The translations under genes and the position numbers were made by a program. The notes under the pieces were generated by a model. That model did no database searches and had not been told where the DNA came from. It worked only from the letters and a program-made list of their open reading frames with translations. DNA of 41,050 nt from a bacterium (GTDB lineage Bacteria > Patescibacteriota > Doudnabacteria > UBA920). How positions within the stretch are numbered: position 1 is the stretch's first letter; the number at the start of each line of letters is the position of its first letter. Of the stretch, positions 1 through 41,050 are shown in pieces. The stretch is from assembly GCA_021791515.1 (NCBI GenBank), contig JAJYWK010000008.1:1-41050 (forward strand). The letters are read 5' to 3'.

Positions 1-2
1 AG

Positions 3-227
3 CCCGAAGCGGTCCAGGTGGACAGAAACGTGGACGAGATGGGCGTTTTGCTTTCCGTGAAAGTCGGAGACGGAGATGCGGGCATCGTAATCGGAAAAGA
101 AGGCCGCGGCATCCAGGCGCTCCGGACAATCATGAATACTGTCGGCCGCCGGGTCAATGCCAGGGTTAATATAAAACTTTTGGTACCGGAACTGGCGGGC
201 CATACCCGTCACAGCGAAATTGATTAA
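3..227 (+). CDS. KH-domain RNA-binding protein (YlqC-like), 5' truncated by window edge
   Basis: Frame is open from base 3 (PEAVQVDRNVDEMGVLL...). KH GxxG-type motif VIGKEGRGIQALRTIMN. Confidence 0.8.
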   Translation, partial: PEAVQVDRNVDEMGVLLSVKVGDGDAGIVIGKEGRGIQALRTIMNTVGRRVNARVNIKLLVPELAGHTRHSEID

Positions 228-279
228 CAAGTAAAGACAGTCCGGCGGCCAACTACCGCCGGACTGCCTACAGACTAAC

Positions 280-585
280 ATGAACACATACAAGGCAGGC
301 AATGAGATAGAAAAGAAAGCCTACGACCGTTTACTCGCCCAGCGCTACTGGGTCGAGAAAACCAGACGGGCGAAATTCCAGCCGCAGGACTTTTTTTACT
401 GCTGGGATTTTATAGCAGTAAATGAAAAACACATTAGATTTATCCAAGTTAGCGGCAAGCCGTTCACCCAAAGGTCGAGGGCCGACAAAGAACGGATGCT
501 GGCCTTCCCAAAACCGCAGGGAACCATAAAAGAATACTGGTATTGGGACGAAAAAAATGAAAGATTCGAAATTCAAACCATATGA
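280..585 (+). CDS. small hypothetical protein, possibly nuclease-fold (PD-(D/E)xK/VRR-like)
   Basis: ORF 101 aa. W-D-F-x(n)-I-Q-V-S-G pattern resembles the core of small restriction/resolvase-fold proteins; weak. Confidence 0.5.
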   Translation: MNTYKAGNEIEKKAYDRLLAQRYWVEKTRRAKFQPQDFFYCWDFIAVNEKHIRFIQVSGKPFTQRSRADKERMLAFPKPQGTIKEYWYWDEKNERFEIQTI

Positions 586-851
586 TTAAAACCAGGCTTG
601 AAACTTTGGAAGACCTGCACAATATGGCTCAGGAAGATCTTATTCGGGGACAAATAAAAATCAGGAACTTGCATGAACTAAAAGATGATGACGTGGTGGA
701 GGGTTTCCAGAAGAAGGGTCTTTATGGGGATTACACGCAGGCGACCAAATGGGATGTGATGGATCAGGAAAAGAAAGAAATCAACCGCATTACCAAAGTT
801 TTGAGAACAATAGAAACCATGATTGAGCAGGAGAAAAAACACCCTAACTAA
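582..851 (+). CDS. hypothetical charged protein
   Basis: ORF 89 aa overlapping the stop of the preceding gene. Confidence 0.55.
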   Translation: MIKTRLETLEDLHNMAQEDLIRGQIKIRNLHELKDDDVVEGFQKKGLYGDYTQATKWDVMDQEKKEINRITKVLRTIETMIEQEKKHPN

Positions 852-865
852 ATTGTAAAAAACAC

Positions 866-2140
866 ATGGACAAAAACATAAAGGGAATAAAAATAAGCGG
901 ACTTAAACACCCCAAATACAATCCGCGGGAAATAAACCGGGAAGACCTGGACGCCCTGAAGCGCTCCATCGAAAAATTCGGGCTGCGCGGACTGATAACC
1001 ATCAACACCCACAAAGGCCGTGAGAACATTATTGTAGGCGGCAACCTTACAATAATGGCTTTGAAGGAACTAGACTGGGAGATGCTGCCCGAAAAAAATG
1101 CCGACTTCATAGACCTGAAATTAGAAGACGAGCAGGCGCTTAATGTTGCCCTAAACAAGCTGGCACAGAATCGGGAATGGAACGACGAAAGACTGGCAGA
1201 AATTATGTGGAATTTAAACCACAGTGGGTACGATACCAGCTACACCGGATTCGGCGAAGTGGAAATCAGCAACTTGCTGGACAGCCAAATATTAAACGAG
1301 CCGGATGAGGAAGAAGAAAAGACTCCTGAGGAAGAATACCAGGATATTAAAAAGCCGGAATCAAAATACGGTGAAATTTACCAGCTCGGGCGGCACCGGC
1401 TTATGTGCGGCGATGCGACAAAGATTGAAGACATAAAAAAACTTTTGGGATCAGCCAAGGCGGATATGGTATTTACCGACCCGCCATATAACGTCGCCCA
1501 CGTCAGTCATGAAAAGAAAGGAAAATTTCCGACAGAGCAGGGAAAAATTCTTGGCGACCAGCAGAGCCAGGAAGAGTTCCAAGGCTTCAGCCAAAAGGTC
1601 TTTGCCAACTACTACGAAATTATGAAACCTGGAGCGGTTATTTATGCCTGCACGGGGTATTCAAGTTACCCGCTATGGTATTACGAAATGCTGAATGCGG
1701 GCTTTGAATTTTCCTCCACGATCGTTTGGGTAAAGCCTTCCTTCGCCATTGGCTGGGGTGATTACAAAAAGCAGTACGAGCAGGTAATGAAAGCCAGGCG
1801 GAGCAAGGGCAAAACCAAAGCCCAGCCGATTATGTATGGCTGGAAAAAAGGTGAACGCCATTTTTACTACGGCGACAACAACGAAAGTGACGTGTGGGAC
1901 ATGCCCCGAAAGGCCATCACCAAAATGGCTCACCCCACCGAAAAGCCGGAATGGCTGATTATGCGGGCCATTAAAAATTCCAGCCGGGTAAGCCAAATGG
2001 TGGTCGATTTCTTCGGCGGATCAGGCAGTACCCTGTTCGCCGCAAACAAGCTGGAACGCACCTGCTACTTGTTGGAACTGGACCCCCGCTGGTGCGACGT
2101 TATCCGGAAACGCTGGGAGAAAGTTAAGCTAAAAGAATAA
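866..2140 (+). CDS. ParB-like N-terminal domain fused to N4/N6 DNA methyltransferase
   Basis: N-terminal ParB/Srx-like segment (NPREINREDLDALKRSIEKFGLRGLI...IIVGGNLTIMAL). MTase motif DPPYN and C-terminal VVDFFGGSGSTLFAANKLERTCYLLELDP. Confidence 0.88.
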   Translation: MDKNIKGIKISGLKHPKYNPREINREDLDALKRSIEKFGLRGLITINTHKGRENIIVGGNLTIMALKELDWEMLPEKNADFIDLKLEDEQALNVALNKLAQNREWNDERLAEIMWNLNHSGYDTSYTGFGEVEISNLLDSQILNEPDEEEEKTPEEEYQDIKKPESKYGEIYQLGRHRLMCGDATKIEDIKKLLGSAKADMVFTDPPYNVAHVSHEKKGKFPTEQGKILGDQQSQEEFQGFSQKVFANYYEIMKPGAVIYACTGYSSYPLWYYEMLNAGFEFSSTIVWVKPSFAIGWGDYKKQYEQVMKARRSKGKTKAQPIMYGWKKGERHFYYGDNNESDVWDMPRKAITKMAHPTEKPEWLIMRAIKNSSRVSQMVVDFFGGSGSTLFAANKLERTCYLLELDPRWCDVIRKRWEKVKLKE

Positions 2141-2142
2141 AT

Positions 2143-2760
2143 ATGTCCCTGCCAACCCTTACGACATCCAAGATGCCTAACGAAACCGAACAGCAGTATT
2201 CTGCTTGGCTTTTGTATTGCGAAGCAGGAAGCATTGATAAGCTCATTAGGCAATGGAACGCCCTCAACCAAAACCCAACCAAAACCCAACCAGAATTTGA
2301 GCCGTTTCTTCATAAACTAGCCGAACTTCCTAATCGCTGGTCAATCGTACAATGGTCAAAAAAATATCGCTGGGTCCAGCGCACCGATTTAAAATTGACT
2401 GAAGATGTTGAGGCTATCCGGGAAAAGATAAAGAAAATTACATCGGCCAAAAAACATAAAATAGCAGAAAACTTTGAACGAATCATAAACAGAAGGCTTA
2501 AACAGTTGCGCGATGGTGAAATAGTAACAGGTAATGACCTAAAACAGGCATGGGAGATGTTACGCACCGAACTTGGCGAGACCATCGGCAAACATGAACT
2601 CGATATCCGGGAAGAAGATCAAAAACCGCCGACCGAAGAAGAAATGGCCGGAATTGGAGACATCAGTCAAGCATTCAAGGCATTTTATGAACAACAATGG
2701 AAACGACCCGGAAAAGAAACTGGTCACCTATTGGGTAACAAAAAACAAGATAAAAAATGA
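2143..2760 (+). CDS. putative terminase small subunit
   Basis: Position directly upstream of terL, overlapping its start; helical charged protein. Confidence 0.5.
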   Translation: MSLPTLTTSKMPNETEQQYSAWLLYCEAGSIDKLIRQWNALNQNPTKTQPEFEPFLHKLAELPNRWSIVQWSKKYRWVQRTDLKLTEDVEAIREKIKKITSAKKHKIAENFERIINRRLKQLRDGEIVTGNDLKQAWEMLRTELGETIGKHELDIREEDQKPPTEEEMAGIGDISQAFKAFYEQQWKRPGKETGHLLGNKKQDKK

Positions 2761-4234
2761 GAGCGGCGAATTGATAGAATTCGGCGACCACCGTTTCCTT
2801 TGGGAAATTTATGACGACCAAAACCCGGTGCTCGTACTGCGCAAAGGGTCGCAAATCGGCGCCAGCACAATGGAAGTCCTGAAAACTTTTCACGCAGCCC
2901 GCTTCTGGGGAATTAACCAGATTTATACCTTACCGACCGTGGATGACGTAGCCGAGTTCGTAAAAAGCAAAGTTAACCGCATCCTGAAAGTTAATCCCTG
3001 CATCAGGCAAGGCGTGAGTTCAAAGGACGTAGATTCCGTTGAGCAAAAACAAATTGGCAAAGCCTTCCTGTTTTTCAAAGGTACCTACACGGAAAAGGAA
3101 GCGATAATGCTGACTTCCGACCGCAACATCCATGACGAGCTGGACAAATCCAAGCCGGAAGTTATTCGGGATTACATGAGCCGCATCGGCTTCTCCAAAA
3201 TACGCAGCCAGCATTACTTCTCCACCCCGACAATCCCAGATGTAGGCGTAGATAAACTATTCGCACAATCAGACCAAAAATACTGGCGCTTTAACTGTCC
3301 GCATTGCAGATACCGCCAGCACATGGAATGGGATAAAAATCTCGACCGGGAACGAAAAATATATGTCTGCCAGAAATGCCGCAAGGAAATTACATCAAGA
3401 CAGGTTTGCGACCTGGGAGAATGGGAAGCAAAATTCCCAAGCGAATCAATAAGCGGTTACTGGATAAACCAGATGATGTGCCCGTGGAGAACTGCGGCCG
3501 ACTTAATCAAGGAAGAGTCCCTGGCAGAAGACACCCAGTATTTTTATAACTTCGTCCTGGGCCTGCCTTACCTCTCAGCCGACCTCCGCATTCCGGCCAG
3601 CCTGTTCCTGAAAAATCTTACTGAAATCAACGCAGCATCCGAAGGAGACAACGTTATGGGAGCGGACACCGGCAACGAAAACCACGTGGTGATAGGAAAC
3701 AAGAAAGGTATATTCTGGATGGGTAAACTTAAAGACCGGCCCAACCGGACCCGCTGGCAACAGATGGCGGAACTCATCCAATTTTACGACATCAGGACTT
3801 GCGTGGTGGATGCCATGCCCTGGACCGAAGAAGCTTTGCTTCTTGCCAAAAAATTCCCTTACCGGGTCTTTGTAAATTTTTATAAGGAAGATCCGAAGAT
3901 GCTGGAAGTCGTCCGCTGGAACGATGATAAAGAAGGCGAAGAAAAAGAATTTGAAGAAGAGGTCAAAGTGCTGACTTCCCGAAACAGAATTATTGACGAC
4001 ACCATATCCTCCTTAAGGCGCGGGGAAATAAAATTCGACATAGAAAAAGACTACCCCGCTTTCCGCTTGCTCATTGATCACGCCCAGACAATGTACTCGC
4101 GCACAGTAACCGACAAACTTGGACAGGAAAAGCGCGAATGGGAATCCACCACCGGCGAAGACCACCTGTGGCACGCATTAATCTATTGGCACATTGCATT
4201 AAAAAAGCGAAATAAATATGAACCCAACCGTTAA
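2687..4234 (+). CDS. phage terminase large subunit, GpA-like
   Basis: LVLRKGSQIGAST Walker-A-like segment, zinc ribbon CPHC...CQKC, ISGYWINQMMCPW typical of GpA terminases. Start ATG at 2687 preferred over the ORF-track start. Confidence 0.85.
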   Translation: MNNNGNDPEKKLVTYWVTKNKIKNESGELIEFGDHRFLWEIYDDQNPVLVLRKGSQIGASTMEVLKTFHAARFWGINQIYTLPTVDDVAEFVKSKVNRILKVNPCIRQGVSSKDVDSVEQKQIGKAFLFFKGTYTEKEAIMLTSDRNIHDELDKSKPEVIRDYMSRIGFSKIRSQHYFSTPTIPDVGVDKLFAQSDQKYWRFNCPHCRYRQHMEWDKNLDRERKIYVCQKCRKEITSRQVCDLGEWEAKFPSESISGYWINQMMCPWRTAADLIKEESLAEDTQYFYNFVLGLPYLSADLRIPASLFLKNLTEINAASEGDNVMGADTGNENHVVIGNKKGIFWMGKLKDRPNRTRWQQMAELIQFYDIRTCVVDAMPWTEEALLLAKKFPYRVFVNFYKEDPKMLEVVRWNDDKEGEEKEFEEEVKVLTSRNRIIDDTISSLRRGEIKFDIEKDYPAFRLLIDHAQTMYSRTVTDKLGQEKREWESTTGEDHLWHALIYWHIALKKRNKYEPNR

Positions 4235-4475
4235 AAATTCAACCGGCAGCAACACAAAAAGGTCAAAATTAGTTGAAAAAGAGGTAAGAAAAAAGTTAAG
4301 TCAGGAAGATGAAACCCTGACCCTTGTAGATATTGCAGCTGGCATAGACGAAGTAAAAAAACATGGCTTCGGACGTGTCGTAATTTTTGTGCAAAATGGC
4401 TACATTTACCATTGGGAGTGGACTAAATCCAAGACCAGGAGGAAAGCAAAACGTCATTTGACTTCTTTCCGATAA
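4218..4475 (+). CDS. hypothetical protein
   Basis: ORF 85 aa, overlaps terL stop. Confidence 0.5.
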   Translation: MNPTVKNSTGSNTKRSKLVEKEVRKKLSQEDETLTLVDIAAGIDEVKKHGFGRVVIFVQNGYIYHWEWTKSKTRRKAKRHLTSFR

Positions 4476-4705
4476 TGGTCAATGCTTTAGACAGGAGCAT
4501 AAAATAATCTTTAACTACGCCGGATTTTGACTAAATGACGGATATATAGTCTGATTAAACTTTAAAAAATTTTAAAGCCATGAAGCCCGCAAATCAAACA
4601 ATTTGGTTTTGCTTAACTACGCCCCGCCAATATTTTACTGCCCATTTAAATTCAGGCCTTTTCGAGGATTCGACAAAGGTCTTTAATTTTTAAAAGAACA
4701 AATTT

Positions 4706-5809
4706 ATGATGGACAACATCCCAAAACGAAAACTTTTTATAGGAGGAGGAATAACCGCAGCCGGAATAATTCTACTCGGAATTGTGTACTGGCTGGGTTT
4801 TACAGCCCCGCAAAAAAACTCCGGTACGGAAAATTTTATCGTGCCTCTCAAGACATCGCAGCAGGATGCAATCAAAATTTTACGGGACAAAGGATTTATA
4901 AAACAGGAGTGGGCATTCAAAATTGTCTGGGATTTGCAAGGCCTTGATGATCGGACTATCCAGCCTGGCGGATATAAAATTTCCAAAAGCGATTCGCCTT
5001 GGAAGATCGCACAGACCCTCGCTTATAAACAAAGCATGAAGTGGGTGGTAATACCCGAAGGCTGGCGCAAGGAGCAGATCGCGGAACTGCTGGCTTCCAC
5101 CTTTGGCTGGGAGAATAAAGTTAAAAATACCTGGGTCAACACTTTAACTTCCATGAAGTATGACTATGTAGAAGGAGTCTACTTCCCGGACACCTATCTG
5201 ATTCCCGTGGACGAAACCCCGCAGCAGATAGCCGAACGAATGCGTCGGAGATTCGATGAACAGTTCGCGCCCTACGCCAAAGAAGCCTTAGACCAGAACA
5301 TTAAATGGACCACAGCCCTAAAGCTTGCCTCAATTGTTCAAAGGGAAGCCGGAGGCAAACAGGACATGCCAATTATTGCCGGCATCTTATGGAACCGCCT
5401 GCTTAAGGACATGAAACTGGAAGTGGACGCTACCGTGCAGTACGCCAGGGATTCCAAGCTGGCTTATGCCGCCGACCCCTGCGAAGATTCCAACAGCGTC
5501 CAGCGCCAGAACGGAAACTGCTACAATCCCGAACTCATGCAAATGTCCGTGCCATATACCGGAATCCAGGACTGGTGGAAACCCATTACTCCGGCCGACA
5601 AAGACCTTGGATCGCTTTACAATACTTACCTTTACAAAGGCCTGCCCCCACACCCCATTGATAATCCCGGCATTGATGCTATTGATGCCGTCCTTCATCC
5701 TGCCCAAACGGAATGCCTTTACTACCTGCACGACAGCAACCGCCAGATTCACTGCGCCAAGACTTACGAAGAACACCAGCAGAATATCAATCAATATTTA
5801 AAAAATTAA
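4706..5809 (+). CDS. mltG: endolytic transglycosylase MltG (YceG-like)
   Basis: N-terminal TM, VVIPEGWRKEQIAELL, LASIVQREAGGKQDMPIIAGILWNRL, LEVDATVQYA, YNTYLYKGLPPHPIDNPG. Confidence 0.92.
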   Translation: MMDNIPKRKLFIGGGITAAGIILLGIVYWLGFTAPQKNSGTENFIVPLKTSQQDAIKILRDKGFIKQEWAFKIVWDLQGLDDRTIQPGGYKISKSDSPWKIAQTLAYKQSMKWVVIPEGWRKEQIAELLASTFGWENKVKNTWVNTLTSMKYDYVEGVYFPDTYLIPVDETPQQIAERMRRRFDEQFAPYAKEALDQNIKWTTALKLASIVQREAGGKQDMPIIAGILWNRLLKDMKLEVDATVQYARDSKLAYAADPCEDSNSVQRQNGNCYNPELMQMSVPYTGIQDWWKPITPADKDLGSLYNTYLYKGLPPHPIDNPGIDAIDAVLHPAQTECLYYLHDSNRQIHCAKTYEEHQQNINQYLKN

Positions 5810-5833
5810 ATGCCTTGGAGGGGGAAGGAAAAT

Positions 5834-7042
5834 ATGAATAAAAAAATTATCATTCCCGCCATAATCGTTGTGGTTGCTACCGGAGCCGTGGCTTACGCTA
5901 CGCTTTCAAACAAAAACCAATGCGACAAAAATACAATTACCAGCCCAATACACGGGATTCAAACGATGTCAGAACGGGTTCAAAATACGGAAGGAATTGT
6001 CATCGGTACCATTACAGATATCAAACCGACAGCCTGCCGGAAAGATAAAACCGGTGACTACCATATGTACACTGATTATACCCTTTCTATTGAACAAGGG
6101 ATCAAAGGAAGTATTGACCACGATGTTAATCTTCGTCTACCGGGAGGCAGTATGGGTAGCGGAATAAACAAAATATCTGAGATGGTTGAAGATACCCCGG
6201 AACTTGTCAAAGGAGAAAAACTCCTTGCCTTCCTTTCTAAAAACTCTTCAATAGATTTGCCAAATAACAGCTATTCAATCTACGGCGGTGACTTAGGCTC
6301 GTACCAAATCAAAGACGGACAAGCTATTAACTTTGAAGGGTCTGTGGCCTTGGGAGAGCTAATAAACCAGATACAAGCGCCCATGCAGCTGGTAAAGCCA
6401 ACCGCTGAAAAAATGGAAACCGAGAAAGCATCAATCAGGAAATTTATGGGCGACCCGAACCTCGACCTGATTTACAGGACCACCGATAAGAACGCCACCA
6501 ACCTGACCGTAGGCAAAGTCACCAAGCTAAACAGCGGAGGCTGGCAGATGGATACGCCTAAGGAATGGGAACGGCCGGTGGACATTTACCAGCAGACCGC
6601 TTACATGGACAATCGCTGCGAGATTTACGAATACGAATTGGATTCCAGGAACGCCCAGGTTGTGGAAGTTAGAATTATGTATCCGCAGGAACTCCAAGGA
6701 CAGGACTTAATGGCGGCCGAAATTGGAACTAAGTGCGGGTCGCTCCCGTCCCTGGAAACTCCCTTAAAGACCAAAGACCAGATTGAACAGGAAGCCTTTA
6801 AATACTTAGGCCGGGATAATGGCGACATTCTGATTAAATCGAACATCCAGTTTGTCTATACGCCAAGCATGAAGAACCCCAAGAACGCTCCGGCCTTTAA
6901 CGAATGGAAATGGCAGGATAAAAGCTACAAGCTGCCGGAGGGCTTAACCGCGGACGTAGAACCCTATCCGACCGTAAGAATTATCATGAGCAGTAATGGC
7001 AGGCTGGTAAATTATTTTAACTCAAGAGGATTGTTTAACTAA
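5834..7042 (+). CDS. secreted/membrane-anchored protein with GIVIGTV-type domain
   Basis: SD-like ggaggggaagg upstream of ATG 5834. N-terminal signal/TM. Domain shared with 10698-11288. Confidence 0.75.
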   Translation: MNKKIIIPAIIVVVATGAVAYATLSNKNQCDKNTITSPIHGIQTMSERVQNTEGIVIGTITDIKPTACRKDKTGDYHMYTDYTLSIEQGIKGSIDHDVNLRLPGGSMGSGINKISEMVEDTPELVKGEKLLAFLSKNSSIDLPNNSYSIYGGDLGSYQIKDGQAINFEGSVALGELINQIQAPMQLVKPTAEKMETEKASIRKFMGDPNLDLIYRTTDKNATNLTVGKVTKLNSGGWQMDTPKEWERPVDIYQQTAYMDNRCEIYEYELDSRNAQVVEVRIMYPQELQGQDLMAAEIGTKCGSLPSLETPLKTKDQIEQEAFKYLGRDNGDILIKSNIQFVYTPSMKNPKNAPAFNEWKWQDKSYKLPEGLTADVEPYPTVRIIMSSNGRLVNYFNSRGLFN

Positions 7043-7052
7043 CGAAAATACC

Positions 7053-8195
7053 ATGAACAAAACAATACCAATTTGGATTAAAATAGGGTTGCCTGTTATC
7101 GTGCTGTCCGTAGCCTCGGGCCTGGCTGCATGGAAATATAACTCAGCTAAAAGCGTGAGCGGCAATCCCATAGCACAAAAGGCTTACGCCGCCCTGGCCG
7201 ACAAAGACAACACAATTGAGCGGGTTAAAATCATCATGCAGGACAGCACGCTTGAAACCTGGCATGATCCGGCAACTGGCTATTCACGTTCGGAGAGCAA
7301 AGACCTTCAGGGCAATATTCAGAATATAACGATTGTAAAGGGAGATACAGTTGTGCATCTGGCACCGGCTGAAAAGAAAGCTTCCATAACCCATTTAAGT
7401 CCCAGGATTGTAAAGATGAACGAATACCTCTATTACTCCAAACAGTTTGACCTGATTAAGGTGGATTTAAATTCAGCCGACTGGACAAGGCTTCCCGATG
7501 CTACTATTCATGGCACAAAGACTTACGTGATTGAACACTTGGCCAAAGGGACTATCGACAGTCGAGTGGTCATGAGGCTCTACCTGGACCAGAATTCTCT
7601 AATGCCAATCCGCGATGAGCTTTATTCGGAAGACCACAAAAAATTATTGAACAGCGATGACCGGGAATATAAGCTAGTGTCGTCTGCTGAAGAACCATCA
7701 CTTTTTGACACCACTATCCCCCAAGGATATAGCGTAACCGAAACTTACAGCAATGACATAGTTACATCAAACGAATGGGCCAACTACAACTCCAGTATTT
7801 ACCCTATATCATTTAGCGTCCCGCCTAAGTCTGCCGTCATTATTGAAAACAATGGCTCGCCCGCTCAATTTATCGAAGTGCGGGGGCAGGCAATAAACGA
7901 CACCTACTGGCCATGGATAGAGATACAAGCCTTGATGTTTACTCCCTCGAAAAATTTAAGACAATGGGTTGAGAATCAATTTACAAATGCCTATTCCAAA
8001 GTGAAAGACACTAAGGTAGCCGGATTACCTGCTGTGCATGGTGTGCATGACCGAAGTGAACAAAGCTATGGTAGCGAAGACTACTATATGGTTTACAAAG
8101 GCAAGCTGTATAAAATCACGTTTCTGAATTCCACCGGCAAAGATTCGGACTGGATGCTGTATAACAAATTTTTAGAAAGCATAAAATTTCAATAA
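7053..8195 (+). CDS. secreted/membrane-anchored hypothetical protein
   Basis: ORF 380 aa with N-terminal TM and a lipoprotein-carrier-like beta-rich middle. Confidence 0.7.
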   Translation: MNKTIPIWIKIGLPVIVLSVASGLAAWKYNSAKSVSGNPIAQKAYAALADKDNTIERVKIIMQDSTLETWHDPATGYSRSESKDLQGNIQNITIVKGDTVVHLAPAEKKASITHLSPRIVKMNEYLYYSKQFDLIKVDLNSADWTRLPDATIHGTKTYVIEHLAKGTIDSRVVMRLYLDQNSLMPIRDELYSEDHKKLLNSDDREYKLVSSAEEPSLFDTTIPQGYSVTETYSNDIVTSNEWANYNSSIYPISFSVPPKSAVIIENNGSPAQFIEVRGQAINDTYWPWIEIQALMFTPSKNLRQWVENQFTNAYSKVKDTKVAGLPAVHGVHDRSEQSYGSEDYYMVYKGKLYKITFLNSTGKDSDWMLYNKFLESIKFQ

Positions 8196-8200
8196 AATAT

Positions 8201-8578
8201 ATGAAAAAGACACTTTTGATATCAGTTGGGTTTTCCATACTTTTTGTGATGTTAAATACTTTTCTATTCTGGGGTGATTGGTTTTGGGGCGACTGGCACT
8301 TCATATTATATTACGGCCTGTTACCAGGATTTTGTCTTGCCTATATTCAGAAGTATGAAACAAGCTTGCAGATTATAAAACCGACCCTTATAGGTTCAAT
8401 AATATGGAGCTTTTTAGGAATGCTGTTAGTGGTATTTATATCTGTACTAAAGTCCGGCACTCCGTTTGACTGGCAAGCAATACTGCAAGGAGGGCTGATT
8501 TACGCAATCATATCATTCATAGGTGGACTTGTGGAAATTGTTATCAAAGGCTTCATAGCCTTAGCTAAGAGAGTCTAA
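8201..8578 (+). CDS. small integral membrane protein
   Basis: ORF 125 aa with several hydrophobic helices. Confidence 0.65.
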   Translation: MKKTLLISVGFSILFVMLNTFLFWGDWFWGDWHFILYYGLLPGFCLAYIQKYETSLQIIKPTLIGSIIWSFLGMLLVVFISVLKSGTPFDWQAILQGGLIYAIISFIGGLVEIVIKGFIALAKRV

Positions 8579-8692
8579 ATTTACTATCGGCAGTCCCGCT
8601 CCTGTTGCGAGTTGGTTGGAACACGCAACGTTAAGGAGTGGCCGACGGGGCGGAGAAATAAAATAAAATTAAACAGAAACAAAGAGCAAGTT

Positions 8693-9334
8693 ATGAACAA
8701 AAAACTTCTATTCGGAACATTGGCTCTCGGTCTAATCTTTGGTTCAGTATTTGGCTTCCAAGCAATTCGCAAAATCCAGTCCGCAGATGCCGCAGTAGCC
8801 GGACAAACGCAAATGATAGACGCACAAGGAAAGCTTATGCAGGCGACACAGTCCAATATTGATAATGGCCTGGCCTCTGTACGGACGTTCAAAAAAAGTC
8901 CGGCTGTGAATGTGACCTACCAAAATACAATTTGGAATCCTTATTACAGCGCGGACCCAACCGGAAGACCTGAATCCCAAGCTCTAAACTTTGTCGATGA
9001 CGAAGGCTGGCTGTACACGGTAGCGGCTGATACCAACAAAATTATCCAAGTTGGTCCGGCCCCGCGTACGTCATTAGACCAACCGACTCCCACGCTGGAC
9101 TTTACTGCACGCTATTCCAAAAATGAACTCCAACAATATGCCATCAAATGGCTTAAGGATCAGGGTGCCAATGTCGATGAAGCGACCAAGGGTCTTGAAT
9201 TCTCGGTAACCACGAAAGATGAAAAGGGTTATTTTTTCCGTTGGACTGATAAAAATTCAACGGACAAAATGCGCTTCCTGCAAGTCGGATTTACGATAGG
9301 TGGAAGCTTGCTCAGCTATACAAACTCCCTCTGA
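8693..9334 (+). CDS. secreted hypothetical protein
   Basis: Start ATG 8693 (MNKKLLFGTLALGLIFGSVFG) preferred over the TTG at 8612. C-terminal PepSY/YcdB-like pattern; weak. Confidence 0.7.
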   Translation: MNKKLLFGTLALGLIFGSVFGFQAIRKIQSADAAVAGQTQMIDAQGKLMQATQSNIDNGLASVRTFKKSPAVNVTYQNTIWNPYYSADPTGRPESQALNFVDDEGWLYTVAADTNKIIQVGPAPRTSLDQPTPTLDFTARYSKNELQQYAIKWLKDQGANVDEATKGLEFSVTTKDEKGYFFRWTDKNSTDKMRFLQVGFTIGGSLLSYTNSL

Positions 9335-9335
9335 T

Positions 9336-9932
9336 ATGAAAATATTCAGAATAAATTCGCTCGCGGCTTTTTTAGTTGCGGTGATGGGATTAGTGTCGGC
9401 TGGCACGGCTTTCGCTTCTTCCCCCCATGTGCTGGACCAGAGTGACACCTATGTCTATTCCGGTGGGTCATTTACCTACGCCTCCAGTTGCGGTGGCCGC
9501 GGGGATTGTCTGTATGGGCTGAACGTCAGCGAGACAGCCGGTTGCTACGACAAGAGTACGCCTGGATCGGGTTGTGATTCCAGCCGTACCAGGTGGCGTC
9601 AGTGGAGTTTTTGGGACCAATACAACGCTGTCCATGGCTATTATGACTACCATGCCTGGGACCCCTCAATTGCGTATGTATTCATCCCATCAAACCACGC
9701 CACGGCGGACGGAAGGTATATCGAGAACTTTTACTACTACGACGCCCAGCTTTGTTCCCAGCTTTGCACTGTGCAACAATATACCTATATTAACCAGTAC
9801 TCGTATTCTGATGCATGGGTGCCGACGCCTTGGAACTCGCGGCAAGTTAACTGGATATACCTAAGTAACGCCAATGACCAGACCAGCAACTGGTACAATA
9901 CCGGCTGGGAAGCCGCAAAAATAGTGTACTAA
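9336..9932 (+). CDS. secreted Cys/Tyr-rich hypothetical protein
   Basis: Clear signal peptide (MKIFRINSLAAFLVAVMGLVSAGTAFA), Tyr/Trp-rich mature part. Confidence 0.7.
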   Translation: MKIFRINSLAAFLVAVMGLVSAGTAFASSPHVLDQSDTYVYSGGSFTYASSCGGRGDCLYGLNVSETAGCYDKSTPGSGCDSSRTRWRQWSFWDQYNAVHGYYDYHAWDPSIAYVFIPSNHATADGRYIENFYYYDAQLCSQLCTVQQYTYINQYSYSDAWVPTPWNSRQVNWIYLSNANDQTSNWYNTGWEAAKIVY

Positions 9933-9947
9933 TTTTGTCTTTCTGAC

Positions 9948-9991
9948 AAAAAAGAAGAGGCCTTTTCCAATCAAAGGGCCTCCCCCGTAAC
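9948..9991 (-). repeat. 44-nt repeat copy 1 (minus-strand terminator-like)
   Basis: aaaaaagaagaggcc...gggcctcccccgtaac; on the minus strand a GAGGCC/GGCCTC hairpin plus TTCTTTTTT. Confidence 0.7.
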
Positions 9992-10093
9992 GCTTGGGTT
10001 ATAACCCACAGCACACTAAGGTCTTTGAGCATAAATAAAAAACCTTGGTCACAGTTAGTAACTGCAAAACTTAAAATTAAAAGTCATAAATAT

Positions 10094-10657
10094 ATGCGAA
10101 AATTACTGAGCATCAAAAAATCTTTCGCTCTCTTCGCATTGACACTGGCAATAGCCTTGGCCTCACAATCCGTTCCAACCGTTTCGCGTGCTTATGTGTA
10201 TAACGGATACCACTGGCCAAGTTATCCTGTTAGTGTCGATGTAAGCGATGCGAGCTTACCCTTTTCCTGGATATCTCCCATCTCCAGCGCAATGAGCGCA
10301 TGGAATGGGGCTTCCTCGCCATTTTATTTCAACTCCGGACAATCCGGTCATAAAATGTTGACTGCCAATAAGGGAGCAAACAATACGCCCGGCATCACAC
10401 GTACAGACGCTACAGGATATAATATTACCGACAATGACACAACGTTCAATACGTACTATTCCTGGGCGACAAACGGCGATCCATATTCTTACGATATCCA
10501 AAGCGTAGCTACCCACGAGCTTGGCCATTGGCTAAACTTGGCAGATAAAGATAGTGGTTATTATGACACTATGTATGGTGGAGTATCTACCGGAGAAACT
10601 TGGAAGCGTACCCTAGAGTCAGATGACCTTGCGGGAATCAATTACATCTACCCGTAA
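10094..10657 (+). CDS. secreted matrixin-like zinc metalloprotease (M10-type)
   Basis: Signal peptide; ATHELGHWLNLADK (HExxHxxxxxD) and downstream DTMYGG Met-turn. Confidence 0.85.
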   Translation: MRKLLSIKKSFALFALTLAIALASQSVPTVSRAYVYNGYHWPSYPVSVDVSDASLPFSWISPISSAMSAWNGASSPFYFNSGQSGHKMLTANKGANNTPGITRTDATGYNITDNDTTFNTYYSWATNGDPYSYDIQSVATHELGHWLNLADKDSGYYDTMYGGVSTGETWKRTLESDDLAGINYIYP

Positions 10658-10697
10658 GGCGTCTGGTGGCATAAAATTAATTAACTAAGAAAAGACT

Positions 10698-11288
10698 ATG
10701 AACAAGAAAATTGCATTATTTGCACTTGCCGTTGTAGTCGCCGGATCTGCGGGATCATTCTTCTGGTCGCGTAACCATGTTAATGGGAATCAGGAAAGAA
10801 CTGTTACTACCCTGCATTCCATTTATGGCAAGACGACTCCTGAAGAATTGTTTCAGCTTACGGACGGCATAGTGCTTGGCACAGTAGAGAATCTACAAGT
10901 TGCCAAAATTCCATCCAGGCTTGCCGATGGGAAACAAGATATCGTGACTAACGCCAGCATCCGCGTTGAAAAATATCTAAAAAATCCCAAAAATCTGACG
11001 GCTCCGGAAATTACCGTACAAACCGTTGGTGGAACCCTGGGCAACCAAACTATGTTTTCTGACGACTCTCCCTCCTTTGAGAAAGGCCAGCGCGTCGTAG
11101 TATTCTTGCATCAGGAGCCTGACGGCGTCTTCACTATTTTCAGATGGGGGCAAGGCAAGTACACAGTAAGCGACGACGGCCAAGTCGGCACAGGAAAACA
11201 AGAAACCTCATTCTTCAATAATGTCTTTGGCAAAGACATGACCATTAGCCAGCTTGAAACAGAGATTGCTTCGGCTTCTGCGAAGTAA
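10698..11288 (+). CDS. secreted protein with GIVLGTV-type domain, paralogous to 5834-7042
   Basis: N-terminal signal/TM. DGIVLGTVENL...FEKGQRVVVFL...GKYTVSDDGQV parallels EGIVIGTITDI...LVKGEKLLAFL...GSYQIKDGQA. Confidence 0.75.
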   Translation: MNKKIALFALAVVVAGSAGSFFWSRNHVNGNQERTVTTLHSIYGKTTPEELFQLTDGIVLGTVENLQVAKIPSRLADGKQDIVTNASIRVEKYLKNPKNLTAPEITVQTVGGTLGNQTMFSDDSPSFEKGQRVVVFLHQEPDGVFTIFRWGQGKYTVSDDGQVGTGKQETSFFNNVFGKDMTISQLETEIASASAK

Positions 11289-11326
11289 AAAAGTCAAATT
11301 GGTTATGGTTACGGGAAAAGACTAAT

Positions 11327-11370
11327 AAAAAGAAGAGGCCTCTTCAAACCGAAGGGGCCTCCCCCGTAAC
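11327..11370 (-). repeat. 44-nt repeat copy 2
   Basis: aaaaagaagaggcc...gggcctcccccgtaac; identical 16-nt end and GAAGAGGCC arm. Confidence 0.7.
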
Positions 11371-11395
11371 ACCATTATACATCTTCAACAAATCT

Positions 11396-11677
11396 ATGCA
11401 AAACCAACCTTTTGTTAAAGTCCCACTGGATAAAACCCAGACATTTCTAAAAAAGTTTTTGGATCAAACGGATTTTTATTGCCCATTTTGTGGTCAAATA
11501 CTGAAGGAATACAAATCCAATTCCGACAAAGAAACCTGCAAATGTAAAAATTGCAAATCCATTTTTAAAAGCCCCGAAATCTGGTTTACGGAAGAGTTCG
11601 TTAAAAGATATAAGGAACAGATGGAAATTACTTTCTTTAAAAAGACCACCGTAACCATAACGCCGATTGAGGAATAG
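11396..11677 (+). CDS. small zinc-ribbon protein
   Basis: CPFC...CKNC. Confidence 0.65.
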   Translation: MQNQPFVKVPLDKTQTFLKKFLDQTDFYCPFCGQILKEYKSNSDKETCKCKNCKSIFKSPEIWFTEEFVKRYKEQMEITFFKKTTVTITPIEE

Positions 11678-11681
11678 CAAT

Positions 11682-11990
11682 ATGCAAATCCACACAAACC
11701 CGGAGGTGGAAAAATTTATATACTCCCTTGAAAAACAGACCATAGCCAAAACCCTAAGGACAATAGATTTGCTGGAAAGGTTTGGTTTTAATCTTTCCAT
11801 GCCCCATAGCAAAAAGGTAACTGATAATATTTTTGAATTAAGGGTAAGGGGCCAGCAGGAAGTCAGGATATTTTATTGTTTCTACAAAGACCAGATACAT
11901 TTGCTATCGGGTTTTGTTAAAAAATCCCAGAAGACTCCCCCAAAAGAACTCCTAAAGGCCGGTAATAAATACAAGGCTTTAACGTCTTGA
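11682..11990 (+). CDS. RelE/HigB (Gp49-like) toxin
   Basis: FELRVRGQQEVRIFYCFYKDQIHLLSGFVKKSQKTPPKEL pattern; followed by an XRE antitoxin-like gene. Confidence 0.8.
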   Translation: MQIHTNPEVEKFIYSLEKQTIAKTLRTIDLLERFGFNLSMPHSKKVTDNIFELRVRGQQEVRIFYCFYKDQIHLLSGFVKKSQKTPPKELLKAGNKYKALTS

Positions 11991-12015
11991 CAGAATATAA
12001 CCTATAGAGTATATT
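11987..12015 (+). promoter_or_regulatory. promoter for the antitoxin, overlapping the toxin stop codon
   Basis: TTGACA 11987-11992, 17-nt spacer, TATATT 12010-12015. Confidence 0.7.
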
Positions 12016-12050
12016 ATATTTAGGCAGATATTAACCCTAAAGGAGCATTT

Positions 12051-12323
12051 ATGAGCAGCTATAAAAACTTTAAAAAGAAACTTTTAAAAGACAAGGAAAT
12101 TAAAAAGGTCTACAAAGACCTGGGGCCGGAATTTGCAGTAGTCGAAATGATTATTGAAAAGCGACTCAAGGAAGGATTGACCCAGAAAGAACTCGCCGTA
12201 AAAGCCAACACTAAACAACCGGTAATCTCCCGCCTGGAGCGCGGCGACTTTAGCCCTTCCCTGCAATTCCTTTATCGGCTGACTGAAGCACTGGGGGCAA
12301 AACTTGAAGTCTCTATTTCTTAG
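12051..12323 (+). CDS. XRE-family antitoxin (HigA-like)
   Basis: HTH: GLTQKELAVKANTKQPVISRLERGDFSPSLQFLYRLTEALG. Confidence 0.88.
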   Translation: MSSYKNFKKKLLKDKEIKKVYKDLGPEFAVVEMIIEKRLKEGLTQKELAVKANTKQPVISRLERGDFSPSLQFLYRLTEALGAKLEVSIS

Positions 12324-12331
12324 CAACACAT

Positions 12332-12365
12332 AAAAAGAAGCTAACATTACTGATAGCTTCTTTTT
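12332..12365 (+). terminator. intrinsic terminator after the antitoxin
   Basis: AAAAAGAAGCTA / TAGCTTCTTTTT 12-bp perfect inverted repeat, 10-nt loop, T-tract. Confidence 0.8.
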
Positions 12366-12385
12366 ATAAGCCTACTTTAAGTAGG

Positions 12386-12425
12386 ATGTAAAAATTGGGA
12401 GTATATTCCTAATTTTTACATTTTT
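12386..12425 (+). terminator. second hairpin followed by T-run upstream of the fic promoter
   Basis: ATGTAAAAATTGGGA-gtatat-TCCTAATTTTTACAT (one G-T wobble) then TTTT. Confidence 0.55.
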
Positions 12426-12491
12426 CCAAATTAAGGCTAAAGTAAGCTATAATTTTTTGGTAAAATTTCACGACCTTTTCTGCTTAAATAG

Positions 12492-12511
12492 GCTAACTTT
12501 ATAAAGTTAGC
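12492..12511. promoter_or_regulatory. upstream operator palindrome
   Basis: GCTAACTTTATAAAGTTAGC, perfect 20-bp palindrome sharing core AACTTTATAAAGTT; centre 28 bp from the second palindrome. Confidence 0.75.
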
Positions 12512-12516
12512 AACTT

Positions 12517-12545
12517 TTGACAAACTTTATAAAGTTTGATAATAT
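12517..12545 (+). promoter_or_regulatory. fic promoter with operator palindrome in the spacer
   Basis: TTGACA 12517-12522, 17-nt spacer, TAATAT 12540-12545. Palindrome CAAACTTTATAAAGTTTG 12521-12538. Confidence 0.8.
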
Positions 12546-12577
12546 GCCGTTATAGGCTTATAAAACGTTAAAATATT

Positions 12578-13510
12578 ATGACAACGCGCCAAAAACTTGA
12601 AATTATCCAAAAGTCCTCTGGCCTGACCCAGACCCAGCTGGCCGGGCGTTTTGGCGTATCCTTTGTGGCTTTTAACGGTTGGTGGACAGGAAAAGCTACT
12701 CCAAGGCCAAAGATGCAGGCCGCCATTGACGAGCTATTTTTGGAAGTCACCGGCCAAAAAGTTATTCCTGCTGATTTCCTTACTGCCAAAAAACAGTCCT
12801 TAAAAGAAAAGGCCAAAAGCCACAAGAGTATTGTTACCGAAATTATCCAAAACCCCGACATCCGCGACCAGTTCATGCTTAAGCTTACCTACAACTCCAA
12901 TCGTATGGAAGGTAGTACGCTTAGTGAGCCGGACACTGCCGCCATTCTTTTTGACAATGTTGCCCTCCCGAATAAAAGCCTGACCGAACAACTGGAAGCC
13001 AAAAACCACCAGACCGCCCTGCAATACTTGTTTGACTATGTATCTAAAAACGAACCTCTTAACGAAGATTTGATCCTGAAACTTCACAGCATTCTGATGA
13101 ACGGCGTATATCCTGAAGCCGGATTTTACCGCAGGCATGGCGTCAGGATTACCGGTGTTAATTTAGCTACGGCTAACTATTTAAAATTGCCGGATCTTAT
13201 GCCAGCTCTTGCCAAAGATTTAGGTAAGCCAAATAAAGATATTGTCGCTGCCGCGGCTTCCATCCATGCCCGCTTTGAACACATCCACCCCTTCCCCGAT
13301 GGCAACGGGCGCGTTGGCCGCCTGCTCATGAACGCCATGCTGCTTAAAGACAACTTCCCGCCTGCGGTTATTCGCCAGGAACACAAACGCCTGTACAATA
13401 CCTACCTCTATAAGGCCCAAACCAAAGACGACAACAGCCAGCTGGAAGACTTTATCTGCGACGCGATTTCAGACGGCTTCCGGATATTGGAACGTCAGGA
13501 ACTTAAATAA
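12578..13510 (+). CDS. HTH-Fic protein (class II Fic with N-terminal XRE-like HTH)
   Basis: HPFPDGNGRVGR Fic motif; SNRMEG fits the inhibitory [S/T]xxxE[G/N] motif; N-terminal TQTQLAGRFGVSFVAFNGWWTGKATPRP HTH. Confidence 0.92.
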   Translation: MTTRQKLEIIQKSSGLTQTQLAGRFGVSFVAFNGWWTGKATPRPKMQAAIDELFLEVTGQKVIPADFLTAKKQSLKEKAKSHKSIVTEIIQNPDIRDQFMLKLTYNSNRMEGSTLSEPDTAAILFDNVALPNKSLTEQLEAKNHQTALQYLFDYVSKNEPLNEDLILKLHSILMNGVYPEAGFYRRHGVRITGVNLATANYLKLPDLMPALAKDLGKPNKDIVAAAASIHARFEHIHPFPDGNGRVGRLLMNAMLLKDNFPPAVIRQEHKRLYNTYLYKAQTKDDNSQLEDFICDAISDGFRILERQELK

Positions 13511-13520
13511 GGCTCGAGCT

Positions 13521-13565
13521 TGTAGCCTAAACATGTGAACATTTAACATGTTTAGGCTACATTTT
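13521..13565 (+). terminator. terminator after fic
   Basis: TGTAGCCTAAACATGT / ACATGTTTAGGCTACA 16-bp perfect inverted repeat, 9-nt loop, T-run. Confidence 0.75.
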
Positions 13566-13595
13566 TGGGATATCTCTCCAATCGTAAAGTTACAT

Positions 13596-13634
13596 AAAAA
13601 GCCGGGAACCTCTAGCTTGAGCTCCCGGCTTTTT
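13596..13634. terminator. bidirectional terminator between fic and the exonuclease
   Basis: AAAAAGCCGGGA / TCCCGGCTTTTT perfect inverted repeat. Confidence 0.85.
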
Positions 13635-13644
13635 TGTTGATAAC

Positions 13645-14097
13645 TTATCTTTCGCCGTTTAACAATCTCTCAAAGGCTTCGAGATTGCCCAAAGCGTCAT
13701 GAACAGGATTGTGGTCATGCTCGGTAACCCGCAACTTCTTCCAGCTTTGGGTATCCGTAAAATTCCCTACCAAGCCAGCATAGAAGTCGCTAATCCGCCG
13801 CGCGGAATGACCGAAAGGATTAGCTCCTAAAAATAAATGAAAGTAGTAGTTTATGAACTGCCAGTCATAGGCTGGATTGTCGCTCATAAACAGCGGCCGC
13901 CAGCCGGGTACACAGACTTGCTTAATCCAATTGTCAAACTTTGTAAATGTTTCCTTAGTCGCTCCGACCCCGTGAAAAGTAGCCCGACCAGGATAACTCA
14001 CCGCGCCAAATTCAAATAGCTTGTCGTCGTTAAGGGTGGGCGCTGGCCCATGACCTTCGCAGTCAACAAAGATTAAATTTTTTAAATCAGTCTCCAT
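13645..14097 (-). CDS. DEDDh-type 3'-5' exonuclease (RNase T/DnaQ-like)
   Basis: FVDCEGHGP, SDNPAYDWQFI, HDALGNLEAF motifs; last acidic position is Asn. Confidence 0.75.
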   Translation of the reverse strand: METDLKNLIFVDCEGHGPAPTLNDDKLFEFGAVSYPGRATFHGVGATKETFTKFDNWIKQVCVPGWRPLFMSDNPAYDWQFINYYFHLFLGANPFGHSARRISDFYAGLVGNFTDTQSWKKLRVTEHDHNPVHDALGNLEAFERLLNGER

Positions 14098-14308
14098 AAA
14101 AATTAAAACCTCCGGGTCCTGTTACAGCAGCCGGAGGGGGTTAGCAGTTTTAGCTCACAAGAATAAAGACGGCTTATCTCCAGCCTTTGTTACAATAGCA
14201 TCCTGTCAAAATATTCACAACTTCAGCTTGCAGGGCCAAACTAGTTTTTATTTTGAAATATTATCCCTATTGTATAAAACCATTTTATAAATTCCGCTTA
14301 AAATGACC

Positions 14309-14338
14309 TTGCCAGCTTATAACACGGCAAGATATAAT
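14309..14338 (+). promoter_or_regulatory. promoter upstream of portal/short RNA
   Basis: TTGCCA 14309-14314, 18-nt spacer, TATAAT 14333-14338. Confidence 0.7.
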
Positions 14339-14394
14339 ATGGACAAGTTGATAGTCTAGCCTGACGGCGTTCCATTTTAGGAACTAAAAGTACG

Positions 14395-14465
14395 GGGCTG
14401 CAATTTTTGTTCTCAACCATTTTTGTATTTGGTTTGAGGGCTAAAATTGCAGCCCTGTTTTTTGT
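14395..14465 (+). terminator. strong hairpin terminator just before portal
   Basis: GGGCTGCAATTTT / AAAATTGCAGCCC 13-bp perfect stem with inner CTCAACC/GGTTTGAG stem, then T-rich tract. Confidence 0.8.
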
Positions 14466-14477
14466 TTGTCTTTTTTT

Positions 14478-16373
14478 ATGGCGGAATCAAATCCCGAAAA
14501 AGAATCATCAAAGGAAAAAAATTCGGAAGCATTAATCTCCGGACAATATTCGCCGTCCGCGGACGAACAAGCGCTCATTGAAAAATGGAAAAAACGATTT
14601 AACCGCGCCGATGAATTCCTGCGCCCCTACCGCGCCAAGTGGCTGAGAATGTACAAGCTCTACCGCGCATACCAGGAAAAATCCAATTATGCCTACCAGA
14701 CGAGGCTGATGCCGCCCATAGCGTTTCAGATTGTGGAAACCGTAGTGTCCAGAATCGCGGTGGCCAAGCGCAAGACGCGAGTGCTGCCGAGGGACAGGAA
14801 AGACGCGGAGTCCAAAGCTATCCAGTCCTGGGACGATTTGGTCAATTACGACTTCGACGCCATACGCTTGCAGAAAAAAATGCCGAGGTGGTTGAGATCG
14901 ACATCGACCTACGGCAACGGCATAGCCAAAATTACGTGGTGCGTGGACGAGACGGCCGGATACGACGACCCATTCATGGTCATTTGCGATCTGTGGGACA
15001 TCCTCCCCGCTCCGGAAACCGAAGACTTGCAGGAGGACTGCCCGTGGTTAATTCACCGCATTACCAAATTAAAGGATCAGCTTGAGCGGGAGGAAAAAGC
15101 GCGGGGCGATAATCCGATTTACAAGAATCTGGAATTTGTCCAGCCGACGCAGGTGGAAGACTGGAAAAAAGAACGGTATGAAATCAACCAGAAAAAGATT
15201 GGCCAGATCCAGACTACAAAATCTAAAGAAACTTCAGGCGGCACGATTAAAGTGGTCGGTGAAAAATACGAAAAAGAAAAGCAACTGGAGCTGTGGGAAT
15301 GCTGGGACTTTGAAGAAGGAAAACTCGTAACCATCGCCAACCGCGAAGTCCTGATTCGCAACGACGCCAACCCATACCAGAAAGTCAACAACGGCCGCAT
15401 CTTCATAAACCTTCCCGATCACGAACTGAACTGGGAATTCTGGGCCGTAGGGCATATTGAGCCGGTGGAAACGGTAATTGTGGAAATCGCCGATCTGCGC
15501 AACCAGCGCATGGACGACGTGATCCTGATGCTGGACCCGGTAATCAAAATTCGTAAGGACGCGGGTATTTCCAAAAACGACATCGTATTCGCCCCAGGTG
15601 CCAAGTGGGAACTTCGCAAAATGGACGACGTGGTGGTGGAAAAACTTCCCGACGTAAACTTCTCCGGTATCAACGAGGAAAAAATGCTCAGGGATGAAAT
15701 AGAACGGACGCTGGCAATTTCCGAATACAGCCAGGGCATGCCAAAGTCGGCAACCGAACCATTGGGCAAAGTAGCCATGCTCATAAGCCAGGGCAACCTA
15801 AGACTTAGCTCGCTGGCGCAAAATCTGGCAGACGCCTTAAGCCAGCTCGCCAACATCCTCATAGACATGAACCGGGAATTCCTGGGAGAAGACAAACTGT
15901 ACCGCGTTGTGGGCGACCAGGTCAGCTTTAGGGAATTTAAAGCCTCGGACAAGGAAGTAAAAGTGGACGCCATAGTCGAGGTTGAACCTGTGGTTCCGCC
16001 GGACCAGGACACCAGGCTTAACCAGGCCATGCTGCTGTATACCAAGTTCGTGGCCGAAGACAAACCTGACGGCAGCGACCAAGCCGAAGTAACGGCGTGG
16101 AAAAGACGCAAGCGGTTTATACAGGAACTGATGCTGGATGAACTGGGAAAGTCCGCCTATAAAAATATTCTGCTCGGCGGCGATGAGCCTGCTGTGGAAA
16201 AGCCGCAAACCTCGCCCACTCCCCCAAAGTCACCAGAGCCGTTGCCCGTGCCCGTTCCACAGCTGGCTGCGGAAACCACTCCGGCCCAGGCACCAGGATT
16301 TTTCCAAAAATTACTTTCAAAACTTCCAGTTATCGGAAATAAATTTAAATCTAACAAGCAGGTAAAAAAATAA
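14478..16373 (+). CDS. phage portal protein (podovirus-like)
   Basis: Size, position and N-terminal PYRAKWLRMYKLYRAY...YGNGIAKITW portal-like pattern. ATG 14478 assumed as start. Confidence 0.8.
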   Translation: MAESNPEKESSKEKNSEALISGQYSPSADEQALIEKWKKRFNRADEFLRPYRAKWLRMYKLYRAYQEKSNYAYQTRLMPPIAFQIVETVVSRIAVAKRKTRVLPRDRKDAESKAIQSWDDLVNYDFDAIRLQKKMPRWLRSTSTYGNGIAKITWCVDETAGYDDPFMVICDLWDILPAPETEDLQEDCPWLIHRITKLKDQLEREEKARGDNPIYKNLEFVQPTQVEDWKKERYEINQKKIGQIQTTKSKETSGGTIKVVGEKYEKEKQLELWECWDFEEGKLVTIANREVLIRNDANPYQKVNNGRIFINLPDHELNWEFWAVGHIEPVETVIVEIADLRNQRMDDVILMLDPVIKIRKDAGISKNDIVFAPGAKWELRKMDDVVVEKLPDVNFSGINEEKMLRDEIERTLAISEYSQGMPKSATEPLGKVAMLISQGNLRLSSLAQNLADALSQLANILIDMNREFLGEDKLYRVVGDQVSFREFKASDKEVKVDAIVEVEPVVPPDQDTRLNQAMLLYTKFVAEDKPDGSDQAEVTAWKRRKRFIQELMLDELGKSAYKNILLGGDEPAVEKPQTSPTPPKSPEPLPVPVPQLAAETTPAQAPGFFQKLLSKLPVIGNKFKSNKQVKK

Positions 16374-16375
16374 CT

Positions 16376-16570
16376 ATGCCAAAAAATACTGAAAATCAAA
16401 TTACTCCCAAAACAGCCACGGTGATAAGCAAGACCATGAGCGGCAACGACTTCCTGGTCACCTGCCAGGAAAGCCAGGGCTGCGTCCATACCTTCCAGCT
16501 GAAAAAAGAAGATTCCACGCAGCTCGATCTGGGCAACAAAATCAAAATAATCATTCAAAAGGTCGATTAA
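16376..16570 (+). CDS. small hypothetical protein, possibly OB-like
   Basis: ORF 64 aa, beta-rich. Confidence 0.5.
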   Translation: MPKNTENQITPKTATVISKTMSGNDFLVTCQESQGCVHTFQLKKEDSTQLDLGNKIKIIIQKVD

Positions 16571-16590
16571 CAAATAATCAAATAATTTTT

Positions 16591-16971
16591 ATGACAAAAA
16601 AGAAACCAGAAATAAAGCAGCCGGCAGACCAGCAGCCTGATGACGCGAACGATCAAAACGACCAGACTGGCAAAATAGGACTCAAACAGCAAAAAGAAAA
16701 AGAAACCGACGTGAAAAAGCAGGCTAGATGGCAAAAAGTTGTGGCAATATTCGACGAAGCCCAGGCGGCGTACATGGCGGGCAGCGGTTTTGGAGAAGTA
16801 ATCGCAACCCTGCTGGAAACTCTAAAAAACCTGGGTAAGAGTGAAGTTCCGCAGGCTTTAGGAGGCTTAGGCATTAACGACGGACCGGAAATGGATTTGC
16901 CCGCCCAGGAGCCTCCGGCCGACGATCAGGCGGGCGAACCCGCTCCCGAAGACCAAGGAGGACAGCAGTAA
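16591..16971 (+). CDS. hypothetical phage protein
   Basis: ORF 126 aa in the head gene operon. Confidence 0.55.
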   Translation: MTKKKPEIKQPADQQPDDANDQNDQTGKIGLKQQKEKETDVKKQARWQKVVAIFDEAQAAYMAGSGFGEVIATLLETLKNLGKSEVPQALGGLGINDGPEMDLPAQEPPADDQAGEPAPEDQGGQQ

Positions 16972-16973
16972 TC

Positions 16974-17252
16974 ATGGATGGGAATGATGAGGAAAAATTC
17001 AGTGCCGGACTTTCCGTATTGGAAATGACCAGAACCGCCGGTTGGCACTGGCTGGAAGCAGAAATCCGCAAGGAATTGGATATTGAGCTTAACGATCTTC
17101 AAAATTTCAGCCTAGAGAATTTGGGAACCGAACAGATCGCTGCCGCATACCTAGAACACCGGGCCAACGCGGCAGCTTATCAAAAAATTCTAAACATGGT
17201 CCGGTCTGCCATTGACGAAAAAGACTCGGTGGCCGGTGTCATGAATCATTAA
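16974..17252 (+). CDS. hypothetical phage protein
   Basis: ORF 92 aa in the head gene operon. Confidence 0.55.
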   Translation: MDGNDEEKFSAGLSVLEMTRTAGWHWLEAEIRKELDIELNDLQNFSLENLGTEQIAAAYLEHRANAAAYQKILNMVRSAIDEKDSVAGVMNH

Positions 17253-17280
17253 ATAAAAATATTAATTCAATTTTTTACTT

Positions 17281-18195
17281 ATGGACGAAAGAACCAAAGA
17301 GCTTGGCAGCCAGCTCAATTCCGCTGCCGATGACGAAACGGAAACAACCGAAGAGGACGATGGCAAGGAAGAAAAAATCGAGAACCAGGAAGAAGAGGAA
17401 GATAAAGAAAAAACCGAAGAAAAAGATCAAAAAGAAAATAAAGAAGACGGGGAAAAAGAAGATGCTTCGGACAATCAGAAAAAAGAAGAAGACGAGGCGG
17501 ATGAAGAAGATCCGGATAAAAACAAAAAGAAGGATAAAACCAAAGAACCTTCCAAAACCGAAAAACAGGACCGCTGGCATGGCAAGAGCCGCGAAGAAGT
17601 AATTAAATCCTACGAAGAACTGGAAAAGCAGGCGCAGGACTCGAAAGAAAAAAAGTCCGAAAGCGCGAACGACACGGAAAAACCCCAGGATCAAAAACAG
17701 AAAAAGGCCGGCGAAGAACTGGAAATTCCGACCGATGAAGAACTGGCCAAAATGACTCCCAAAGGCTTTGCGGAATGGATGATAAATACGGTCGGCAAGA
17801 TGGTGGAAAAAACTTACGACACCAGGGGCAAGGTTAAGGAAGCCGTGTCGGCGGAAATCAGGGAAGCTCAAAAAGAACACCCCCTCCTGAAGACCAACCA
17901 GGAATACCGGGAAATGATACTGGCCCTGGTCGATGCCGCCGCCCAAAAAGGCACGGTCATGCCTCTCAAAGACGCCTGCGCAAAAGTCGACACCATGATT
18001 GGCAGGGTCAAGGGAGACGATAACAAAATTACCGATGAAGACAAAGCCCGCCTGAAAAAGGCGAAGGCTCAAGTCGAGAGAGGAGCGGGCGCTCCGGCCT
18101 CAACTGGCGAAGAGAAAGGGGCGGAACAAAAACGCCTCGAAAATATCTTCGGAACCGGCAGGTCAAAAAGTCCCTTTGGAGGCTTAGGGGTTTAA
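17281..18195 (+). CDS. putative scaffold protein (E/K/D-rich)
   Basis: Extremely charged N-terminal half; directly upstream of the major capsid gene. Confidence 0.65.
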   Translation: MDERTKELGSQLNSAADDETETTEEDDGKEEKIENQEEEEDKEKTEEKDQKENKEDGEKEDASDNQKKEEDEADEEDPDKNKKKDKTKEPSKTEKQDRWHGKSREEVIKSYEELEKQAQDSKEKKSESANDTEKPQDQKQKKAGEELEIPTDEELAKMTPKGFAEWMINTVGKMVEKTYDTRGKVKEAVSAEIREAQKEHPLLKTNQEYREMILALVDAAAQKGTVMPLKDACAKVDTMIGRVKGDDNKITDEDKARLKKAKAQVERGAGAPASTGEEKGAEQKRLENIFGTGRSKSPFGGLGV

Positions 18196-18244
18196 CACCC
18201 TTAAAGGTCGGCCTCCGATAATAATTAATTAAAGGAATTTTACA

Positions 18245-19426
18245 ATGCCTTCAGCAAATGGAATTAGAGATGCGGCAAGCCTGGGAGTTACGCGCAAGTA
18301 CGACGTAGCCGACGTAATATCGCTGCTTGATGCCGAGCGCTACCCCCTCCTGGCGATTTTAACCAATGCCGGCAAAGATCCGGCCACCAAACAGGGCAAG
18401 GCCCTAAAGAAAAAAGAAGTGACTGACCCGGAATTCAAATGGTTTGAGGACAAGTTCGGAGCGCGCGAGGACATAGTAGCGGCCAACCAGGCCGGCGCGA
18501 CTTCCCTGCAAGTCACCAACGGCGGCTACTTCAGCATCGGCGACGTGCTGCTTTGCGTCAAAACCGCCCAAGCGACCAACAACCCTATAGGCGAAGTCAT
18601 GCTGGTTACCAACATTAACGTCAACGTCCTGACTATCCAGCGCCAAATTGGCGACGGCACCTCGGGCGGCGGCCTGCTCCAGCAGAACGACGTGATTTGG
18701 ATTATCGGCAACGCCAACGAGGAAGGCGCGAGCGTCCGCGACATCAAAGCTACGGCCGTGGCCGAAGTTATAAACTTCTGCCAGATTTTCCGCACTCCGA
18801 TTGGCCTGACCGAAACGGCCAGAAACACCAAAGGATGGGTAAAGGAAAGCGACTTCGACTACCAGACCAGAAAGAAAGCCATTGAACACCTGGTGGACGT
18901 AGAACGCGCGTTCATGTTCGGCAAGAAAGAAATACTGACTTCAGGACTGACCCACCCCAAGCGTTTTACCGGCGGGATTTTCCCGCGCATTTCCCAGGTA
19001 GTCAGCAATGTTGCCACGAGAGCCGATTTCAACAACTTCCTCCAGGTACTGTTCGCGCACGGCAATTCTGAAAAGTATTTAATGGCCTCGCCATATGCGG
19101 TCAGCAAGATAAATGAATTCGCGATGGACAAACTGCAAGTCTTGCAGGGCGAAAACACTTTCGGCCTGACCGTGATCAAATACCTGTCCCCTTACGGCAC
19201 CCTGAACATCATCAAGCACGATTTGATCACCGGCGACTTGTACGGCAAGAGCGCGGCCGGAATGGATTTGGAGTGCCTGACTTACTGCTATCTGACAAAC
19301 CGCGACACCAAGCTCCTGACCAACCGGCAAAACCCGGGCGAAGATGCCCGCGTGGACGAATACCTTACCGAGTGCGGCCTGCAATTCGAGCAGCCCGAGC
19401 GCCATGCGGTAGTCAAGTTTTCCTGA
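18245..19426 (+). CDS. major capsid protein (DUF5309/SU10-like)
   Basis: Position after scaffold. VADVISLLDAERYPLLAILTNAG...FQWFED-like start and MCP-like central segment. Confidence 0.78.
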   Translation: MPSANGIRDAASLGVTRKYDVADVISLLDAERYPLLAILTNAGKDPATKQGKALKKKEVTDPEFKWFEDKFGAREDIVAANQAGATSLQVTNGGYFSIGDVLLCVKTAQATNNPIGEVMLVTNINVNVLTIQRQIGDGTSGGGLLQQNDVIWIIGNANEEGASVRDIKATAVAEVINFCQIFRTPIGLTETARNTKGWVKESDFDYQTRKKAIEHLVDVERAFMFGKKEILTSGLTHPKRFTGGIFPRISQVVSNVATRADFNNFLQVLFAHGNSEKYLMASPYAVSKINEFAMDKLQVLQGENTFGLTVIKYLSPYGTLNIIKHDLITGDLYGKSAAGMDLECLTYCYLTNRDTKLLTNRQNPGEDARVDEYLTECGLQFEQPERHAVVKFS

Positions 19427-19537
19427 TCGAATTTAATCCGAAGGCCTGAGGCCGGGCAGATATATAAGAAGTATTAAGCCCGGCCAGGGCTGGACAGCGG
19501 GGCCGGTCGAGCTTCGCCATTAAAGAAACTATTTTTT

Positions 19538-19984
19538 ATGGGACAAAAAAACAACTCCAAAACCCAAGACCCATCCAAAACAAATACAAAAAACACAGAC
19601 AAAAGCAAACGCTACGCCACCCGCTTCGGCCAGCACTACAGCATTGTCAGGGTTCCCAGCGTAACCGAGGTGATTAACGGCATCCCCGTGGTCAAGCCGG
19701 GAAAAACGATTGAGTTCAAAAACGGCATTTATGAAACCAGCGATCCCGCCGAACAGGAATTCCTCGCGACCTCGCCCTACGCCGGCGTGGACTATATGGA
19801 AGTGACCAAAGAGGTAGACAGCGCCTTAAAAGCAAAACTGCTGGCCGAGAAAGAAGCGGAACTGAAAGCGAAGGAAGACGACCTGCGCAGGCGGGAACTG
19901 GAAATTCAAAACCAGGAAGACGGCGGCGATGCGGCAGAAAATAAAAATCAAAGTAAAACCAAAAATAAACAGCCAAAATTTTAA
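19538..19984 (+). CDS. hypothetical virion protein
   Basis: ORF 148 aa between capsid and connector genes. Confidence 0.55.
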   Translation: MGQKNNSKTQDPSKTNTKNTDKSKRYATRFGQHYSIVRVPSVTEVINGIPVVKPGKTIEFKNGIYETSDPAEQEFLATSPYAGVDYMEVTKEVDSALKAKLLAEKEAELKAKEDDLRRRELEIQNQEDGGDAAENKNQSKTKNKQPKF

Positions 19985-20031
19985 AACAAAAATTTAAAGG
20001 TCGAAAAACCAACCAATAAAGCACAAACGAT

Positions 20032-20325
20032 ATGGCGGTAGAAAGCAGGCCCGCATTTGCCGTAGGCGAAGCGACCGTAGCCGCGGCCGGTACTCCAGTC
20101 CAGCTTCCCGACACCAAAATAGGCCAGGGATGCGAGCTGGTAGTAAAAGCCAAAAAGACCAATCAGGGAAGCCTTAAAGTCGGACAGTCCTCAGCCGAGG
20201 CACTGGCTGGAAAGTTTCTGCTTGATCCGAACGAAGCGGTAAAACTCCGGATAGACAATGCCAGCAAGGTCTGGGTTGACGCGGAAGTCAGCGGGGACAA
20301 GGCCAGCCTGATTGTAGAGCAATAA
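20032..20325 (+). CDS. small beta-rich virion protein
   Basis: ORF 97 aa; LRIDNASKVWVDAEVSGDKASLIVEQ. Confidence 0.55.
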   Translation: MAVESRPAFAVGEATVAAAGTPVQLPDTKIGQGCELVVKAKKTNQGSLKVGQSSAEALAGKFLLDPNEAVKLRIDNASKVWVDAEVSGDKASLIVEQ

Positions 20326-20329
20326 CCAT

Positions 20330-20908
20330 ATGGCCGATTTTATTCCAAGTCAGGGGGACTTTAGCTTCCTCCGATTCAAAAAGAGCGGCCGGTACTACGG
20401 TTCGTTCTTTACCGGCGGCGCACAAACTACCCAGTCGATAGCAACGGCGAACTCGTTGCGGGCTTTTCCGTTTTTCGTTCCGAGGCTCGCAAAGTTTGAC
20501 CGCATTGCCATGAGGGTAACCGCAGCCGGAACGGGAACGACTCCGAAATCCCGCTTGGGAATTTACGACGATAACGGCGGCATTTATCCCGGCAAACTGG
20601 TACTGGACGCGGGAGAAGTCAGCGTAAGCGCGACCGGTATAAAAGAACTGGTTATCGACCTGGCATTAAAGACCGGAAAACTTTACTGGCTGGTGCAGAT
20701 CGGCCAGGACACCACATCCCTCACGGTCGGCGCAATTGCGGTTACCGATGTGTTGGCGACAATCCTGGGTTGGGACTCCTCCCTGTCCGGCACTCCTCCG
20801 CTGGGATACGCGGTCAACCAGGCCTACGGCGCACTACCCGCAACCTATCCGGCCGGAGCGGCGGACTGGAACCTGCCGGTGCCCTTCATTGCGCTTCGCA
20901 AAGCCTGA
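20330..20908 (+). CDS. putative virion/receptor-binding beta-sandwich protein
   Basis: ORF 192 aa; beta-sandwich-like pattern. Confidence 0.5.
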   Translation: MADFIPSQGDFSFLRFKKSGRYYGSFFTGGAQTTQSIATANSLRAFPFFVPRLAKFDRIAMRVTAAGTGTTPKSRLGIYDDNGGIYPGKLVLDAGEVSVSATGIKELVIDLALKTGKLYWLVQIGQDTTSLTVGAIAVTDVLATILGWDSSLSGTPPLGYAVNQAYGALPATYPAGAADWNLPVPFIALRKA

Positions 20909-20917
20909 AATTTCTTC

Positions 20918-22558
20918 ATGAACTACATCTCGGAAATTCATACTGCGATTAGCGAAACTGGCGACGATGGCAGAGAGCAGGACAATACGACCTGGAATTC
21001 CAAAGGCAACGCCGGAAACGTGATCACCGTTGGCAACTTAAGCGGCTCGATTTATTCGGCGGGGCTAAGGTTCAGGAATGTTCCAATTCCCAAAGACGCA
21101 AAAATAGTTTTGGCCCGCCTAAGGATCCGCCCCGCTGTAACCGACTCAGCCGATCCGGACATAAAGCTGGTCATTAAGGGAATCAAAGAACCCGACACCA
21201 GACCTTTCACTCAAGCCTCAAGACCGAGCCAGCGGGCCAAGACCGTAAACGTTACTGCCTGGCACATTATAAAAAAATGGGAAGTCCACGAATGGGCGCA
21301 AACGCCGAACATCGCTCTAATTATAGAGGAGATGGTCGCGCAGGACGGCTGGAAAGCAGGCAACTCATTAGGTTTTGAGATTAAGGATAATGGGTCCGCT
21401 TCCGGACAGGCGGAATCGTTATGGGATAAAAGCAAAGGCGACGGCTACCAGGCTGAACTGGACGTATGGTACACAAACAAAGCTGTGGCGATCGGCACCC
21501 TTGCCGGAACCGACCGCGACGGCGTGGAAATTAACAAAGGCATATGGCAATCAAACCCCGCGGGAAACGTGATCGCTTTGGGCAACGATGGCGCATCAAT
21601 AAACGAAGGCGGGTTTATATTCAGCGCCTTAAACATCCCCCGCTACGCAAGCATATTAGGAGCCTGGCTTCTGCTTACCGAAGCCGACCAGAATAACCGG
21701 TTTCCTAATTTGCTCATAAAAGGCTTCGCCGAAGACGATGCTACCCCCTTTGCCTCGGACGGATCAAACCGCCCATCAACGCGTTCAAAAACAAACGCCC
21801 AAATTGAATGGACGATTGGCCATACCGAAGACGGCGTATTCGTGGGCGAGCATTGGTCGGCCAACAGCGTCTATGAATCACCGGACATAAAAGAAATCAT
21901 TCAGGAAATTATTGACCGGGAGGGCTGGACAACATCAAGTAAATTGGGACTGGTTCTGGAAAATTTATCCTCATGGTCGGGCCAGTATAAGCTCCCCTGG
22001 GATTGGATAAAAAATAACGGCGAATTCGCGGCCAAGCTCGTTGTGGCTTGGGACTACATACGGACGGTTGATTCCTCCCAAAAGGACGTGCCCAAATACG
22101 AAAAGGGCAATTATCCGGAATATATAATAGTCCACCACTCGGCGACTCCGCGGGACGGTACCCGTTTTGCCACCATTAAAAATAACCACATAGGCATCGG
22201 CTGGGGCGATATAGCCTACCACCACTGGATAGCGGGCGCTATGGACGGCGATGGAACGCATATGCCGGGCAGGCCGGAAAATAAAATCGGCGCACACACG
22301 GACACCCAAAAAATGAATTATCGTTCCATCGGCATTGCGGTATGCGGCGACTTCCATCCGGCAAGCGGCAACGAACAACCCACGCCCGAGCAACTGGCGA
22401 CCCTGCAAACGCTTCTTGATACGGTCAGGAAAGCAAGAGGTATTCCGAAAGAGCGCGTACTCGGCCACCGGGAAACGCCGGACACGACCAACTGTCCCGG
22501 CGACAACCTGCTTTCTTATATCCAGCAATACCGTGCCACGGGAAAACTTCAACCTTGA
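20918..22558 (+). CDS. virion protein with two tandem beta-sandwich-like domains and a C-terminal N-acetylmuramoyl-L-alanine amidase (PGRP/Amidase_2) domain
   Basis: IIVHHSATPRDG...YHHWIAGAMDGDGTHMPGRPENKIGAHT...SIGIAVCGDF...VLGHRETPDTTNCPG. Two N-terminal repeats alignable by eye. Confidence 0.85.
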   Translation: MNYISEIHTAISETGDDGREQDNTTWNSKGNAGNVITVGNLSGSIYSAGLRFRNVPIPKDAKIVLARLRIRPAVTDSADPDIKLVIKGIKEPDTRPFTQASRPSQRAKTVNVTAWHIIKKWEVHEWAQTPNIALIIEEMVAQDGWKAGNSLGFEIKDNGSASGQAESLWDKSKGDGYQAELDVWYTNKAVAIGTLAGTDRDGVEINKGIWQSNPAGNVIALGNDGASINEGGFIFSALNIPRYASILGAWLLLTEADQNNRFPNLLIKGFAEDDATPFASDGSNRPSTRSKTNAQIEWTIGHTEDGVFVGEHWSANSVYESPDIKEIIQEIIDREGWTTSSKLGLVLENLSSWSGQYKLPWDWIKNNGEFAAKLVVAWDYIRTVDSSQKDVPKYEKGNYPEYIIVHHSATPRDGTRFATIKNNHIGIGWGDIAYHHWIAGAMDGDGTHMPGRPENKIGAHTDTQKMNYRSIGIAVCGDFHPASGNEQPTPEQLATLQTLLDTVRKARGIPKERVLGHRETPDTTNCPGDNLLSYIQQYRATGKLQP

Positions 22559-22562
22559 AACT

Positions 22563-23207
22563 ATGCAACTACAGGAATTCTTACAGGATTTAAACGCCCG
22601 CATGTCGGCTGCCAAAACCACCGGCTTGTGGAGCGAGGCGGATAAAACCAGATGGATCAACAAAGCCGTAGTCCGCGTCTGCAATTTTGCCAAATGGACG
22701 TTCCTCGGACACCACTCCAGCCAGCTTACAGAAAAAGACAAGGAAGCTTATTTTCTACCCTTTGACTACAGGCCGGGAGGAATGATGTTTATAAAAGTCG
22801 GCGGCACGGAATATGGCAAGGTCGGCGTGGAAAATTACCAAAGCGGCAACCACATACTGGATAACGTATTCACCATAATCGGCGACGAGTACCTGCTTGA
22901 CCCGGCTCCCCAGGAGGACGGAAAAATCATTGACCTCTACTACCGCCGCAGGCCGGTGCCTCTAGTAAACCCTACTGACGAACCGATAACGCCGGAAGAA
23001 ATGGACGAGCCTGTAGTAAAAATCGCTCTGGGCGTCTGCCTGAAAAAAGAACCGAACAAAAGCAATGACGGCGACAAGGAAATAATTGAAGCCACCGCCA
23101 TGCTACAGCAAATAAAAGACAGGCAGGACGAAGAAATCGGCGAAGCGGGCTTTACGGGGCAGGCAAACAGTACGCGGTTCATTTATCGAAACAGCAACGA
23201 GCAATAG
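22563..23207 (+). CDS. putative head-tail connector / tail tubular A-like protein
   Basis: Position and pattern (LQEFLQDLNARM...IIGDEYLLDPAPQEDGKIIDLYYRRRPVPL). ATG 22563 preferred. Confidence 0.55.
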   Translation: MQLQEFLQDLNARMSAAKTTGLWSEADKTRWINKAVVRVCNFAKWTFLGHHSSQLTEKDKEAYFLPFDYRPGGMMFIKVGGTEYGKVGVENYQSGNHILDNVFTIIGDEYLLDPAPQEDGKIIDLYYRRRPVPLVNPTDEPITPEEMDEPVVKIALGVCLKKEPNKSNDGDKEIIEATAMLQQIKDRQDEEIGEAGFTGQANSTRFIYRNSNEQ

Positions 23208-23209
23208 CA

Positions 23210-24652
23210 ATGGCATTAAACGCATACAAGCTGCAAGGTTTTAAATCAGGACTGGCCGATGACGCATACAAGGGCGTGGCTGGATCGTTCCGGTTTGGCT
23301 ACTGCTTGGACATAAGAAGCGGGTCCGACACCTTAAAGTGCAATCAGGCGCTGAAGAAAGATTCCGGCAATGTTGTTACTGATCTAATTTTATTTTTCGT
23401 TCCGGCCGGCAACGGCAAGCTGTATGGCTTTGGAGACACTGGCAGAATTTATCGCAAGGCTTCCATAGCCGACCCGTGGGAACTTGTTTATACGGATCCC
23501 AACGGCAAAATTACCGGCGCGGGCGAATATACGAATAACAACGGATCAGGCAACTATCAACCATACCTTTACTGGGCGACAGAAACTACGCTGAAAAGAA
23601 TTCCTCTCTCCGGCAACTGGAACTCCGACGTCCAGGTCTTCGGCGCGTTAAACGGCGACCCGTCATGGCACACAATGAGCATTGCCGTAGGAGTACTGAT
23701 GATATGCGATGGCGGCTACTTGGGGCTGGTGGACTACGAGGGCAACTTCAACAACCGGGCGCTGGACATTATTCCCGGCAACCGCACCAAATGCCTGCTG
23801 CCTCTGGACCAGACGGCTGTCATAGGCTCGACCAAAGGCGACAAGGTTGAAGAAGGCTGGCTATGGACGTGGGATAAACAACAGCCTTCGTGGATACTAA
23901 AACGCTTGATCGCGGAAAAAGGAGTGAACTGCCTGACTCAGGGAGAATTTATAATCATCCAGGCCGGAATAAATGGAGGAATATATTACTGGGACACCAC
24001 CAACCTGCTGAGGATAAAACAATTTCCCGGCGGCGGCTGGGTAAATCCGGGAGCGGTAACAAACTTTAAAGGACTGCCCCTGCTCGGAGTAACCGGATCG
24101 GACAAGTGCGGAGTGTATTCCTACGGCAGGCTGAATAAAAACGATCCGTATGCCCTAAACCTCGAATACATACCATCGCATGGCAAACTGGATGGAGCTG
24201 AAATCGGGGCGCTGTGCATGTACTGCGACAAACCTTTTGTATCCTGGCGGGACGGCGCAACCTGCGGGATTGACATTTTAGACGACTCGAGCAAAGCGCC
24301 CGCAAGGTACGAAGGACTGGTCTTCGACGGCGGAGAGCCGTTCACGCAAAAAGGCTTCAGGTACATAAAGCTGCTAACCAAGCCGCTTCCGGCCGAATGC
24401 TCCATAGAAGCCTACTACCGGCTGAACGAACAAGGCGACTGGAAACAAGCCTTTATGGAAGACGGCAGCGAAAGCTTTGACAAGGAAGGAAATACCAAGG
24501 CGGTATTCACCATAGAAACCGGCGACGAGGAAGGAGAAGAAAAAGGCAAGGGCGAAACTTATGAGATGGCTTTAAGCTTAAATCCTTCCGGAAACGAAAC
24601 GCCGGAAATCGTGGCCGCCATGACTTATTTTGAAGCGGTGGGAATTTTCTAA
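23210..24652 (+). CDS. putative tail tubular B/tail protein
   Basis: 480 aa beta-propeller-like pattern following the connector-like gene. Confidence 0.55.
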   Translation: MALNAYKLQGFKSGLADDAYKGVAGSFRFGYCLDIRSGSDTLKCNQALKKDSGNVVTDLILFFVPAGNGKLYGFGDTGRIYRKASIADPWELVYTDPNGKITGAGEYTNNNGSGNYQPYLYWATETTLKRIPLSGNWNSDVQVFGALNGDPSWHTMSIAVGVLMICDGGYLGLVDYEGNFNNRALDIIPGNRTKCLLPLDQTAVIGSTKGDKVEEGWLWTWDKQQPSWILKRLIAEKGVNCLTQGEFIIIQAGINGGIYYWDTTNLLRIKQFPGGGWVNPGAVTNFKGLPLLGVTGSDKCGVYSYGRLNKNDPYALNLEYIPSHGKLDGAEIGALCMYCDKPFVSWRDGATCGIDILDDSSKAPARYEGLVFDGGEPFTQKGFRYIKLLTKPLPAECSIEAYYRLNEQGDWKQAFMEDGSESFDKEGNTKAVFTIETGDEEGEEKGKGETYEMALSLNPSGNETPEIVAAMTYFEAVGIF

Positions 24653-24655
24653 AAT

Positions 24656-25885
24656 ATGGTGGAATTAATTAAAAAAATATTTTCCAACAGCGAAATACCC
24701 GACATCCCCTTTCCGGAAATTCCTCCTCATGACCACAACGGGGAGAATTCACCCATGCTCGCACCCTCTTCCGTAGATTCGGCGCAGATAAAAGCGGGCG
24801 CGGTAGTCACAGCATCGCTGGCCGACGACTCGGTAAATTCCGAGAAAATAATCGACGACGCCATACTGACCGAACATATAAACGCGCTGGCGGTAACCCA
24901 GCAAAAACTCGCTGACGCTTCGGTGGCTACCGCAAAAATTCAGAACGGGGCGGTTAATGCAACCAAACTGATCCAAAGCGAAGCCGTCATTACCCTCTCG
25001 GCCCAAATAGCCAGCGCCGTAATCATCTCCGCCCACATCGGCACCGGCGTAATCCAGAACGCGCACCTGGGCAATGCGATTATCTCTACCGCCAAAATTA
25101 TAGACGGGGCTATAGTGAACGCCAAAATTGGCAACGCGGAAATCACCTCCGCAAAAATCGGTGCAGCGGAAGTTAAGAACGGCAATATTGAGAACCTGGC
25201 AGTGACTACTTCCAAAATTGACGAACTGGCAGTGGAGTGGGCAAAGATCGGTGCCTTAGCGGTCGGCAACAGCAAAATAATGGATGCGGCCATAAGCACG
25301 GCCAAAATCCAGGATGAGGCCGTCGGCACGGCGCAAATAGCCAATGCGTCAATCACTAACGCCAAAATAGACAACCTGGCGGTAACAGATGCAAAAATAT
25401 CCTCTCTGACGGCGACCAAGATTACGGCCGGACAATTCAACCTGACAACCACTGGGTACCTGTCCTGCCCTTACGGCGGCATAAAGATCGGCTACCTCCG
25501 CAACATCGGTGGAGTGTCAATTTATGGAATTCAGGCAGGAGCAGGCCACGGACTAATGCTGGATGACGGCGCGAACGGCTACGCCAGAATGTGGATAGAT
25601 ACTTCAGCCAACCGGCCGCTCTGCATAGACACCACGGCCAACGACCGCATATTCTTTAAAGCTTCCAGTGGCAACGACATTATGCGTCTGTACGGAACCA
25701 ATGCCTGGGCGGGCGGGCATGTGGACATTCAGACATCGCTGCGCATCGGTTCGACCCAGCCAAGCAATCCGGTGTCGGGACAAATGTATTACGATCCGGC
25801 GCCAGGAGGCATGGGTTCGGGCGGCAGGCTGATGATTTATAACGGTTACAGCTGGCACGCCACGGCGTGGTTTGATGAAATTTAA
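24656..25885 (+). CDS. tail fibre with decapeptide repeats
   Basis: Repeats such as AKIGNAEITS/AKIGAAEVKN/SKIDELAVEW/AKIDNLAVTD. Confidence 0.75.
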   Translation: MVELIKKIFSNSEIPDIPFPEIPPHDHNGENSPMLAPSSVDSAQIKAGAVVTASLADDSVNSEKIIDDAILTEHINALAVTQQKLADASVATAKIQNGAVNATKLIQSEAVITLSAQIASAVIISAHIGTGVIQNAHLGNAIISTAKIIDGAIVNAKIGNAEITSAKIGAAEVKNGNIENLAVTTSKIDELAVEWAKIGALAVGNSKIMDAAISTAKIQDEAVGTAQIANASITNAKIDNLAVTDAKISSLTATKITAGQFNLTTTGYLSCPYGGIKIGYLRNIGGVSIYGIQAGAGHGLMLDDGANGYARMWIDTSANRPLCIDTTANDRIFFKASSGNDIMRLYGTNAWAGGHVDIQTSLRIGSTQPSNPVSGQMYYDPAPGGMGSGGRLMIYNGYSWHATAWFDEI

Positions 25886-25900
25886 AATAAACAAAAACCC

Positions 25901-27043
25901 TTGACCAGGAACAAAACAAAAACTTTTAAATATTTTAGCGCGTTCAGCGGCATCGGGGGTTTTGAAGTCGGGGTACAACAAGCCTATGGAACGATGGGAC
26001 AACTACAACAAAAGGTTCAGCAAACCGCTAGTTGCCGGAACGCTGAAAGCAAGCGGAGCAGATCCCAATGTATTGGTTTTTCGGAAATTGACAAGTATGC
26101 AATCCAAATCTACCGATCGCATTTCCCCACTCATAAAAATTATGGCGACATTACCAAAATTAAAGCCGAAGAACTGCCGGACTTTGAATTCTTCTGCGGC
26201 GGATTCCCGTGCCAGTCTTTTTCGATTGCTGGAAAACGTGCGGGATTTAACGATACCCGAGGTACGCTCTTTTTTGACCTCGCGCGGATTGCTAAAGAAA
26301 AAAGACCGAAATATCTTTTATTTGAAAATGTTAAAGGACTGTTATCTCACGACCGCGGACGAACTTTTAAAACCATACTGTCCGCCCTTACGGAACTTGG
26401 TTATAACCTCCAAGCGATGGTACTTAACAGCAAGAATTTCGGAGTCCCACAGAATCGGGAAAGAGTGTTCATTGTCGGAAATCTTGGAACGGCGGCCAGA
26501 CCGGAAGTATTTCCTTTCACCGGAAAAAACCAGGACGATAATGAAGCAGCTGCGGCTAACGCCATTGACGCCAACTATTTCAAAGGCGCAGACAACCACG
26601 GCCAGCGTACGCAAATTGCCCATACGCCGGCGCTCCGGGCTTCGGACGCAAAGCGCGGTGATAATCAAACGCTAGTGGTGGAAGACTTTTATCCCGGCAG
26701 AATCAGGACATTCAGCAAGGCGCCGACACTGCGAAGCGGCAGGGCGGGAATAAAAATCGGCACGCTAAGGAGCTATAAACACGGACGGGGTTTTCGCGAA
26801 ATCAAGCAGGGCATATCGCCAACGCTGCCCGCCCGCGCGCGGAATGACGGCACAGGCTCGCCCGTGCTTTACCACAAACTGGCCGTTCGCCGCCTGACGC
26901 CCGTAGAGTGCGAAAGGTTGCAGGGCTTCCCGGACGGCTGGACCGGAAACGTAAGCGATACCCAGCGCTACAAAACTTTGGGTAATGCAGTTACGGTTAA
27001 CGTCATAAGAGAAATTATTAAAAGGATAAAGCATTATGTTTAG
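25901..27043 (+). CDS. DNA (cytosine-5)-methyltransferase
   Basis: FSAFSGIGGFEVG, GGFPCQSFSIAGKR, FENVKGLL, PQNRERVFIVG, TLGNAVTVNVI. Confidence 0.92.
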   Translation: MTRNKTKTFKYFSAFSGIGGFEVGVQQAYGTMGQLQQKVQQTASCRNAESKRSRSQCIGFSEIDKYAIQIYRSHFPTHKNYGDITKIKAEELPDFEFFCGGFPCQSFSIAGKRAGFNDTRGTLFFDLARIAKEKRPKYLLFENVKGLLSHDRGRTFKTILSALTELGYNLQAMVLNSKNFGVPQNRERVFIVGNLGTAARPEVFPFTGKNQDDNEAAAANAIDANYFKGADNHGQRTQIAHTPALRASDAKRGDNQTLVVEDFYPGRIRTFSKAPTLRSGRAGIKIGTLRSYKHGRGFREIKQGISPTLPARARNDGTGSPVLYHKLAVRRLTPVECERLQGFPDGWTGNVSDTQRYKTLGNAVTVNVIREIIKRIKHYV

Positions 27044-27257
27044 TAAAAAAATAGATAAAACCGACCTGGAAGAGCTGAGAAAAAGGGAGGAACTGATTAA
27101 CCAGCACATACTGATTACCCAGGCCCTGCAAACGCAAAGACAGTCTTTTCTCTTAAGCCGGTTTTCCAAATACGGTCTGGACATTTCCAAAGAATACAAC
27201 ATTGATTTAAAAACCGGCAGGGTCACGGAAAATAAACAACCACAAGTTCGTAAATAA
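27036..27257 (+). CDS. hypothetical protein
   Basis: ORF 73 aa overlapping the end of the MTase. Confidence 0.5.
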   Translation: MFSKKIDKTDLEELRKREELINQHILITQALQTQRQSFLLSRFSKYGLDISKEYNIDLKTGRVTENKQPQVRK

Positions 27258-27263
27258 ATTTTT

Positions 27264-28346
27264 ATGGCGGTTATAAATTGGGAAGAATTTAAAAAACAAT
27301 TTCAGGACTTGCGCGACAGCATTACGCCTCAGGATGGATCAACCGGCGATTTGTCGGCGACCACTTTTGATTTGCCGACCCTGCAAAAACAAATAACAGA
27401 CAATACCACGGCCCTTAAAACCGCGCAGGACAGCCTGAAAAATTTCCAGGCCGATACTTACAACAAGTATTACAACGAATCCGGTTTAAATTCCATGAAG
27501 GACCAAATTGCGGCAAAGGATGCAGAAATTACCTCGGCAAAACAGACGCGGGACACATCCATTAGCAAAACCCGGCAAAATCCTTACTACTCGGCCGCCA
27601 ATATTACCGGCGAATCGTCCGAAATAGCCAACGCGGCCAATGCGGACATTAACAACCTAATCGAAGAACGAAACGGTCTCGCCAGCCAGTACAATTCCGG
27701 ACTGGACGACATCTCGAAAAAAGTGGCGCGTGAAGCCTCGGACAAACAGCAGGAAATAGACGACTACAAATATAACCTCGGCAACCTTCAGCAACAGGTC
27801 GCCAATTACCAGAATGTCCGCAGCCAGGAATTACAGAAAAAAACCACGGATGAACAGTGGGCCGCCGAATTCGGATTAAAGCTCCAGGAACTGGAAAGCC
27901 AGGCTAAACAAAACAACGCCGGGACTTCCACCGAATGGGAACGCTTCAGCTCCAGAGTTGCGACCGGCGCGGAGCCTGATCCGGCACTTAGGGCCACGGC
28001 TCAAAGATTGATCGATCAGGGCATAGACGATCCGGCCCGTACCGGCTACACGGGTGAAACCGCGGCCAGGATAGAATCGGAACTGGGCTGGCTAAAACAG
28101 CAGCAACCGGCCGACCAGCAGAACAAGGCAAAGAGCATGACCACCAGCGAAAGTACTTTCCGGAGGGAAATAAGGGACGCCTGGAAAGAAGGATACGACC
28201 CTGACCAGCTAAAGCAGGCGTACGGCAGCGTACAGTTTACCGATTCCACCAAATCCCCCCAGGATATTATTGACGACGAATGGAACATTAAAACACGCGG
28301 CGGCGTCAGGGGATGGCTTGGCAGGCTTTTCAGGGCAGGAGTCTAG
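27264..28346 (+). CDS. coiled-coil virion-associated protein
   Basis: Q/N/D-rich coiled-coil pattern, adjacent to the polyvalent protein. Confidence 0.55.
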   Translation: MAVINWEEFKKQFQDLRDSITPQDGSTGDLSATTFDLPTLQKQITDNTTALKTAQDSLKNFQADTYNKYYNESGLNSMKDQIAAKDAEITSAKQTRDTSISKTRQNPYYSAANITGESSEIANAANADINNLIEERNGLASQYNSGLDDISKKVAREASDKQQEIDDYKYNLGNLQQQVANYQNVRSQELQKKTTDEQWAAEFGLKLQELESQAKQNNAGTSTEWERFSSRVATGAEPDPALRATAQRLIDQGIDDPARTGYTGETAARIESELGWLKQQQPADQQNKAKSMTTSESTFRREIRDAWKEGYDPDQLKQAYGSVQFTDSTKSPQDIIDDEWNIKTRGGVRGWLGRLFRAGV

Positions 28347-28429
28347 CCGTTTGCCGGAACGGTGACGCGAAAATATCGATTGTGTGGGGCTTTTTGCCCC
28401 CGGCCGGAGCTTTACAGCAATAAACAACT

Positions 28430-31400
28430 ATGGGCAATTTTTGGAAAAAAATTACAGCGCCTTTCAAAAAGGCAGGCAATGCGGTTAAAAAAACCGTTGG
28501 CGACTTTTTTGCGCCTGTCGCCGGCCAAGTCCGCGTGCGAGACTTCGCCCGCGAAGTGCCGGGAGCGGCAGAAACTGTCGGCAAGAAAGTTTTAGAATTC
28601 GGCAAGGACATTCTCCGTGCGGGTCCTCGCGCTGCGGCATCGGCAACGCTTTCGGTACAAGGCCGTAAGGAAGCCGTGCCGGAAACTCCTATGGAAAAAT
28701 TCCTTTGGGGAGATAAACCAATCAAGGACATACGCGGCACAGGCGAGGAAACTATAAAAGATTTTGGGGGCGGACAGCAGGCTCAAAAAAAGTATGGCCT
28801 GCCATTGGGGGTTGCTTTGACGGCGCTCGATATTATTCCGGTAGTGCCGGAAGAAAAAGCCGGTAAGCAGGTGGTGGAAGAACTTGCTAAAAAATACGGA
28901 GACGACATTGCGCTGGCGATTGTAAAAAAAGGTGGGAAGAAACTGGCAGAACAGGCCTTAAAGGAAGGCGGTGAAAAGTTGGTAGAAAACGCCGGCATAA
29001 AACTTTTGAAATCCGAGCCTGTTATGGAAACTGCAGCCAAGGATATAAAAGATTTAGCGCCTGCCATTGCGGAAGAGGCAGGCAAAATGCAAATCACAGG
29101 TTTGGACCAAGCTGCGGAACAACTCGATAAAACCGGCTCGGCCATTATTGCTGAAGATAAATCCAAACGACTGCGGCTCGTGGTAAAAGATGAGGGTGAT
29201 TTTATCAAGGTCGGGATGGACTCGGGAACAGGTAAGCTGTTACCGACCGATGTTAAACTTCCCGAAAAAAACTTTAAGACAAAACAAGAAGCTTTCGATT
29301 TTATTAAATCGCTGGCCAACCCTGCACAGGATAAAGAGGCGGCTGATACTTTATACCACGGCACTTCAGCTCCGGACTTTAATAAATTCGGTACTAACCT
29401 GGTATACCTTGCCCAGAATGCGGACGAAGCCAAGGCGTTTGCCGAAAATCCGATAATGGGTGGCGGACGCGGATCAGGCATTGCAAGAATTTTGGATGTT
29501 AAAGCTCCGAAAGGAAAAATTAAGGACATCGATGAAGCAGTACAGGCAGCAATAAATGACGGAGAGGATCTTGATGCAGTGATTGCAAAGCAGGCGGCTG
29601 ACGCAAAAAAAGCCGGATATAATTATCTTTCGTTTAACCACCCCAGTGCCGTCGGCGACGGAGATTTTAAAGCAATCGTTTCCATTAATCCCGGCGAACT
29701 TTCAATAGCAAGAGTCGAAAAACTTCCCCCAAACCTCACAACTAAAGCGGAGGAAGCCCTAAATGCCGTTAATGAAAACCGCAATCTGGCGGCAGAGGCG
29801 GGAGATGAAACTGCTCCGGAAGCATTGAGGGCCGACCAAATGAAACCCTCTCCTCCAGGGCAGCCCCTTGCCCCTGCCGAAACCCCGCTGGCCAGCGCGC
29901 CGGCATCCACTCCGGCAAGCGCGCTTGATGCCATAGATAATATGGTCGGTAAAACCAGCACAACGCAAAGTATTAAAGACTGGTTTAAGGGACTGCCACA
30001 GAAATTTACCCAGGCATTCTCCGACCGTTTTGCCGGGATGAAAACTTTCGAGGATAACCTGAGCAAAATGGCGGGCAAGGCCATAGACATTGAATCCAGC
30101 CCGTACGTGGGAGCCAGAATGTATGCGGGCAGGACGGGAATTATAGAGTCAGGCCTTGAGGACTTGCAAAAAATACTCAGCCCGATCAGATCCGAAAGGC
30201 CGGATTTTACCAGATTTATCCTTGCCAAACGTGCGGCGGAACGCGCTGAGCGCGGCTTCAGCAATCCGGCCAGCGTAACCGGACAGGATGCGTTAAAGGC
30301 CCTGGAAGAATTGAAAAATAAGGTCGGCGAAAAAACTTATCAGCTGTTTGAAAAAGCCGAAAGCTCCATGCAGGACTGGGCTGACAGAACCATCCTGAAG
30401 CCGGCCGCGGACGCTGGCATCATTGCCAAAAACACTTACGACTCCATTTTAAACAAGAATAAACACTGGGTTCCGTTCCAGGTGCTGGATTATCTGCCTG
30501 ACCAAAAGCAGGCCGACATGATGAAAACCGGCAATGAAATATTTTCTGTCAGCAAACAGGGAATCATCAAAGGGCTGGAGAGCACCGAAAAAACCATCCG
30601 TGATCCGTTTGAAGCCCTTATAGACAAAGTCAGCAGCGCGGTCAGCCTGATTAAGCGGAACGAGGTGGCGGACAAATTGATAAAACTGCGTGACGCACTG
30701 CCGGAAGGCAAAGACCTTATCCAGCCGCTTGAAAAAACAGCGACCGCTCCCAAAGGCTGGGGTTCCATAAGCGTATTTATAGACGGCAAAAACACCAAAT
30801 GGGCGGTGCCGGAAGAACTGTCTATGGCCATGCACCAGATGAACAACGCCGATGCCGGTATACTGGGGAATTTTCTCAGGTTCACTTCATCCGCTTTCAG
30901 AAAAGGGGCAACCAACCTTTACATTCCATTTTCGCTTTCCAACGCTTTCCGCGACGCGCAGATGGCGGTCATGACTTCCAAGTATGGCTTTAACGCGGCT
31001 AACTGGGTAAAAGGATTTTACGAAGGACTAAAAGGATCGTTTGGCTGGAATTCCAAACTGCTGGATGAATTCAACAAGAGCGGCGGCGGATTCGGCGGCT
31101 TCCTGCAAAGCGCCCGCGACATTGGCGGGATAAAAAATAAATTGTTTGAGCCAAGCTGGTGGAGAAAGACGAAAGCGGTGATTAATCCATTTAATCTCGT
31201 AAGCAATTTTGCCGAAGCCACGGAACTCGCACCGAGGCTTGGCGTGTTTAACAAAGCCTTAAAAAAAGGTGCGTCTACTCTGGAGGCCGCGTACGAGGCC
31301 AGAAATTCTACCATAGATTTTGCCAAAGCCGGACAGGAAATGAGGATCATTAACATGTGGATTCCGTTCGTCAACGCGCGCTGGCAGGCTTTGTTGAATA

Positions 31401-32443
31401 CGGCCCGGGTATTTAAAGACCGGCCAATCCGTTCGGCCGCCAAGGCGAGCGCCCTTATAGTCATCCCCGGAGTAACCACGTATCTTTGGAACACTATTAA
31501 TTATCCCGACCTTTACGATGACATCCCCCAATGGATCAAGGATACCTATTTCCCGATTATTGTTGGCGAAGAAAAAGACAGCAACGGCAACAGAACCCCC
31601 AAAACAGTCATGATCCCCAAAGGCGACGTAGGCCAGATCTTTTACAACCCTCTTGAATATACGATGGAATACATCCGGCGCGGAGAGCCTTCAAACTTTA
31701 CCAGGCTTGCATTGGAATGGATGAGCCAGCTGGCTCCAATGCCATTTACGAGGGACGGCAAAATATCTACCACGCAAATACTTTCCAGCACGCTGCCTCC
31801 CCTGATTAAGACCCCCATAGAGATTGCCACAAATAAATCGTTCTTTACGGACAGTCCGATTGTACCCGGCAGTCTGGAAAACGTTAATCCTACGGAACAA
31901 TACAATGAGAAAACTCCCGGCATTGCTGTAACTGCCGGACGCGCGCTCGGCCTGTCGCCGATGAAACTGGCTTACGGAGTTGAAGGCCTATTGGGAGGAT
32001 TCGGGCGGGAAATTGTTGACCCTACAAAGATTTTGGAATCTTCAATGAATAGGTTCTACCGCTCAACCGGTGGCGCAAAGACTGAAGAAGCCTGGAATAT
32101 AAGGGACGAGGCCGTAACCGGCTACAACACCGCCCGGCAACAGGCCAAAAGAGCCATCCAGGCCAATGACGTAAACGCGGCTTTAAAAATTATTGACAGC
32201 TGGAACGTGGCGGTCGAAAAAATGCTTCCGGATGTCCTGCCGTACCTGGCGCAGGACGATCCAGAAGAGGCAAATAAAATTCGCAATTCGGTTACGTTCA
32301 GCCCCCAGGATATCTCCAAACTCCAAAAGTCCGTCTATAACGACGCAATGGGAAAATCACAGCGGCTTGGCACGAAACCCCAGCTAAACACAACCGATGA
32401 AAGCTCCAGTTTAAAAAAGATGCGGGAATCACTTAAGCGGTAA
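28430..32443 (+). CDS. polyvalent/ejection protein with ART-like and LPD38-like regions
   Basis: 1337 aa. TLYHGTSAPDFNKF...VYLAQNADEAKAFA...YNYLSFNHPSAVGDGDFKAIVSINPGEL (ART-like). FSLSNAFRDAQMAVMTSKYG...RIINMWIPFVNARWQALLNTARVFKDRP (LPD38-like). Confidence 0.75.
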   Translation: MGNFWKKITAPFKKAGNAVKKTVGDFFAPVAGQVRVRDFAREVPGAAETVGKKVLEFGKDILRAGPRAAASATLSVQGRKEAVPETPMEKFLWGDKPIKDIRGTGEETIKDFGGGQQAQKKYGLPLGVALTALDIIPVVPEEKAGKQVVEELAKKYGDDIALAIVKKGGKKLAEQALKEGGEKLVENAGIKLLKSEPVMETAAKDIKDLAPAIAEEAGKMQITGLDQAAEQLDKTGSAIIAEDKSKRLRLVVKDEGDFIKVGMDSGTGKLLPTDVKLPEKNFKTKQEAFDFIKSLANPAQDKEAADTLYHGTSAPDFNKFGTNLVYLAQNADEAKAFAENPIMGGGRGSGIARILDVKAPKGKIKDIDEAVQAAINDGEDLDAVIAKQAADAKKAGYNYLSFNHPSAVGDGDFKAIVSINPGELSIARVEKLPPNLTTKAEEALNAVNENRNLAAEAGDETAPEALRADQMKPSPPGQPLAPAETPLASAPASTPASALDAIDNMVGKTSTTQSIKDWFKGLPQKFTQAFSDRFAGMKTFEDNLSKMAGKAIDIESSPYVGARMYAGRTGIIESGLEDLQKILSPIRSERPDFTRFILAKRAAERAERGFSNPASVTGQDALKALEELKNKVGEKTYQLFEKAESSMQDWADRTILKPAADAGIIAKNTYDSILNKNKHWVPFQVLDYLPDQKQADMMKTGNEIFSVSKQGIIKGLESTEKTIRDPFEALIDKVSSAVSLIKRNEVADKLIKLRDALPEGKDLIQPLEKTATAPKGWGSISVFIDGKNTKWAVPEELSMAMHQMNNADAGILGNFLRFTSSAFRKGATNLYIPFSLSNAFRDAQMAVMTSKYGFNAANWVKGFYEGLKGSFGWNSKLLDEFNKSGGGFGGFLQSARDIGGIKNKLFEPSWWRKTKAVINPFNLVSNFAEATELAPRLGVFNKALKKGASTLEAAYEARNSTIDFAKAGQEMRIINMWIPFVNARWQALLNTARVFKDRPIRSAAKASALIVIPGVTTYLWNTINYPDLYDDIPQWIKDTYFPIIVGEEKDSNGNRTPKTVMIPKGDVGQIFYNPLEYTMEYIRRGEPSNFTRLALEWMSQLAPMPFTRDGKISTTQILSSTLPPLIKTPIEIATNKSFFTDSPIVPGSLENVNPTEQYNEKTPGIAVTAGRALGLSPMKLAYGVEGLLGGFGREIVDPTKILESSMNRFYRSTGGAKTEEAWNIRDEAVTGYNTARQQAKRAIQANDVNAALKIIDSWNVAVEKMLPDVLPYLAQDDPEEANKIRNSVTFSPQDISKLQKSVYNDAMGKSQRLGTKPQLNTTDESSSLKKMRESLKR

Positions 32444-32494
32444 AGGCCTGCGCCCTGACCGGAGGCTGTAAGAATCCAGGGAGTCATTAACGTA

Positions 32495-32677
32495 ATGCCG
32501 AAAATTCCAAAGTATGAACAGGGTGGCAAACAGATTTATCAGCAGGCAAAAAAATGCCGTAATTATAAGGATTTTGAGAAATTTATTCATAGCGTTCGTA
32601 TGTTAACTTCAATTAAAATTAGTTGCAACTCCGACTTGTCCACTGACGCATTAGTAATCCATGTCAACGGATTTTAA
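32495..32677 (+). CDS. small hypothetical protein
   Basis: ORF 60 aa only. Confidence 0.35.
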   Translation: MPKIPKYEQGGKQIYQQAKKCRNYKDFEKFIHSVRMLTSIKISCNSDLSTDALVIHVNGF

Positions 32678-33968
32678 AAACAAAATACTTTTGGGTGATG
32701 CCAGAGATTTGTTAAAACAACTGCCGGACGAAAGCATAGACTGCTGCATTACTTCGCCACCTTACTGGGGACTTCGCGATTACGGAACCAAGCCGCTGGT
32801 ATGGGACGGCGATCCGTCCTGCCCGCATGAATGGCAAACCGGAAAACAAAAATGGCATTCAGACCGCGGGTCAAACAAAAGAAAAGAAATATTCGACAGA
32901 AGCTTCCAGACAAAAGGTACCTTATCTGACCGCTGTAAAAAATGCGGCGCCTGGCGCGGATCGCTTGGGCAGGAACCCAATATGGATCTGTTTATAAAGC
33001 ACCTGTGCGGCATTTTTGATGAAATAAAAAGGGTTTTAAAAAAGACGGGAACCTGTTGGGTCAATCTTGGCGACACTTACCAGGGCAGTCCGGTCAGCGG
33101 TAAAGAAGGCGGATTCTCCGGCCGGGCGGCAAGAAATAATCCCGATTATGCCAAAGCCATAATCGTAAAGAACAGGCCAAAAAGCGGACTGCCGGACAAG
33201 TGTCTGTGCCAGATCCCCTCAAAGTTCGCCCTTGAAATGGTCGCACGCGGCTGGATACTCCGGAACGAAATAATCTGGCGCAAGCCCAATGCCATGCCGT
33301 CCAGCGCCAGGGACAGGTTTACGGTGGACTTTGAAAAAATGTTCTTTTTCGTAAAATCCGGCCGGTATTATTTTGAACAACAGCTGGAAGATGCGAACAC
33401 CGGTGAAAATATTTACCGCCAGAAGCTTCGTTCCGGCAAAACCTACAACATAAAATATCCGGGCTACCAAAATAATTTTCCGATTCCGCGGCCAGACGGC
33501 AAAAGGAATATGCGATCAGTCTGGTCCATAACTACCAAGCCCTGCAAGGAAGCCCACTTCGCCGTGTTTCCCGAGAACTTGGCCAAGATACCCATACAGT
33601 CCGGGTGTCCGGAATTCATTTGCCGGTCTTGTGGCAGACCAAGAACTAAATTGTTTAAAAAAATAGAAATCGGTAAAGAATATAGTTGCACAAAATACAA
33701 CACTAAAAAATCAACGGCCGGCAGTCTCGCACAAAAACGCCAGGCATACCGGAAAATGGGTTTTGAAAATCCGCCTGCGCCGGAGTTTGTTGGCTACAGC
33801 GACTGCGGGTGCGGCGCGGAATTCAATCGCGGCATAGTTCTGGACCCGTTCATGGGAGCCGGTACGACCGCACTGGTCGCCAAAAAACTCGGCCGCGATT
33901 ACCTCGGAATGGAATTGAACCCGGCTTACGTTAAAATCGCCGAAAAGAGAATAAAAACTCATCATTAA
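32661..33968 (+). CDS. DNA methyltransferase (N4-cytosine or N6-adenine)
   Basis: CITSPPYWGLRDYG; DPFMGAGTTALVAKKLGRDYLGMELNPAYVKIAEKRI. Confidence 0.9.
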   Translation: MSTDFKNKILLGDARDLLKQLPDESIDCCITSPPYWGLRDYGTKPLVWDGDPSCPHEWQTGKQKWHSDRGSNKRKEIFDRSFQTKGTLSDRCKKCGAWRGSLGQEPNMDLFIKHLCGIFDEIKRVLKKTGTCWVNLGDTYQGSPVSGKEGGFSGRAARNNPDYAKAIIVKNRPKSGLPDKCLCQIPSKFALEMVARGWILRNEIIWRKPNAMPSSARDRFTVDFEKMFFFVKSGRYYFEQQLEDANTGENIYRQKLRSGKTYNIKYPGYQNNFPIPRPDGKRNMRSVWSITTKPCKEAHFAVFPENLAKIPIQSGCPEFICRSCGRPRTKLFKKIEIGKEYSCTKYNTKKSTAGSLAQKRQAYRKMGFENPPAPEFVGYSDCGCGAEFNRGIVLDPFMGAGTTALVAKKLGRDYLGMELNPAYVKIAEKRIKTHH

Positions 33969-33978
33969 TCATATCGGC

Positions 33979-34206
33979 ATGGACAACAAGGAATACCAAA
34001 ATTGCATGCAGGACAAAAGACTGGACGGACTGGAACAATCCGTCAATGAGATAAAAAATAACCACCTGCCGCACCTGCTGCAAAAACTTACCAAAACCAG
34101 CACTGACGTTGACTGGCTAAAACGGTTTTTCTGGATCGTGGCTACGGCTAGCATTGGCGGGCTGATTACGGCATTACTTAATCTATTAATATCAATTAAC
34201 AAATAA
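33979..34206 (+). CDS. small coiled-coil plus C-terminal TM protein, possible lysis accessory (XhlA-like)
   Basis: Charged N-terminus then FFWIVATASIGGLITALLNLLI; directly before the endolysin. Confidence 0.6.
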   Translation: MDNKEYQNCMQDKRLDGLEQSVNEIKNNHLPHLLQKLTKTSTDVDWLKRFFWIVATASIGGLITALLNLLISINK

Positions 34207-34209
34207 ACT

Positions 34210-34788
34210 ATGCCAAACTCTATTTGGAAAGGCTCGCCGAACTTCTGGGCCGGACGGGAGGGTCACAAACCGCAGGGAATCGTTATCCATATTATGGCCG
34301 GAACGCTGATCGGCACTGACAGCTGGTTTAACAACCCTAAATCACAAGTAAGCGCTCACTATGGTATTGGGAAAAACGGCGAAATTCACCAGTACGTAAA
34401 AGAAGAAGATTCGGCCTGGCAGGCAGGGACTGTTTCAAACCCCAGTACTCTGCTGGTTAAACCCGGCATTAATCCCAATCTGTATACCATTGGCATTGAA
34501 CACGAAGGGTCGGAAAGTGATGTCTGGACCGAAGAAATGAAAAACGCAAGCGCAGCCTTGATCAAAGACATTTGCATGCGTTGGAGTATTCCGATTGATC
34601 GCAACCACATAATCGGCCACTACCAGATCACCAGCAAAAAACCCAACTGTCCGGCAATAAACAAAAGCATCATAGACGAACTGGTAGCCAGGGCGGCTTT
34701 GCAGCAGGCACCCTCTCCTTCGCTGGTCGAGGAAGGAATAAAGAAAATTGAGGAAGGGCTTGCAATAATTAAGAACAACATTAAATAA
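34210..34788 (+). CDS. endolysin: N-acetylmuramoyl-L-alanine amidase
   Basis: GIVIHIMAGTLIGTDSWFNNPKSQVSAHYGIGKNGEIHQYVKEEDSAWQAG...IIGHYQITSKKPNCP. Confidence 0.88.
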   Translation: MPNSIWKGSPNFWAGREGHKPQGIVIHIMAGTLIGTDSWFNNPKSQVSAHYGIGKNGEIHQYVKEEDSAWQAGTVSNPSTLLVKPGINPNLYTIGIEHEGSESDVWTEEMKNASAALIKDICMRWSIPIDRNHIIGHYQITSKKPNCPAINKSIIDELVARAALQQAPSPSLVEEGIKKIEEGLAIIKNNIK

Positions 34789-34789
34789 T

Positions 34790-34966
34790 ATGACCATATT
34801 CAAATCAGCCAGCAAAATAGTGTTCATCTTGATGGCCTTGGCTACCGTAGGCGCGCTATTTGTCGGTAAAATTACCGGCGAACAATTCCTTGTCCTGACC
34901 GGCATGGCGTTCTCGTTCTACTTTTCCAGCAAAGGCGATGCCACTCAACCATACGCAGGAAAATAA
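34790..34966 (+). CDS. holin-like small membrane protein (58 aa; below the ORF-track cutoff)
   Basis: ATG 34790 to TAA 34964-34966, MTIFKSASKIVFILMALATVGALFVGKITGEQFLVLTGMAFSFYFSSKGDATQPYAGK; two hydrophobic segments. Confidence 0.65.
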   Translation: MTIFKSASKIVFILMALATVGALFVGKITGEQFLVLTGMAFSFYFSSKGDATQPYAGK

Positions 34967-35033
34967 TAAACGCGCTGGTATACATGAGGAAAAAGTGTTA
35001 AAATAAAGGCAAATTAGAGTCATCCATAATACC

Positions 35034-36674
35034 ATGACTGACGTATTAACAGTCGCCCAACGATCATATAATATGTCTAAAATCCGGTCTACCGAAACCG
35101 GGCCGGAAATTCTGCTTCGGAACCTGCTTATTTCAAGAGGTCTGTCCGATTTTGAAACTCAACCGAAAACGATTTTTGGTAAACCGGATTTTTATTTCTA
35201 TAACCGGAAATCAGCTATTTTTGTTGACGGCTGTTTTTGGCACGGTTGCAAAACCTGCTTTCATGCACCGCAGACAAATAAAAAATTTTGGAGTTCAAAA
35301 ATAAAATCAAACATTATACGGGATAATAATGTTAATAAAACTTTGGCAAATGGCGGAATAGAAGTCATCAGGGTTAAGGAGCATGAACTGAAACAGAATC
35401 CGGATGATGTCGTAAAAAAAATTGAAGGCAAATTACCACCCGATAATCGTCCAAAAGTATTGGATCTGTTCGCCGGAGCGGGAGGACTTTCAGAGGGCTT
35501 TATTCAGGCTGGTTGCGAAATCGTCAGTCACATAGAAGCCGACAAAAAAGCCTGTAGCACTCTTGTAACGCGCATGGTATACCATGCGCTTAAAAAGAAA
35601 AATCGGCTTGACGATTATAAAAATTACGTTCTTGGCAAAACCACACGCGATGCGATTATTAAAAAGCACGGGCTTCAAAACGCGGAGAGTTCTGTAATAT
35701 ACGAAAAGATTGGCGAAAATAACTATCAGGATCTGATTACAAAGGTAAAAGAACGCCTGAACGGGGCAAGGCTCGACATTATCGTCGGCGGCCCTCCCTG
35801 CCAGGCCTACTCTCATATAGGCCGGGCCCGTGACGATCAGAACATGCGCCGGGATGAGCGTAACTTTCTTTACCGGTATTATGTTGAATTCCTTAAAGCC
35901 CTGCAACCAAAAGTATTTGTTTTTGAAAATGTACCCGGTCTTGAAGATGCTGGTAAAGGTAAGTACCTGCGGGATATGCGTGGCCTTATGAAGAAAGCGG
36001 GCTACACTACTGACTATAAAATTTTGAATGCCGTTAACTATGGCGTTCCCCAGAACAGAAAAAGAATTATTCTGGTAGGATGGAATAAAGATTCCGGCCT
36101 CAGTGGCTATCCTGATTTCCCGGAAGTCAAACGCGAATATCTTGTTAAAGATTTTTTTACCGGATTGCCAAATATTAAAGCGGGTAAGGACAGGCCAGCC
36201 GGAGTATTTTCCGTGCAAAATGACCTTTTGGAAAAACTTGGTATTACTAATCCGCAGGTTGGTATCCTTATGGATCATGTTTCCCGGCCTCATATAAAAA
36301 GAGATTTGGCAATTTACAGACGTGCCGTGTTGTTAAAGCAGCAAGGAAAAAATTTGAAATACAATAACCTTCCAAAATATTTAAAAACACACACCAATGA
36401 GGAAGGGTTTTTGGACAGATTTAAAGTGGTTGATGCCGATGCCCGGGGTTCTCATACTGTTGTTGCACACATAGCAAAAGACGGTCATTATTATATTCAT
36501 CCGGACATCAGGCAAAACCGGTCTTTGACTGTCAGGGAGGCTGCTAGGCTGCAAACATTCCCCGATGACTATAAATTTGAAGGGGAAATAGGCCCCCGGT
36601 TTAAACAGATCGGCAACGCCGTGCCGCCATTATTCGCAAAAATAATTGCTTCAACAATACTCCAGTATTTTTAA
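35034..36674 (+). CDS. Vsr endonuclease - C5 cytosine methyltransferase fusion
   Basis: N-terminal Vsr: MSKIRSTETGPEILLR, GKPDFYF, VDGCFWHGC. C-terminal Dcm: DLFAGAGGLSEGF, GGPPCQAYSHIGR, FENVPGL, PQNRKRIILVG, IGNAVPPLFA. Confidence 0.93.
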   Translation: MTDVLTVAQRSYNMSKIRSTETGPEILLRNLLISRGLSDFETQPKTIFGKPDFYFYNRKSAIFVDGCFWHGCKTCFHAPQTNKKFWSSKIKSNIIRDNNVNKTLANGGIEVIRVKEHELKQNPDDVVKKIEGKLPPDNRPKVLDLFAGAGGLSEGFIQAGCEIVSHIEADKKACSTLVTRMVYHALKKKNRLDDYKNYVLGKTTRDAIIKKHGLQNAESSVIYEKIGENNYQDLITKVKERLNGARLDIIVGGPPCQAYSHIGRARDDQNMRRDERNFLYRYYVEFLKALQPKVFVFENVPGLEDAGKGKYLRDMRGLMKKAGYTTDYKILNAVNYGVPQNRKRIILVGWNKDSGLSGYPDFPEVKREYLVKDFFTGLPNIKAGKDRPAGVFSVQNDLLEKLGITNPQVGILMDHVSRPHIKRDLAIYRRAVLLKQQGKNLKYNNLPKYLKTHTNEEGFLDRFKVVDADARGSHTVVAHIAKDGHYYIHPDIRQNRSLTVREAARLQTFPDDYKFEGEIGPRFKQIGNAVPPLFAKIIASTILQYF

Positions 36675-36681
36675 TAACCAT

Positions 36682-38436
36682 ATGCGCAATCCTCAGGATC
36701 AAAAAAATTTACAGGAAACCAGCATAGAGCCGCTACGTTTTGACGTCAGCGGTAACTTAATCAGAAAATTTGGCCGCGAGTCTATCTCCAATAAAAATGT
36801 AGCCATACTGGAGCTTATCAAAAATTCTTACGATGCTGGAGCGGCAAAGATGGAGATAGATTTTTCTTCTGTCAACACAAAAGACGCTTTAATTTCTGTA
36901 TCTGACAATGGGGACGGAATGGATTATCAGGATCTGAAAAATAAATGGATGCGCATTGCAAGTCAGTTTAAATCGAAAAAACTTAAAAATGGCGACAGAA
37001 CTTTTATCGGGGAAAAAGGCATTGGGAGGCTCTCGGCCGAAAGTCTGGGTAAAATAGCAACTCTATTTTCTTTCCCGAAAGGAAAGGATACGGGATATAA
37101 GGTCATTTTTGACTGGAATAAATACCAGGATGAGAACGTGCTGGTCAATGATGTTGATAATCCAACTTCACAAATAAAAAAGAAAAAATCCGATCACGGA
37201 TTAAGGCTGGAAATTAAAGACCTTAATCATGACTGGAATATGCAGGAAGCTCAAATCGAACTTCTGGCGGATGTTGGTATTCTTAATCCACCCAATAAAC
37301 CAGTCAGGGATTTTAAAGTATCGGCTAAATTCACGCCTTCTCTGATGGCCGCCCCGAAAATAAAAAAGGAGTTTCTAGGAAAGGCCGTATACAGCCTTAA
37401 AACCAGACTTACTGGAGGCAGTCTGATACGTTATGAATTTTCTTCAATTAAAGGAAAAAAGAAAGAAGGGAACCGTACAACAGATCGTAAACTTAAATGC
37501 GGGGATGCGGTTTTTGAACTTTATTTCTATTATAAGTCCCCAAAGTATTTTGAGCAGGCTGTCGGGAAAAAAATCAGTGCGATTGATTCAAAAGAAATTT
37601 CAAAAACGCTTGAACATTTTAGCGGCATCAAACTCTACAGAGATAATTTTAGGGTCAAACCGTATGGCGACCCCAAAAGTGACTGGATCGGCTTGGACAT
37701 TGCGGCCCACAATAACAGTATGTATCCGAGAAATGACGCTATTTTTGGAATGGTTCACATAAGCAAGTCAAAAAATCCGGCGATTGTTGATACCACCACA
37801 AGGGAAGGAGTTATATTCACTGACGAATTTCAGGACCTGATTGCATTTGTCCAGACTTCTATTTTTGGAATATTTGCGGACTTGCGGAGCGAATTTGAGT
37901 CGCATAAAACCAAAGCCAGAAAAAAGAAAAACGGTGCAAAAAACAAGACCCCGATTCACGTGGTAGTTCCAGTGCCTACAGCAAGCCCCCAGCCTCCCGA
38001 CACACTGGTTGAAATTGGCGGTAAGTATCCAGAAAACTTTTATAATCAGCTTCAGGATGAAATAAATATTTGTTTTGAACACAACCATCCAAACGCGGCT
38101 TTTTTCCTCTGTCGGAAGATGATAGAAAACCTTGTGTTTAATATTCTTGAAAAGAAATTTTCCACCCATGTGGATCTGTGGTATGACCAAAAAAGAAAAA
38201 TACGCCACAAGTTTAGTGTTTTAATCCAGAATCTCTATGCGGAGAGGACTAATTTTGGTAAGCCAAACATTAAAACCTATATAGAAAAGTTTAACAATGA
38301 GGTCGGACCGTTCAGGAAAGAGGCTAACACCAAGGCCCATTATGTATTTGAATATCTGGCCGACAAAAAAGAACTTGGCAAATTTAAAATCAAGGACTTG
38401 GTGCAGCTACTGGCAAAAATTTATGACAACATTTAA
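36682..38436 (+). CDS. GHKL (Hsp90/MutL/MORC-like) ATPase with C-terminal DUF4145/HEPN-like region
   Basis: Bergerat motifs ELIKNSYDA, SDNGDGMD, GEKGIGRLS. C-terminus NAAFFLCRKMIENLVFNIL...RKEANTKAH. Confidence 0.88.
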   Translation: MRNPQDQKNLQETSIEPLRFDVSGNLIRKFGRESISNKNVAILELIKNSYDAGAAKMEIDFSSVNTKDALISVSDNGDGMDYQDLKNKWMRIASQFKSKKLKNGDRTFIGEKGIGRLSAESLGKIATLFSFPKGKDTGYKVIFDWNKYQDENVLVNDVDNPTSQIKKKKSDHGLRLEIKDLNHDWNMQEAQIELLADVGILNPPNKPVRDFKVSAKFTPSLMAAPKIKKEFLGKAVYSLKTRLTGGSLIRYEFSSIKGKKKEGNRTTDRKLKCGDAVFELYFYYKSPKYFEQAVGKKISAIDSKEISKTLEHFSGIKLYRDNFRVKPYGDPKSDWIGLDIAAHNNSMYPRNDAIFGMVHISKSKNPAIVDTTTREGVIFTDEFQDLIAFVQTSIFGIFADLRSEFESHKTKARKKKNGAKNKTPIHVVVPVPTASPQPPDTLVEIGGKYPENFYNQLQDEINICFEHNHPNAAFFLCRKMIENLVFNILEKKFSTHVDLWYDQKRKIRHKFSVLIQNLYAERTNFGKPNIKTYIEKFNNEVGPFRKEANTKAHYVFEYLADKKELGKFKIKDLVQLLAKIYDNI

Positions 38437-38453
38437 ATATTTTTACTTTGCCG

Positions 38454-39107
38454 TTACCTCCAGGGATCAAACGCCAGTCCCAACCTGACCCTAATAAAGC
38501 CAATAAGGTTCAAAGAATTTTTTATTAAACTATACAGCCAGTCTGATCTCAACCCAAATAAATGAATGTGAATATAGTTGTTCGGAAATGGTTGTATGTT
38601 GTGTTCCTTTAAAAACAAAACTTCTTTTGCTCGTTTTGGATTACCGCTTGAAGCCATAACACCCGTAGCGATAGCACGCTCCGGAATACCAACAAAATTC
38701 AAACCGTAGAATGAATAATTTGTTTCTTTTAAAGGATGTGGGTCAATAGTGATATAAAAGTTTTTTCCTCCTACCACCATTGAACCGTCAGGTTGCCATT
38801 GACCGTAAAAATACCCAACCCCCAACAAGGAATCACTTTCGTATTGATCCAAGTTAAAATATTTACGAAAAAATTTAAACAGGCCACCGGAGGGTACATA
38901 GCCAATTTTTTTTAGTTCCGCGCTCATGTATTCCTTTTTACCGGCATCAATAATCAGATCAAAATCACCTAGCTTCCGATGTAATTTCCTATTCATCGAA
39001 GCCATAACCACCGAACCTAAAATTCTGTATTTAACTCCCCCGGATTTTAAAATATTTAGAAGCTGTTTTAAAGTTGCCAAAACGACTTCGTTATTAAAGT
39101 CAGACAT
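38454..39107 (-). CDS. nucleotidyltransferase-fold protein
   Basis: YRILGSVVMASMNRKLHRKLGDFDLII (GS ... DxD-like) typical of NTase-fold proteins. Confidence 0.65.
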   Translation of the reverse strand: MSDFNNEVVLATLKQLLNILKSGGVKYRILGSVVMASMNRKLHRKLGDFDLIIDAGKKEYMSAELKKIGYVPSGGLFKFFRKYFNLDQYESDSLLGVGYFYGQWQPDGSMVVGGKNFYITIDPHPLKETNYSFYGLNFVGIPERAIATGVMASSGNPKRAKEVLFLKEHNIQPFPNNYIHIHLFGLRSDWLYSLIKNSLNLIGFIRVRLGLAFDPWR

Positions 39108-39182
39108 GTTTTGTTAAATTAATGTTCTTTCCGACTAATCTAAATTGTTTTTTTAGCTTGCTCTATAAATGTTGCTTTATTA

Positions 39183-39533
39183 TTATTTTCCTGTGACGGA
39201 AAATTTGCCGGATAGTGCAGCGCCGTCTTCCACGCGCAGAACGGAACAGTTAATTTCGCCGGAAATTTTAGCCGTGCTTTGCAGAATTAAAAGGCCTAAG
39301 ACATTCAACTTACCCTGGACTTCGCCGGCAACAGTGACTTCATTGGCTTCTACGTCCGCAGCCAGCTTGGCATTCTGCTCTATAAATACCTTTTTAAGAG
39401 AATTAACTTTGCCGGTAATTTGCCCCTCAATCCGGACATCGTCCTCACTGTTCAAATCACCCTTAATTTTTACCGACGGTCCGATCACCGTTTCCGACTG
39501 TTTTGCTACACTTTTGTCCAAAATTTGTTCCAT
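39183..39533 (-). CDS. bactofilin (polymer-forming cytoskeletal)
   Basis: IGPSVKIKGDLNSEDDVRIEGQITGKVNSLKKVFIEQNAKLAADVEANEVTVAGEVQGKL. Confidence 0.88.
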   Translation of the reverse strand: MEQILDKSVAKQSETVIGPSVKIKGDLNSEDDVRIEGQITGKVNSLKKVFIEQNAKLAADVEANEVTVAGEVQGKLNVLGLLILQSTAKISGEINCSVLRVEDGAALSGKFSVTGK

Positions 39534-39610
39534 AAACCAGCCTTTCTGTATGTATTTTACACGATTGGATTTTTTCCCGCCACAGAGTATAATTCAAACA
39601 AGGCTTGAGC

Positions 39611-39637
39611 AAAGCCGTCATTAAAACTGGCGGCTTT
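39611..39637. terminator. hairpin upstream of bactofilin/before the structured RNA
   Basis: AAAGCCGTCA-ttaaaac-TGGCGGCTTT with one GT wobble. Confidence 0.5.
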
Positions 39638-39679
39638 TATTTATGATGGTTTTTTGCTAAAATAAAGGTACAATTTACG

Positions 39680-39835
39680 CCTAAACTCGCGGGCAACCAC
39701 GGGCATGGCAATAGCTACTCCGGTAGCAAACCAAGAAAGGTAATAAAACCCTCGTCAGGGTTCCTTTCTTGGTCGTGCGGGGAAACTCGCGCGTTTGGCT
39801 CGAAAGGGCCAAGCTCCTGGCGGGGGCCTTTTTGC
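39680..39835 (+). ncRNA. candidate structured RNA ending in a terminator-like hairpin
   Basis: P1 39681-39691/39788-39798 (10 pairs, one mismatch). Hairpin GCTAC-TCCG-GTAGC 39714-39727 (UNCG-type loop). 10-bp stem 39731-39740/39763-39772 with inner AACCCT-CGTC-AGGGTT 39747-39762. Terminator-like segment 39804-39835. Confidence 0.6.
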
Positions 39836-39868
39836 GTCCTGCCACAAAAACCAATTAATTTTTATTTA

Positions 39869-40024
39869 ATGACAAAGTTTAAGGTAGATATTTGGTTTAA
39901 CCAAAAACCGGAAAAATTACACTTGGGATCGGTTGTTGTGGAAGCAGAGACCGAAGAAAAAGCTTACCAAATCGCCTGCAACAACACCGAACTTTGGGTT
40001 ATTGGGGAAATTGAAGATACTTAA
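39869..40024 (+). CDS. 51-aa hypothetical protein downstream of the structured RNA (below ORF-track cutoff)
   Basis: ATG 39869, MTKFKVDIWFNQKPEKLHLGSVVVEAETEEKAYQIACNNTELWVIGEIEDT, TAA 40022-40024. Confidence 0.6.
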   Translation: MTKFKVDIWFNQKPEKLHLGSVVVEAETEEKAYQIACNNTELWVIGEIEDT

Positions 40025-40176
40025 ATACCAAATTTCCAAAACTCATGTCTGCAAACACAGTCGATTTTAATTAATTATGATGTCGTTTGTATGGTTTTGT
40101 CATCCAATTTATAGTACTAATACTACGCGCAACAACGTCTTGTTATAATGACAAAAGATAATTAGCCTTAGTTACT

Positions 40177-40800
40177 ATGAATAAAAATAACACTCTAATC
40201 TTGATAGGGGGCATAGTAATCGGTGTTTTGATTACCGCCGTTATCACAAGCAATGCCGTTAACAACCAAAGTTACGGCATGATGCGCATGATGGGTATAA
40301 GGCAACAGACATCCATGATGGGCAGTAATATTGACCAGCATTTTATAGAGCAGATGATCCTTCACCATGATGATGCCATCACCATGGCTAACATCGCATT
40401 GCAAAAAGCCGAGCATCCTGAAACTAAACAACTTGCCCAAAACATAATTCAAGCCCAGACTTCGGAAATAAACCAAATGCGCCAATGGTATAAAAGCTGG
40501 TACGGGCAAGACGTTCCGGATACCTTTGCAAGCATGGGGCACGGAATGGGTTCTGGTACTATGCACATGGGCATGATGGGTAACACTACTGACACGGCAA
40601 GTCTGGAATCAGCCAAACCCTTCGAAAAGGCTTTTATCGAGGAAATGATCCCGCACCACCAGATGGCAGTCATGATGGCGCAAATGCTTAAGAACTCAAC
40701 CCAGCGTCCGGAAATGAGGAATCTCGCCGACAACATTATCAACACCCAAACCAAAGAAATAGACCAGATGAGCAATTGGTATAGCCAGTGGTATCAATAA
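40177..40800 (+). CDS. DUF305 family protein
   Basis: FIEQMILHHDDAITMANIAL... and FIEEMIPHHQMAVMMAQML... two DUF305-type His-rich repeats; N-terminal TM. Confidence 0.88.
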   Translation: MNKNNTLILIGGIVIGVLITAVITSNAVNNQSYGMMRMMGIRQQTSMMGSNIDQHFIEQMILHHDDAITMANIALQKAEHPETKQLAQNIIQAQTSEINQMRQWYKSWYGQDVPDTFASMGHGMGSGTMHMGMMGNTTDTASLESAKPFEKAFIEEMIPHHQMAVMMAQMLKNSTQRPEMRNLADNIINTQTKEIDQMSNWYSQWYQ

Positions 40801-40865
40801 CTATCTCAAACAATGTTTTAAGAGCGTTGTTTTGAAATCCTGCCATAAAATGGTATAATGCCAGC

Positions 40866-41050
40866 ATGACAACTGGCAAATTTGCATTAAAACCAAAGAA
40901 AGTTATATTTATCTTTTTAGTGCTGATTGCTTTTTTAACCGTAGGGTTTACGGTTTTCTGCCGGATGCCTGGCGACACCCACAGCTATAACTTGCTGGTT
41001 GGGAAAGACGAGTGCCAGTCAGAACAGGCTACCCGAGACTGCGGGTCCAT
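40866..41050 (+). CDS. membrane-anchored protein, 3' truncated by window edge
   Basis: Open frame from ATG 40866 to window end, MTTGKFALKPKKVIFIFLVLIAFLTVGFTVFC...; promoter TTGAAA-16-TATAAT upstream. Confidence 0.6.
   Translation, partial: MTTGKFALKPKKVIFIFLVLIAFLTVGFTVFCRMPGDTHSYNLLVGKDECQSEQATRDCGS

Follow-up and report, generated by a model that had tools for sequence, protein, structure and literature searches.

The window, i.e., the whole stretch of 41,050 bases that was analyzed, is an entire contig of a 1.17-Mb genome that is 98% complete. Its terminase, portal, major head, tail and amidase genes are followed by a two-gene cassette, a convergent gene and a bactofilin-like gene, the last of these named from the sequence without a profile match. 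GC content drops from ~0.49 in the phage genes to ~0.41 at the cassette, a step that an earlier note on this DNA had not recorded. The prophage further contains three other DNA methylase genes (866–2140, 25901–27043 and 32661–33968), comprising a ParB-like fused amino-methylase, a C5-methylase and an N6/N4-methylase, which makes four methylases in one phage. Features of the cassette and of the neighboring endolysin are collected in Table 1.

Table 1. Cassette features and the adjoining prophage end, in window positions
Feature	Position	Strand	Evidence
Phage endolysin (amidase), prophage side of the cargo slot	34210..34788	+	Amidase_2 7e-28
Vsr mismatch endonuclease domain, aa 1-133 of the fusion	35034..35432	+	PF03852, TIGR00632, 1cw0 alignment
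C5-cytosine DNA methyltransferase domain, aa 138-546, motifs complete	35445..36671	+	PF00145, PADLOC DrmMII
GHKL ATPase gene, 584 aa, second cassette gene	36682..38436	+	HATPase_c_3 6.9e-22; HEF_HK/paraMORC homology aa 18-413
GHKL (Bergerat) ATP-binding domain, aa 18-165	36733..37176	+	ATP-site residues; AF2 model, pLDDT mostly 79-96
S5-type transducer domain, aa 205-415, motif YRDxFRVxPYGxPxxDW	37294..37926	+	Conservation in relatives; PDB fold match
All-helical domain, probably HEPN-like, aa 449-584, motif R-x2-A-N-x2-A-H	38026..38433	+	DUF5677, haloarchaeal homologues, helix prediction

The first cassette gene is a single uninterrupted ORF (35034–36674, ATG start, 546 aa) in which an N-terminal Vsr domain is followed by a complete C5-cytosine methylase. 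The Vsr part matches Pfam PF03852 over aa 2–72 (7.5e-25) and TIGR00632 over aa 1–118, with 112.7 bits above a cutoff of 97.85. In an alignment with E. coli Vsr (PDB 1cw0), the acidic and histidine positions E25, D52, H70 and D97, which we take to be the Vsr active-site residues, are kept together with the zinc-site region; D52 and H70 correspond to D51 and H69 of the E. coli enzyme. In the methylase, Pfam PF00145 covers aa 222–543 (7.3e-62), and the nearest PADLOC profile is DrmMII (8.7e-158). Despite this match, DISARM was rejected, as no helicase, DrmABC or other DISARM gene lies nearby. The closest homologue is another Vsr–methylase fusion from Peregrinibacteria Greene0416_19 (G301, contig VMEW01000005.1) of the same phylum, with 56% identity in Vsr and 66% in the methylase and with the motifs GGPPCQ, ENVPG, PQxRKR and QIGNAVPP identical in both. 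There, too, a GHKL gene begins 8 nt after the fusion gene. Because a second genome of the phylum thus has the same fusion with an adjacent GHKL gene, a chance fusion is excluded. With a Peregrinibacteria genome among its members, this phylum is the Patescibacteria. Apart from the window and Greene0416_19 fusions, no one-ORF fusion was found in a survey that covered 380 of the phylum's genomes, 85 viral loci and the 80 best loci of the genome collection, and vsr and dcm as separate genes beside GHKL genes were common in the surveyed loci. Very short patch repair by Vsr and Dcm likewise relies on two genes; the window cassette has both enzymes, present and intact, in one polypeptide. As a side observation, a Vsr domain at locus L035 (G026:C5:280907-281266) lies within a 307-aa open frame and could be another kind of Vsr fusion.

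The second ORF is intact as well, its ATG at 36682 lying 7 nt past the fusion stop at 36674. The earlier note had described both a one-ORF fusion of Vsr and C5-methylase and, just after its stop, a GHKL ATPase whose Bergerat motifs are all present; these observations hold, its coordinates and motif calls being correct. Across 40 relatives, the residues E44, N48, D75, G77, G79, K112, G113, G115 and R116 do not vary, and the window ATPase has all of them. AlphaFold reached a pLDDT of 32 from the single sequence versus 77 with a 40-row alignment; in the ATPase part of the AF2 model, pLDDT is mostly 79–97, and its best PDB fold match is the human MORC3 ATPase (E 1.1e-12). Residues 18–413 align with proteins of 690–780 aa that adjoin DNA methylases on plasmids and phages. 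These relatives carry a second, histidine-kinase HATPase_c domain at the C-terminus, and a receiver-domain gene comes next, which is the layout of the HEF_HK/Response_reg_2 system that was described in 2021 (Bellieny-Rabelo et al., PMC8011034) and tied to the paraMORCs of 2008 (PMC2292703). Both publications place paraMORC-type GHKL ATPases beside C5-methylases and Vsr, and the HEF_HK paraMORC family also beside type II restriction–modification (R-M) systems. In a maximum-likelihood GHKL tree, the window ATPase groups with 32 HEF_HK proteins (support 94/83), albeit on a long branch of its own, and the MzaB clade (100/100) and BbrUII-type proteins are separate from this group. With the HEF_HK system the cassette thus shares a homologous GHKL-S5 ATPase (21–28% identity, same clade, motif YRDxFRVxPYG) and the position beside a C5-methylase, often with Vsr and frequently on phages, the link in the window being the fusion ORF upstream. 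In contrast to this system, its Vsr is fused to the methylase and the kinase and receiver have been lost. Only the N-terminal ATPase domain is present in the window protein, with no histidine kinase (H-box and HATPase_c) at its C-terminus, and no receiver gene lies beside it, the next gene being convergent and weakly nucleotidyltransferase-like.

How regularly the relatives keep these parts can be seen on phages. A profile scan of IMG/VR yielded relatives on 80 phage contigs (L157–L236). Of these, 75 keep the kinase, the other five being cut by contig ends or frameshifts, and in 72 a same-strand gene directly follows the ATPase. IMG/VR scans with each single window protein found no relatives. 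Receiver partners can carry an effector-like end: at the loci L137 (10526–11380) and L089 (5697–6611) they end in the canonical HEPN motifs RNAVAH and RNTVAH, respectively, and the L089 receiver matches Pfam HEPN_RiboL-PSP (1.7e-5). For these two loci, this suggests that a phosphorelay leads to an RNase effector encoded next to C5-methylase and Vsr genes.

Where these relatives have kinase and receiver, the window ATPase instead ends in a helical, toxin-like domain that is probably HEPN-like. About 135 residues are predicted as helix, with six helices in a low-confidence AF2 model (pLDDT ~35–63). Pfam DUF5677 matches with 26.4 bits, slightly below its cutoff of 27.1. The only detectable relatives of the domain are two haloarchaeal proteins of 28–29% identity that share the pattern R-x2-A-N-x2-A-H, one of them with weak AbiJ_NTD5 and DUF4145-like matches in addition. 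A PDB profile search with the C-terminal alignment returned nothing meaningful, an IMG/VR scan with it found no relatives, and comparison with the receiver HEPNs by hhalign gave no support. With moderate confidence at most, we consider the domain HEPN-like. Seven residues lie between R and H (R-x7-H), more than in the canonical Rx4-6H, and the domain may hence be non-catalytic. Anantharaman et al. (2013, PMC3710099) described R-M loci in which a paraMORC ATPase is fused to a HEPN (Ymh) domain, and compared these fusions with PrrC/RloC. The window protein resembles them in its R-M setting and in that a paraMORC-type GHKL ATPase is joined to a C-terminal domain that is probably HEPN-like; however, its tail has no match to Ymh (PF09509) at E values up to 1 and is nearer to DUF5677/DUF4145, with the spacing R-x2-A-N-x2-A-H. 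The combination of GHKL-S5 and such a tail was found in one copy only, that of the window.

The two genes of the cassette seem to have different histories. The methylase tree intermixes enzymes whose GHKL partners are of the HEF_HK, MZA and BbrUII types, whereas the GHKL tree keeps HEF_HK and MZA types apart; from this it follows that methylases have been exchanged between GHKL systems. Judged by these trees, the window pairs an MZA-related methylase with an HEF_HK-related ATPase. The only other fusion, in Greene0416_19, also directly precedes its GHKL gene, but sits in an operon like that of MZA (MzaB/MzaC/MzaD), with a GHKL protein of MzaB type (1e-58) followed by Z1 helicase and DUF4420 genes, which the window lacks and the loci L058 and L069 have. 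Against the NCBIfam MzaB model (cutoff 850) the window ATPase scores 21.3 bits and the Greene0416_19 protein 243.9. MZA membership was thus rejected, as the tree puts the window ATPase in another clade and the Z1 and DUF4420 genes are missing. Since the only other fusion belongs to an MZA-like operon whose GHKL protein is of another class, the cassette looks recombined, and partner exchange is favored over plain gene loss. At L069 (7001–13725), from a Woesearchaeota archaeon, we noted a further MZA-like operon of Vsr, methylase, GHKL, Z1 and DUF4420 genes in which Vsr and C5-methylase are separate. The earlier note had read the locus as a stand-alone two-gene system and had considered that it might be the rest of a fuller one. 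Both genes do stand alone, but the kinase and receiver of the relatives, and the HEPN-like domain in their stead, had been overlooked; and the possibility of a fuller system is borne out by half, the only close relative of the fusion lying in an MZA-like operon, but one whose GHKL class differs. We therefore regard the cassette as a variant, reduced and recombined, of the known methylation-associated systems that are linked to paraMORCs. The parts are already known, the unusual features being the one-chain Vsr–methylase and the putative HEPN-like tail in place of kinase and receiver.

That the cassette is prophage cargo is seen from a sister genome, G170. Its prophage has 80% DNA identity to the window in the endolysin region, and there the same amidase region and a bactofilin (65% protein identity) stand on either side of other cargo, namely a RelA/SpoT-domain gene and a weakly NA37-like gene (L249:1594-3263, G170:C61). 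As the shared prophage end thus carries different cargo, the cassette occupies a variable cargo slot, and the RelA/SpoT gene supports the view that the content of this slot can be swapped. A search of the window for an attachment repeat came up empty, and the exact attachment site was not located. No sequenced empty site can be shown; the right-hand bactofilin is a second paralogue, the conserved one lying on contig C70. The earlier claim of a defense-type cassette, related to R-M and carried by a prophage beside lysis genes, is supported. We also observed that the RelA/SpoT and NA37-like genes of G170 are possibly a CapRel/toxSAS-like defense pair, and that a 1337-aa phage protein of the window (28430–32443), of the large polyvalent type, has a counterpart in L249 (1440 aa) that matches LPD38.

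As the best explanation, to which we give a probability of roughly one half, the cassette would be methylation-guarded prophage defense cargo of the paraMORC/R-M kind, in which the GHKL clamp drives the fused HEPN-like effector. The methylase domain would label resident DNA as self at a cytosine motif, and the fused Vsr domain would repair the T:G mismatches left by deamination of that 5mC. The GHKL-S5 protein, predicted to be a dimeric clamp that is gated by ATP and resembles MORC and MutL in its build, would respond to unmarked DNA, be it an incoming phage genome or that of a cell losing the methylase. Once switched, the clamp may activate its own C-terminal HEPN-like domain, and RNA would be cut or blocked and the infection stopped. 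This last step would follow the example of PrrC and RloC, which act in this way for classical R-M systems, and the identity of the effector is the weakest step of the explanation. In the relatives, the fused histidine kinase would instead signal to a separate receiver-effector, apparently itself a HEPN protein in two cases.

Unlikely, in our view, is that the cassette is a degraded or transitional remnant, in which methylase and Vsr shield the prophage DNA from host restriction and the ATPase is decaying or a neutral passenger. The missing kinase and receiver would fit such a history, as would the three other methylases encoded by the phage, and the kinship of the methylase to that of an MZA operon suggests a patched-together locus. 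Yet both ORFs are intact and closely coupled with all catalytic residues kept, and the C-terminal motif is common to the haloarchaeal proteins, whereas decay would be expected to erode such a motif.

Neither do we favor Vsr as the restricting nuclease, licensed by the GHKL protein much as MutL stimulates Vsr in mismatch repair, so that the fusion would nick unmodified foreign DNA after ATP-dependent loading; we consider this unlikely. Vsr is, with its site intact, the only recognizable nuclease in the two genes. However, Vsr requires a T:G mismatch, and a nuclease fused to the self-marking enzyme would be an odd restriction layout. In vitro, MutL does bind Vsr and stimulate it, an effect that ATP enhances (PMC6116569), and Iyer et al. 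listed Vsr-type nucleases in MORC/paraMORC R-M operons (PMC2292703). The viral loci nevertheless speak against this role, as Vsr occurs in 12 of 35 GHKL loci with a detectable C5-methylase versus 0 of 45 without one (p=1.4e-5, near-duplicate contigs included), i.e., it is missing from 23 of the former and from all of the latter. Being absent from most of the 80 loci, Vsr is not needed by the GHKL system. It tracks the C5-methylase and not the GHKL protein, and hence most likely is a repair accessory to 5mC rather than an effector. No support accordingly emerged for the earlier proposal of a modification, nick and clamp system with Vsr as its working nuclease; overall, what the earlier note had observed was confirmed and its interpretation partly supported. 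In Caulobacter, a Vsr-like protein can damage cells without matching methylation (PMC12907096), and if this case applies, the fusion of Vsr and methylase would keep both activities together.

Very unlikely is a genuine type II restriction enzyme of BbrUII/HgiDII type with an unrecognized DNA nuclease as C-terminal domain and the methylase as partner: the related GHKL N-terminus matches the BbrUII/HgiDII model (3.5e-19), and relatives in the same methylase clade pair with such enzymes, among them an Acinetobacter methylase (48.5%) with a full-length BbrUII-type protein, but membership was rejected, as the match is partial (68.8 bits versus a cutoff of 550, aa 19–190 only) and ends with the ATP-binding domain, the remainder differs, other HEF_HK proteins show the same partial match, the tree puts the ATPase with HEF_HK, and the C-terminus is predicted all helical and matched no restriction-nuclease family.

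Starting from methylation-guarded defense as the preferred reading, we may speculate further, as a tentative and rather doubtful proposal, that the cassette is a two-protein immune system free of a restriction enzyme, in which a self-repairing methylase writes the mark and a MORC-type clamp with a HEPN-like RNase reads its absence. If true, a relay of four or five genes, i.e., methylase, kinase, receiver and effector, would have collapsed into two polypeptides, reached in ultra-small bacteria by a methylase swap between MZA-like and HEF_HK-like systems. Since 2008, R-M loci have been predicted to include paraMORC ATPases, with no mechanism established in the literature cited here. A two-gene form with an effector-fused ATPase would offer the simplest setting in which to study what is sensed by the MORC-type clamps of prokaryotes, and whether DNA methylation is tied through them to abortive infection that targets RNA. 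The survey in turn suggests that phages commonly carry the kinase–receiver version and that it is sometimes HEPN-ended, which links three groups of systems that are usually filed apart. With at least 80 viral contigs, usually in the order methylase, GHKL-HK and receiver, the HEF_HK kinase–receiver paraMORC system is widespread on phages; a text search of its 2021 description (PMC8011034) showed no mention of phages.
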